Below, piece after piece: positions 1 through 47,667 of a DNA stretch of 47,667 bases. This DNA is from a virus, in the IMG/VR virus record IMGVR_UViG_3300046169_000027, positions 1-47,667 of that record; one strand, given 5' to 3'. The notes under the pieces were generated by a model. The model was not told where the DNA came from. It did no database searches and saw only the letters and a program-made list of their open reading frames with translations. Position 1 is the first letter of the stretch; the number at the start of each line of letters is the position of its first letter. Position numbers and translations under genes: made by a program.

Positions 1-385
1 CCGCTGATGAAGCTGCTACTTCTTTGAAGTTTACGTGAGACATTGAAGTTTCGATGTCGTCTACGATGAACTTAAAGGCGTTAGCGGTATCAACAACTAG
101 GTTTACTTCTGCATCAGTTAACTTAGTAGCAGCTGTGTTAGTGCCACGAGTGTAAGAGCTTACGCTAATTACTGGCTCTTTAATGATTCGTACAGAATCA
201 CCGAAAGCAGAAATCTCGCCTTCGTAGTCAGTGTTAGTGATAGCTTCTGCCACAGACGCTTTACGGAAGAAATTAAGAACTTTCTTCGAGTAAATCGCAG
301 GTAAGAAGTAAGAGTTGTTTTGTCCGGCAACTGAGTTTCCGAAGTTAGCATCTGTATCTGTTGAGGGTTCAAAATATTGAGCCAT
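1..385 (-). CDS. Major capsid protein, N-terminal part (gene continues at 47667)
   Basis: This is the first 128 codons plus one base of the capsid gene. It starts at the ATG at 385-383 (MAQYFEPSTDTDANFGNS) and leaves the window at base 1 with the frame open. The first base of codon 129 (G) joins the CT at 47667-47666 to make an Ala codon, and the frame runs on as AYALRDAFDSAV to a TAA at 47095-47093. The whole protein is 319 residues, a normal size for a T7-like HK97-fold capsid protein. It lies directly downstream of the scaffold gene, as in T7. It builds the icosahedral shell. The fold assignment rests on gene order and recalled family motifs, not a search. Confidence 0.88.
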   Translation of the reverse strand, partial: MAQYFEPSTDTDANFGNSVAGQNNSYFLPAIYSKKVLNFFRKASVAEAITNTDYEGEISAFGDSVRIIKEPVISVSSYTRGTNTAATKLTDAEVNLVVDTANAFKFIVDDIETSMSHVNFKEVAASSA

Positions 386-421
386 GATTATGTTTCCTTA
401 TTAAAAAAAAGACTAGTTAAA

Positions 422-1216
422 TTAAGCTACTACTCTGCCTTCTATAATGGCTTTGTCGATTTCTTTTTCATATTTATCATACTCAGCCATAGACAGGGCA
501 GCAATTTCCCGTTGTGACCAAACTTTTGGCTGTTTAGCATCTATACTAGTTGTCTTTGTAGATACCATATCAGCAGCAGAAGTGTTGGTCGAAGTTTGTG
601 ATTTTTGCTGAGTACCTTGCTGAACTGTAGAAACATCGTTTTCAAATTTATATAAATCAATAGCTTTGACTGCTAAGTCCACATTATCAGGATTGTTGTA
701 TATCCAATCTTGAATTGACTCCGGTTGAGCTTTAGCCCACGAATGGAACTCATCGCTTTTCCGAATATCTGCAAAGTCAGGATGCTTTGTGCTAAGAGTA
801 ATCTCAGCTTCTTTACGTGCAATCCTAGCTTCACGCTCTTCAAGAGCTTCTAGTCTACTATCCTGTGTAACATTAGGTTGTTCTTCTTCTGAATGTTGAA
901 CTTCTTGTTGGGCTTCTATTTCTTCCTCGTGGCGTACAGACTCTTCAACTTTCTGTCCCATGCGAGCTTCAGCTTCAAGTTCTTGTTCTTTCTGTTTGAA
1001 CTCACTAACTTTTGAATCATAATGCTTTTTTAAGTCATCGTATCTTTTTTTATAATCAACGGTGTTTTCTTCGGCAGGGGCTTCTTTAGAGGTGGCCTGC
1101 TTCTGTGAGTAGAAAATTCCTTCAGCACTTTCAAAGGGTTTGTCATCTTCAACATATTCTTTGTTCATGTTGTAAGGGTTTGCTACTTGTTCATTTGTTT
1201 CTTGTACTTCGCTCAT
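422..1216 (-). CDS. Capsid assembly (scaffolding) protein
   Basis: A 264-residue, very acidic, Glu/Gln/Lys-rich protein, largely predicted helical. It has a likely coiled coil around residues 50-140 and a more basic C-terminal end, the usual make-up of T7 gp9-type scaffolds that guide capsid assembly and leave before packaging. It sits immediately upstream of the capsid gene, which is the diagnostic position. A good ribosome binding site (AAGGAG, about 7 bases before the ATG) supports the start. It is preceded by a 133-base gap (1217-1349) that holds two copies of GGCCACCT on the minus strand but no recognised promoter. Confidence 0.85.
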   Translation of the reverse strand: MSEVQETNEQVANPYNMNKEYVEDDKPFESAEGIFYSQKQATSKEAPAEENTVDYKKRYDDLKKHYDSKVSEFKQKEQELEAEARMGQKVEESVRHEEEIEAQQEVQHSEEEQPNVTQDSRLEALEEREARIARKEAEITLSTKHPDFADIRKSDEFHSWAKAQPESIQDWIYNNPDNVDLAVKAIDLYKFENDVSTVQQGTQQKSQTSTNTSAADMVSTKTTSIDAKQPKVWSQREIAALSMAEYDKYEKEIDKAIIEGRVVA

Positions 1217-1349
1217 ATCACTGCTCCTTTTGGGGCTTGTCGTCTTTTCAAGGTAGCTATTCAGTTGCGCTTACGGAATAGGGCTTGATACTACAAGGTG
1301 GCCTCTAGGTTAAAATTAAAATAAAATAAGGGGCTATAAATAGGTGGCC

Positions 1350-2843
1350 TTATTTCTTACGTACACTCGGCATTGCATTAGCTAACAACATTTGATTATG
1401 GACACCCTCATCTGGGTCTTCCATTTCATCTGGAGTTAGTATGCTTCCGCCTGAGTATTTTTTCATTAGTCCACCATCAAAGGCACGTTCAGCATCATCC
1501 ATCATAACTTGGAGATTGTCTGTGCCTAATTGGTCAACTGCTTTTTTGGTGAAAACAAATTCACCATCCGACAACCTTGCGGGTATCGAATCTGATGTGC
1601 CAGTTCCGGGCCCTTCAACAGCCCCGCTACCGGCAAATTCTCCTGCAACATCCATAACTTTATCAAAGATGCCACCTAGTCGCTCGTCACCTTCTAAAGC
1701 TGACAGCAAGTATTCTTGGTCTTGTTCGGTTAACGACTCATTCAACACAAACTCTGCATAGTTATTTTCCATTTCAGTGTCTGGAAGTTGTGACGCTTCG
1801 ACTGCTTCCATTTCTTCTGGTGGGATGTTGTCATAAGTATCTACTGGTGCTGCGTTTTCTACATCTCCGCCTTCAGCAAGTTTCATATCAGTTTCCATGG
1901 ACTCTTCTACTTCTTTAGATAGGATACCACCCATGTATTTGCCTTCAAGTTCAGATTCTTGGTCTGCTTTCATCATAGCTCTAATGATTACTTCTTGGTC
2001 AAAAGAATCTTTGATTTCTTGGAAGCGGCCTTGTATGCGCTCACGAGCTTTGTCGTCTTGTGCTTTGTCCATGCTTTGTTCAAATTCTTTTTGGAACTTT
2101 AAGTACTTTTCTACGTCTTCGTCATACATGCTGCCGCCTTCGCTTCGTGCTTCTCGTGGCTCAGGTGACGCAAAAGAAGTAAGCTTTTCAAAGTCTTTTT
2201 GTGCTAGTAGCGGACGAGACTCTTCATCTATTTGTGTTCTGTGGAGGTCTGCAATAAACTCAGCAATGCTTTCTTTAGACGTTACAATTGGAGTATCTGC
2301 TACTTCTTGAAGTGACTCCATTACAAACTGCTTATCCATCTTCTTGTTTCCGCCTTGAGCAAAACTCAAAGAGTTTACAAGCTTTGTTGTGTCTTTCATG
2401 GTTTCTTGCACTGAATCCATTTGCATTTCTTCTGCACTACCTTTTACATCTGCAACAGCCTCAGCCATTTCCATTACTTCTTTAGGAGCAGGAAGGTCAG
2501 GCTTACGAGCAGCTACTACGTCTTTACGAGCTTCAGACAATAAAGAATCAGCACCCTCTGCTGCTTTTTGGGCTACTGAGCCTACTGCTTTTTGCTGACG
2601 TTTATGAGGATATACAGATAGCTCTTTAATTTCTTCATCAGTAAAATCAAACTTTTTATTTTTAATTTTCATATAAGCATTGTGAACTTCTGTAGAATCT
2701 AAAGTAGGTGTTATATTTTCTCTAGGAAATATTCTAAGAAATCTTTTATAATCCTCTTTAGTTACTTCAGGAGAGTCGTGTCCTATAGTTTCGTCTTTTT
2801 TAGCTTCCGAGCCTTCTGAATATTTCAACTTAGGTACTTTCAT
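1350..2843 (-). CDS. Putative virion or head-associated protein, 497 aa
   Basis: An acidic, largely helical 497-residue protein between the portal-side genes and the scaffold gene. Near residues 405-435 it carries a motif of the type GPGTGTSDSIPARLSDGEF, which I recall from many phage structural or tape-measure-like proteins. Its start codon lies just after the stop of the 76-residue gene upstream, whose last codons (GAG GAA TAA) supply its ribosome binding site, so the two are probably translationally coupled. The exact function is unknown. The position suggests a head-assembly or minor virion role. It is clearly coding, and the plus-strand ORFs over it are shadows. Confidence 0.7.
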   Translation of the reverse strand: MKVPKLKYSEGSEAKKDETIGHDSPEVTKEDYKRFLRIFPRENITPTLDSTEVHNAYMKIKNKKFDFTDEEIKELSVYPHKRQQKAVGSVAQKAAEGADSLLSEARKDVVAARKPDLPAPKEVMEMAEAVADVKGSAEEMQMDSVQETMKDTTKLVNSLSFAQGGNKKMDKQFVMESLQEVADTPIVTSKESIAEFIADLHRTQIDEESRPLLAQKDFEKLTSFASPEPREARSEGGSMYDEDVEKYLKFQKEFEQSMDKAQDDKARERIQGRFQEIKDSFDQEVIIRAMMKADQESELEGKYMGGILSKEVEESMETDMKLAEGGDVENAAPVDTYDNIPPEEMEAVEASQLPDTEMENNYAEFVLNESLTEQDQEYLLSALEGDERLGGIFDKVMDVAGEFAGSGAVEGPGTGTSDSIPARLSDGEFVFTKKAVDQLGTDNLQVMMDDAERAFDGGLMKKYSGGSILTPDEMEDPDEGVHNQMLLANAMPSVRKK

Positions 2844-2845
2844 TA

Positions 2846-3076
2846 TTATTCCTCAATTCGATTACGAGCTTCTAGTGCTTGCTCTTTTAAATTCATCAGG
2901 TTAGCCAGTGAACTCACTTTCCCCTGCTTGCGGTACAGTTCCAGTTCCGATGTTGCCACCGCCAGTCCCTGTAGCTCCAAGGTTCGTAGGTTGTTGAGGT
3001 GCTCCTTCAGCGCCTCCCATAGCTCCTGATTGTTCACCAGTGGGCCCAGTCTCTTCGCCAACTCCTTGTCCAACAT
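2846..3076 (-). CDS. Small coiled-coil protein overlapping the portal gene end
   Basis: A 76-residue helical protein (MLDKELAKRLGPLVNNQELWEAL at its start) encoded in another frame over the last 58 codons of the portal gene. A strong AGGAG lies 6 bases before its ATG at 3076, and its stop is 2 bases from the start of the next gene. In the overlap the portal frame codes for low-complexity Gly/Thr/Gln sequence, while this frame gives a normal amphipathic protein, so this frame is likely the one under selection. I recall similar short proteins next to portal genes of other marine podoviruses. Its function is unknown; a head-tail connector or assembly role is possible. Confidence 0.7.
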   Translation of the reverse strand: MLDKELAKRLGPLVNNQELWEALKEHLNNLRTLELQGLAVATSELELYRKQGKVSSLANLMNLKEQALEARNRIEE

Positions 3077-5078
3077 TTTGTGCTCCTATAATTTGTGCCA
3101 TGATTGCTGCTTCTTCTGGGTCGTTAAGAATCTCATCGGGGTCAAGGTCAAGGCTATAAGCCAACTCACTGACAATCTTAGAGATTTTAACAAACGGTGC
3201 AATCGCAGGATTCTGTGCAGTCTGTAAGAACATAGTTAATCGTTGACTACGTACTTCTTTTTGCATTAAACTGTTTGTACCCATAGCACGAACTTCGAGG
3301 TCTCCTTGAATATCTAGCTCGCCTTCAAAGAACTGCATGTTCCACTGGTAGTATGCTTCACCTAGAGGCTTTAGCAAGAAGTCATCAATGTTCTTAATAA
3401 CTGTTTTAATATTTAGTGACGCTGCACCTAGAAGCATACTCATGCCTGATGCAGTACGTGTCATGCTCTGTACGCCAGTTTGTCCGTGCGAATAGCTTGG
3501 GATGCCTGTTTGTTCGTCAGCAAGCTGTCGGAACTTATCAAACATCATCATATTTTCTTGTGCAGTGTTTGGGAACTTAACGCCATGGATAGCTTGTCCG
3601 GGCATTCCGGCTTGTCGCCTGAATACTTTTCCGGGATATATGTCCATAGACTGTCCGCCTACAAGGGCTGACTCGTCAACATCAAATACCAGTGAACCTG
3701 CAAGCGCAAGGTTATCAATAGCCATACGTGCGTGGCCATTCATTATTTGTTGAGAGTCGTCCATATTCTCTGCAATGCCAATACCAAAGAAAGAATAAGG
3801 ATTACGTTCGTAAGGAAAGGCGTTGTACGGAAGTCTGTAAGGAGTAAAAGGATTAACAACCCCACGAAGGAGCTTTCCGTTACTAACCCAAGCGTTGACC
3901 TGAACTTCATCCAAGTCATCAATTTCGTCCGGAAGCTCCATACCAACTTCTCTAGCATATTCAGCATCCATTATACCCCAGTATTCTAGAACTTCAAACT
4001 GGTCAGAGCCATAATCCTCGGTTCGTTGGTCGTCTTTAAGTTCATGCTCATAGTCTTTTTCTACGTAGTTAGGGCCTGTTTGTAAACATTCTCGTATTGT
4101 ATCTTTATTAAAGAAAGGCATGCGAGATAAGGCTCTAAGCTGAGACTTGTTCATTTTGTGTCGGTGTACAATGTATTCACAATCTTCGATGCTTGTAGCT
4201 GAAGGGTCTGGGAAAAAGTCCCAGATACTTACAAACTCAATTCGGGGAACACGTACATCAATTGGCGTGTACTCACGCTCACCATCTTCGTTAGTAGTCC
4301 AGTTGCTCAATGTTTTATTGTAGTTGAAAGGACCTTTTACGATTCCTGTACCAAACAATGCAGATTCGAGTAGGGCATTACGTAGTTCGCTTGTGCCGTT
4401 TGATTCTTCAATTTGGTCGTGAATTAAAGTCTGCATGTTTCGTGCAGCATCTTTAGCCGGAGAACGCTCTAAGTCTTCTGGAACTGGAGAAGGGCCTTCT
4501 TGGAACTCTAGGTTAGCTTCTTCAATAGCTTCGGATAATGTGTCTTTTACAGCAGTAAGCGTAGCGCCTGCACCCAGTACTCGTCCGTCTCCCTCGTAAC
4601 CAACATCATAAGGATTATCTTCTTCGGTTACTTCTTCTTCGGGTTCTTTGTACTCTGGTGCGCTAGTTTCAATACCTGTTTGACCGGCTTCCATGTGGGT
4701 ATATTTAGCAATACCTTCAGGAAGTTTAGTTTCTCTTACGCCAATAGGGAACTGCCCAGTACCAAAGATAACGTCTACTAGCTGACCAAACGCTGCTAAT
4801 ACTTTAGTTTTAGTTACTTTTACGAATACTTTAGATTTTTCAGACTCACGGAATCTTACGTTCTTGTTGTAGATTCCTCGGAAGTTGTGGTAAGCGGTTA
4901 GCCATCTTTTCTCATCAAAGTCTCTTGCTTGTTCTGCAGAAGCGTATCGAGCTTCCACAAGACTTACGAATTGATTGCGTACGTCTTCTTCAAGCTCAAG
5001 TTCAAGGCCGCCTGCAGTTTCTTCATCACTGAAGTAAATCTCATCGGCTGTGTCATACATTTCTTTTTCTTCGTTCAT
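2901..5078 (-). CDS. Portal (head-tail connector) protein
   Basis: A 725-residue protein between the terminase genes and the scaffold/capsid genes, the expected place of the portal ring subunit through which DNA enters and leaves the head. Length is somewhat above T7 gp8 (536 aa) but common for SIO1/VpV262-like and N4-like marine podoviruses. The central region (about 220-600) carries the conserved portal-like core. The last 60 residues are Gly/Thr/Gln-rich and overlap the next gene. The start is supported by AAGGAAC 5-8 bases before the ATG. The acidic stretch near residues 145-160 is typical of a variable insertion. Confidence 0.88.
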   Translation of the reverse strand: MNEEKEMYDTADEIYFSDEETAGGLELELEEDVRNQFVSLVEARYASAEQARDFDEKRWLTAYHNFRGIYNKNVRFRESEKSKVFVKVTKTKVLAAFGQLVDVIFGTGQFPIGVRETKLPEGIAKYTHMEAGQTGIETSAPEYKEPEEEVTEEDNPYDVGYEGDGRVLGAGATLTAVKDTLSEAIEEANLEFQEGPSPVPEDLERSPAKDAARNMQTLIHDQIEESNGTSELRNALLESALFGTGIVKGPFNYNKTLSNWTTNEDGEREYTPIDVRVPRIEFVSIWDFFPDPSATSIEDCEYIVHRHKMNKSQLRALSRMPFFNKDTIRECLQTGPNYVEKDYEHELKDDQRTEDYGSDQFEVLEYWGIMDAEYAREVGMELPDEIDDLDEVQVNAWVSNGKLLRGVVNPFTPYRLPYNAFPYERNPYSFFGIGIAENMDDSQQIMNGHARMAIDNLALAGSLVFDVDESALVGGQSMDIYPGKVFRRQAGMPGQAIHGVKFPNTAQENMMMFDKFRQLADEQTGIPSYSHGQTGVQSMTRTASGMSMLLGAASLNIKTVIKNIDDFLLKPLGEAYYQWNMQFFEGELDIQGDLEVRAMGTNSLMQKEVRSQRLTMFLQTAQNPAIAPFVKISKIVSELAYSLDLDPDEILNDPEEAAIMAQIIGAQNVGQGVGEETGPTGEQSGAMGGAEGAPQQPTNLGATGTGGGNIGTGTVPQAGESEFTG

Positions 5079-5089
5079 TTAGTGTTCCT

Positions 5090-5449
5090 TTATAGAGGCT
5101 TAGAAATTGACATGCCACGATAGTTTTTATTGGCTTCAACTTTTAAATTAAATCCACCACGTAGTTGCTTGTGATAAGTTACTTTTGGATTCTTTCTAAT
5201 CTTAACCCCTACTGAAGATTTATTAGGCAGTTGTTTTTCAAAGCTAAAGATGCTATTTGAGTTTCCTTTACTATCTTTAGAATAGCTTGCAGTTGCAGAA
5301 TTTCCGCCTTTTCTTACTGAGGCAGCTACTGAGCTTTTTGTGTAGTTGTGATTTCCGGCAAGGTTTCCTTCGATAGAACCAACACCCTTAAAGTCTTTAC
5401 GTGCTACAAGTCCACCGTTGTTGTACTTTTTCATTTTGCACTTAGCCAT
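5090..5449 (-). CDS. Hypothetical basic protein, 119 aa
   Basis: I do not recognise this protein. It is rich in Lys, Ser, Gly and Asn, with alternating polar residues that suggest beta structure, and has no membrane segment. The longer reading frame could start at a TTG at 5461 inside the terminase gene. I prefer the ATG at 5449, 2 bases after the terminase TGA, giving MAKCKMKKYNNGG at the N-terminus. It sits between the large terminase and portal genes and is probably co-transcribed with them. A minor head protein or DNA-binding role would fit but is only a guess. Confidence 0.55.
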   Translation of the reverse strand: MAKCKMKKYNNGGLVARKDFKGVGSIEGNLAGNHNYTKSSVAASVRKGGNSATASYSKDSKGNSNSIFSFEKQLPNKSSVGVKIRKNPKVTYHKQLRGGFNLKVEANKNYRGMSISKPL

Positions 5450-5450
5450 A

Positions 5451-7136
5451 TCAGTATCCAAAGTTTGAGTCAGACGGAGTAAATGATGATTCTCTTCTAA
5501 ACTGTCTGAGTTGACTTATTGTGTCGTTTATTCGTGGTCTAGCCATAATGAGATAACGCAGTGCATCGTATGCGTGGTCTGATGCGTTTGTATCTACATC
5601 TTCAGGCTTAGACCTATCTAGGGGAATACTTTGAAGCTCACGTATCAGGTTAGGGCATGTATTAAATATTTGTATTTTGGGCCTACCGCTTTGTTGAAGC
5701 TTCAAGTATTCGTGAATCTGTATCTTACCTTGTATTCTATTCTTATCAGCTCTTCTGAGCTTATGTCCGGCTCTCTGAAGCGTTTCTCCGACAGTTGGAC
5801 CTGTAGTACCAGTACGACTCCAACAGGCTGTATCAAGCACTCCTGCCACCGAGAAGGGGTCTTCGTATTCCATCTCTGTAATCATATTAGCTAGGTCAGT
5901 GCCGAGTAAGCCTTTGCGGTATAGTTCACGATAAATAATCAGTGTACCATCACTGGGGTCTACTGCTCCCCATATACATGCACTTTCTGATGCATAACCA
6001 TAGTCAATACCCTTACTACGCTCCCAGTGAACAGGTATCTCAAAAGGAGGTATTACATGCTCAGGGGGATTAAACTCTGTAAACGCTGCGCCTTCTGCAA
6101 CATCCCAGTTACCTTCTAGCAGTTGCTGACGCTGTGTGGGCGGCAACGCTGCAAGCATTTGTTCGTATCTTCCGTCTGCTGCTAGGTAGGGGTTGTCGTC
6201 TAGTCTAGCCGGTATAAACTTTCTTGTTAGTCCATCACCGCCTCTAAAGCTTTCGTTAGGCGGTGAGGGGTCTATGTACCGCTTCTTTACCCAATGCGCT
6301 CCTGAGCCACCGGGATTTGCTGTACAACGCATATAGGTTTCTATTTCTGGGTCTGTGGTACGTAGCCGTGAGGCGAGGTAGTTCCAACTAAACTCAGTGG
6401 GTAGATGTGTAATCTCATCAAACCCTATCCAACTATATGCTTGTCCTTGGTAGCGGTAAACATCTGCATCACGCTCCAAGAATCCAAATTCTATTTTAGC
6501 TCCGCTTGGGAAGTTCCAAAGCTTTTCTACTTCTTTATACTTACATCCCGGAAATGCCTTGGGATATAGCTCTCGACTCTTGTCGATTAGTTCTCTTAGT
6601 TCTGGCATAGAGCGTCTAATGATTAGGCCTCTATGGGCTGCTCGGTGTGCGAAACGAAGGGGGTCAATAAGCATAGCGTATGACTTACCACCCCCTGCTG
6701 CACCACCATACAGTACATCAGTCTCGCCTGAAGCGAGGAAGTCCTCTTGCGGGCCTTCGTTAGCTTTGAAGATAACGTCTTCTGTAGCCTCTTGCTTTAG
6801 AGAGTTAGGGACGTTATCTAGCTCGGTTTCTTCGATTAGCTTTGCGCTGTTCTCATTTTCGAGCTGCTTGAGAGTCTTTTTAGTTGATTTTATAGACTTC
6901 TTGTAATTATCAATTTTGTTCTGGGCTGCTTTAAGTTTCTTTTCTTTTCGCTTTACTTCTTTGTTTGCAGCCATCTTAGCTTTAGTTTTCGAGTGAAAGT
7001 TGTAGCCTCTTGACTTAGAGCCTTTAGCTCTCCCGCTTTTCTTGCGTGGAGTTCCGTCTACTTTAAGTATGAAGTTACCATCAGAATCTTTTGCGTAGTT
7101 TTCTGGGTTAACGTCCCAATCATTTTCTTTCTGCAA
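5451..7136 (-). CDS. terL: Terminase large subunit (ATPase-nuclease packaging motor)
   Basis: A 561-residue DNA-packaging motor. Residues 1-115 are a lysine-rich, coiled extension. The Walker A motif GGAAGGGKS is at about 144-152 and the Walker B WIGFDE at about 236-241. The C-terminal nuclease domain shows spaced acidic residues (GIDYGY, GVLDTACW and a final DHAYDALRY). The only start in this frame is a TTG at 7136 with a poor ribosome site, 17 bases inside the preceding 73-residue ORF. That ORF reads like the N-terminal domain fused to TerL in related phages, so the gene may be split by an extra A (see findings). The ATPase assignment itself is secure. Confidence 0.93.
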   Translation of the reverse strand: MQKENDWDVNPENYAKDSDGNFILKVDGTPRKKSGRAKGSKSRGYNFHSKTKAKMAANKEVKRKEKKLKAAQNKIDNYKKSIKSTKKTLKQLENENSAKLIEETELDNVPNSLKQEATEDVIFKANEGPQEDFLASGETDVLYGGAAGGGKSYAMLIDPLRFAHRAAHRGLIIRRSMPELRELIDKSRELYPKAFPGCKYKEVEKLWNFPSGAKIEFGFLERDADVYRYQGQAYSWIGFDEITHLPTEFSWNYLASRLRTTDPEIETYMRCTANPGGSGAHWVKKRYIDPSPPNESFRGGDGLTRKFIPARLDDNPYLAADGRYEQMLAALPPTQRQQLLEGNWDVAEGAAFTEFNPPEHVIPPFEIPVHWERSKGIDYGYASESACIWGAVDPSDGTLIIYRELYRKGLLGTDLANMITEMEYEDPFSVAGVLDTACWSRTGTTGPTVGETLQRAGHKLRRADKNRIQGKIQIHEYLKLQQSGRPKIQIFNTCPNLIRELQSIPLDRSKPEDVDTNASDHAYDALRYLIMARPRINDTISQLRQFRRESSFTPSDSNFGY

Positions 7137-7341
7137 TTTTCTTTAACCCCATGTGCGAGATAGGTCTGCCTGTTTCGTGGGTTAACCACATGCTGCCTTC
7201 TCGTAAGCTTAAAGTTTTGTTCTGTATAAGCGGCAATACTTTCTTTAGCATTTCTAGTTCGGATTCTATTGGTTCTAACATTTCGTTATTAGACTCGTTG
7301 AGTTTATAACCAAATGGTATAGTGCTACTCGTTCTCCTCAA
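7120..7341 (-). CDS. Helix-turn-helix-like N-terminal terminase segment or small protein, 73 aa
   Basis: Starts at a TTG (7341) with a strong AAGGAG 6 bases upstream, overlapping the small terminase gene by 17 bases. Residues 40-70 (SLREGSMWLTHETGRPISHMG) resemble a resolvase-type helix-turn-helix. I recall this segment as the N-terminus of the large terminase in related marine phages. Here it ends with AAA TGA 17 bases into the TerL frame, and removing one A from the run at the junction would fuse the two as ...IAERNDWDVNPEN.... It may therefore be a separate DNA-binding packaging protein, or the front of a split TerL. Confidence 0.65.
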   Translation of the reverse strand: MRRTSSTIPFGYKLNESNNEMLEPIESELEMLKKVLPLIQNKTLSLREGSMWLTHETGRPISHMGLKKIAERK

Positions 7342-7726
7342 TGTAATCTCCTTCTATTACTACTTCCTTTTTAGCGGGTATTACAAATAGACCACCTCCC
7401 GTATTAACATTAACATCTAGTCTGTCAGTTTTTCCTAAGCCTACTCGGTCTAGGATTTGCTGTGCTGCTTGTATACGCATGTTAGCTTGTGGGATAGGCT
7501 CATTGCTGTCCATTATCTGAACAAGCTTAGAAGCTGCTTTTGGGGCGCTCTGAGCCATAATGCTTGTAGCTATGTCCAGTATTTCTGTCTTGAGGCTTTT
7601 CACAACCATTGGGTAAGCATTGTCTGCGTATCCGGCCTGTGATGCTGCTTCTTTAACATCTCCACCACATGTAACTAAGTGGTCTAGAAAAGCTTCCTGC
7701 TTTGTGGTGAGTTGTTTCTTTGACAT
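7325..7726 (-). CDS. terS: Terminase small subunit
   Basis: A 133-residue protein whose first 60 residues (MSKKQLTTKQEAFLDHLVTC..., then AASQAGYADNAYP) form the Terminase_2-type helix-turn-helix that recognises the packaging site. A helical oligomerisation region follows, and then a Gly-rich tail that would contact the large subunit. It directly precedes the large terminase genes at the promoter-proximal end of the late operon and next to the hairpin-rich intergenic region, which therefore is a candidate packaging site. The start has an AAAGGA ribosome site close to the ATG. Confidence 0.82.
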   Translation of the reverse strand: MSKKQLTTKQEAFLDHLVTCGGDVKEAASQAGYADNAYPMVVKSLKTEILDIATSIMAQSAPKAASKLVQIMDSNEPIPQANMRIQAAQQILDRVGLGKTDRLDVNVNTGGGLFVIPAKKEVVIEGDYIEENE

Positions 7727-7730
7727 TCCT

Positions 7731-7793
7731 TTATACCTTTACTACTTTGATGTATTTTACGCCTCTGTAGATGCATACTAATTCTTTAGTCAT
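7731..7793 (-). CDS. 20-residue leader peptide at head of late operon
   Basis: A tiny ORF, MTKELVCIYRGVKYIKVVKV, too short for usual gene calls. It has a strong AGGAG 7 bases before the ATG at 7793 and lies between the leftward promoter and the small terminase gene. The YRGVKY core resembles the LxYRGVxY motif of the DUF4278 family. Immediately upstream an ORF of 12 codons (7836-7798) ends in a TAA next to that same AGGAG, so short peptides may be coupled here. The strong ribosome site and family-like motif argue for translation; the function is unknown. Confidence 0.5.
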   Translation of the reverse strand: MTKELVCIYRGVKYIKVVKV

Positions 7794-7872
7794 CGTATTA
7801 CTCCTGTGGGGGTGTATACGATTCTTGTTCACGCATGAATCTGTGCGAGTATTTTATATACTATATAGTTAT

Positions 7873-7901
7873 ATTATACCCGTAATTTGGAGGTTTGTCA
7901 A
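7873..7901 (-). promoter_or_regulatory. Leftward sigma-70 promoter for the late (virion) operon
   Basis: On the minus strand TTGACA (7901-7896) is followed after exactly 17 bases by TATAAT (7878-7873), both full consensus. The stretch around the -10 box (TTACGGGTATAATATA) is nearly identical to that of the opposite promoter 60 bases away. Transcription would start near 7866 and enter the 12- and 20-codon leader ORFs and then the small terminase gene. Confidence 0.85.
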
Positions 7902-7938
7902 GTTTTTTATAACTTATTTGCATATAAGAAGAAAAAAC

Positions 7939-7967
7939 TTGACAAGTGGTGTATCTACGGGTATAAT
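7939..7967 (+). promoter_or_regulatory. Rightward sigma-70 promoter for the early operon
   Basis: TTGACA (7939-7944), a 17-base spacer and TATAAT (7962-7967) make a full-consensus host promoter. It shares the CTACGGGTATAATATA context with its divergent partner. Transcription would begin near 7974, leaving about 610 bases of untranslated, heavily folded leader before the first gene at 8587. This is the expected first promoter used after DNA entry, because the phage encodes no RNA polymerase of its own. Confidence 0.88.
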
Positions 7968-8006
7968 ATACTTATAGCCCCCCGGGTTATATATATAGAT
8001 TATGTA

Positions 8007-8457
8007 GCAGGTACATACATATTTATCTATGTACCCGCTTCTATTCCCTTTAAAGCACTTTAAAGCTGCGGCACTATCTGGTTTACATCCAATTCCCCTT
8101 CAAAATGTATAAGATTGTATATATATCCCTAGTACCCCCCATGGCAGCTTGCCCACCCCTTAAAGCTCTATAGCTTTAAAGGGGTGGTTAGAACTTCAAA
8201 GTCTAATAAGACTTTGAAGACTCCCAAGATTCTATAGAATCTATCGGGTGTGTGTAGAAGACTTCTAAGTCTTCCAAGATTTTCTAGTTTACAAAACTAG
8301 AAGAGTCTTAAAACACTTCAAAACCTTTAGGTTTATTTCAAAAACTCCCCAGTCTTCAACGACTTACAAACTTATTAGTCTTCGACTAAACTCTCCGCCA
8401 AAGACTTTAAAAGTCTTCTAGTTCTATCGTGTACACGGAAATCTTCAAAGAAGATTT
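8007..8457 (+). repeat. Array of about ten short hairpins in the early leader
   Basis: This non-coding stretch holds consecutive inverted repeats: 8007-8038, 8154-8186 (14-bp stem with one bulged base), 8194-8219 (11 bp perfect), 8227-8242, 8257-8274, 8282-8302, 8321-8334, 8375-8389, 8401-8417, 8428-8437 (palindrome CGTGTACACG) and 8439-8457. Five or six reuse an AGTCTT/AAGACT core. No ORF of note crosses the stretch. Candidate roles are a structured leader RNA, a replication origin or a packaging site beside terS. The structures are read directly; the role is inference. Confidence 0.75.
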
Positions 8458-8468
8458 TAAAGGAATTT

Positions 8469-8509
8469 TTAGTAGTTATATAACCTATAAAAGGTTATAT
8501 AACTACTAA
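8469..8509 (+). promoter_or_regulatory. 18-bp perfect hairpin before first early gene
   Basis: Bases 8469-8486 and 8492-8509 are exact inverted repeats (core GTTATATAACCT against AGGTTATATAAC) with a 5-base ATAAA loop. There is no T-run after it, so it is not an ordinary intrinsic terminator. It stands 4 bases before the still longer hairpin at 8513-8583, so the RNA would form two stacked stems just upstream of the first early gene. Confidence 0.8.
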
Positions 8510-8512
8510 TAA

Positions 8513-8583
8513 AGTATTCCTTATATTAAAAGTTAAAAAGAAGTTCAGAATGAACTTTTTAACTTTTAAATATAAGGAATACT
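8513..8583 (+). promoter_or_regulatory. Long bulged hairpin A, covering the first early ribosome site
   Basis: About 31 base pairs connect 8513-8547 with 8551-8583. There is one unpaired A on the right arm, a 3-base AAG bulge on the left arm (8541-8543) and a GAA loop; the tip reads AAGTTCAGAATGAACTT. The AAGGA ribosome site of the gene starting at 8587 lies at 8574-8578, inside the right arm. The structure would hide the ribosome site unless cut or melted. It is closely related to hairpin C at 12286-12358. Confidence 0.82.
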
Positions 8584-8586
8584 AAA

Positions 8587-9000
8587 ATGGCAACTTCAAC
8601 TTTCAATCAAATCGACTCAAATCAAATTGCATCGAATCGTCAAGTTTATGCCGTAGCCTGTCACTTCGCTAATATCCACTCCAAGTCTCCTTCGGAGAGA
8701 TATGGATTGACCAAAGTTTTCAATGCAGTCATCAATAAATCCTACAAGGATTCTGATAGCTATATGACTCATGGCGATGCCACAGAGTTCTTCGAATGGG
8801 ATTGTGTTCCACCACAATTTCTTCACATGGTTTCTAAGCCAAAGGCTAAGAAGAAAGTGGTAGCTAAGAAGCCTGTAAAGACTTCTAAGACTCAGAAGAA
8901 AGCTATCCCGAAGGGAAAGGCGAAATTGACTAACACTCAGCGAATTGATTCTTTAGAATCTAAGATGGATAAAATCCTTGAGATTCTATCTGCTAAATAA
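8587..9000 (+). CDS. First early protein, basic C-terminal tail, 137 aa
   Basis: I do not recognise a family. Residues 1-95 form a mixed region. Residues 96-120 are a Lys/Ala/Pro-rich tail of histone-like character (KPKAKKKVVAKKPVKTSK), followed by a short coiled segment (SLESKMDKILEILSAK) likely used for oligomerisation. As the first gene behind the strongest promoter it is a good candidate for a host-takeover or DNA-binding protein. A terminator at 9010-9025 follows directly, so it may be expressed alone at high level. Its ribosome site is buried in hairpin A. Confidence 0.75.
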   Translation: MATSTFNQIDSNQIASNRQVYAVACHFANIHSKSPSERYGLTKVFNAVINKSYKDSDSYMTHGDATEFFEWDCVPPQFLHMVSKPKAKKKVVAKKPVKTSKTQKKAIPKGKAKLTNTQRIDSLESKMDKILEILSAK

Positions 9001-9009
9001 ATCTATCAG

Positions 9010-9035
9010 GGGCAAAGGATTGCCCTTTAATTTCT
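9010..9035 (+). terminator. Intrinsic terminator after the first early gene
   Basis: GGGCAA (9010-9015), a 4-base AGGA loop and TTGCCC (9020-9025) form a GC-rich 6-bp stem, followed by TTTAATTTCTATTTT. It begins 10 bases after the stop of the first early gene and precedes a new promoter-like box at 9049. Confidence 0.7.
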
Positions 9036-9042
9036 ATTTTAA

Positions 9043-9054
9043 CTATGGTATAAT
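9043..9054 (+). promoter_or_regulatory. Possible extended -10 promoter for the small-gene cluster
   Basis: TATGGTATAAT shows a consensus TATAAT (9049-9054) with the TGn extension. The -35 position has only TTTAAT (9026-9031, 17-base spacer). It follows a terminator, which makes a restart of transcription reasonable. It is the same TGGTATAAT form as the promoter at 14015. Confidence 0.5.
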
Positions 9055-9057
9055 CCT

Positions 9058-9147
9058 ATGCGACAGATTGATAAAACTATGATAACTGTTAATTTTGTGT
9101 TTGGTGTTTCAGTAATTCTATTAACTTTAATAGAGCTAGGAGTATAG
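9058..9147 (+). CDS. Possible 29-residue membrane peptide
   Basis: MRQIDKTMITVNFVFGVSVI is the start of a very short hydrophobic ORF with one predicted membrane helix. It ends in GGAGTATAG, where GGAG is the ribosome site of the next gene. The ATG at 9058 lies only 4 bases after the -10 box, so if that promoter is used the peptide would begin at the inner ATG (9079) or not be made. Low certainty, but a near copy of the arrangement at 9306-9392 suggests it is real. Confidence 0.35.
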   Translation: MRQIDKTMITVNFVFGVSVILLTLIELGV

Positions 9148-9151
9148 ATAT

Positions 9152-9316
9152 ATGTTCTTTGTTATGTTTGATGACAATGCAGTAGTTTGTGAGACTCAGC
9201 TAGAAGCTGTAGAGCTTGTAGATTCTTTAACCTTAGATGGATATAGATATATTAGTGTTGGTCATAACCAACCACTAAATGTAGATGAGATGGAGGAAAT
9301 AGAATATGACGTATAG
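9152..9316 (+). CDS. Hypothetical small acidic protein, 54 aa
   Basis: MFFVMFDDNAVVCETQLEAV begins a 54-residue acidic protein. The ribosome site AGGAG (9138-9142) is well placed, and the next short ORF overlaps its end (ATG at 9306). No family recognised. It is part of the accessory small-gene cluster of the early region, where such genes commonly act on host proteins. Confidence 0.6.
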   Translation: MFFVMFDDNAVVCETQLEAVELVDSLTLDGYRYISVGHNQPLNVDEMEEIEYDV

Positions 9317-9392
9317 TTTTATTCAGGGTTTCATTTATGGATTTATAATTGTATTTTCGTATAGATATATTGATTCACTTTTAGGAGTATAG
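9306..9392 (+). CDS. Possible 28-residue membrane peptide
   Basis: MTYSFIQGFIYGFIIVFSYR starts a short, strongly hydrophobic peptide with one membrane helix. A GGAGG-type site (TGGAGGAAATAGAAT) precedes its ATG, which overlaps the upstream gene. It ends in TTAGGAGTATAG, so its stop is fused to the ribosome site of the next gene, exactly as in the peptide at 9058-9147. Confidence 0.45.
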   Translation: MTYSFIQGFIYGFIIVFSYRYIDSLLGV

Positions 9393-9396
9393 AAAT

Positions 9397-9567
9397 ATGG
9401 AAAAGTTTTCGCATCGTGAGATAGAAGTATATACTGTTTGGGTTGATAGAATCCAGATGAGCGGAGAGATATATAATCTACAAGAGGCTAGAGATGTATT
9501 TGACGATTGGATACGTCTTGGCTATACTGATGTAGATTTAATGTGTGAATATAGATTTGAGGAGTAA
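9397..9567 (+). CDS. Small protein of the TVWV family, copy 1, 56 aa
   Basis: A 56-residue acidic protein. Its core EVYTVWVDRI, then IYNLQEARDVFDDWIRLGYTDVD aligns with the product at 11100-11246 (ETYTVWVGGV, then YPVSLDVAHDIADEYIGQGYEDVE). The two are therefore paralogues within this genome. The ribosome site GGAG lies 9 bases upstream. Function is unknown. It is paired with a DpnD/PcfM-like gene directly downstream; the second pair, at 10925-11246, is in the reverse order. Confidence 0.65.
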   Translation: MEKFSHREIEVYTVWVDRIQMSGEIYNLQEARDVFDDWIRLGYTDVDLMCEYRFEE

Positions 9568-9571
9568 AGTT

Positions 9572-9748
9572 ATGAAAAAATATAAAGTATATTATTCAAT
9601 AGCCCATCATGGCTCAATAGAAGTTGAAGCTGATAGTAATATGGAAGCTGAAGATATAGTTTGGGATATGTTGCATGACGATGAAATCTCAGAAAAAGAC
9701 ACTATAGATTCAGATTACCAAGTAGATTTAAGTGTGGAGATAAACTAA
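9572..9748 (+). CDS. DpnD/PcfM-like small protein, copy 1, 58 aa
   Basis: MKKYKVYYSIAHHGSIEVEA at the N-terminus and the pattern of a beta strand, EVEADSNMEAED helix and a final strand match the short DpnD/PcfM-type domain known from phages and plasmids. I chose the ATG at 9572, since GAGGAG (9560-9564) is well spaced, instead of the upstream GTG at 9545. It resembles the 61-residue product at 10925. Role unknown. Confidence 0.65.
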   Translation: MKKYKVYYSIAHHGSIEVEADSNMEAEDIVWDMLHDDEISEKDTIDSDYQVDLSVEIN

Positions 9749-9993
9749 TGAATAGACTTATGCAAATTTCAAACCACATGGATATAGCTTTAGATGCTAA
9801 GGTAGTTCGATATTGTGATGAAACTCAGGTAGTTATATCAATGCTCAATAATCCTAGAAAGGCTCTGGAAAAAGATAGAGTTTATATTGTACACAATGTT
9901 AGCTTTCTTGATGGTTGCTCTGTATTCTGGGGTCATTACGATTTAACCTTTGAACAAGCAGTAAATAGTTTTAACTACAAAGCAAGTTATTAA
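9748..9993 (+). CDS. Hypothetical protein, 81 aa
   Basis: Its ATG overlaps the stop of the previous gene (TAATG), so the two are translationally coupled. The protein has mixed alpha/beta composition with no membrane segment or known motif (MNRLMQISNHMDIALDAKVV at the start). It closes the first small-gene block; hairpin B begins 7 bases after its stop. Confidence 0.65.
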   Translation: MNRLMQISNHMDIALDAKVVRYCDETQVVISMLNNPRKALEKDRVYIVHNVSFLDGCSVFWGHYDLTFEQAVNSFNYKASY

Positions 9994-10000
9994 ATTAAAA

Positions 10001-10058
10001 TGAAGATAAATAATTAGTAAGTAAGTTTCTTACGAACTTACTAATTATTTATTCTTCA
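10001..10058 (+). promoter_or_regulatory. Long bulged hairpin B between early gene blocks
   Basis: 10001-10021 pairs with 10037-10058 (21 base pairs, one bulged T at 10053). The tip contains a repeated TAAG (TAAGTAAGTTTCTTACGAAC) that can pair in two registers, leaving a 5-base bulge on the left arm and a small TTC/GAA stem on top. It resembles hairpins A and C in size, position and bulge side. The ribosome site of the next gene lies just outside the stem. Confidence 0.78.
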
Positions 10059-10073
10059 CAAAAGGAGACGGCA

Positions 10074-10688
10074 ATGTTCAATGTTCACTGTAAAGCGGTT
10101 CAAGAATATTCTCAGCGTAATGCTAACAACATGGCAGACACTGTACTCATGGTAGTGTTATCTATTCAGCAAAACTGGTTAGGTGTCGGCAACCAAATGA
10201 CTGATGTTAGGAATAACAAAGCAGATTCCAAATTTCTATGGGGTAATAAGCTAAAGACTTATCACTATCTAATGGCTAACAAGCACAAAATGTTTGCTCA
10301 AGTCAAAGCAGTGTTAGTAAGTAATAAGAACTATGATGACAGAGCTATGTCGTTGATGAAGATATTTCTTAGAGTAGACGGCTTAGGTCTACCCAAAGCA
10401 GGGTTTTGCTGTCAGCTGATAGCAGGAATGGTTGGTTGTATGGATATTCATAACATTAGAATGTATGACCTAGACACTAAGACTTTGAAGCTCAACCCTA
10501 AACCTAAGACTGAGAAGGCTAAGCAAGCCAATGAAGACAAGACAAAAACCTATATAGCTTTATGTCATGCTTATGGTTGTGAGAATCTTTGGAACTCATG
10601 GTGTGAGAATCTAGCTACAAAATCTAAGCGTTGGCAAGATGCTAACCATGTAAGTGAAGTACATTACACTTATCTTATTGGAGAATAG
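10074..10688 (+). CDS. Helix-hairpin-helix DNA-glycosylase-like protein
   Basis: A 204-residue helical protein. Residues about 100-135 read VDGLGLPKAGFCCQL followed by MDIHNIRMYD. This resembles the hairpin-helix (LPGIGxxxA) and catalytic aspartate region (VDxHxxR) of HhH-GPD DNA glycosylases. The Asp is present, the family Lys of bifunctional enzymes is not obvious, and the rest is unlike known glycosylases. It could be a DNA-repair enzyme or a non-catalytic HhH protein that binds DNA. A GGAG site precedes the ATG, immediately after hairpin B. Confidence 0.5.
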   Translation: MFNVHCKAVQEYSQRNANNMADTVLMVVLSIQQNWLGVGNQMTDVRNNKADSKFLWGNKLKTYHYLMANKHKMFAQVKAVLVSNKNYDDRAMSLMKIFLRVDGLGLPKAGFCCQLIAGMVGCMDIHNIRMYDLDTKTLKLNPKPKTEKAKQANEDKTKTYIALCHAYGCENLWNSWCENLATKSKRWQDANHVSEVHYTYLIGE

Positions 10689-10690
10689 TT

Positions 10691-10807
10691 ATGACTATAA
10701 TTGAAATAAACTTAGAGTTTGAAGCTGATGAGGTTACAGAAGCAGATGTTTATAATTATATAAACGAATTAATCGAGAACAATTCTTTATCCTACGAGGT
10801 TAAATAG
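10691..10807 (+). CDS. Hypothetical acidic small protein, 38 aa
   Basis: MTIIEINLEFEADEVTEADV starts a 38-residue acidic peptide placed 2 bases after the upstream stop and 2 bases before the next start. No family recognised. The tight packing in a series of short genes, all on the same strand, is the main support. Confidence 0.5.
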   Translation: MTIIEINLEFEADEVTEADVYNYINELIENNSLSYEVK

Positions 10808-10809
10808 TT

Positions 10810-10935
10810 ATGAATAGAGCTGAATTTTTAGAGTGGTTAGATACTTGTCCAGTAGAAAATCATGTATGTATAGACTCTACTGAAAGCATTGGCATTATAT
10901 TTTATACAAGCGAGGAAAATAGCGATGAAGACTAA
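10810..10935 (+). CDS. Hypothetical small protein, 41 aa
   Basis: A 41-residue acidic protein starting MNRAEFLEWLDTCPVENHVC. Its end overlaps the start of the DpnD/PcfM-like gene at 10925 in another frame, and the GAGG inside its own last codons serves as that gene's ribosome site. No known domain. Confidence 0.5.
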   Translation: MNRAEFLEWLDTCPVENHVCIDSTESIGIIFYTSEENSDED

Positions 10936-11110
10936 GTTTAAAGTTTATGTGATTGAAGAAATGGAAAGTAGCTATATTGTAGAGGCTGAAAGCATAGCTG
11001 AAGCTGAAAGTAAAATGATGCAAGGTGATTATGACGAAAGCACTAAAGAAATTGAAGACATATATAACTCTAGAATAGTAGACTTAGACGAGGTTGTAGA
11101 TGATGAATGA
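10925..11110 (+). CDS. DpnD/PcfM-like small protein, copy 2, 61 aa
   Basis: KFKVYVIEEMESSYIVEAES, followed by an Ala/Glu-rich helix and a last strand, matches the pattern of the product at 9572 and the DpnD/PcfM-type domain. The ATG at 10925 follows GAGG at a proper distance; the longer version from a GTG at 10889 is less likely. It is followed by a TVWV-family gene, mirroring the pair at 9397-9748 in reverse order. Confidence 0.62.
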   Translation: MKTKFKVYVIEEMESSYIVEAESIAEAESKMMQGDYDESTKEIEDIYNSRIVDLDEVVDDE

Positions 11111-11246
11111 AACCTATACAGTTTGGGTTGGTGGTGTTGAAGCCAACAATTATCCAGTATCCTTAGACGTAGCCCATGATATAGCTGATGAGTACATTGG
11201 TCAGGGCTATGAAGATGTTGAAATTGAGGAGATAAAAAATGACTGA
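11100..11246 (+). CDS. Small protein of the TVWV family, copy 2, 48 aa
   Basis: The start is one of two tandem ATGs (11100 or 11103) overlapping the upstream stop. The core ETYTVWVGGVEANNYPVSLD and YIGQGYEDVEIEE matches the product at 9397-9567, including the GYxDV motif. Function unknown; the duplication of the two-gene set is the notable feature. Confidence 0.58.
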   Translation: MMNETYTVWVGGVEANNYPVSLDVAHDIADEYIGQGYEDVEIEEIKND

Positions 11247-11403
11247 TAAAGAATTTATTGAAGCAGTATTCGAAGAAGTCTATGGCGACAATGCTATCAA
11301 CAGAGGCTTCAGCAAGCAAGATGTAGTTGAAGAATTACAGAACATGAATAACATTATAGGTGGCTATGAAAATAGCGAAACCCATGTATGGCACGAGGTA
11401 TAA
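11239..11403 (+). CDS. Hypothetical protein, 54 aa
   Basis: Begins inside the last codons of the preceding gene with a GAGGAG site about 7 bases upstream. MTDKEFIEAVFEEVYGDNAI opens a largely helical acidic protein. Not recognised. Confidence 0.55.
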   Translation: MTDKEFIEAVFEEVYGDNAINRGFSKQDVVEELQNMNNIIGGYENSETHVWHEV

Positions 11404-11407
11404 AACT

Positions 11408-11710
11408 ATGAACCTACAAGATATGTTAGACGAATATATAAACTATAAAATACAAGATGTCCTTGATGTAGCTTTAGCCAACAAGAAAAAAACTGTAACT
11501 AAAGACTTAGAATCTGTTAGAGGTTGGCTTAGAGAACTAGAGCATACCCTAGATGATGTTAAGACTCTATCCGATGAGAATGAATATAACATTGGAGACT
11601 TTGAAACACGAATCGGTAAACTTGAAGACGATACTGTACAACTAAATCAAGGTGTAATAAAATCTCAAGTGCGAGAGATTCTAACTAAATCTAAACTAAC
11701 TGTGGAGTAA
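11408..11710 (+). CDS. Hypothetical coiled-coil protein, 100 aa
   Basis: I chose the ATG at 11408 (MNLQDMLDEYINYKIQDVLD), which has a GAGG about 9 bases upstream; a longer frame from 11360 overlaps the previous gene. The residues from 35 to 90 show heptad spacing (LRELEHTLDDVKTLSDENE, then IGKLEDDTVQLNQ), so a coiled coil is likely. No family recognised. Confidence 0.6.
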   Translation: MNLQDMLDEYINYKIQDVLDVALANKKKTVTKDLESVRGWLRELEHTLDDVKTLSDENEYNIGDFETRIGKLEDDTVQLNQGVIKSQVREILTKSKLTVE

Positions 11711-11713
11711 ACT

Positions 11714-11953
11714 ATGGAACTTCCAACTCTTGAAGAGTTTGAAAATACTTGTGCCGAACACCTCTGGTTGTTTACCTTAGAGCCAGACTTGAATAGAGCT
11801 ATGGAAGGCTTGAAGACATACCACTATATCCAAGACGTTATCAAGAAAGGTGGCGGTAAATATAAACAGATACACCGCAAAGCATACGAAAAATTTATTG
11901 ACGATACGAAGGAGAATGCCAATGACTACGGATTCGAAAGAAGCTCTAATTGA
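11714..11953 (+). CDS. Hypothetical helical protein, 79 aa
   Basis: MELPTLEEFENTCAEHLWLF opens a 79-residue helical protein with a GGAG just upstream and a 32-base overlap with the next gene. No domain recognised. Codon usage and tight packing are like its neighbours. Confidence 0.6.
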   Translation: MELPTLEEFENTCAEHLWLFTLEPDLNRAMEGLKTYHYIQDVIKKGGGKYKQIHRKAYEKFIDDTKENANDYGFERSSN

Positions 11954-12113
11954 AAAGGTCTTTGAGCAAATGATTAAAGACTTTAGAGACAAAGAATACT
12001 CACCCATTTATGAACTATTAAGTCATGTCCCAACCAATACACTTGAGGGCTTTTTAGCCGAGGTAGAATTTTATGAGAAGTTTTTTCCCAGAGACAATGT
12101 GGAGAATAGATAA
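11922..12113 (+). CDS. Conserved small phage protein, 63 aa
   Basis: A GGAG at 11911 favours the ATG at 11922 over one at 11916. MTTDSKEALIEKVFEQMIKD, then YSPIYELLSHVP and a GFLAEV-type segment resemble a short acidic protein I recall from many T7-like phages (two helices around a Y-x-x-I-x-E-L-L motif). The role is unknown; inhibitor-like proteins are often of this size. Confidence 0.62.
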   Translation: MTTDSKEALIEKVFEQMIKDFRDKEYSPIYELLSHVPTNTLEGFLAEVEFYEKFFPRDNVENR

Positions 12114-12258
12114 GCTGAATACAGCAAGCACTAAACCTAGCTACACAACAGACATTGAAGATGCTAAGAAGCTAGGTGAATCCTATGGCGGTGCTTATAT
12201 TATTACACAGCTAAAGGGTGACAGACTTAAAGAAGAGATGAGGGGATTACATGACTAG
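12097..12258 (+). CDS. Hypothetical protein, 53 aa
   Basis: Starts with ATG at 12097 inside the end of the previous gene (an alternative start is at 12073). MWRIDKLNTASTKPSYTTDI is the N-terminus. No strong ribosome site or known family; retained because the frame is open and packed between neighbours. Confidence 0.42.
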   Translation: MWRIDKLNTASTKPSYTTDIEDAKKLGESYGGAYIITQLKGDRLKEEMRGLHD

Positions 12259-12285
12259 TAAATGTATATTGTAATATATAAATTA

Positions 12286-12358
12286 ACTTACTTAATTACC
12301 TTATAAGTTAATAAGAAGTTCAGTATGAACTTATTAACTTATAAGGTATTAAGTTAGT
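12286..12358 (+). promoter_or_regulatory. Long bulged hairpin C, homologue of hairpin A
   Basis: 12286-12322 pairs with 12326-12358, about 32 base pairs with one mismatch and one bulged T. The left arm carries a 3-base AAG bulge (12316-12318) and the tip reads AAGTTCAGTATGAACTT, differing from hairpin A in one base. The stem near the tip, GTTAATAAG/CTTATTAAC, parallels GTTAAAAAG/CTTTTTAAC in A with compensating changes. It fills most of the 155-base gap before the gene at 12414. Confidence 0.82.
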
Positions 12359-12413
12359 ATACCACAAGTCGAGGCACTTGTTAAGCATTTTTTTAAACTA
12401 AAGGTAAAAAACT

Positions 12414-12668
12414 ATGGAAACTTTATTTAACTTTGTAGCATCAGCAGTACACTCACTCGTTTTTAGCGGTAAGAAAAACGGCAAACTATTTGGTAAGTCT
12501 TTTATTGTTAGACGTAGAAGTTCTAAGAACCGCTTTGAAGTTAGTAAGGGCGAGTGCTTCAACATTCTACACTGTTACAAATGGGCTTTCTATTTACAAC
12601 ACAAAGGCTCAAGAGCTATTAGTTTCAATAACATCAAGGATATCAACGGCTTAGAAGGAGTACGATAA
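12414..12668 (+). CDS. Hypothetical basic protein, 84 aa
   Basis: METLFNFVASAVHSLVFSGK begins an 84-residue basic protein with an RRRSSKNR patch near residue 34, suggesting nucleic-acid contact. It is the first gene after hairpin C and shares its stop/start bases with the DUF932 gene. Not recognised. Confidence 0.65.
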   Translation: METLFNFVASAVHSLVFSGKKNGKLFGKSFIVRRRSSKNRFEVSKGECFNILHCYKWAFYLQHKGSRAISFNNIKDINGLEGVR

Positions 12669-13600
12669 TGTCTAACGTCACACCTATGTTTCAAAACTAT
12701 GGTGCTACCCAGTCCCTTAGAGATAAGGGATATGGGTCAGCAGAGTTTGATATATCAACACAACCTTTGAATTACTTACCCGCTGAAGAATGGCTACCTG
12801 AAATAAAAAGTTCTAAGTCTGTAATTTATCGTACAGATACTGGTGAAGAGCTAGGTGTCCATGGTCATGGCTATCAACCAGTAGCTCCTAAGCAGATGAT
12901 AAATGCTACAAGGGCTATACTGGAACGCTCTGACTTAAACATAACAGGTATTGAAGAACGTATAAGGACTTCTCATAATGGCTCTAGGTGCTTTGTACAA
13001 TATACTCTACCTGCCCATGACTATAAGACTCCAGACGGAGACACTGCATCTCTTAGTCTACTTGCCACCAGTTCTATTGACGGGACGTTTCCCTTTATGA
13101 TTAGTGCGGCAGCTATACAGTCTGCTTGTACAAACCTACAAGTGTTTATTGGTGGTGAGGTTGCAGTATATAAATCTAAACACACCAAGAGTTTAAACAT
13201 TGACCATGGTGCTAACATAATTATCAAGGCTCTCGATGTCTTTGAGAATCAACGAGACTTGTGGCAACAGTTTCAGAATCAACATGTTAGTTCTAACGAA
13301 GCCTTTATAGAAATATGTAAGGGTGTAGGTTCTGGGAAACTTATTGACGAACTGGTAGATTCAACTCCCGATTATGTTATAGCTAATAATAAAAACAAAG
13401 CTAAGAATGCTCATTACATTTGGACTAAGTATCAGATGTACAAGATGAGACTGGGCGAAAATCGTTGGGCTTTATATAATGCTTTCACCGATTGGTCTAC
13501 ACATTCAGAGGGCTATACAAAAGCTTCACAATCTAATATAGCTTCTGTGTTAGCCAACCGACAAGACATGGTGCGTAAAGCATTTGCTAAGGCGGCATAA
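12668..13600 (+). CDS. DUF932 family protein
   Basis: A 310-residue protein whose order of motifs (LPAEEWLPEI, then VIYRTDTGEELGVHGHGYQP, then RCFVQYTLP and a conserved central TSIDGTFPFM) fits the DUF932 family found on plasmids and phages. The biochemical role of DUF932 is unsettled; some members are annotated as anti-restriction-like. Start and stop overlap both neighbours by one base, so it is coupled in an operon with the MazG-like gene. Confidence 0.82.
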   Translation: MSNVTPMFQNYGATQSLRDKGYGSAEFDISTQPLNYLPAEEWLPEIKSSKSVIYRTDTGEELGVHGHGYQPVAPKQMINATRAILERSDLNITGIEERIRTSHNGSRCFVQYTLPAHDYKTPDGDTASLSLLATSSIDGTFPFMISAAAIQSACTNLQVFIGGEVAVYKSKHTKSLNIDHGANIIIKALDVFENQRDLWQQFQNQHVSSNEAFIEICKGVGSGKLIDELVDSTPDYVIANNKNKAKNAHYIWTKYQMYKMRLGENRWALYNAFTDWSTHSEGYTKASQSNIASVLANRQDMVRKAFAKAA

Positions 13601-13866
13601 TGTTATCAGAACAGATGACCGAACTTGAGCGAGAGCTACTTGTTATAACTATGGAAGAGTGTGCCGAACTTGCAATGGCTTGTAGTAAGCTGTTGCGGTT
13701 CGGAGATGAGATAAAACATAGGGATAACTTAATACAGGAAGCAGGTGATGTTATGTGTATGGCTACCCTGCTAGTCGAACATAATCTTATGGAAGAATCT
13801 GATATGCTACAGGCTGTAAAAAACAAACGAAACAAACTGAAAATGTGGAGTAGTTTAATCAAATGA
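13600..13866 (+). CDS. MazG-like nucleotide pyrophosphohydrolase
   Basis: An 88-residue all-alpha protein with the family signature EExxE (E19, E20, E23) and ExxD (E47, D50), the magnesium ligands of MazG-type NTP pyrophosphatases. Such phage enzymes hydrolyse (d)NTPs or alarmone-type nucleotides and may tune the host nucleotide pool. Its size is near the single-domain minimum. It overlaps the neighbours by 1 and 4 bases. Confidence 0.7.
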   Translation: MLSEQMTELERELLVITMEECAELAMACSKLLRFGDEIKHRDNLIQEAGDVMCMATLLVEHNLMEESDMLQAVKNKRNKLKMWSSLIK

Positions 13867-14006
13867 CAACATTCATAATTACATTGAGTCTGTTGTCGCT
13901 GAGTGCCCCGATGTGGCTAGTATTAACTGTGGCTATAGCGGGGACTGCATTTGAAATAACAAACCCATACGAAAATATATTGAAAAAAAACTTTACAAAG
14001 AAGTAA
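13863..14006 (+). CDS. Small membrane protein, 47 aa
   Basis: MTTFIITLSLLSLSAPMWLV, followed by more hydrophobic residues to about residue 31 and then a basic tail (ILKKNFTKK), gives one or two membrane segments. Its ATG overlaps the MazG-like stop (ATGA). The promoter for the SSB gene lies inside its last codons. No family recognised. Confidence 0.58.
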   Translation: MTTFIITLSLLSLSAPMWLVLTVAIAGTAFEITNPYENILKKNFTKK

Positions 14007-14020
14007 ACTTGTGGTATAAT
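13992..14020 (+). promoter_or_regulatory. Sigma-70 promoter ahead of the replication genes
   Basis: TTTACA (13992-13997), a 17-base spacer and TATAAT (14015-14020) preceded by TGG, that is an extended -10. It lies 39 bases before the SSB ATG and would add transcripts for SSB, primase-helicase and polymerase. Confidence 0.75.
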
Positions 14021-14058
14021 CACACCTTAATTTTCAACCAACAAAAGGAAATAGTAAC

Positions 14059-14484
14059 ATGGCAATAGTATCAGGAACAGCCTACTGGGCAAGTGTAACA
14101 ACACCGAACACTACTTATGAACCAGTGTACACAGTAAACCTAGTAGTCGATGATGACACAGCAGAGTCTTTTAAATCTAAAGGCTTCACTGTAAAAGACA
14201 TGGACGAGGGACAAGCGTTAGTAATCAAGCGTAAAGTTAATGGCCCTAACGGGATGGTACGTCAACCACCTAAGCTAGTAGACTCTGCAAAGAACCCACT
14301 AGATGAGCGTGTAGGTAATGGCTCTAAGGTAAAGGTGCAGTACAAAGAGTGGGAATCTGTATGGAAAGGTAAGACTTTCAAAGGTCTTGACTTCCAAGCT
14401 ATGCAGGTTCTAGATTTAGTAACAGTCGGAGACGTTGATGGTGGCGAGTTCGACATTGAAGATGAAATGGGAGATGAGTTATAA
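14059..14484 (+). CDS. Single-stranded DNA-binding protein (T7 gp2.5-like)
   Basis: A 141-residue protein with the N-terminal beta region (SGTAYWASVTTPNTTYEPVY) of phage SSBs and a strongly acidic C-terminal tail (about FDIEDEMGDEL) of the kind that contacts the polymerase and helicase. It lies just upstream of the primase-helicase gene with its own promoter. It would coat single strands during replication. The family match is from recall of marine podovirus SSBs; size and tail fit. Confidence 0.82.
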   Translation: MAIVSGTAYWASVTTPNTTYEPVYTVNLVVDDDTAESFKSKGFTVKDMDEGQALVIKRKVNGPNGMVRQPPKLVDSAKNPLDERVGNGSKVKVQYKEWESVWKGKTFKGLDFQAMQVLDLVTVGDVDGGEFDIEDEMGDEL

Positions 14485-14711
14485 TGGATACATATAAGAA
14501 AGGCGATGTTTCTTATGAGGTTGCAAAGCTCGATGAAGAGGCGCAAGGTTTGTTTGCGCTTCTAGGTCAAGCAATGGTAAACGTCAGACAGTACAACGAT
14601 AAGATTCAGTTAGTACAAGCAGGAGCTACATATATACAAGGACTGTTTGAAGATAAGCTTACGGATGAAGCTATCATAGACGAGGACACGGAAGTTGAAA
14701 CCGAAGATTAA
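14484..14711 (+). CDS. Hypothetical coiled-coil protein, 75 aa
   Basis: A small protein with a central helix (LDEEAQGLFALLGQAMVNVR) and a very acidic end (DEDTEVETED). It resembles DUF6447-like small phage proteins but I am not certain. Its ATG overlaps the SSB stop (TAATGG), so it is probably coupled to SSB. Confidence 0.6.
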   Translation: MDTYKKGDVSYEVAKLDEEAQGLFALLGQAMVNVRQYNDKIQLVQAGATYIQGLFEDKLTDEAIIDEDTEVETED

Positions 14712-14726
14712 TCACGAGGTATCAAC

Positions 14727-16382
14727 ATGGCTTTTGTCAAATACAATCTCCCCTGCCACAGTTGTGGGGGAAGTGACCCAGTAAGCCAGAATGCTGATGG
14801 GTCTGCGTATTGCTTCAGTTGCAATACTTATTTTAAAGACTACGGCACATCGGAAGTGCAACAAGATAACGTAACGGACTTTGAAAGTTATCAACCAAGA
14901 CAGGATGGTGCTAGTTTCAATGCCCTTACTGACCGTGATATTAGTATAGAGACAGCCAAAAAGTATGGCGTTAAATCTACTACCACAGTCGGTGGGCAAG
15001 TGACTAGCCACCACTATCCTTTCTACAACAACGGAGAGCAAGTTGCTACCAAGATTCGCAAACAGAACAAACAGTTTGCATGGCAAGGAGACTCCAAAGA
15101 AACAGGGTTGTTCGGAGAACAGCTTTTCAAATCAGGCGGTAAGTTTATTACAATCGTAGAGGGAGAGTGTGACGCTATGGCGGCATACGAACTACTCGGA
15201 AGTAAGTGGCCTGTAGTATCTATAAAGTCGGGAGCACAAGGAGGTGCTCGTGATGTTAAGAATAGCTTAGAGTTTCTAGAATCTTTTGAGACTGTAGTTA
15301 TTTGTTTCGACTCAGACGATGTTGGTAAGCAGGGAGCTAAGGCTATTGCCAAGCTACTCAAGCCAAACAAAGCTAAGTTGATGACATTGCCAGAGGGTTT
15401 CAAAGACCCTAACGATATGCTCAAGTCTCGGAAGCACACAGCTTTTGTCAGTGCTTTCTGGGATGCTAAGACATATACTCCATCTGGCATTCTTAATCTA
15501 TCCACTCAGCTTGAGGCTTATCGCAAGCTTCAGACTGAGAAGAAAGACTCTATCCCCTACCCTTGGCATGGACTCAACGCCAAGCTAGAGGGCATGAGGT
15601 CAGGAGAACTAGTAACTCTTACTGGTGGTACTGGTCTAGGTAAGTCTAGTGTGACTCGTGAAATTGAGCACTGGCTTATCAATCACACCAAAGACAACGT
15701 AGGTATCGTAGCCCTTGAAGAGAACTGGGCTAGGACTGCCGAGGGTATTATGTCTATCGAAGCTAATGCAAAGCTTCACCTCAACAGTGTCAAAGAAGAA
15801 GTAGGCGAAGACAAACTGCTCGATGTTTACCGCAATGTATTTATGGGTGAGAACGAGGGTCGTGTTTGGATTCATGCCCACCTTGGTGTCAATCACTTAG
15901 ATGATATATTCAGTAAGCTCCGCTACCTAATCGTGGGTTTAGATTGTAAGTGGGTAGTTGTTGACCACCTCCACATGCTTGTACTGCAAGCACTAGATGG
16001 TGACGAACGTAAAGCTATTGACAGTATCATGCACCGACTTCGCTCTCTTGTAGAAGAGACAGGTGTAGGTATGATACTAGTGTCTCACCTCCGTAGGGTT
16101 GATGGCAACCGAGGACATGAGAATGGAATAGAAACAGGGCTATCACACTTACGTGGCAGTCAGTCCATTGCTCAGCTTAGCGATGCCGTTATATCTCTTG
16201 AGCGTAATCAACAGTCGGATGATGACGTAGAAGCTTCAACGACCAAGGTGCGAGTGCTCAAGTCCAGATATACTGGTGACGTTGGAGTAGCCTGCAGCTT
16301 AATGTATGATGGAGACACAGGTAGATTATGTGAGATACCTAGCGAGGATGACTACAGTGCATTTGATGGAGATGAGTTATGA
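14727..16382 (+). CDS. Primase-helicase (T7 gp4-like)
   Basis: A 551-residue bifunctional replication enzyme. It has a zinc ribbon with C10, C13, C29 and C32; a TOPRIM primase domain with VEGECDAM (about 141-148) and CFDSDDVGKQGA (about 192-203); and a RecA/DnaB-type helicase domain with Walker A TGGTGLGKSS at about 297-306 and Walker B VVVDHLHML near 410. It unwinds DNA and primes lagging strands with the downstream polymerase. Length is normal for the family (T7 gp4, 566 aa). Its stop overlaps the polymerase ATG. Confidence 0.95.
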   Translation: MAFVKYNLPCHSCGGSDPVSQNADGSAYCFSCNTYFKDYGTSEVQQDNVTDFESYQPRQDGASFNALTDRDISIETAKKYGVKSTTTVGGQVTSHHYPFYNNGEQVATKIRKQNKQFAWQGDSKETGLFGEQLFKSGGKFITIVEGECDAMAAYELLGSKWPVVSIKSGAQGGARDVKNSLEFLESFETVVICFDSDDVGKQGAKAIAKLLKPNKAKLMTLPEGFKDPNDMLKSRKHTAFVSAFWDAKTYTPSGILNLSTQLEAYRKLQTEKKDSIPYPWHGLNAKLEGMRSGELVTLTGGTGLGKSSVTREIEHWLINHTKDNVGIVALEENWARTAEGIMSIEANAKLHLNSVKEEVGEDKLLDVYRNVFMGENEGRVWIHAHLGVNHLDDIFSKLRYLIVGLDCKWVVVDHLHMLVLQALDGDERKAIDSIMHRLRSLVEETGVGMILVSHLRRVDGNRGHENGIETGLSHLRGSQSIAQLSDAVISLERNQQSDDDVEASTTKVRVLKSRYTGDVGVACSLMYDGDTGRLCEIPSEDDYSAFDGDEL

Positions 16383-18139
16383 ACATAGTATTTGATATTG
16401 AGGCAGATGGTCTCAACCCCAGTAAGATATTCTGTATTGTAGCACAGGACGTAGACACTGAAGAGGTGTTTACGTTCGACAATACACAGCTCGAAGCAGG
16501 TTATGGTTTCTTAAAGTCTGCTACTAAATTAATCGGACACAACCTATTAGGTTATGACCTACCTGCACTTAAAGATGTAGAGGGTATTGACCTCAGCGAC
16601 AAGAAGATTGTAGATACATTAGTCCTTTCTAGATTATTTAAACCAACCCGTGAGGGTGGCCATGGTCTAGAGTCTTGGGGTTATCGCCTCAAGTTTAACA
16701 AGGGTGACTATGGTGACAACCAAGATGCTTGGGATGCTTACACACCAGAGATGCTTGAGTACTGTAAGCGTGATGTAGAACTGAATACAAAAGTGTATAT
16801 GGCTTTGCGGCAAGAGAGCCGTGGCTTCACACCTCAGTCAGTTAGATTAGAACATGCAGTGGCTAAGATTATAGACCAACAAAGACGTAACGGCTTTGAG
16901 CTAGACACCAAGAAAGCTATGATGCTAGTTGCAATGTTCCAAGACAAGCTCAATGAAGTAGAAACTACAGTGCATGAAACATTCAAGCCTAAAGTTATAG
17001 TACAAGAACTGTATCCTAAGTACACAAAATCTGGTGCTCTATCTAAACTTGCACAGGACTTTGACAACAAAGGCGTACGGCTTACTGATGATGAGTGGGC
17101 TGAGATGAGCAGAACAAAGGAATATGTAACTCGTAGAACACCTGTACCTTTTAACCTTGGCTCAAGAAAACAAATCGGTGAGTATCTGGTTGATGCAGGT
17201 TGGAAGCCTAAGAACTTTACACCTACTGGTCAGCCGATTGTTGATGAGGGTACGCTATCAAGAGTTAAAGGTATACCTGAAGCTGCCTTGATTGCTGAGT
17301 ATCTAATGCTTCAAAAGCGTTTGGCTCAAGTAAACAGTTGGCTTAAAGCTCTTGAACCTGACAACAGGATACGAGGATATGTTAATCACAATGGTGCAGT
17401 AACAGGACGTATGACACATAGTCACCCTAACACGGCTCAAATACCGAGCACTAACTCACCCTACGGCAAAGAGTGTAGGGAGTGTTGGACTGTAAAAGAT
17501 GGTAATCAACTGGTAGGCATTGATGCTTCTGGACTAGAACTAAGAATGCTTGCACACTATATGAACGATGAGGGATACACAAATGAAATTCTCAACGGAG
17601 ACATCCACACTACAAATCAAAAGCTTGCAGGACTTGAATCTAGAAATCAGGCAAAGACTTTCATCTATGCCCTTTTGTACGGAGCAGGAGATGCAAAGCT
17701 TGGGTCAGTGGCTAAGCAAGGCAAAGCAAGAGGTAGAGAACTACGAAACGCATTTCTTGATAGTCTCCCATCATTTAAATCTCTTGTCCAACGAGTACAA
17801 AGAGAGAGTAAAAAGGGATTCCTTAAAGGATTAGATGGTCGCAAGGTTGCAGTACGCTCTGAACATGCCGCACTCAACACACTACTCCAGTCAGCCGGTG
17901 CTATAGTTATGAAAGAAGCCTTGGTTCTTCTGGACAACAGCATAAAAGAAATGAGATTAGATGCTAAGTTTGTGGCTAATGTACATGATGAATGGCAGAT
18001 TGAGTGTCGAGCATCAGTCGCAGATAAGGTAGGTAAGCTCGGAGTAGAAGCTATTATACAAGCAGGTAAGAACTTAAACTTAAACTGTCCTCTTGATGGG
18101 GACTACAACATCGGAGATGGTTGGCATGAAACCCACTAA
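16379..18139 (+). CDS. DNA polymerase, family A
   Basis: A 586-residue T7-type replicative polymerase. The proofreading 3'-5' exonuclease has FDIEADG (D6, E8), GHNLLGYD near 55 and CKRDVELN near 130. The polymerase has motif A GIDASGLELRM near 380, motif B RNQAKTFIYALLYG near 420-434 and motif C VHDEW near 535. It is shorter than T7 gp5 (704 aa) and lacks an obvious large thioredoxin-binding loop, as in SIO1-like phages. The frame is intact. Confidence 0.95.
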   Translation: MNIVFDIEADGLNPSKIFCIVAQDVDTEEVFTFDNTQLEAGYGFLKSATKLIGHNLLGYDLPALKDVEGIDLSDKKIVDTLVLSRLFKPTREGGHGLESWGYRLKFNKGDYGDNQDAWDAYTPEMLEYCKRDVELNTKVYMALRQESRGFTPQSVRLEHAVAKIIDQQRRNGFELDTKKAMMLVAMFQDKLNEVETTVHETFKPKVIVQELYPKYTKSGALSKLAQDFDNKGVRLTDDEWAEMSRTKEYVTRRTPVPFNLGSRKQIGEYLVDAGWKPKNFTPTGQPIVDEGTLSRVKGIPEAALIAEYLMLQKRLAQVNSWLKALEPDNRIRGYVNHNGAVTGRMTHSHPNTAQIPSTNSPYGKECRECWTVKDGNQLVGIDASGLELRMLAHYMNDEGYTNEILNGDIHTTNQKLAGLESRNQAKTFIYALLYGAGDAKLGSVAKQGKARGRELRNAFLDSLPSFKSLVQRVQRESKKGFLKGLDGRKVAVRSEHAALNTLLQSAGAIVMKEALVLLDNSIKEMRLDAKFVANVHDEWQIECRASVADKVGKLGVEAIIQAGKNLNLNCPLDGDYNIGDGWHETH

Positions 18140-18545
18140 AGCAGACAGAAAGAAATTCGACCTAGACTTACAGTATGGTGAAGTGCGTGAAGATAAGATT
18201 GCAGACATGCTCACCAACAAAAAGATAGAAGTTAAATCAGAGCGTGACCTATGGCAAAAGACTGGTAACATTTGTATTGAGTATAAGTCTTGGGGTAAAC
18301 CATCAGGCATTGACGCAACTGAATCAGACTACTGGTTTCACAACCTATGTGTCGGTGATGATGAATACTGTACACTGGTGTTTAACACTAAGACTCTCAA
18401 GAAGATTGTTAAAGGTCTAGACAGTTTCAAAACAGTTTCAGGTGGCGACAACAGAGCAAGTCAAATGTATTTGCTAAACCTACAAAAACTGTTTTCAAGT
18501 GATGTAATCAAAGCCTTTAAGGAGTTAGATTATGAGCAAGCTTAA
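18126..18545 (+). CDS. Putative PD-(D/E)XK endonuclease, 139 aa
   Basis: I chose the ATG at 18126, which has GGAG 8 bases upstream and overlaps the polymerase end. MKPTKADRKKFDLDLQYGEV is followed by IEVKSERDLWQKTGNICIEY, a layout like restriction-endonuclease-fold enzymes (D/E, then ExK, then a glycine-rich strand). It is followed by a conserved SDYWFHNL segment. A role in degrading host DNA or in recombination is likely. Catalytic identity is inferred from pattern only. Confidence 0.6.
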   Translation: MKPTKADRKKFDLDLQYGEVREDKIADMLTNKKIEVKSERDLWQKTGNICIEYKSWGKPSGIDATESDYWFHNLCVGDDEYCTLVFNTKTLKKIVKGLDSFKTVSGGDNRASQMYLLNLQKLFSSDVIKAFKELDYEQA

Positions 18546-19389
18546 CACTATAGTACCTGACATATATAATATGCTAGAAAAGCTTTCAGATGGCGAGCCT
18601 CTTCCAATAACGGAGGAGGCGCTTGATGAAACTATGGCCTCAATGAAAGAAGCTATTATGCACTGGGCTACACCCCGTAAGCGTGACACTGATTTCACTG
18701 TTAGAATGTCTAACGTAGGTAAGCCGTCTCGTCAGATGTGGTTTGAGAAACGAGACCCCAATGGTCGTGGCTCTGTTGATGGGGCTACACAGATTAAGTT
18801 TTTGTATGGTCATGTGCTTGAAGAGCTTGTGCTGATGCTTGTTCGTATGGCAGGACACAATGTAACCGATGAGCAAAAAGAAGTTAAGGTTAACGGCATT
18901 GTTGGACACATGGACTGTAAGATTAATGGCGAAGTTGTTGACGTTAAATCCGCCTCTAGATTTGCATTCAATAAGTTTCAGAACGGCACATTAGCCGCTG
19001 ATGACCCCTTCGGTTATCTCGGACAGCTTGCAGGGTACGAAGAAGCAGAGGGTACAGATGAGGGTGGCTTCCTTGTTATCAACAAAGAAAGCGGTGAGCT
19101 ATGTATGTACACTCCCGATGACTTAGATAAACCTAACATCAACACAAAAATAAATACTCTATTAAGTGAATTAAAACTTGACAAACCCCCTGAACTATGT
19201 TATACTCCCATACCTGATGGAAAGAAAGGTAATATAAAATTACCAAAAGGTTGTTCGTGGTGTAAGTATAAACACGAATGTCACAAGGACGCTAACGATG
19301 GTGCAGGTCTTAGAACTTTTAAATATTCTACAGGCTATACATACCTAACACAAGTCGTAGCAGAACCCAAAGTGGATGAGGTACTATGA
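18532..19389 (+). CDS. PD-(D/E)XK exonuclease, Cas4/RecB-like with cysteine cluster
   Basis: A 285-residue nuclease. GHMD (near 125) and VVDVKSAS (near 137-144) provide the D and DxK of the RecB-type active site. A Cys in PELCYTP (near 222) plus CSWCKYKHEC (near 243-252) could hold an iron-sulphur cluster as in Cas4 and AddB. It takes the place of the T7 gp6 exonuclease in the operon and probably degrades host DNA and aids recombination. An internal promoter lies at 19178-19206. Confidence 0.8.
   Translation: MSKLNTIVPDIYNMLEKLSDGEPLPITEEALDETMASMKEAIMHWATPRKRDTDFTVRMSNVGKPSRQMWFEKRDPNGRGSVDGATQIKFLYGHVLEELVLMLVRMAGHNVTDEQKEVKVNGIVGHMDCKINGEVVDVKSASRFAFNKFQNGTLAADDPFGYLGQLAGYEEAEGTDEGGFLVINKESGELCMYTPDDLDKPNINTKINTLLSELKLDKPPELCYTPIPDGKKGNIKLPKGCSWCKYKHECHKDANDGAGLRTFKYSTGYTYLTQVVAEPKVDEVL
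19178..19206 (+). promoter_or_regulatory. Intragenic sigma-70 promoter before the resolvase/RNR genes
   Basis: TTGACA (19178-19183), a 17-base spacer and TATACT (19201-19206), with TG one base before the -10 box, lie inside the exonuclease coding region. Five of six -10 bases and all -35 bases match consensus. It would give extra transcripts for the resolvase, DUF3310 and ribonucleotide reductase genes. Confidence 0.65.
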
Positions 19390-19673
19390 ATCGCAGGAAA
19401 AGCAAAAGAATCTACAAGCAATCTAAAAGACTTCAGCTCGAGTGGCTGAGGTCTTTGGTTGACGAAGTAGAGGCTAATAAGATTAATGCAAATAACATGG
19501 AAGAGATGCTCCCCGACCAGAAACACATCTGGGGTCAGGGGCAATTAAGACTCAGCTTCTATACAGACAAATGGCTAAACAAAAAGATAAAGCAGCTAAT
19601 TAAAATATTTCCAGATAAAGAAATAGAAGACATTACAAGCGAGGACATAGTGTGGAAGATGTCGAAACGCTAG
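19386..19673 (+). CDS. Hypothetical basic protein, 95 aa
   Basis: Overlaps the exonuclease stop by 4 bases. A basic helical N-terminus (MNRRKSKRIYKQSKRLQLEW) precedes a mixed region. No recognised family. It is positioned among recombination genes, so nucleic-acid binding is plausible. Confidence 0.65.
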   Translation: MNRRKSKRIYKQSKRLQLEWLRSLVDEVEANKINANNMEEMLPDQKHIWGQGQLRLSFYTDKWLNKKIKQLIKIFPDKEIEDITSEDIVWKMSKR

Positions 19674-19816
19674 GAATAGAAGATGCTATAATAGCAATAG
19701 GAAGCTACTTATATAATTCAAACAGGACAATCTCTGATGTTGATGATGAGTTTTTAGAAGCGTTACTGCTTTTAGTCAGCGTTGAGCTTGAACGCAGGGA
19801 GGCAACACTACATTGA
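19652..19816 (+). CDS. Hypothetical protein with GTG start, 54 aa
   Basis: A short acidic helical ORF beginning at the GTG at 19652, with GAGG about 7 bases upstream. It overlaps the previous gene by 22 bases and shares its TGA with the TTG start of the resolvase (TTGA). The hydrophobic helix LEALLLLVSVELERRE is amphipathic rather than membrane-like. The coupled overlaps at both ends support translation. Confidence 0.55.
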   Translation: MEDVETLGIEDAIIAIGSYLYNSNRTISDVDDEFLEALLLLVSVELERREATLH

Positions 19817-20289
19817 AAAAAGTTAGGAAGGGCTTTAGAAAGCCACGAGTTAAACGACCAGTGGATAAGAACTTAGTTAAAGGCTACGACTCTAACTGGG
19901 AGTACGAACTCCACTCAGGTATCTTAGATGCTTGGGAGCATCATGTTGATAAGGTTGAGTACACTGTTAATCACAAGTACGAGCCTGACTTTGTTAAAGT
20001 TATTGACGGCAAGAAGATATTGCTTGAAGCAAAAGGCAGGTTTTGGGACAGCGCTGAATACAGTAAGTACATCTGGATTAACAAAGCTCTTCCTGACGAC
20101 ATTGAGTTAGTGTTTTTATTTGCTAATCCAAGCGCACCAATGCCTCAAGCTAAGGTACGTAAGGATGGCACAAGACGCTCACACTCTGAGTGGGCAGACA
20201 AGAACAACTTTAGATGGTTCAGTGAAGATAGTATACCTGACAAGTGGATTAACGTAAAGAAAAGAGAGGACTTTAAGAATGAGCATTGA
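19813..20289 (+). CDS. Endonuclease I-like Holliday junction resolvase (T7 gp3-like)
   Basis: A 158-residue protein starting at a TTG with GGGAGG upstream. YEPDF near residue 56 and ILLEAKGRF near 70-78 match the catalytic D and ExK of the phage T7 endonuclease I family, and the basic N-terminus (KKVRKGFRKPRVKRPVDK) would bind branched DNA. It resolves branched replication intermediates before packaging and helps break down host DNA. Length is close to T7 gp3 (149 aa). Confidence 0.85.
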   Translation: MKKVRKGFRKPRVKRPVDKNLVKGYDSNWEYELHSGILDAWEHHVDKVEYTVNHKYEPDFVKVIDGKKILLEAKGRFWDSAEYSKYIWINKALPDDIELVFLFANPSAPMPQAKVRKDGTRRSHSEWADKNNFRWFSEDSIPDKWINVKKREDFKNEH

Positions 20290-20695
20290 TGATGCAACCC
20301 CTGCTGATTGGGATAAAGTAACTTTTAAAACAAACAAAGTAGGTGAGCCCACGTTTGAGGAGTACATGAAACGACTCAACTCTAACTGGGTATTTGATAG
20401 CACAAGAGGCACTGACCCTGTTGTTACTGCTGATGCAGGAGACTTTGAAGATTGTTGGGATAATGAAAAAGCCGACAATGTAAACAGCCCCTCGCATTAT
20501 AACTATGGCAAGGTAGAGTGCATCGAAGCTATTGAAGAGAGCATGACCCCTGAAGCTTTCAAAGGCTACCTAAAGGGTAACGCTATTAAATACTTGTGGC
20601 GCTACGAAAGGAAGTCGAACGCAGTGCAAGATTTACAGAAAGCTGCTTGGTACTTGAGCAGACTTACTCAAACAAATCTATCTGATAATGACTAA
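20279..20695 (+). CDS. DUF3310 protein
   Basis: The C-terminal half (about 65-130: VNSPSHYNYGKVECIEAIEE, later KGNAIKYLWRY and DLQKAAWYL) is the DUF3310 domain, often annotated as a putative nucleotide kinase-like protein in phages; its activity is not established. The N-terminal 60 residues are unrelated and acidic. The gene overlaps both neighbours. Confidence 0.85.
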   Translation: MSIDDATPADWDKVTFKTNKVGEPTFEEYMKRLNSNWVFDSTRGTDPVVTADAGDFEDCWDNEKADNVNSPSHYNYGKVECIEAIEESMTPEAFKGYLKGNAIKYLWRYERKSNAVQDLQKAAWYLSRLTQTNLSDND

Positions 20696-20855
20696 GTGGT
20701 GGCGTATCTGGGCTAAGTCTCTTGGAGAGAAGGTAGGAGAGACAGATAAGCAAGCAGATACAGTGGCGGCTATTAGGACTTTTTGGTGGCTCGTCCACAT
20801 CGCTACCTGTTTTATGATTATTTTAAACAACGCTACAAATTTAGGTTGGTTATAA
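20688..20855 (+). CDS. Small membrane protein, 55 aa
   Basis: MTKWWRIWAKSLGEKVGETD starts a 55-residue protein with a charged N-terminal part and one membrane segment near residues 32-48 (FWWLVHIATCFMIIL). It overlaps the DUF3310 end by 8 bases and shares one base (TAATG) with the next gene. I recall similar small proteins in Vibrio and marine podoviruses. Confidence 0.62.
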   Translation: MTKWWRIWAKSLGEKVGETDKQADTVAAIRTFWWLVHIATCFMIILNNATNLGWL

Positions 20856-20998
20856 TGGACAGAAAAGAAGAAAGGCGTAAAAGCTTTCAACGCAAAAAGA
20901 AATTTAAAAAGATAACAAGGTCTTCTAAAGCTAAGACCGAACGCAAAAAAACAAAGGAAAACATAGATGACATTTTATTTTTGGAACAGACTTTTTAG
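20855..20998 (+). CDS. Hypothetical highly basic protein, 47 aa
   Basis: Starts at the ATG at 20855 coupled to the upstream stop. Residues 4-34 are almost entirely Lys/Arg (RKEERRKSFQRKKKFKK), suggesting nucleic-acid binding or membrane/ribosome interaction. Its end overlaps the next gene by 32 bases. Confidence 0.6.
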   Translation: MDRKEERRKSFQRKKKFKKITRSSKAKTERKKTKENIDDILFLEQTF

Positions 20999-21161
20999 TT
21001 TAGAAGTAAGAAATGGAATCGGGCTCGATTTAGAATTTTGTGATAGTCGACCCGTATGGACAATGAAAGATGGCGAACATGACGTAATGCCGTTTGAGGG
21101 GCTCGTAATACAGCTACCCTTTCTAACCCTATCTATCGGCAATGTATATCAGGAGAGTTAA
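20967..21161 (+). CDS. Hypothetical protein, 64 aa
   Basis: MTFYFWNRLFSLEVRNGIGL opens a 64-residue protein, predicted mostly beta, with no membrane span despite its aromatic start. A GGAAA-type ribosome site precedes its ATG. Similar short proteins are found beside RNR genes in marine phages, by recollection only. Confidence 0.6.
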   Translation: MTFYFWNRLFSLEVRNGIGLDLEFCDSRPVWTMKDGEHDVMPFEGLVIQLPFLTLSIGNVYQES

Positions 21162-21162
21162 C

Positions 21163-21333
21163 ATGAGAGCAAGACATCAATATTTTTTAAAAGCAGTAGT
21201 ATTATTTTTAGTTTCACCAGTGTATGTACCCGCAGTAATTGTATGGAAAAACAAGGAAGATGTACTATCTTTCTACAAAGAGTTTTGGCAAGCTGTAACA
21301 TTCACTCACCCTGAATACGAAGGCATGGAGTAA
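21163..21333 (+). CDS. Small membrane protein, 56 aa
   Basis: ATG at 21163, with AGGAGAG about 6 bases upstream, is preferred over the longer ATG at 21142. MRARHQYFLKAVVLFLVSPV continues hydrophobic to about residue 25, giving one membrane helix, and then a soluble tail. It lies 3 bases before the RNR gene. Confidence 0.6.
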   Translation: MRARHQYFLKAVVLFLVSPVYVPAVIVWKNKEDVLSFYKEFWQAVTFTHPEYEGME

Positions 21334-21336
21334 TAG

Positions 21337-23220
21337 ATGGATAAGTATCAACAGTTTATACACAAATCTAGATACGCTCGATGGCTTTCAGAAGAAGGTA
21401 GGCGTGAGACTTGGGAGGAAACAGTACAGCGTTATGTAGACTTTTGGGTTAACCGCAAACAGATAGACAAGAAAACATCTGAGCGTTTGTATGATGGAAT
21501 CGTAACACAGAAAGTAATGCCCTCTATGCGTTGTATGATGACAGCGGGTGAAGCACTAGACAAAGATAACGTAGCAGGATTTAACTGTAGTTACCTAGCT
21601 ATTGACTCGCCTCGAAGCTTTGATGAGCTAATGTATGTTCTTATGTGTGGCACAGGTGTTGGCTTTAGTGTTGAGCGTAACTTCATCAATAAGCTACCAG
21701 TAGTAGCAGAAGAGTTCCACCCTACAGACACCACGATTGTAGTGGCTGACAGTAAGATTGGTTGGGCTAGTGCATTCCGTGAGTTAATTGCTATGCTATA
21801 CGCAGGTAAGATACCTAAGTGGGACATGAGTAAGGTACGTCCATCAGGCGCTAGACTCAAGACCTTCGGTGGTCGTGCATCAGGTTCTGCTCCATTGGCT
21901 GACCTATTTCGTTTCTGTGTAGAAGTCTTTCAGAAAGCAAACGGACGTAAGCTAACGAGCATTGAGTGTCACGATGTTGTATGTAAGGTTGCAGACATTG
22001 TGGTTGTTGGTGGCGTAAGACGCTCAGCACTTATAAGTCTATCAAACCTATCAGACATTCGTATGGCTAAAGCTAAGACAGGTGCATGGTGGGAAGCAGA
22101 TGGTCACAGGCGATTGGCTAACAACAGTGTAGCGTACACAGAAAAGCCAGACTTCGAAGCCTTCATAAACGAAATGAAGACTCTATACGAAAGCCGTGCA
22201 GGTGAACGAGGATTGTTTAGTCGTGTAGCTGCTCAGAATATTGCAGCTCGTAATGGACGTAGAGATTCTGAACAGGACTTTGGGACTAACCCTTGCTCTG
22301 AGATTATCCTACGCTCTAATCAGTTCTGTAATCTATCTGAGGTTGTAGTACGTGAAGATGATACAGCAGAAACACTAAAAGAAAAAGTAGAACTAGCGGC
22401 TATTATCGGTACGCTTCAGGCTACTCTTACAGACTTTAGATATCTGCGAAACATCTGGCACAAGAACACATCCGAAGAAGCTTTGCTTGGATTGAGCATG
22501 ACTGGTATTATGGATAACAAACTATTGTCTGGTCAAGAAGACCAAGCAGAACTAGAAAAGACTTTGGAGAGTTTAAGAGATGTCGCTATTGCAACCAATA
22601 AGAAATGGGCTAAGAAGCTTGGCATTGAGCAGTCTGCAGCTATTACTTGTGTTAAGCCTAGCGGTACTGTGTCTCAACTTGTCGATTCTGCTTCTGGGAT
22701 TCACCCTCGTTTCTCTAAGCATTACATTCGGAGAGTACGTTCAGACAAGAAAGACCCACTTGCAGTCTTTATGGAAGCAGCAGGATTCCCAGTAGAACAA
22801 GATGTAATGTCAGAGTCTTCTGTGGTGTACAGCTTTCCTGTTAAAGCACCAGAATCTAGTGTGGTGGTAAAAGAAGTAGGGGCTATGGAGCAGTTAAAGC
22901 TTTGGAAGACCTATCAGAACTCTTGGTGTGAACACAAGCCAAGTATCACTGTGTACTATACAGATGATGAGTACTTACAAGTGGCTCAGTGGATATGGGA
23001 TAACTTTGATATTTGTTCAGGGATTAGCTTACTGCCAGTTAGTGACCATGTATATCAACAAGCACCCTATGAAGATATAGATGCTGATGAATATAATAAG
23101 CTTCTTGAGTCAATGCCACAGAACGTGAACTGGAATGACTTAGTTTACTTTGAACAAGAAGATAACACTACCGGTTCACAGGAGTTAGCTTGTGTCGGTA
23201 ATGCCTGTGAAATAACGTAG
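21337..23220 (+). CDS. nrdJ: Adenosylcobalamin-dependent (class II) ribonucleotide reductase
   Basis: A 627-residue monomeric class II enzyme that makes deoxynucleotides using a B12 radical. FNCSYLAID (Cys near 83) and NPCSEI (near 317-322) give the active-site Cys and Glu. GTVSQLVDSASGIHPRFS carries the phosphate-binding loop. The C-terminal CVGNAC supplies the redox cysteines that recycle the enzyme. The lack of a separate small subunit agrees with class II. It ties phage growth to host cobalamin supply and works oxygen-independently. It is the hallmark of cobavirus-type phages. Confidence 0.95.
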   Translation: MDKYQQFIHKSRYARWLSEEGRRETWEETVQRYVDFWVNRKQIDKKTSERLYDGIVTQKVMPSMRCMMTAGEALDKDNVAGFNCSYLAIDSPRSFDELMYVLMCGTGVGFSVERNFINKLPVVAEEFHPTDTTIVVADSKIGWASAFRELIAMLYAGKIPKWDMSKVRPSGARLKTFGGRASGSAPLADLFRFCVEVFQKANGRKLTSIECHDVVCKVADIVVVGGVRRSALISLSNLSDIRMAKAKTGAWWEADGHRRLANNSVAYTEKPDFEAFINEMKTLYESRAGERGLFSRVAAQNIAARNGRRDSEQDFGTNPCSEIILRSNQFCNLSEVVVREDDTAETLKEKVELAAIIGTLQATLTDFRYLRNIWHKNTSEEALLGLSMTGIMDNKLLSGQEDQAELEKTLESLRDVAIATNKKWAKKLGIEQSAAITCVKPSGTVSQLVDSASGIHPRFSKHYIRRVRSDKKDPLAVFMEAAGFPVEQDVMSESSVVYSFPVKAPESSVVVKEVGAMEQLKLWKTYQNSWCEHKPSITVYYTDDEYLQVAQWIWDNFDICSGISLLPVSDHVYQQAPYEDIDADEYNKLLESMPQNVNWNDLVYFEQEDNTTGSQELACVGNACEIT

Positions 23221-23229
23221 GTATTAAAT

Positions 23230-23451
23230 ATGAAAGCAAAGGAAGCTAACATATTATCTTTTAGAATTATTGTCAATCATTCGGGGGCCATCCTAACGGA
23301 ACTGGGTGGTCTCCCCGAAGAACGATTACATGAGCTATTCAAAGGGGATGAGTTAGCTCTCATACGTAAGATTATTCGTGATGCTAAACCTAAGTTAGAA
23401 AACATGCACGAGTACTTAGAACGAGAGCTTACCGCCTACTCTACCACTTAA
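23230..23451 (+). CDS. Hypothetical helical protein, 73 aa
   Basis: Last gene of the rightward unit. MKAKEANILSFRIIVNHSGA opens a mostly helical protein with no known motif. Its last 11 bases overlap the end of the leftward gene 23441-23752. No terminator stem separates the converging units. Confidence 0.65.
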   Translation: MKAKEANILSFRIIVNHSGAILTELGGLPEERLHELFKGDELALIRKIIRDAKPKLENMHEYLERELTAYSTT

Positions 23452-23752
23452 CTTTATCAGCCCAATATGCTGCGGACATCTTGCCTTTTTTGATGTTCTT
23501 AGCATGGCGGGCTTTAAAGCTTTTACGTTTAGCTTTCATTCTAGCAGATTCACCCGCCTTAGCCTTACCTGCAGTACTAGCACCTTGTTCTCCAAAGCGT
23601 ATAGTCTTTACCTTATCTCCTACCTTAGCTACAACAACGTGAGATTTCTTTGGGTGGCTAGGAGTTCTTTTAGGTTTATTATATCCTGAAACTCCTGCCC
23701 TTTTAAGTCTTGAGTCTTTAGCTTTACCGCCCTTTTTAAGTTGTTCTCTCAT
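23441..23752 (-). CDS. Lys-rich small phage protein (DUF6321-like), 103 aa
   Basis: A very basic protein. MREQLKKGGKAKDSRLKRAG, a GYNKPKRTPSHPKKSHVVVA motif and the end KSFKARHAKNIKKGKMSAAY match a widespread small protein of marine phages (DUF6321-like, by recall). The positive charge suggests DNA or RNA binding, perhaps a packaged nucleoid-type protein. Its ATG overlaps the upstream stop (ATGA). Confidence 0.75.
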   Translation of the reverse strand: MREQLKKGGKAKDSRLKRAGVSGYNKPKRTPSHPKKSHVVVAKVGDKVKTIRFGEQGASTAGKAKAGESARMKAKRKSFKARHAKNIKKGKMSAAYWADKVKW

Positions 23753-23991
23753 CGTTTTTTACCTTTATGTAGTCCGTGTTTAGCATGCTGCTTCCCTTTC
23801 TTTGTAGCTGCTCTTTTCTTTTTATTAGCAGCAGCTAACTTCTTTCTACCCGCAGCAGTTGACTTTAGCTTAGCAATTGTTTTCTTGGGTGCATACACCT
23901 CACCAGTCTCTGAAGACTTCTTACCACTAGCTGTTGTCCACTTCTGCTTAGTCCATTTCTTTAAAGACTTTTGAGATTTTTTAAGAGCCAT
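23749..23991 (-). CDS. Lys/Ala-rich small protein, 80 aa
   Basis: MALKKSQKSLKKWTKQKWTT opens a protein with about one third Lys, ending in a histone-like tail rich in KKG and HKGKKR. Proteins beginning SKKSLKKWTKQKWRT are common in marine phages and are of unknown function. It lies between two other Lys-rich genes with one-base or four-base overlaps. Confidence 0.75.
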   Translation of the reverse strand: MALKKSQKSLKKWTKQKWTTASGKKSSETGEVYAPKKTIAKLKSTAAGRKKLAAANKKKRAATKKGKQHAKHGLHKGKKR

Positions 23992-24173
23992 TACTTATAC
24001 CCTCCACCTTTAGCCTTATACTGTTTAGCAAGCATCTGTGCTTTACGTGCAGACCACTGACCTGCCTTACCACCCTTAGTGCCCGCCTTAATCTTGTTAA
24101 ACAAGTTCTTACGCATAGTGGGTTTAGTATAGTTTCCTGCCTTATTAACTGTAGATTTTTTCTTAGTAGCCAT
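23991..24173 (-). CDS. Lys/Gly-rich small protein, 60 aa
   Basis: MATKKKSTVNKAGNYTKPTM and the end GGKAGQWSARKAQMLAKQYK match a small protein seen in many marine T4- and T7-like phages. It is basic, with a Gly-rich middle. GGAGG is 6-7 bases before its ATG, which should give strong translation. Confidence 0.75.
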   Translation of the reverse strand: MATKKKSTVNKAGNYTKPTMRKNLFNKIKAGTKGGKAGQWSARKAQMLAKQYKAKGGGYK

Positions 24174-24182
24174 ATTAGCCTC

Positions 24183-24581
24183 CTACGTATTTCTATTTAC
24201 GCCTTTAACTTTCTCAGCAGTTCTCATAGCGCCTAATCCAAGCATGCCCATAAGTACTGGCATCATAGTTGACATATCTAGTATAGGGACTTCAATGGTA
24301 GAATTGGCAAGAGCAAGCGAAAAATTTGCCAACGGGATAAGAAGATAGTTACTCGCAAGTCCAACACAACAAGTCCAACCAACAGCCGGTCTCCAACCCG
24401 ACACAAACAAGCTCTTATGTGCCGCTTCTGTCTTATTAACTTCAAGTTGCGCTTTCGCAAGCTCCTGTGCGTGTTTTTCAGCCATTGTCGATAGTTCAAA
24501 CGCAATTGCATTCTTCTTGTCTTTATCCTCTATAAACTTGTCTAGTAGTCCTGTAACAGGTCCAATCAATTGTTGTAACAT
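24183..24581 (-). CDS. Holin, GTA/3TM type
   Basis: I chose the ATG at 24581 (MLQQLIGPVTGLLDKFIEDK) since AAGGAG lies 7 bases upstream; this gives 132 residues. An amphipathic N-terminal helix (EKHAQELAKAQLEVNKTEAA) is followed by SLFVSGWRPAVGWTCCVGLA and two further hydrophobic segments, the pattern of the three-membrane-segment GTA-type holin. It lies beside the M15 endolysin and should open the inner membrane at lysis. Confidence 0.85.
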   Translation of the reverse strand: MLQQLIGPVTGLLDKFIEDKDKKNAIAFELSTMAEKHAQELAKAQLEVNKTEAAHKSLFVSGWRPAVGWTCCVGLASNYLLIPLANFSLALANSTIEVPILDMSTMMPVLMGMLGLGAMRTAEKVKGVNRNT

Positions 24582-24592
24582 AATCTTACTCC

Positions 24593-24943
24593 TTAGTACT
24601 TCCACATTACAGGGGTTGTTTCACGAACGTCTACGTGTATAAATCCACGAGCCACTCCTACGCCTGTGAAGCCCATAGCAAGTGCGTTCTTAACAATTGT
24701 AAAGCGCTGAGAGCCGCCATTAACTGCGATGTCAGCTGCAATTCCCTGTGCATGAGTTCCCGGTTTTGATTTTTTAGATTCTATACTGTGCTTCTCTGAA
24801 CGATAACCGCTTGTAATATAGAACGGAAAGCCGCAAGCAGCTCTAAGCTCATCTAGCTTGTGGATAAACTCCTCGCTCATGTGGTTTTCGCCAGTCTCCT
24901 GACAATCAAAATCAGACAATTTAAAATATTTAAATGTACTCAA
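24593..24943 (-). CDS. Endolysin, M15 D-Ala-D-Ala-type peptidase
   Basis: A 116-residue single-domain peptidase starting at a TTG (24943) with AAAGGAG 6 bases upstream. The zinc-binding set HAQGIAAD (H64, D71) and IHVD (H103, D105) matches the Peptidase_M15_3 family, and SGYRSE near 45-50 is conserved. It cuts peptidoglycan cross-links, releasing progeny after holin action. There is no signal peptide, so it needs the holin. Confidence 0.9.
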   Translation of the reverse strand: MSTFKYFKLSDFDCQETGENHMSEEFIHKLDELRAACGFPFYITSGYRSEKHSIESKKSKPGTHAQGIAADIAVNGGSQRFTIVKNALAMGFTGVGVARGFIHVDVRETTPVMWKY

Positions 24944-24944
24944 T

Positions 24945-27900
24945 CTATTCTCCTTTGTTTAAATTAGCTTTTAAAGCTGTAATGGTACTTCCTTTAGTCG
25001 GCTGATTACTAACAGCCACTACGGGTTCTTCTTGAGATACTGACTCAGCCTTTTGAATGATTGCATCTTCATCAACTTCACCGCCCTCTGCAAACATTGG
25101 CAAGCCTTTTAGAATGTCTTTACGCATCTTTTCTGTAATCTCTAGTACAGGAAGCTTTACGACATCTTCATTCTGCTTTATTTCTTTTACTTTAATATTT
25201 ACATCATATTTGTTAGCAAAGTTTGTTTTAAGAAGCCTCATTAGAGTCTTGTCGTAGAACTGTTTCATTTTTTCTCCGCCCTTTTCAATCTCTAAGTCTT
25301 CTAAAACTTTCATTTTTCCCGGACCAGATTGTATAAACTCTCTTTGATTTTCTGTTCTAAATACAGGCTGAGAAAAAAGATTATCTACATTTTCTTTACC
25401 TATTATTTTAGCTGCTTCGTCTAAATAATTTTCACCAAAAGCACTGTATCCATCTTTTTCATTGCTTATAACCTTAAAGATGTTTCCTTCTTTATCGTAA
25501 AAAGAAATTCTATTTACACCTGACTCAAATTCTTGCAATTGTGCAGTATCTATTTTAGATATTTGACGGTTTCTCTGTCCTTGCAAGCTTCCTGTAGTTA
25601 AAGCTACTTCATCATACCCGCCCTCAGCAGCTTCCATCATAGCTTTTTTTAATCCAAGAAGAGCCCATTTCTTTTCATTTTCAAATGGCATAATCGGAAC
25701 TACTTCGTTTCTTCCCATTTGATGTACGTCACTCTGTATTTCATCAATTAAAAGAATTTTACTGTTGCCTTTTACAGGCTCTACATCTGCCAAACGTATG
25801 TGAGCTATAGGATTTTCAAGTGTTGGAAAGTGAGGATGTACAAAGTCAAAGGCAGATTTTTTAAATCTTTTTTTCAATAAGATAGGCAGCTCTCTATAGT
25901 TTTTAGTATCTCTTCCTTCAAAAGCAAAGTCTAAGTGCATTGGAACAACATCAAAATCAGGCTCGTCTAAAGCACTAAAACCGCCTTCCCACTCTGAGCG
26001 AGCAGTACTATACCAAGAATCAAACTCATCTCCTGAAATAACTCCCTCATCAATCATGTCTAAATCTAAAGGACGGTTGTCCTCAACCCACTCCCAGAAC
26101 TCATCGTCTTTTTGCATTTCAAAAGTATCTTCTGGTAAGTCAAGGTCTGACTCATCTCTAGTATATGTAGACTTATCTGTATATCTACCTTCTTTAACAT
26201 CTACGTCAAACTCAACATCGTCAAAATGGTTTTGTATTTCTTCACGAGTTACTTTTGGACTGCCTGCAAACTTATCTTCAGCTCCGGTCCAATTAAGCTC
26301 TTCTTTAGTAACACCCTTATCTCGAAGTCTTTTAAGCATTACATCGCCTGTGCCAGACTTTTGTTGAAGATTCAAAGCTTCTTTTTGAGCTTTACTAAAG
26401 AACCCTGAAGCTAGTTTAGGAGCTAGTACTTTAGCTACAGCACCGCCTATATTAAATGTGTGTCTTGAGTCACCGGCATCAAACTTGGTAGCCGTAGTAA
26501 GCTTAAACTGATTTGGCTCAAATAAAATATAAGAAGACTCAGACTCGCCCTTAAACCCAAACTCAATTTCATTTTTATACTTTATTGAATCAAAGCCCAT
26601 TCCCTGAAGCTCTGTACGTAAATCAGTAGTTAGCTCGTATCCCTTTAGCTCAGCTTTGATTTTTTCAAGCATAGTTTCTTTAGGTTGAACTTTAATATCT
26701 TTAGCTCTTTCACTTAAAGCATTTAATTTCTTTTCAAGCTTTGAAGTTACTTTAACGCCAGAAAGATTTATATTTTCAATAAGTTCTTTAAGACCTTCTT
26801 CACTAGCTAGTATTTCTTCTGCAGCCCACTTACCTTCAGCTGTTTCTCCTTTGTATACTAAAGGATTTTTAACGTCTATATAGCCTTGTTGAATTAGGGT
26901 ATCTTCAAATTCATAGTCTGCGGCTTTGCCTAATCTTTGTAAATCTTCAAATTCTTTTTCATAGTTTACTTGGTCAGGCTTTTTATTTTTAAACTTTATA
27001 TATATCTCTGAAGCTTTGTTTTCATCGTAGACCTCAAAAAGCATATCTCTAAGTTTAACAGTTTGAGAAACTCCTTTTGTTCCTACATGCGTTCCCATTT
27101 CTCTAGAAAATGTAAATGCTACATTAAACTCGCTATCTTTAAAAGTCTGTACAGCACGATAAACTTTTTCTTTTTCAAAAGAACCTTGAAGGTATTCATT
27201 GATTTTTCCCTCTGCTCCATCTAAAGATTCGTCAGCTTTTTTTAATACTGATAGCTTAGGAGCTTTAAACTTACTAAAGTCTACCTCTCCACTTGCTGCG
27301 ATTTTAATTATTGCATTTTTTGCAACTGTTAATGCCCCCTCCTCAGATACTAAAGGTTCTTTATCTTTAACTATTTGAGTTAAAAAGTCATGTGTGGCAT
27401 CTAAACTATTTTCATCAAACTTAGATAAAGCAGCTTTACTTCTATCTTCTGGGCTTATGTCTATTTTTAACTTGCTATAAATATTTTTTATACTATTTAA
27501 ATTACTAGCTACTGTGTTTCGAATTGCCTCACTTGAGCCTACAGAATCTTGAAGCTCTTCAATTGTCTGTAATGATAATTTATAATCATCATCAAAGCCC
27601 ATTGATGTTCTAGCCTTATCCCAATTTATTTGAGAGTCTTTTTCTGTTTCGCTGAGCATTGCTTTTTTCCAAGCGGGGTTAGCTTCAAGCTCTGTAATTG
27701 ACTTATATTCTTTTTTAAACTCAACTGTAACAGCTGCGTCTGCAAAGTCTTCTAAGTCATAATCAGAAGAACTTTCTGAGTTTCTAATTAAGTTTAAATC
27801 GCCTTCAAGGTCTTGCGAAGTTTTATTAATAACTTTAGAATCTATTAGCCCCTCAGTTACTTTTTGAATAATCTCTCCTCTTGAGCTAACTTTATCTTCA

Positions 27901-30837
27901 CCTGATTTAGCAATAGATTTAACAGCTAATTTAGACAAAGCAGAAACAGCCCCACCTAAAGCATATCCCGGAAGTTTTGTTTCGTCATCAAAGTCAGGTA
28001 TGAACTCACCAAAAATTTCTTTTTGTTTTTTCTTTAAACTTCTGCGATAATGAGTTACTTTTTCGTCACCTAAAATCTGCCTACCAAAATAACTTCCAGA
28101 AACTACAGGAACTTTATTTCCTACAGTAGGTATGATACCTTGTTGAATCATACTTAAACTGTCTGAAGCTGCAGGACCAAAAGGAAGTGTAGCATAAGCT
28201 AAGTTACTTCGACTATACTTTGCTGCTGTTTTAGCACGTTGCAAGCTGTCAAGTAAAATTCCGTTACCACCCCAACGAGCAACCGCATCTCGTAAAATTT
28301 CAGAAGTTTCTTTGCCCTCTTCGCTTTGTCCACCTGTACGTGCATAGTTTGTCCAACGAGCCATTCCAGTCATAATTGTGCCTGCAGCCAAAAGCTTTCC
28401 TGCATTACGCTTAGGATTCTTTACAATTTGTTTAGCAGCACCTTTAAGTACAGTATTAGTAAAAGCTACAGGATAGCTTAACAACTGAAACATTACCGAA
28501 GTTTTAGGGTTGGAATAGAGTAGCGGTTTTAAACCAGACATTGCAGTAGGCTGTAAAACTACAGAGTTTGTATATCTTGCAGCACCGCCTAAAATATCTG
28601 TTTTATAAAACTCATCATCAGTTTTAGCGCCTGACTTATACCAAGCTAAAGCTTTTTTATGGTCAATCCCTAGCTCAGCTAACTCTCCTACTAGCGTATC
28701 CCCTGTTTTATCTAAAGGTCTAGAACCGTAACTTGAGAGTTTTTTAATATTATCATTAATTAAATGCTTACCACTAGAGAATGAAACACTTTGTACAAAC
28801 TTCGTCCATTGGTCTAGCAAATTAAGTCTGAAGAACTTATTACTTGCTTGCTGTAAAGTTTCACTCACAAGCTCATCGCCTGCTAATCTGTCGCCTACTT
28901 GAGCTAATGCTTGGTCTACGTGAATGCTAAAGCTACGCATTTCAGCTAGAGCTTCTTTTGCAGTTAAGCCATGTTCTGTTTGTAGTTTAGTTTCTAAGTC
29001 TTTAGTAATGGTTTTATGTGATTTTTTTATTGCGTCCCCAAAACCTTTAGCAGAATTTACTACTCCGGCTTTGCCTAAGTTAATCATTACTTCTGTTAAA
29101 CTAGACAAAGTTGCTAAGCCGAGTAAACCTACACGGTTAGCAAAACTATAACCGTCAACTACGTTTTGAGTTGTTTTTCCATATCGCTCCATTCCTTCAC
29201 CTGTTGCAGAGCGATATAGTTTTTCAATTTGACGTTCTATTTTAGGTGTAAATTGTTCTCCTGCTTCAGTCATTTCTTCACGAATACGACTAATGTAAAA
29301 CTTTTTAAACTGGTCGAAATTATTAACGCCAAGCACACGATGCTTAGCTAACGACTTCCCTGCCTGATAAGTATAAGCATGTAGTGAACCAAGAACGTCA
29401 TTATTTAAAAACTCTTCAAAGTCTGCATCGTTTGCAATAGTGTCAATTTTACGCTTAGAGGAAAAGAAGTATCCGCCTCCAGTACCCTCGTCTACTTGGT
29501 TTTTAATATCAAGCATGTTATTAACTGTTCTACGAGCTTCTACTTTAGACATCCCTGCTTTATTTACAAACAAGTCTATAAGTTTTGTGGGGTCTTTTTC
29601 AATAGCACTACGCTTCCACATACGTGGAACATAGTTTTCAACTAAAGTATCAATAACGCCAATATCATTTAGTTTAACGCCCATTTCATTATAAAGACTT
29701 TTAATTTCTTTTGCTGCTGTGTCAATTGCTCTGTTAGCGTTGTCGTCAAAACCTGAGTGCTTAACTGCTTTAGTGCTTCGTAAACTTAAACTTAAAGCAG
29801 CATTCATTTCTTCCGCAAGCTTAGTGTCGATTTCGCTTAAAGATAGCTCATCTACAATAGCTCTAAAACGCTCATTGTATTTACCAGTAATTTCACGTTG
29901 GACTTCTGACAAATCTTTCTCAACTATCTTGTCTTGGGTTTTATATTTAACAGCGAACTCATGGCTTAGTTTTTTCTGAAGCTGAGACGCTGTTCCAGAA
30001 AACTTAGTAATAGGACTAAGTACACCTGCAGCCTTACCAAAAAAGTTACCACTAATATCTGATGCAACTACATATAAGCCTTGAATTAACTTATTAGTTT
30101 TTCCGTCTACCGTATCTTCTGCATCTGCAGCAGCACGAATAATGCGTAGTATATCAGCCCGTGTTTTTTCACCACCGCCTAAGTCCTCAGCAAACTTGTT
30201 AGCTACAACTATAACCTCTTTAGGTGTGATATCTTTTAAAGTTGTTGTAGTCCCTTCAAGAAGTTTTTGTACTTTACCTATTAGTTCTTCACCGGACGCA
30301 GGAATCCACTCGCCTTCTATGCCTTCATCAAAAACTTGTTTAGCTTCTCTAAGGCTTATTTCTTTAGGAACTCGTGTACCTTCTCTAAAGTAACTAGCAG
30401 CCATCTTGCCGCCTTGACCTAACAGTCCAAGACCTTTTACAGCTACAGGACCAAGAACTCCACCGGCTACTGTGCCAAAAGCCACTTCACCTAAGCTATA
30501 ATCTTCTTCTTTTTTTATGTCTGCAGCAATATCTAATTCTTGTGCTAAGTGCGAAGCAGCTCCACCATAAGTTGAGCTTATTAACGCTGTAGCCTTTAAA
30601 GGGTTTTTAGTGCTTGCAGCCTTTGTAGCTTTTACAGCATTCATTAGTGCTTTAGTTGCTTGCGTCTGAGCAAGTTTTCTAGAAGCAACAGTCGCAGCTG
30701 AAGATATACCAAATGTAGAAACGCCAGAAAGTAATCCACCAATTGTAGCTAATCCTTCTGGACTAAATACTAAATCAGCACCATAATCTAAAACTCTGTC
30801 GAGCTGTTCTTTACCGCCTTTAACTTCAGCTTTGTCC
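24945..30837 (-). CDS. Giant internal virion/ejection protein, main part (split from 30826-31215)
   Basis: The longest ORF. A 1,899-residue version starts at ATG 30644, but the frame is open and protein-like up to a stop near 30837 (for example EQLDRVLDYGADLVFSPEGL) with no start codon there. Deleting one G of the run 30836-30839 joins it to the 129-residue ORF upstream, giving 2,089 residues. It corresponds to the T7 gp16-type ejected core protein. No lytic transglycosylase motif was seen. The C-terminal part carries LRDKGVTKEELNWTG (near 1440) and LLIDEIQSDVHQMGR (near 1630), both typical of phage polyvalent proteins. GGAV/GGEV patches occur near the end. Confidence 0.82.
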
Positions 30838-31215
30838 CCAACGAGACTTCATTATACGAAAAGATTCTTTTACTTTTTCAGGAGCATCTTCAAGAGCTTT
30901 AGCGGTTGCAAGTGGAGCACCCAATCTCATAGTTAGGTCTCGCATAAACTCAGCAGGGTCTGTTTCCTGACCAGTAGTTGCTTGGTCAAATAAGTAGTTA
31001 CCCATGCCTTTTTCTTCGGTCAGATATTCTGTAAGAGTTTCAAAACTTGATTGAACTAGCTCATCTTTTTCCCAATCTGTAACTGTGTATTCTTCGGGAG
31101 TTAAATAATTCTGAGCCTCACGCTCTTGTTTTTCTCTAGTAATATCCCCTAGTCCTTTAGAGAATGTATCCGAATCTGAACCGTCAAAAGAAAACGTATT
31201 TTTTATATTCGACAT
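30826..31215 (-). CDS. N-terminal segment of the giant internal virion protein (or separate 129-aa protein)
   Basis: A 129-residue ORF with a good AAAAGGAAT ribosome site. It ends KVKESFRIMKSRWGQS and then TGA. The next frame (+1) continues GDKAEVKGGKEQLDRVLDYG without a start codon. Removing a G gives ...KSRWDKAEVKGG..., which reads naturally and resembles core proteins of related phages. It is therefore most likely the head of the 2,089-residue protein, separated by a single extra base. Confidence 0.75.
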   Translation of the reverse strand: MSNIKNTFSFDGSDSDTFSKGLGDITREKQEREAQNYLTPEEYTVTDWEKDELVQSSFETLTEYLTEEKGMGNYLFDQATTGQETDPAEFMRDLTMRLGAPLATAKALEDAPEKVKESFRIMKSRWGQS

Positions 31216-31236
31216 TAATTTATATTCCTTTTAAAT

Positions 31237-33003
31237 TTATCGTGAAGAAAAGGGAGTAGCTGAGCTTAGCATTGAAGTGTTTCTTCTTTCTGCGGCTAGT
31301 CTTTTAGCTTCTTTTTCTTGTCTCTCTTTTTCCTCTTGTTGCTTTCGAGCTTGTATTTGCCTATTTCCCAGTTCTTCGTTATACGAATCAGACTGTAAAA
31401 GGGTTTGTACTGCAGATAACATTTTATCTTTACCGCCAAAATCGGAAGGGTTTAAATTATTATCTACTGCATACTTAACAATGTTAACCATAGATTCAAT
31501 TTTTTCTCCGTCAGCATACTCATTAAAATAATCTAGTTCTTCTAGTTTAGTATCTAAATTTGCTCGTGTAGTTAAGTCTAAACCATATAAAGTATTATAC
31601 AGCTTAACTCCGTTAGACATAATCTTAGGTATTGTTTGAGAAGAAGCACTAATCTTTTTAGTTTCTAAAAGCTCAGCAGCAGCAATGGCTGTCTCAAAAG
31701 GGTTGTCTAAACCTACAGTTACGTTATTACCTACACCTTCATTTTCGTTAACGTCTTTCTTAATCATGTGTAGAGTAATCTCACGGCCTACAGTAGGAGT
31801 TCCCCATCCTTGATATGGCGCAGCTTGTCCGCCCATTTGTATAGAACGAGATAAGTCTTCGCTCATTGATTCAAGCATGTCTCCATAGTTTGATGCAGTA
31901 GACGTTACTCCTGCGTCTGCTAAGTAGTCTTTTTGAGCTTTTTGAATAGTTTTAGTTTCTTCTGACGATAGTCTACGTAAAGCAGCTGTGCCCGCTTCAA
32001 AGTCTTTAAGAAGTGAAGCTCCAGTTAAAAAGTCTATTTCCCCTTGCGTTTGTTCTGCACTCTTAGATACATATCCTTGTGCAGTAATATGCACGATAGA
32101 ACGGCTAGCAATAGTCCCGTCTGAATTATAGCTAGTCTTTTCTCGAACAGGAACTTTACGTGTTATCCCTACAGAATTAGTTATTTCCATCTCAAAACGC
32201 TCACCAAAATCTGGAGCAGGGCCAGACAACCCAAAGTCTTTTACTTCATTAGCTACGTAAGCTGCAAGCTCAGTATCTCTAGTTTTGCGATAGACTTCTT
32301 GATAAGTTTGCAAGCCTTTTGATTCTACTGTTTTACCATCCTTATCTACACGAGTGCCTGACTTAGTTCCTAAGCTAGAAAGTATTTCTTGGTTAGCTTT
32401 ATGTAAGTCTTTATTTACATTTCCAGTAAGCGCAGAAACTCCCGGAATCTTTTTAATTAGCTGTGTTAGGCTTGAGCCTATAGTTCCATCACCCTGCATA
32501 GTTCGTAAGTTTTCATAATATCTTTCCTTATCGCCTGATGCCATGAACTGTTTATGTGCCATTACTCTAGATTGAAAAGATTCTTTATACTTGTCAAAGT
32601 ACCCGTTAGTCAAAGTATTTTGAAGTGACTTAAACTGAGACTTGTTATATGTTCCCGGCTCATATGTATTGTGTAGCTGAGAACCTATTAGACCTTGAAG
32701 TTCATTTTTAAGATAAGCATCTTGACCGCCCGCATAGTCTTTAGCTTCTTGGTACTTAGCTGCAAAATCATTAGCTTCATTATATACAGTATCTATTTTA
32801 AGTTTATTAGCCATCATTTCTTCGTTATTCATCATCTTTTGATGACGTTGCATCAAGAGGTCTTCTGCAACATTGAAAGCTACTTTAACTCCTAATCCCT
32901 TCCAAGCATCACGCTTAGCACGTTTCTCGGCTCGTTTCTGTTCTGCTTTATTTCTTTCACGAATATCCGAAAGTAAGCTTTGTCCAAATTCAGATGCTTT
33001 CAT
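31237..33003 (-). CDS. Internal virion protein, 588 aa
   Basis: A largely helical, Lys/Gln-rich protein directly upstream of the giant ejection protein, with a charged coiled-coil start (IRERNKAEQKRAEKRAKRDA). Its order in the cluster corresponds to T7 gp15, which lines the ejected core, but it is smaller and identity is inferred from position. It has no membrane segment. The ribosome site GAAGGAC precedes the ATG. Confidence 0.7.
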   Translation of the reverse strand: MKASEFGQSLLSDIRERNKAEQKRAEKRAKRDAWKGLGVKVAFNVAEDLLMQRHQKMMNNEEMMANKLKIDTVYNEANDFAAKYQEAKDYAGGQDAYLKNELQGLIGSQLHNTYEPGTYNKSQFKSLQNTLTNGYFDKYKESFQSRVMAHKQFMASGDKERYYENLRTMQGDGTIGSSLTQLIKKIPGVSALTGNVNKDLHKANQEILSSLGTKSGTRVDKDGKTVESKGLQTYQEVYRKTRDTELAAYVANEVKDFGLSGPAPDFGERFEMEITNSVGITRKVPVREKTSYNSDGTIASRSIVHITAQGYVSKSAEQTQGEIDFLTGASLLKDFEAGTAALRRLSSEETKTIQKAQKDYLADAGVTSTASNYGDMLESMSEDLSRSIQMGGQAAPYQGWGTPTVGREITLHMIKKDVNENEGVGNNVTVGLDNPFETAIAAAELLETKKISASSQTIPKIMSNGVKLYNTLYGLDLTTRANLDTKLEELDYFNEYADGEKIESMVNIVKYAVDNNLNPSDFGGKDKMLSAVQTLLQSDSYNEELGNRQIQARKQQEEKERQEKEAKRLAAERRNTSMLSSATPFSSR

Positions 33004-33005
33004 AT

Positions 33006-33596
33006 TTACTGTCCTTCAGTTGGGGCCATCAGGCTAGGTTGCTGTGTAGGTTCTTGTGCCGGTGCAGGCGCAGGAGCTTCTAATAAACTTGGAAGCTCTG
33101 GAAGCTCTGCCATGTCATTAAGTTGAGAAGGAGTTAATAAACCCTCTGGAACTTTATTAGGTCCGGCAGCTTCTCTAAGTTGATTTAGTTTGTCTTCTTT
33201 TATCTTAACTCCAAAGACTTCTTCTTCTTCATCATCGTCAGTATCAATAACTACGTCAATGCCTAGTCTTTCTGCTAGAGCTATAAGCATGTAAGCTACG
33301 GGCTCAATCATCATCATCATCAAGTCTGGGTTCAATGTGCCTTTTTGGAACTCATCAAAAAGTAAAACTTGCACTACAGGCATTACAGGAACACCTTTAG
33401 ATAGTCCAGTCATAAGGCTTTCATAGGCCTCTTCACTTGTGACCTTATCCCACATATAATCACTAGCTTCGTGTACGTTCGTAAACTTAGGTGGCTGTTC
33501 GTAAGGGGCAGGATTTTCTGGGTCGTTGGTTAACGATTGTCCCGGAATTGGTCTGTCCATTTTAGCCATTTCAGCCATGTAAGTTTGCTCATCCAT
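33006..33596 (-). CDS. Virion-associated protein, 196 aa
   Basis: An acidic protein with a Pro-rich N-terminus, a hydrophobic centre (NPDLMMMMIEPVAYMLIALA, near 90-110), an acidic DDDEEEE patch near 120 and a Pro/Ala-rich tail. It overlaps the previous gene by 8 bases, with AGGAG before its ATG. Likely an internal virion or core protein; family unknown. Confidence 0.6.
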   Translation of the reverse strand: MDEQTYMAEMAKMDRPIPGQSLTNDPENPAPYEQPPKFTNVHEASDYMWDKVTSEEAYESLMTGLSKGVPVMPVVQVLLFDEFQKGTLNPDLMMMMIEPVAYMLIALAERLGIDVVIDTDDDEEEEVFGVKIKEDKLNQLREAAGPNKVPEGLLTPSQLNDMAELPELPSLLEAPAPAPAQEPTQQPSLMAPTEGQ

Positions 33597-34752
33597 AACG
33601 TGCTCCTAATTCTTGTTGATAACTGTTTGCCGGACTGCCCCAAGGATTAGACATCGCAAAGCCAGAGGGGTTTACAGACATTTGATATGCTCTGTCATTA
33701 ATTTCTGGAGAGCCATACTGTCCCATGAAAGCTGCTGTAGCCATCTCAGGGACAACTACACTTCCTTCGTATACTGTTGTATATACTGGCTTTTCTTGAA
33801 GTCCAGTTTCTGTTAGTACTTTACTTTGTAGTCCACTTTGGATAGTATCGTCTAGATTATCTACAAATTTTGAGGGAGCGTCAATAATTTTATCGGGTAT
33901 AGATGTTACAGCATCCTTACCAGAGTCGTATAGTTTTTCAAAGAATCCTTTGTCATCTACCGCTGTAACGCCTGCATCCATTGCAGAGCTTTGAGCATTT
34001 TTAATTATATCAGGAGTATCTACTAAACTTGAAGATACTTTACTAACTTCAGTCGGAGCATCCAACAATGAAACAGTTTTATCTGCACTTGTGCTTACAA
34101 TATCTTTTACAGTATTATCCACTACAGACACTGTTTTAGCTGCAGTAGTAGTTCCTGTAGTTACCGCTGATGGAGGTGGAGTATATCCAATTGCTTTATT
34201 GAAGTCTTTAACAAAAGCTTCACCATTTGTCATAACCTTTTGAGATACTTTGTCCCAAGCACTTCCAGTACCCTTACCGCCAAAAAATGTATCCGGAGCA
34301 TTTTTAAGACTTGGCATTAGCTTATCCATTCCCGGAATCTTTTTAAGTGCAGTACCTGTAAACTCTTTTACAAAACTGCCAATACCATTAGTTACAGTTT
34401 TAAATGCTGAGTGTCCTGCTTTTGCAAAGTTTCCCGCTGCTTTTAATACATGACCTGCACCACGGATAATGGCGTTACTGCTGCCTAACATACCTGTACC
34501 GGCTGTTAAAGTCCCTGTTGTACCTGCAGTGGCAAATGTAGCTGACTTACCAACAAGGGCGTTAAAGCCTGTACCGAGCCCTTTCATTAGTGCACCCCCT
34601 ATTGCCGGAAGCACGAACATCATAGCAATCTGACCGACAACTCCAATTTTATTCATAAATTTGCCGATACTTTTAACTGCAGACTTTATGCCCTTGCCGA
34701 TTTTCTTTACGACCTTTTTAAGACCTTTTGCTATTTTACTGAAGAATCCCAT
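33589..34752 (-). CDS. Putative membrane-active internal virion protein, 387 aa
   Basis: Residues 1-40 form a strikingly cationic amphipathic stretch (FFSKIAKGLKKVVKKIGKGI) reminiscent of antimicrobial peptides, followed by a hydrophobic segment (VGQIAMMFVLPAIGGALM). The rest is Thr/Ser/Val-rich and less ordered. Together with its place beside the core proteins this suggests a role like T7 gp14: inserting in the host membrane during DNA ejection. The inference comes from composition and position. Confidence 0.65.
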   Translation of the reverse strand: MGFFSKIAKGLKKVVKKIGKGIKSAVKSIGKFMNKIGVVGQIAMMFVLPAIGGALMKGLGTGFNALVGKSATFATAGTTGTLTAGTGMLGSSNAIIRGAGHVLKAAGNFAKAGHSAFKTVTNGIGSFVKEFTGTALKKIPGMDKLMPSLKNAPDTFFGGKGTGSAWDKVSQKVMTNGEAFVKDFNKAIGYTPPPSAVTTGTTTAAKTVSVVDNTVKDIVSTSADKTVSLLDAPTEVSKVSSSLVDTPDIIKNAQSSAMDAGVTAVDDKGFFEKLYDSGKDAVTSIPDKIIDAPSKFVDNLDDTIQSGLQSKVLTETGLQEKPVYTTVYEGSVVVPEMATAAFMGQYGSPEINDRAYQMSVNPSGFAMSNPWGSPANSYQQELGARYG

Positions 34753-34769
34753 TATACTTTTCCTTTAAC

Positions 34770-37562
34770 TTATATTGAATTTTTTAGAGAGTTTAAATAT
34801 GAGGTTAACTGTGAGGTGCTTTTCTTAGCAACTGTTTCATTTGAAATAGCTGTAGCAACTAACTGAGATTTTCTTTGCTCATCATTCTCATAAGCTTGGC
34901 GCACATAAGCTGCTTCATCACGTAGCTGTTGCCAAAGTTGTGTTTGCTCTTGAGACGTTAAGTTATATGCAATTTGAACATTCTGTTGATTAGCAGAGTT
35001 TTGAGCTGCCGTATCAGCTAAGTTAGCTTGTCTACGCCATGCTATATTTGATTGCTGTATAGCCTGAGCATTTGCAGCATTCCACTGGTCACGTTGGAAA
35101 TCTTGTTGAGCATTGAACTTCTCTACGTCTGTAAGCATCTGAGCGTTAAACTGTTCGGCTTGAAGTTTGTTTCCTGCTTCTAAAGCTTCACGTTTGTTAT
35201 TCTCTAAAGCATTAAACTGGCTTCGAGCTGATTGAGCACTAGAGTTGTATTGCTGTACTTGAGTATTCAAGCTCATCATAAACTGCTCAGTTTGATTTTC
35301 TGAAGTAGCATTAAACTGTCGAGCTGCATTTTGAGCCGCCTGATTGCTTAGCATAGCTTGCTGTCGTTGTTGCGATGAAAGAACATTCATTTGCTGTTCA
35401 TTGCTTAAATTAGTCATGTCCATCTGTAAAAATGCTTGGGCGTTTTGAACCGCAAGTTTAGTATTCTTATCTAGATTTGCCATATTCATAGAAGCTAATG
35501 TAGTAGCGTCTTGCATAATAACTTGCTGCTCTGAACTAAACTCAGCGGCCACCATTGTTTGCATGAACTTACTATTAGCTAACTCAACTTGCTGAGCCGC
35601 ATTAAACTTAGTCATATCAAAGTTAGCAACTGTAGAAGCATTCTGCACTGCTCGTTGTTGGTCAATAGTAAGCTGAGCCTGATTCATCTCTGCAGCTATC
35701 TTACCTTGAAGTAAGTTAGTTTGCATTTGAGTATTTAAGTTAGCAAGCTCTGTTTGCTGTGAAGCGTTTAGATTATCAGCACCTGTTTGATTCAAAGCAC
35801 TTAAATTAGCTAATCGCATTTGTTGGTCGTTGCTTAAATTAGCTATATCCATTTGCTGTTTAAATGCGGCATTCTTACCTAAGAAGTCTGCAGCTACTTG
35901 CATCTCAGCTAGACGTTCTTGGTTTGTTGCAGTCATGTTCTGAGAGTTTGTGCTAAACTCGTACTGAAGATTAGCAAGCTCCATTTGTTGCTCGTTGCCT
36001 AAGTTTGCTAAGTTCATTGCTTGAGCATTCTGTGCATTTACAATAGCTGTTTGCTGTCTATTTTCTAAGTTTTGCATACGAGTCTGTTGTTGTTGTGTAG
36101 CACTTTGTATCATGGTGCTTTGAGTAAACTGACTCTGTAATGTAGACATCTGCTGAGCATTCTGGGCTGTCTGAGATGCCGCTGTTTGACCGTTAGCTAA
36201 GTTCTGCATACGTCTTTGAGAATCTAAGTTAGCTTGCTGTATACTTGCCTGCTGTTCGTTTGTTAGATTCTGAGCTGCTCTTTGTTGTAAGGCTTGTGCA
36301 TTAGACTGGGCAATAGGCATTGCTGATGTAATGATTGCATTAAATAGCGCATCTCTACCTACAGTAGAACGTGACATTCCACGAGCCGCTAAGTTTTTTT
36401 CAACAGCAGCTACAGCGGGCTTAGCCCAAGCAGGAATCTCACCATCTTCCATGCCCGCTAAAAGAGTTTCCATCTGTGAAGATACTAAAGCTTCTGTAGG
36501 CAATGCAGCTACTGCGGCTCTTACTTCTACTGGCTGAGAGTCAATTACTGCTTCAACAGCTACAGGGTCTTCTACGATTGTTGCTGTAAGCTCTGGCGGA
36601 ATCTCACCAACTTCAGCAATCATTTCAGCCGCTGCACCTTTAGCTTCAGTGCCTTTAACTGTTCTCATTTGTGCAGCTTCATAACCTACTGTTTCAATAA
36701 TTTGTGCTGCTTGACCTTTATCGGCAGGCTCACCAGTAATAGCTTCACGTTGTTTAGCTTCAGCTTCAGGTGTAGGAGCAACTTCAGTTACTTCTCCTGT
36801 AACTTTATCGACATAAGAGCCTTCAGAGATTTCTAGCTCTGGTGCTTCTGCTTGAGCTGCTTGCTCTGCTGCAACGTCTCTTTCAGCCGCTACGGTTTTT
36901 CCTGTAACTTCAGCATCTTCTAATTGTGCTACAGACTCTGTAGAAACCTCGCCTCTTGCTGCTTCACCATCTACGCTCTCAGCTTCTGCAGCTTCAAACT
37001 TAGCAGTTTCTAAGTTTTCAGGAACTTGAATATTTTTAACAGGCTCTTGGGTTTGGTATCTTAGCGGGTCGGCAGTTACTGTGCTTGTTGAAATGCCTTT
37101 TGTTTTTCCGAGCTTTTGAATATCTTCAGGGGCTGTAACTGTTCCGGCTAAAGATACTTTTTCTGCTTCCATTGTAGGTGCTTCATATTCTGGAGCTACT
37201 TGACCAATTTGAGTAGGAGCGCCAGTATCGGATGTTTGTTTAATCACAGGACCAGAAGAAGCTGTAGCTGTTGCCCCAGTACTGCCGTTCGTGGCTGCTC
37301 TAGTAGAATAGTAACGAGCTAAATCGTCTGCATACTTAGCTTGTGCAGTGTCGTAGTTTTCCCACAGAGGCTGTGCGTTGTTATAAAGTTTCAAAGCACG
37401 TTCATAGCCCCTATACCCGCCCGGACCTTTATAACTCCTTCTATTTGGCGGACCAGTTGGTCTTGCGGGACCGGGCCTTTTAGGAGGTGTAGGCTTGCCA
37501 CCAGTACTAAGTTTACTGCGTTTAGCTTGTAAGTTTTTTAATTGTTCTGATGCTTTCTTCAT
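34770..37562 (-). CDS. Long Gln/Asn-rich repeat protein of the virion, 930 aa
   Basis: Residues 1-90 are basic and Pro/Gly-rich. Residues 130-370 are acidic with many Val/Glu/Ala, and residues 400-900 consist of imperfect helical repeats built on NLxNxQQ and LANL units (for example NLSNDQQMRLANLS). I do not recognise a family. Its place among the internal virion genes and its rod-like helix repeats suggest a long fibrous or core structural protein. Confidence 0.65.
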   Translation of the reverse strand: MKKASEQLKNLQAKRSKLSTGGKPTPPKRPGPARPTGPPNRRSYKGPGGYRGYERALKLYNNAQPLWENYDTAQAKYADDLARYYSTRAATNGSTGATATASSGPVIKQTSDTGAPTQIGQVAPEYEAPTMEAEKVSLAGTVTAPEDIQKLGKTKGISTSTVTADPLRYQTQEPVKNIQVPENLETAKFEAAEAESVDGEAARGEVSTESVAQLEDAEVTGKTVAAERDVAAEQAAQAEAPELEISEGSYVDKVTGEVTEVAPTPEAEAKQREAITGEPADKGQAAQIIETVGYEAAQMRTVKGTEAKGAAAEMIAEVGEIPPELTATIVEDPVAVEAVIDSQPVEVRAAVAALPTEALVSSQMETLLAGMEDGEIPAWAKPAVAAVEKNLAARGMSRSTVGRDALFNAIITSAMPIAQSNAQALQQRAAQNLTNEQQASIQQANLDSQRRMQNLANGQTAASQTAQNAQQMSTLQSQFTQSTMIQSATQQQQTRMQNLENRQQTAIVNAQNAQAMNLANLGNEQQMELANLQYEFSTNSQNMTATNQERLAEMQVAADFLGKNAAFKQQMDIANLSNDQQMRLANLSALNQTGADNLNASQQTELANLNTQMQTNLLQGKIAAEMNQAQLTIDQQRAVQNASTVANFDMTKFNAAQQVELANSKFMQTMVAAEFSSEQQVIMQDATTLASMNMANLDKNTKLAVQNAQAFLQMDMTNLSNEQQMNVLSSQQRQQAMLSNQAAQNAARQFNATSENQTEQFMMSLNTQVQQYNSSAQSARSQFNALENNKREALEAGNKLQAEQFNAQMLTDVEKFNAQQDFQRDQWNAANAQAIQQSNIAWRRQANLADTAAQNSANQQNVQIAYNLTSQEQTQLWQQLRDEAAYVRQAYENDEQRKSQLVATAISNETVAKKSTSQLTSYLNSLKNSI

Positions 37563-37593
37563 TTATTGATTCCTTTATTAAGCAGCACTTTAG

Positions 37594-38019
37594 TTATCTT
37601 TGTAATGGGCTTGCATTAAGATAGTCCATGCCCTGCCACAAATCTTCAACTTCTTTAGTTAGAGTTTTAAACTTTACTTCCGTATCACCAATGTCATTAA
37701 TAATAATTTCCGCTTTAGCTACTGTAGCTTTCATGGCTTCTATTTCGTTAGACAGCTTAGAAACGTCTGAGTTAAGTTCTAATAGCTTTTCTTGTTGACT
37801 CAGTAGTGTTTCTAAGCGTGTACCTAGAGTTGCTAAGTTCTCACGTATGGGGCTTATATCAGGTATCTGCTGTGCTTCTACTGCTTCTAGTCTACTGTAT
37901 AAACTAGAGGCTGTCCATACGCCACCACCTATAGTACTACCAATACCAAGTACGATAGCAATCCAAATACCTTTAAATGATGTGTCACCTATTTTAAGCT
38001 CTGTAGTTTCTAAACTCAT
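37594..38019 (-). CDS. Membrane-anchored coiled-coil protein, 141 aa
   Basis: One membrane helix near residues 16-38 (FKGIWIAIVLGIGSTIGGGV) is followed by a long coiled coil (LETLLSQQEKLLELNSDVSK onward). This topology matches an inner-membrane spanin or other lysis accessory, but no classical Rz signature is visible. Its ATG overlaps the upstream stop (ATGA). Lysis or adsorption are both possible. Confidence 0.6.
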   Translation of the reverse strand: MSLETTELKIGDTSFKGIWIAIVLGIGSTIGGGVWTASSLYSRLEAVEAQQIPDISPIRENLATLGTRLETLLSQQEKLLELNSDVSKLSNEIEAMKATVAKAEIIINDIGDTEVKFKTLTKEVEDLWQGMDYLNASPLQR

Positions 38020-38861
38020 AGTTCAGGACACTCCGTTCCGTACATAAAGCAAGAGTAGCCTAAATGAGTTGGTCCTGTTTGAAAGAACTCTGACTCACTA
38101 CCTGCGGCTAATACATCAGTCTCACTTACGTATAAGTCTAAGCCAATACCATCACTACCATTAAGGTATACAGCCGTTAGGTTGCGTGTAGTGTTGTAGC
38201 CCATAGACACCCATTGTGCGTTAGCGTCATAAAAGATGTTAGTCTGTTCCGCTGTAGTATTAGCATTCTCAATGCCTTGCTCTAGGAAGGCTACTGCCTC
38301 TTCTGAGTTTGCTACAGCTAAATATGCACTAGCGTTGTTGGCGTGAGTCTCAATGTCATCTACTGACTGGTTGTAAGTATCTACAGTCTCTTGTTCAACT
38401 TGTAATACTTCTACTGTCTCAGCTATAAACGTCTGTACTTCTTCTTCTTGCTGTGGGTTGCCTTGTGCTTCTTCTACACGTTCAGCTACTTCCACAACTG
38501 AAATCATATCTACTACGGCTTCAGTAAATACATCTATGGCTTCATCCATTAATGTTAACTCTTCTACAGCCTTGTTCTCTAATACAGCCTTAACGTCACC
38601 ATACGGCTGATAGTTAGTAGCAAAGTTATTTAACGCAGTGTTGTACGCCTGTACTTGTGCTTCTTGTATGTGTGCTGTAGTAGATAGAGTACCATCAGAT
38701 AAAGCGTCACCTTGATGTGCATACTCCATACCTGCGCCCACTAGAAGGATGCCAGTGTTAATCTTATCGACTATGGCAGTACTTGAGTCTAGTAGTGCAT
38801 CATATTCACTTGACTGAACTACGGAACTTAGCACTAATAGAGATAATAGTATCTTCTTCAT
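38016..38861 (-). CDS. Exported protein, 281 aa
   Basis: An N-terminal signal peptide (MKKILLSLLVLSSVVQSSEY, cleavage predicted near VQS/SE) precedes an acidic, Val/Glu-rich helical region (near 100-200) and a C-terminal part with two Cys (YSCFMYGTECPEL). The start is supported by GGAGAGG before ATG. The signal peptide is encoded out of frame within the end of the upstream gene (56-base overlap). Function unknown; a periplasmic or surface role (superinfection exclusion, lysis) fits. Confidence 0.65.
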   Translation of the reverse strand: MKKILLSLLVLSSVVQSSEYDALLDSSTAIVDKINTGILLVGAGMEYAHQGDALSDGTLSTTAHIQEAQVQAYNTALNNFATNYQPYGDVKAVLENKAVEELTLMDEAIDVFTEAVVDMISVVEVAERVEEAQGNPQQEEEVQTFIAETVEVLQVEQETVDTYNQSVDDIETHANNASAYLAVANSEEAVAFLEQGIENANTTAEQTNIFYDANAQWVSMGYNTTRNLTAVYLNGSDGIGLDLYVSETDVLAAGSESEFFQTGPTHLGYSCFMYGTECPEL

Positions 38862-39432
38862 CTGTGTCCTCTCCTCCCATGTTTAATACAGTATTGTACC
38901 AATCTTTTGTTTTTTTGTTATAGTCTGGTATGTAAGTTTCTGGCTGACGTTTCATAACTAACATAGCACGTTTACCTACGACTAGCTTACCATTGTTTAA
39001 TATTGGACAGGGTGTGCCCGATACAAACATTGCCTTCCATACGTCAGTGCTTTGACACATGCGAGCTACTGCACTTACCTTCATTCCTAAGTCGGATAAA
39101 ACTTTTGCGTCTCTGCGCCTGTTACATTCAGGGTCAACATCATAAGTACCGCTGCTAAATCCTACGCCTACTGTTTGCAATGAGCCGCCTGTGCCTTTTA
39201 AACAAGTGTCCATGCCGTTGGACATATAGCTTGGAGTGATTGCAGAGCCTACTGGTATTTCACTGCTGCTACCTGCCCCGTTGTACGTATTGCTAGTTGA
39301 CGTATCTGTAGTTTCGTTGTTACTATTAGTAGTCGAGTTAGAACCGTGGTACGTGTTTAAACTACCTTCCTGAGCGTTCTCTGCTAGTGTAACCCATGAG
39401 AACATCATTAGTAAGCAAAATAACTTTCTCAC
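38806..39432 (-). CDS. Exported cysteine-containing protein, 208 aa
   Basis: GTG start overlapping the holin-like gene stop. A signal peptide (MRKLFCLLMMFSWVTLAENA, cleavage near TLA/EN) precedes a Ser/Thr/Asn-rich linker and a domain with four spaced Cys (DTCLKG, DPECNRR, RMCQST, TPCPIL) likely to form disulphides in the periplasm. I recall similar proteins beside tail genes in marine podoviruses, with no known role. Confidence 0.65.
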   Translation of the reverse strand: MRKLFCLLMMFSWVTLAENAQEGSLNTYHGSNSTTNSNNETTDTSTSNTYNGAGSSSEIPVGSAITPSYMSNGMDTCLKGTGGSLQTVGVGFSSGTYDVDPECNRRRDAKVLSDLGMKVSAVARMCQSTDVWKAMFVSGTPCPILNNGKLVVGKRAMLVMKRQPETYIPDYNKKTKDWYNTVLNMGGEDTDEEDTIISISAKFRSSVK

Positions 39433-39593
39433 TTCTTGTGTACAATCTTCTGCACTGTTTCTGATTCATAGATACGAATACCTAACCAGATAATAGTAAA
39501 TAAACTAGCTACGGGAGGCAACCAAGTTGCTAGTGACATCACACCTGTAGAGGCTGCAGCTAGGTCTAGTACTTGTTTAGATTCTTCAGTCAT
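39429..39593 (-). CDS. Holin-like small membrane protein, 54 aa
   Basis: I chose the ATG at 39593 (AAGGA at a good distance) over 39611. MTEESKQVLDLAAASTGVMS is followed by a WLPPVASLFTIIWLGIRIYE helix and a basic tail. The pattern of a short N-terminal helix, WLPP turn, membrane span and IRIYE matches small holins of T7-like marine phages. It is a second holin candidate, 15 kb from the 3TM holin. Confidence 0.7.
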   Translation of the reverse strand: MTEESKQVLDLAAASTGVMSLATWLPPVASLFTIIWLGIRIYESETVQKIVHKK

Positions 39594-39604
39594 AATAATA
39601 TCCT

Positions 39605-39895
39605 TTACCAAGGTGTTCCTGAAACGGGTTCTGAGCCTGTTAAAGCTTCTAAGTCTGAGTCTAATAAAGCTTCAAGACCCACTAAATCAGAAATTTCTTT
39701 TACCCACTCAATCACACTTTCTTCTGTAATGTTTTCGTAAGGCGTGAAGTTTGCATCAAGAGGGTCAGGATTAAAATGCGAAGTAGTTGTGTACTCTGCT
39801 TCGTGTTCGCCCGTTGATTTGTAAGCTTTCCAGTCTGCTGCAATTACAGCACCGTTGCTTGGTTTTCTTATTAGGTTTAGAACTTCAAAGTTCAT
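39605..39895 (-). CDS. Hypothetical protein near tail genes, 96 aa
   Basis: MNFEVLNLIRKPSNGAVIAA starts a small acidic protein similar to one often found after fibre genes in marine phages (DUF7936-like, recalled). WKAYKSTGEHEAEYTT is a beta-hairpin-like segment. GGAG precedes the ATG. Function unknown; perhaps a fibre assembly accessory. Confidence 0.62.
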   Translation of the reverse strand: MNFEVLNLIRKPSNGAVIAADWKAYKSTGEHEAEYTTTSHFNPDPLDANFTPYENITEESVIEWVKEISDLVGLEALLDSDLEALTGSEPVSGTPW

Positions 39896-39919
39896 GTTGT
39901 TTATTCTCCGTTTATTTTA

Positions 39920-40549
39920 TTACGTGTATATTAAAAATGTGTCCGCACTGGTTGCCCCATTGTTAAACCACTGACCTGAAATCACATTAGCTGCACCGTG
40001 ATACCATTCCCATGTAGCTGTTCCCGACCCATAAGTAGACTGAGAAAAAGTAGCCTGTGTTCTATTATATAGAAGACCTTGTGCGTAAAAAGAATTCCAA
40101 CCTCCGTTAGAAATAGTATTTCCTGAAGGAACTTTTAATGTTAAAAAGGTTCTGGCCTCTGTGTTAAGAGCGCTACCGGTTTGTCGATGTCTCATCACAA
40201 GATGAGATATAACAGGGGGTGTGCTTCCTGTATAACTAGCTTCAGAAATTGCATTAGTCCCAACTATAGCCCCCATTGTATTAACTGTACTTCCACCAAA
40301 AGAAAAAGAATGGCCAATATAACCAGACCAATAATAAGTATGGCTACCAACATCTATGAAATTACCAAAATTAAAATTATATTTAACAACTGAAGTAGAG
40401 CTGTGTGCTATCTTAGATAGTATTTCTCCCTTAGTAGGAGAAGACTCAGAACTAGGACTAAAAATATGTTTTACATTAGCTACTGTACCACTACTATTTA
40501 CACGTTTTACAGTGTTTACAGTGCTGTTTCCAACTTTTATTTGTGGCAT
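39920..40549 (-). CDS. Tail fibre-associated (tip) protein, 209 aa
   Basis: A Gly/Ser/Thr/Asn-rich, beta-structured protein immediately after the long fibre gene, beginning MPQIKVGNSTVNTVKRVNSS. The composition and location suggest a fibre tip or receptor-binding accessory. It has no signal peptide. The precise role is inferred. Confidence 0.65.
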   Translation of the reverse strand: MPQIKVGNSTVNTVKRVNSSGTVANVKHIFSPSSESSPTKGEILSKIAHSSTSVVKYNFNFGNFIDVGSHTYYWSGYIGHSFSFGGSTVNTMGAIVGTNAISEASYTGSTPPVISHLVMRHRQTGSALNTEARTFLTLKVPSGNTISNGGWNSFYAQGLLYNRTQATFSQSTYGSGTATWEWYHGAANVISGQWFNNGATSADTFLIYT

Positions 40550-40558
40550 ATTAACTTC

Positions 40559-43500
40559 CTATATAATAAAATAAAATGTATTAGCAGCAGGAGTAAGGCT
40601 GTTGAATTGAGATTGAGTTAAAACAGAAACACTGTAGTTGCCCCATTTACTCGAACTTCCTGTAACATTGCCAGTTAAGTTGCCCGTTACATTGCCTGTT
40701 ACATTGCCTGTTACATTGCCTGTTACATTGCCTGTTACGCTACCTGTAAATGTAGCGTTAGTTCCATTACTTCCATTCTGTAAAACTCTCGACCCGTTGG
40801 ATGCTAGAACATCTCCTTTAACATTACCTGTTACGTCGCCTGTTACGTTGCCTGTTACGTTGCCTGTTACACCGCCTGTAAATGTAGCATTAGTTCCGTC
40901 AGTTCCATTTTCTAAAACTTTTGTTCCGTTAGTTGATAAAACATCTCCTGTTACATCTCCTGAAACATTAGTTGAAAGACCTCCTCCACTCAAAGTTCCA
41001 GTAATGTGAACATCACCATTTAGGTTAATTGTTGAAGCTACTCCTGCTGCAGTAGGCCCAACATTGACAACAGTGGAGCTACCTGAATACGTAAAACCAG
41101 TACCAATGTTTACTGTTTTTACGCTAGAGGGACTAAGCGAAGCACCTACAGAGTAGTTATCAGTATTTGTTCCAACTACTGAAAAAGTAGCATCTCTTGC
41201 AGTAAGACCTCCGTTAGAAATAGTAGTATCACCATATAAATTAATATTACTATTTACTCCTACTCCACTAGCTCCAACATTGATAGTAGTATTACTACCT
41301 GATGTTGTAAAGCCAGTACCAATGTTTAATGTTTTAGCACTAACATTAGTTAAAGAGCCGCCTGTAGAATAGTTATCGGTAACGCTTCCGCTTGTTGAAA
41401 AATTAACACTCTTTCCAGTTATAAGTCCCGCAGAATCTATCGTAAACAGTGGAGTACCTGAGCCGTCTGCGTGGATTTCAAAGCCAACACTAGCAGGGTC
41501 GTTATTATTTACATCAAATAAAAGACTTATGCCCCCTACAGAAGATAAAACTGTAGCTGCCCCGCCTTGATAACTTCCATTATTAAAATCTAAAAATGCG
41601 TTAGTAGAAAACTGTGAACTTTTAAGAAGATTAGTTTGTAAAGAGTCTGCAACTACATCGCCATTTAAACTAATCGTACACGGAGCAGCAGTAGCAACTG
41701 GCCCTATGTTAATATTAGTTCCGCCTGTTGTAGATGAAAAACCAGTACCAATGTTTACTGTTTTTGTTTGATTATTGCTATTATTACCACCAGTAGAATA
41801 ATTATCAGTAGTACTTCCGAGTTTAGAAATAGTTATGTTTGGTGTAGTAATACTTTTACTTGATGCTAAGGTTAAATTTCCATCTAAAGTTGCGTTTCCG
41901 TTTAAATTAATATTTCTAGTTGTAGAAGCAACAGTAGGTCCAATATTTATATTAGTAGTTGAACCTGTCGCTGCATATCCAGTACCAATGTTTACTGTTT
42001 TTGTATGGCCAGAACTGCTAGAAAGACCTGTAGAATAATTATCTGTGTGTCCGTAGTAGTTTCTTACAAAGTTTGCTGCACGAGCATTTACAGTTCCGTT
42101 TAATGCTTGAAGGCTTCCGTATGAACTGTAGACAGTTCCTCCTCCTGTTGAGCCTACAGTACCGCTGGCAGACACATTGCCATTTGCAACAAGACTTGTA
42201 TTATTTAAAGTCGACACAATAGTAGAGCCACTCGTAGTAGAGTAAATTTTAAGTACTTCAGTATCAGTGCTGTTTTTTTGTACTTTAAATACAATTTGTC
42301 CGTCTGCATTATAGGGGTGTGAGTCAGATATCTTACCTATTATTGATGCATAGTTCCTCTTAGCACCCAGTCCATCCTCTCCTTGGAACATAATTTTACC
42401 GAGTAAATCATTGTCTGCAGGGCTACTAGAGTCTCTGTAAAGAGCTAAACCCGGTGAAGCAGAGCTAGTTGCATCAGAACTTTTAAGAGTTAATACAGCA
42501 TCTGAATCTGCAGTGCCTGTTTGAGTAAGAACTGTGTCGTAGGCATTAATTACACTGCTAGTATTGCCTGCATTTATATTTCCATAAAAAGAAGCGTTGC
42601 TGCTAAAACTAGAAGTTCCCGTAACACCAAAAGTTCCACTAACGTAAAGATGACGTGGATTTGATGGCATACTTCCAAGATTAATACTATCAAATAGTGT
42701 TTGTGAATTGTTAGTGGTGTTTATCATTACTGCACCTGCAGCTGCTACATTAACTGCATCAGTAACGTCTGCATTTGTCTCTACTGTGTCTAACTTAGTA
42801 CCATCAGCAGCTACATCTCTTCCATCTACAGTTCCTGAGATTGTAAGGTTTCCGGTAATTGTAGCACCGTTAGCATCCGTAGAAAAGTTGGTGTAAGAAA
42901 GACTGGATGCATTCAACTGCCCAGTAACTGTTAACGCTGAAAATGTAGGGCTATCTGAAGTAGCAACGCCTTGGTTAAGAGCCTTAACAGATGCTTCACT
43001 GGTTAGCTCACTGTCCATCAAAGCGCCTGCAGAAGTAACATTAGCTGTGTCGGTTATGTCTGCATTAGTTTCTATAGTATCTAATTTAGTGCCGTCTGTA
43101 GCTATATCTCTACCGTCTACAGTTCCTGAGACTGTGATATTAGATGATACATCAAGAGAGCTTCCTACATTTGTATCACCATTTAAATTAATAGTACGGG
43201 TATTACTGCTAGAGGAGGTAGGGCCAATATTAACAGTTGTTGAAGTACTAGATGCATACCCAGTACCTATATTAACTATTTTTGTGCTTCCTGCGTTTCC
43301 TATTCCTGTAGAGTAATTATCAGTTACAGAACCGACTTTTGAAATATTAGCTCCGGTTACATTGACTATACCATTAGGCGCTTTTAAATCGCCTGTTGAA
43401 GCTTTTAAATCTCCAGAAGATGTTTGAATATCTCCAAATGTTGTAGATATTCCGTTAGATGCTGCAATTCCTGTAGTATTTTGTAGATATAAATAATTGC

Positions 43501-44623
43501 CTGTAAATTTAGCTACGTTTGTGCTTGCTCCATTTCTACGAATATTAAATGTAATACCACCGTCTTCAGTACCGTCAGTTACATCAGTCATAAAGCCTGT
43601 AATAGAACTAAATTCAGTGTCTGTTGAACCAGAGTCGTGACCATAAAACTGCAATGAACCTATATCATCCGAATCTGCAGGACTGGCTGAATCTCTTTGT
43701 AGCCTAAGAAGAGGCATAGGAACGGCTGAACTATTTGTAGAAGTAAGCGTTAATGCAGGAATAGAGGAATTAGAGCTTCCAATTGTTGCACCCAGAGTTG
43801 ACGATAAAGACGAGAAACTTCCCGCAGCAACAACAGAAGCACCAATTGTTGTGCCGTCAATGCTTCCGCCATTAATGTCAGGATTCGTTAGAGTTTTGTT
43901 GGTAAGCGTTTGAGTGCCTGTAAGTGTCGCTACAGTTGTATCTATTGCAATTGTTACAGTATTGCCAGACGCAGTAGAAGTAACTCCAGTGCCGCCCAGA
44001 AGACTTAAAGTTTCAGAATCTAAGTCAATTGAAATGTTTGAAGAGCCGTCAGTAATATCTAAGTCTTGTGCAGTAACTTGAGCATCTACATAGGCCTTTA
44101 CAGACTGCTGCGAAGGAATACCTGTGGCACTATCAGATGACATGTTGTCTTCGTCTAAGAAAGCTTTGCCGTCTAGGATTTCTAGTTCAGCTTCAGTAAT
44201 GACTGCCGAGCCTATTGTGAATCCTGTGGCTGTTATTACGCCTGATGCGTTTAGGCTGTCTACGAAAGCATCTTTAAATCTTACAGAGCTTGTACCTAAA
44301 TCTACATCGCTATCAGTTACAGGTACAATAAGCCCGTCTTGAATACGAAGCTGCTCTACAGAATTTTGACCAACTTGAATATAGCATTCAATGCGATTAT
44401 CGGTTGAGCTAATCTGTATTTTATTTTTAAAGTTTTGGTCGCCAATCTTTGCGATATTTCCGCCTTGAGTTGGGCTACCATCGTGTGTGTGTCCCGTAGT
44501 GCCATTCTCATTATGCATGAAAGCATTTACAAGTTGATTGTATTCATTATTAAATATAGAAGCATCAATACGATTGCCGTCTACTGGAATAATAGGTTGT
44601 CTTGCGTAGCCTGTACCTGCCAT
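40559..44623 (-). CDS. Long tail fibre with repeated beta modules, 1,354 aa
   Basis: The N-terminus (DASIFNNEYNQLVNAFMHNE, HTHDGSPTQGG) is the virion-attachment type. Residues 400-1200 include five imperfect copies of a ~60-residue unit built on DNYSTG, KTVNIGTG, VNIGPT and INLNGD. Near the end a (GNVT)n tract is encoded by a 12-base repeat, followed by a short beta tip ending NTFYFII. It should form the trimeric adsorption fibre, with the C-terminal tip and the following protein recognising the host. Confidence 0.85.
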   Translation of the reverse strand: MAGTGYARQPIIPVDGNRIDASIFNNEYNQLVNAFMHNENGTTGHTHDGSPTQGGNIAKIGDQNFKNKIQISSTDNRIECYIQVGQNSVEQLRIQDGLIVPVTDSDVDLGTSSVRFKDAFVDSLNASGVITATGFTIGSAVITEAELEILDGKAFLDEDNMSSDSATGIPSQQSVKAYVDAQVTAQDLDITDGSSNISIDLDSETLSLLGGTGVTSTASGNTVTIAIDTTVATLTGTQTLTNKTLTNPDINGGSIDGTTIGASVVAAGSFSSLSSTLGATIGSSNSSIPALTLTSTNSSAVPMPLLRLQRDSASPADSDDIGSLQFYGHDSGSTDTEFSSITGFMTDVTDGTEDGGITFNIRRNGASTNVAKFTGNYLYLQNTTGIAASNGISTTFGDIQTSSGDLKASTGDLKAPNGIVNVTGANISKVGSVTDNYSTGIGNAGSTKIVNIGTGYASSTSTTVNIGPTSSSSNTRTINLNGDTNVGSSLDVSSNITVSGTVDGRDIATDGTKLDTIETNADITDTANVTSAGALMDSELTSEASVKALNQGVATSDSPTFSALTVTGQLNASSLSYTNFSTDANGATITGNLTISGTVDGRDVAADGTKLDTVETNADVTDAVNVAAAGAVMINTTNNSQTLFDSINLGSMPSNPRHLYVSGTFGVTGTSSFSSNASFYGNINAGNTSSVINAYDTVLTQTGTADSDAVLTLKSSDATSSASPGLALYRDSSSPADNDLLGKIMFQGEDGLGAKRNYASIIGKISDSHPYNADGQIVFKVQKNSTDTEVLKIYSTTSGSTIVSTLNNTSLVANGNVSASGTVGSTGGGTVYSSYGSLQALNGTVNARAANFVRNYYGHTDNYSTGLSSSSGHTKTVNIGTGYAATGSTTNINIGPTVASTTRNINLNGNATLDGNLTLASSKSITTPNITISKLGSTTDNYSTGGNNSNNQTKTVNIGTGFSSTTGGTNINIGPVATAAPCTISLNGDVVADSLQTNLLKSSQFSTNAFLDFNNGSYQGGAATVLSSVGGISLLFDVNNNDPASVGFEIHADGSGTPLFTIDSAGLITGKSVNFSTSGSVTDNYSTGGSLTNVSAKTLNIGTGFTTSGSNTTINVGASGVGVNSNINLYGDTTISNGGLTARDATFSVVGTNTDNYSVGASLSPSSVKTVNIGTGFTYSGSSTVVNVGPTAAGVASTINLNGDVHITGTLSGGGLSTNVSGDVTGDVLSTNGTKVLENGTDGTNATFTGGVTGNVTGNVTGDVTGNVKGDVLASNGSRVLQNGSNGTNATFTGSVTGNVTGNVTGNVTGNVTGNLTGNVTGSSSKWGNYSVSVLTQSQFNSLTPAANTFYFII
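40671..40880 (-). repeat. Tandem 12-base repeats coding (GNVT)n in the fibre
   Basis: The plus strand shows repeated cctgttacattg (about four perfect and several imperfect units at 40671-40745) and a second, degenerate array near 40820-40875. They encode GNVTGNVTGNVTGN. Unit number could vary by slippage, changing the fibre length in steps of 4 residues. Confidence 0.8.
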
Positions 44624-44627
44624 TTAA

Positions 44628-46247
44628 TTATCTCCTGCCTGTTGGGACATAGTTTATATATATACCATTAATTGTATAAGGGATTAGTTTATCGTTACTG
44701 CTAATAGTGTAGTTACTAGAATAACAGCTTCCTTGTATATTTTGTCTTACCAAAGGATTAGCAACTGCCCCAAAATAAGATTGACCGAAAATAGAAAGTG
44801 GGTTAGTGAAAGCTGCACCTGCACGAACTTCTTCTAGCATAACATTAGCAGGCTGTAAAACCTCATCATCATCAAAATCAAACTTAACTGATAATTCTGG
44901 CTGTGCATAACCACCTAATTCGCTAGTTGGAGTTATTGAAACTTTAGCATAACGTAAAGTCTTTCTAGTTCCTAAGTCTCCGAAATCCAAATAAGGTGTT
45001 TCGTAAATTGCGGAAACATTTGCTTCAGTCCCTGAATAAATAAAAGATGTTCCAACATCATGATTATAGATGTAACCGTCTGTATCTGCGTGGACAATTT
45101 GCTCAATGTTGTTGTATAGGAATCCACTGTCTACAGCAACCGCTTCAATACCTTTTGTTTCAGACCACTCAAATCCCTGACCCGTGAAAGTTCCTATAAT
45201 TCCTTTAGATACTGAAGCAGATTTAGTGGGGTCATTATAATATAATCTATACTGAGACTTAGCCCGCAACACTACGCTCGTAATTGTATAAGAATCAATA
45301 TTACTTGTAATAGCAGTGACAATCTTTTGTATGTTTCTACTTACAGATGTTAACTCAACGTCACCAATACGTGCTGTACCCGCAAGAGTACGAATACCGT
45401 CAGGGCTAAGGAATACCAAGTCACCGCCAATTTCTTGAATACTTTGTCCGTCCAGACAACCTACGTTTTTAGTGATTGGCACTATAGCTATGTTGTTTGT
45501 ATCGTAAATATTTATAAGTTTATAAATACTATTTCTACAGAATATAATACAGTCATTACGGAAGCTTCGTAAACCTACTACTTTATCAGCTAATTGTATA
45601 CCGCTTCCATAAGAAGTTATGTCGTGAGCATGACTAACATAAACTGTATTAGGATTTTCAACAGTTCCTGAAACTACAGCAGAGCTACTATGAATTGTAC
45701 CTACTGACGGGGCTTCGGTGCTGTGTACAGTAACTTCTTCTGCAAAAAATGTTCTAGTGTTTATCGCACCTGTGCCTGTCATGTAAAAGTAATAAGGCTT
45801 ATTAGCTCCATCACAAATTAAAACTTCACCGTATTCAGATTTATTACCTTCATAAATACTTATTGAAGATTGTTGTTGACCAGTCCTAGCTAAAGCTGAA
45901 CGACTTGTAAAGGTTGTATAGTTGTCTCCGTTGTTATGTACACCTGAACGATTTATTTGTAGCCAAGTAACGCCATCATTACTAAAGAAAATGTCTGTTC
46001 CGCTACAAACAATTACACCGTCTGCGTAAGTTTTAATTCCCAGTGCAGCGTTAAAAGTATTCGGGCGGGTAGCCGAATCACCACCATAAGGCTCAAACCC
46101 GTTTACTCTGCGATAGCCCCCATCAGGGTCTACCTCAAAATTTACCAGAGTTGTTGCAATCCCCGGCTCACGTAACATTTCTATCTGACTAAGGTTGGTG
46201 TTTAGTCCACCCTTAGTAGAAAAACCAAAAGGTTGGGAAGCTGCCAT
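44628..46247 (-). CDS. Tail tubular protein B (nozzle, T7 gp12-like)
   Basis: A 539-residue protein. MAASQPFGFSTKGGLNTNLS and DPDGGYRRVNGFEPYGG at the N-terminus are the family signature I recall for the nozzle of T7-like phages, followed by beta-propeller-like repeats. It follows the gp11-like gene with a one-base gap and precedes the fibre gene. It forms the end of the short tail tube. Confidence 0.88.
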   Translation of the reverse strand: MAASQPFGFSTKGGLNTNLSQIEMLREPGIATTLVNFEVDPDGGYRRVNGFEPYGGDSATRPNTFNAALGIKTYADGVIVCSGTDIFFSNDGVTWLQINRSGVHNNGDNYTTFTSRSALARTGQQQSSISIYEGNKSEYGEVLICDGANKPYYFYMTGTGAINTRTFFAEEVTVHSTEAPSVGTIHSSSAVVSGTVENPNTVYVSHAHDITSYGSGIQLADKVVGLRSFRNDCIIFCRNSIYKLINIYDTNNIAIVPITKNVGCLDGQSIQEIGGDLVFLSPDGIRTLAGTARIGDVELTSVSRNIQKIVTAITSNIDSYTITSVVLRAKSQYRLYYNDPTKSASVSKGIIGTFTGQGFEWSETKGIEAVAVDSGFLYNNIEQIVHADTDGYIYNHDVGTSFIYSGTEANVSAIYETPYLDFGDLGTRKTLRYAKVSITPTSELGGYAQPELSVKFDFDDDEVLQPANVMLEEVRAGAAFTNPLSIFGQSYFGAVANPLVRQNIQGSCYSSNYTISSNDKLIPYTINGIYINYVPTGRR

Positions 46248-46248
46248 A

Positions 46249-47019
46249 TTATGTAAATCTCATTCTATCATCAGATATATAAACTGGAGTAGGCTCAATA
46301 AGATTTGAGCGCATACTGCGTAGACCTTTTTTGTAGTCATCCATAGCAAATGAAGCTGCTTGAGGATTATCTTTAAATTGATGTATGTAATATCTTGCAC
46401 GAGCTAATAATACTACAGTATACATTTCTGGAAATACTATCTCATCAGAAAAATTTTGTAGCTTTGTTGGTAAGTTCCACGCATAAAACCAAACTCTGTA
46501 GGCTTTATCTGGTATTGGACTTAATCCAAACTTACGTGAGTCTGGGCTTCTAATTACAATATTAGGTTCGCCATAAGATTGAGCGTCTTCAGCATCTAAG
46601 TTTTCTGCAACTCTACGGAATTTTTTCCACTCTTCGGTGGTAGTAAATCGTAAGTTAGTTCCTGTATAAGGAGCTGTTTCGCCTGAAACGCCTACTGTAG
46701 TTAGATAGAAGTTATCCCAATCTATTGAGCCATAGTCTGTAGTAATAGAATCACTAGCTGACTTTAGCTCATAAAATCTTTGTCCGGCTACTGTTTCGAC
46801 ATATACGTTTCCGTACATAGGGTCGTCAGCACCGCTTTCTCCCGCAGACAAGAAAGGCCATTGGGGTTCTTGGTTAATGATGTCAAAGTATGCTTTATTG
46901 ATTGCATCTTTAACGTGAGCTTGGATACCTATAGCACTAACAAAATTAGCAGTCGTAAGACCTACTTCATTTAGTTCTCGTAAAAGCTCGTTAGTTAAAT
47001 CTAAATAATTTGTTGCCAT
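46249..47019 (-). CDS. Tail tubular protein A (adaptor, T7 gp11-like)
   Basis: A 256-residue helical protein (MATNYLDLTNELLRELNEVG) that docks onto the portal and carries the nozzle. The pairing with the gp12-like gene, the location after the capsid gene and the C-terminal helices (MYTVVLLARARYYIHQFKD) match the family. T7 gp11 is 196 residues, so this one has insertions, as do other marine homologues. Confidence 0.85.
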   Translation of the reverse strand: MATNYLDLTNELLRELNEVGLTTANFVSAIGIQAHVKDAINKAYFDIINQEPQWPFLSAGESGADDPMYGNVYVETVAGQRFYELKSASDSITTDYGSIDWDNFYLTTVGVSGETAPYTGTNLRFTTTEEWKKFRRVAENLDAEDAQSYGEPNIVIRSPDSRKFGLSPIPDKAYRVWFYAWNLPTKLQNFSDEIVFPEMYTVVLLARARYYIHQFKDNPQAASFAMDDYKKGLRSMRSNLIEPTPVYISDDRMRFT

Positions 47020-47051
47020 AAGCTATAGTGCCTTTTAATTTGTTAAAGATT

Positions 47052-47071
47052 GGGGGCTTTTTAGGGCCCCC
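47052..47071 (-). terminator. GC-rich hairpin after the capsid gene
   Basis: GGGGGC and GCCCCC (47052-47057, 47066-47071) form a 6-bp stem with an 8-base loop. On the minus strand it lies 21 bases after the capsid stop and is followed by AATCTTTAAC, a weak T-tract. It probably acts as a partial terminator or as a 3' end stabiliser that raises capsid mRNA over downstream tail genes, like T7 T-phi behind gene 10. Confidence 0.65.
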
Positions 47072-47092
47072 TCACTTATTAAGTTTCTACGA

Positions 47093-47667
47093 TTATACGT
47101 TGTAGAATGCAGCAACTAGTGCTTCGTCACGTAGGACTTTAGCACCAAATACATGCAAACCACGACAGATGTCACCGAAGCTATCTGGGTCACGGATGAC
47201 CTCAGTGCTAGTGATAGTCTGTGCAGTACAGATAGCAGACATGTGACCTGCAAGTAGTTTACCATCAGCATTGGTTGGAGCTGCAATGTTGTTGGACTTG
47301 TACATGCTGAAGCCACGTAGTTTGCCTGAAGTTACAAGACCGTTACGGATTGAACCTTGACCGGCATTGAAGTCTACAGACAATAGTTTAGAACCAGACT
47401 GAGATAGCTGCTCATAGAAGCTAGGAGGAGCTACAATCCATCGGCCTTCTTCCGGTACATTCTGCTCATCAAGAAGCTTAGCCATACGAGCAAGCAAATC
47501 GAGAGGGTCAGTAACGTCAAGACCAATACCGCCTGCACCGTCATAAACGCCTGCAGCAAGGTGAGTAGCATTGTCAGCACCAAGAGTGTGGTCTGGAGTT
47601 GCAGTAGATACGCCTGCGAAACCTGCGGCAATAACAGCAGAGTCAAAAGCATCACGCAAAGCGTAAG
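47093..47667 (-). CDS. Major capsid protein, C-terminal part (gene begins at 385)
   Basis: Codon 129 onward of the capsid gene, ending in TAA at 47095-47093 (final FYNV). It continues the frame leaving base 1 (AYALRDAFDSAVIAAGFAG). WIVAPPSFYEQLSQSG, near the middle of this part, is a T7-like capsid motif as recalled. The apparent TTG start at 47659 is only an internal Leu codon. With the segment at 1-385 it gives 319 residues. Confidence 0.9.
   Translation of the reverse strand, partial: YALRDAFDSAVIAAGFAGVSTATPDHTLGADNATHLAAGVYDGAGGIGLDVTDPLDLLARMAKLLDEQNVPEEGRWIVAPPSFYEQLSQSGSKLLSVDFNAGQGSIRNGLVTSGKLRGFSMYKSNNIAAPTNADGKLLAGHMSAICTAQTITSTEVIRDPDSFGDICRGLHVFGAKVLRDEALVAAFYNV

Follow-up and report, generated by a model that had tools for sequence, protein, structure and literature searches.

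Covarying hairpins at early gene boundaries of uncultured marine phages, candidate processing elements of which one is predicted to occlude a ribosome-binding site

The coat protein hairpins of phages MS2 and PP7 carry a small 5'-side bulge near a conserved tip and lie over a ribosome-binding site. The OOP promoter of phage lambda fires against the early operon, with a hairpin near the start of its RNA. The usual size of an RNase III substrate is attained by stems of 17-33 bp, whereas an asymmetric internal loop or bulge, such as that of T7 R1.1, is not obligatory for a processing signal and a conserved tip sequence is not needed by the enzyme. In the early RNA of phage T7, RNase III cuts at five sites, and the cutting aids the translation of some of the mRNAs (PMC4858673). 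The ribosome-binding sites of adhE and lambda cIII are also freed by this enzyme (PMC5371410).

The window analysed here is the whole of the viral record IMGVR_UViG_3300046169_000027, 47,667 bases long, in which the early genes run rightward from ~8.6 kb and the terminase, portal and other structural genes lie in leftward orientation. Its DNA polymerase is nearest to those of the pelagiphages HTVC115P and HTVC103P (~50% identity), and close phage relatives at the DNA level were absent from the phage collection searched. A 1,899-aa protein encoded leftward at 24945-30644 matches phrog_7348 (endolysin) with 2,142 bits. Perfect TTGACA-17-TATAAT sites occur twice in the window against 0.03 expected, so that host RNA polymerase probably reads the early operon; a scan of the larger proteins did not reveal a phage RNA polymerase. 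The two promoters are divergent and stand back to back within 7873-7967, with TACGGGTATAAT common to their -10 ends. From this arrangement, hairpins A, B and C would all be carried on one transcript. The first early gene encodes a protein that is rich in lysine in its middle and possibly coiled-coil at one end, and in the product of the gene after hairpin B, the stretch LRVDGLGLPKAGFCCQLIAG resembles by eye a helix-hairpin-helix motif, with no Pfam family matches. The coordinates of the features are collected in Table 1.

Table 1. Promoters, RNA structures and genes of the early region in the window (R1 and R2, covariance model matches).
Feature	Position	Strand	Basis or score
Sigma70 promoter, perfect TTGACA-17-TATAAT, leftward	7873-7901	-	motif scan
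Sigma70 promoter of the early operon, perfect TTGACA-17-TATAAT, rightward	7939-7967	+	motif scan
Early-transcript leader, predicted hairpins in series	7975-8512	+	folding
Hairpin A0, 18 perfect pairs, immediately 5' of A	8469-8509	+	fold and covariation
Hairpin A, tip of type I, AAG bulge in 5' arm; 3' arm carries the 8587-gene Shine-Dalgarno	8513-8583	+	
Shine-Dalgarno TAAGGA of the 8587 gene, predicted to be paired within hairpin A	8573-8578	+	P(unpaired) 0.001
First early gene, 137 aa, weak phrog_35860 match	8587-9000	+	
Hairpin B, type II tip, just 5' of the Shine-Dalgarno of the 10074 gene	10001-10058	+	R2, E 1.5e-8
Gene after hairpin B, 204 aa	10074-10688	+	
Hairpin C, tip of type I, AAG bulge in 5' arm, core 12297-12348	12286-12358	+	R1, E 3.9e-14
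Putative antisense sigma70 promoter TTAACA-17-TATACT	12356-12384	-	10-12 of 12 consensus bases in relatives
Gene after hairpin C, 84 aa	12414-12668	+	

Hairpins A, B and C are real, well above chance and conserved. The coordinates given for them in the preliminary description of this DNA proved correct, and their folds lie far beyond those of shuffled sequences, with z scores of -8.7 for A, -7.1 for B and -5.5 for C with its flank. No bulged hairpin of this kind appeared in 30 simulated 47.7-kb sequences of early-region composition. The stems have 17-33 pairs per hairpin, the shortest being slightly below two helical turns, and are almost wholly Watson-Crick with one small irregularity. A tip shared by A and C had also been described and is borne out: both contain AAGAAGTTCAGWATGAACTT, which occurs nowhere else in the window, and in both the 5' arm clearly bulges by three nucleotides (AAG); A additionally carries a single surplus A in its 3' arm. 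A small left-side bulge had been ascribed to each of the three hairpins. This is firm for A and C only; B carries a doubled GTAAGTAAG and prefers an RNA fold in which ~17 bp are combined with a 2-bp tip and a 2x2 internal loop (-17.5 kcal/mol) over the less stable drawings with a left bulge (-13.5 kcal/mol) or a right bulge (-13.8 kcal/mol). None of the three is among the terminator-like sites scanned for, defined by a G+C-rich stem with an immediate T run, and they were rejected as intrinsic terminators; a T run is lacking at A and B, and downstream of C there are another small hairpin and a T run.

A fourth hairpin, A0, is absent from the three listed earlier. In an alignment of six sequences, 100% of its cells are paired, with double changes at 7 pairs. 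The 626 nt from 7975 to 8600, which include A0 and A, fold at -194.5 kcal/mol, with a z score of -20.9 against 20 shuffles. The leaders of two relatives, L028 and L029, also have strong hairpins of different sequence.

Relatives were gathered from IMG/VR by neighbouring-protein and tip-pattern searches, and the hairpins were found to recur at matching gene boundaries in dozens of viruses related to this marine phage. Where the region is covered, almost every close relative has them ahead of its equivalents of genes 8587, 10074 and 12414; some have one more hairpin, and a few lack one or have a weaker one. A search of relatives for the tip motif, proposed in the preliminary description as a check, thus located the elements at the same intergenic positions. 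Their tips fall into type I, composed of the AAG bulge and AAGTTC..GAACTT or a variant, and type II, GTTAGTAAGTTCTTACGAACTAAC. The 3-nt bulge is clear in 18 of 18 type I hairpins. A uniform left bulge throughout the family was rejected, given that type II tips can be drawn with a left or a right bulge and, like B, prefer the 2x2 loop. At a given position, the two types interchange: A has a type II tip in L012, L013 and L027, B a type I tip in L012, L026 and L027, and C a type II tip in L016 and L030.

The full-length A hairpins were misaligned in their arms by MAFFT, and equal-length cores were aligned instead. Standard pairs fill 98.9% of the pair cells in the type I alignment and 92.5% in the type II alignment (12 sequences each), with double changes in 11 of 16 and 12 of 16 lower pairs, respectively. 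The covariation score was reached by none of 500 shuffles, and shifting the partner by one column lowered pairing to ~50% or less. The lower stems diverge widely yet still pair, whereas the tip is nearly invariant and the most conserved part. Most of the stem changes are flips from A-T to T-A, which in part accounts for the rarity of G-U intermediates; G-U and A-C mismatches number 2 versus 0 in a symmetric count, too few to inform on selection at the RNA level. The nearly perfect arms could partly result from templated copying of inverted repeats, and covariation alone does not separate a function in RNA from one in DNA. The tip and stem architecture, the equivalent intergenic positions in relatives and the compensating stem changes give good support to the earlier suggestion that one element is present in copies at A, B and C.

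Covariance models built from hairpin cores match early sites only in the window and in the whole records of relatives, at 1-4 copies per genome and with no match in late regions. As a control on the tip pattern, 31 chance matches to type I (22 in bacterial or archaeal sequences and 9 in unrelated viral contigs) were followed beyond the pattern itself, where they pair at 0-6 of 12 positions versus 10-12 of 12 in relatives; hairpin A of the window scores 8 of 12 on this count, owing to its one extra base. No Rfam family matched at or above its curated threshold. The element was not found in the three pelagiphage isolates searched (HTVC103P, HTVC104P and HTVC115P) or in stretches of Roseobacter phage CRP-9 and Paracoccus phage ParKuw1, and short hairpin sequences used as queries gave chance matches only. 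Collectively, the element family is real, strongly covarying and uncatalogued in Rfam, and it belongs to a group of uncultured phages.

The position of hairpin A points to an effect on translation. In most relatives, the first early gene has its Shine-Dalgarno sequence within the 3' arm of A, a short distance ahead of the ATG; the modelled P(unpaired) of this sequence is <=0.001 in 18 of 21 relatives. When A is cut in the model 14 bases from the end of the 3' arm, the accessibility rises to a median of ~0.64. The Shine-Dalgarno sequence itself varies among relatives (TAAGGA, TTGGAGA and AGAGAG), and its partner in the 5' arm changes along with it. We infer from this tracking, which is the best evidence on the point, that the RNA form matters. 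The exceptions are L096 and L109, where the hairpin stands 67 nt before the start and the site is open, and L012 is a partial exception. At B and C, the Shine-Dalgarno sequence is not occluded (0.48 and 0.49), and its modelled openness is about equal in cut and uncut RNA. Gating is therefore not a general feature of the family, and occlusion of the ribosome-binding site in uncut RNA is predicted for the first gene at hairpin A only.

Hairpin C has a different neighbour. The predicted antisense promoter just 3' of it recurs at the equivalent place in every distinct relative examined, its spacer varying in sequence, and its predicted start coincides with the base of the C core and is directed back into the early genes. 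No terminator was seen near this promoter. Candidate sense promoters beside A and B, mostly with 7-10 of 12 matches and at varying places, were rejected.

These observations are best accommodated by a model in which the early transcript is processed at the three hairpins, probably through cleavage by host RNase III, and A also gates translation; we give this reading an even chance. A polycistronic transcript starting at the 7939-7967 promoter would carry the three hairpins as cis-acting RNA copies, each presenting a long stem, a small irregularity and a conserved tip at a boundary of early gene blocks. Host RNase III or a similar double-strand nuclease would cut the stems during transcription and yield smaller mRNAs. 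At hairpin A only, the ribosome-binding site would be locked in the 3' arm and the 8587 gene silent until the stem is cut or opened, while cutting at B and C would define new ends of the mRNAs. The anatomy fits RNase III sites in the length of the stems, the placement between gene blocks, the host-type promoter and the ribosome-binding site that would be freed. It is from such resemblance that we infer both the enzyme and the release of translation upon cutting. Because the left bulge is not universal, it cannot serve as the main argument for RNase III. This enzyme does not require a conserved tip sequence, yet no part of the element is more conserved than the tip, a hint of a specific binder.

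This very conserved tip, which RNase III alone leaves unexplained, makes such a binder a serious rival, although we regard it as rather unlikely to be the main explanation. In this case, a specific RNA-binding protein, encoded by the phage or its host, would bind the hairpins and exert repression, activation or antitermination on the early operon; the irregular tip would be the recognition site, and the stem would present it and, at A, hide the ribosome-binding site. Near-invariance of the tip over a drifting stem agrees with this, as do the interchange of type I and II tips at equivalent positions and the recurrence of the type II tip in a second phage group (L152, L171, L173, L182 and L184; 41-45% G+C), where the stem differs and has an additional one-base A bulge on its 3' side. 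That two quite different tips serve equivalent positions speaks against this reading, and a 25-bp stem exceeds the needs of a translational operator. The early-region proteins scanned offer no candidate, since no RNase III or RNA-binding family was found among the proteins scanned, with small ORFs covered in part; more distant phages retain relatives of the 8587 gene without the hairpins, which argues against its product as the ligand. In one member of the second group (L182, 350-646), two type II copies lie 248 bases apart, each shortly before a gene and downstream of TTGACA.

It is also conceivable, though improbable, that the elements act as DNA, either as palindromic joints for the exchange of early cassettes or as replication or regulatory structures, with pairing conserved as a reflection of the palindrome. 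In L092 (4610-4720), a crossover lies exactly in the hairpin tip; it joins two phage lineages, L093-like on the left and L016/L168/L059-like on the right, and brings in a gene cassette, and the resulting stem pairs at 5 of 12 positions. In L047, B and C have long stretches in common as if copied, and the covariation is blind to the distinction between DNA and RNA. Recombination, however, needs homology in the tip and not pairing, all copies lie in gaps just before genes with none in late genes, and the pairing of A with a changing Shine-Dalgarno sequence is a feature at the level of RNA. Equally doubtful, or slightly more so, is a role as uncut mRNA-stabilising or 3'/5'-end hairpins, or as weak terminators, that shield the ends of gene blocks from exonucleases. 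Stable hairpins do stand at block boundaries, the antisense promoter would start an RNA at the base of C, and a small hairpin and a T run follow C; the absence of a T run at A and B, pairing that extends far past the needs of end protection, and the block predicted at A on the start of its own gene are unlike a mere stabiliser. A broader scheme, which we hold as a tentative and rather doubtful proposal, is a family of RNA elements dedicated to these phages, present several times per genome, in which a specific factor reads the conserved tip and which coordinates the early operon through first-gene gating, block ends and an antisense transcript from C, the tips doubling as crossover joints for cassettes.

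The element offers a prediction, readable from sequence, of how the first gene is switched on and the early RNA divided in uncultured phages that are hard to study, and it is a strongly covarying family absent from Rfam that came to light from the raw sequence. The T7-era idea that RNase III gates phage genes becomes testable across many relatives, and the tip crossover would link regulatory hairpins to the mosaic early regions of phages.

In function, the family probably belongs to a known kind, arranged in a new way. Site C resembles lambda OOP in that its promoter opposes the early operon and a hairpin lies near the predicted RNA start, and differs from it in that no nearby terminator was seen. 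The 5' bulge near a conserved tip and the hairpin over a ribosome-binding site recall the MS2 and PP7 operators, whereas the stem here is very long, several copies are present and no binding protein is known. Like the early RNase III sites of T7, such as R1.1, the hairpins are long irregular stem-loops between genes on what is probably a polycistronic early transcript of host polymerase. Compared to R1.1, they are longer and more purely Watson-Crick, with a tip conserved between copies; hairpin A, unlike the T7 sites, is predicted to hide a ribosome-binding site, and cleavage here is putative. The closest likeness in this respect is to E. coli adhE and lambda cIII, where, as predicted for hairpin A, a Shine-Dalgarno sequence is held in a stem that cutting would open. 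These are single cases, whereas hairpin A belongs to a set of repeated hairpins and stays paired with the Shine-Dalgarno sequence even as the bases change.
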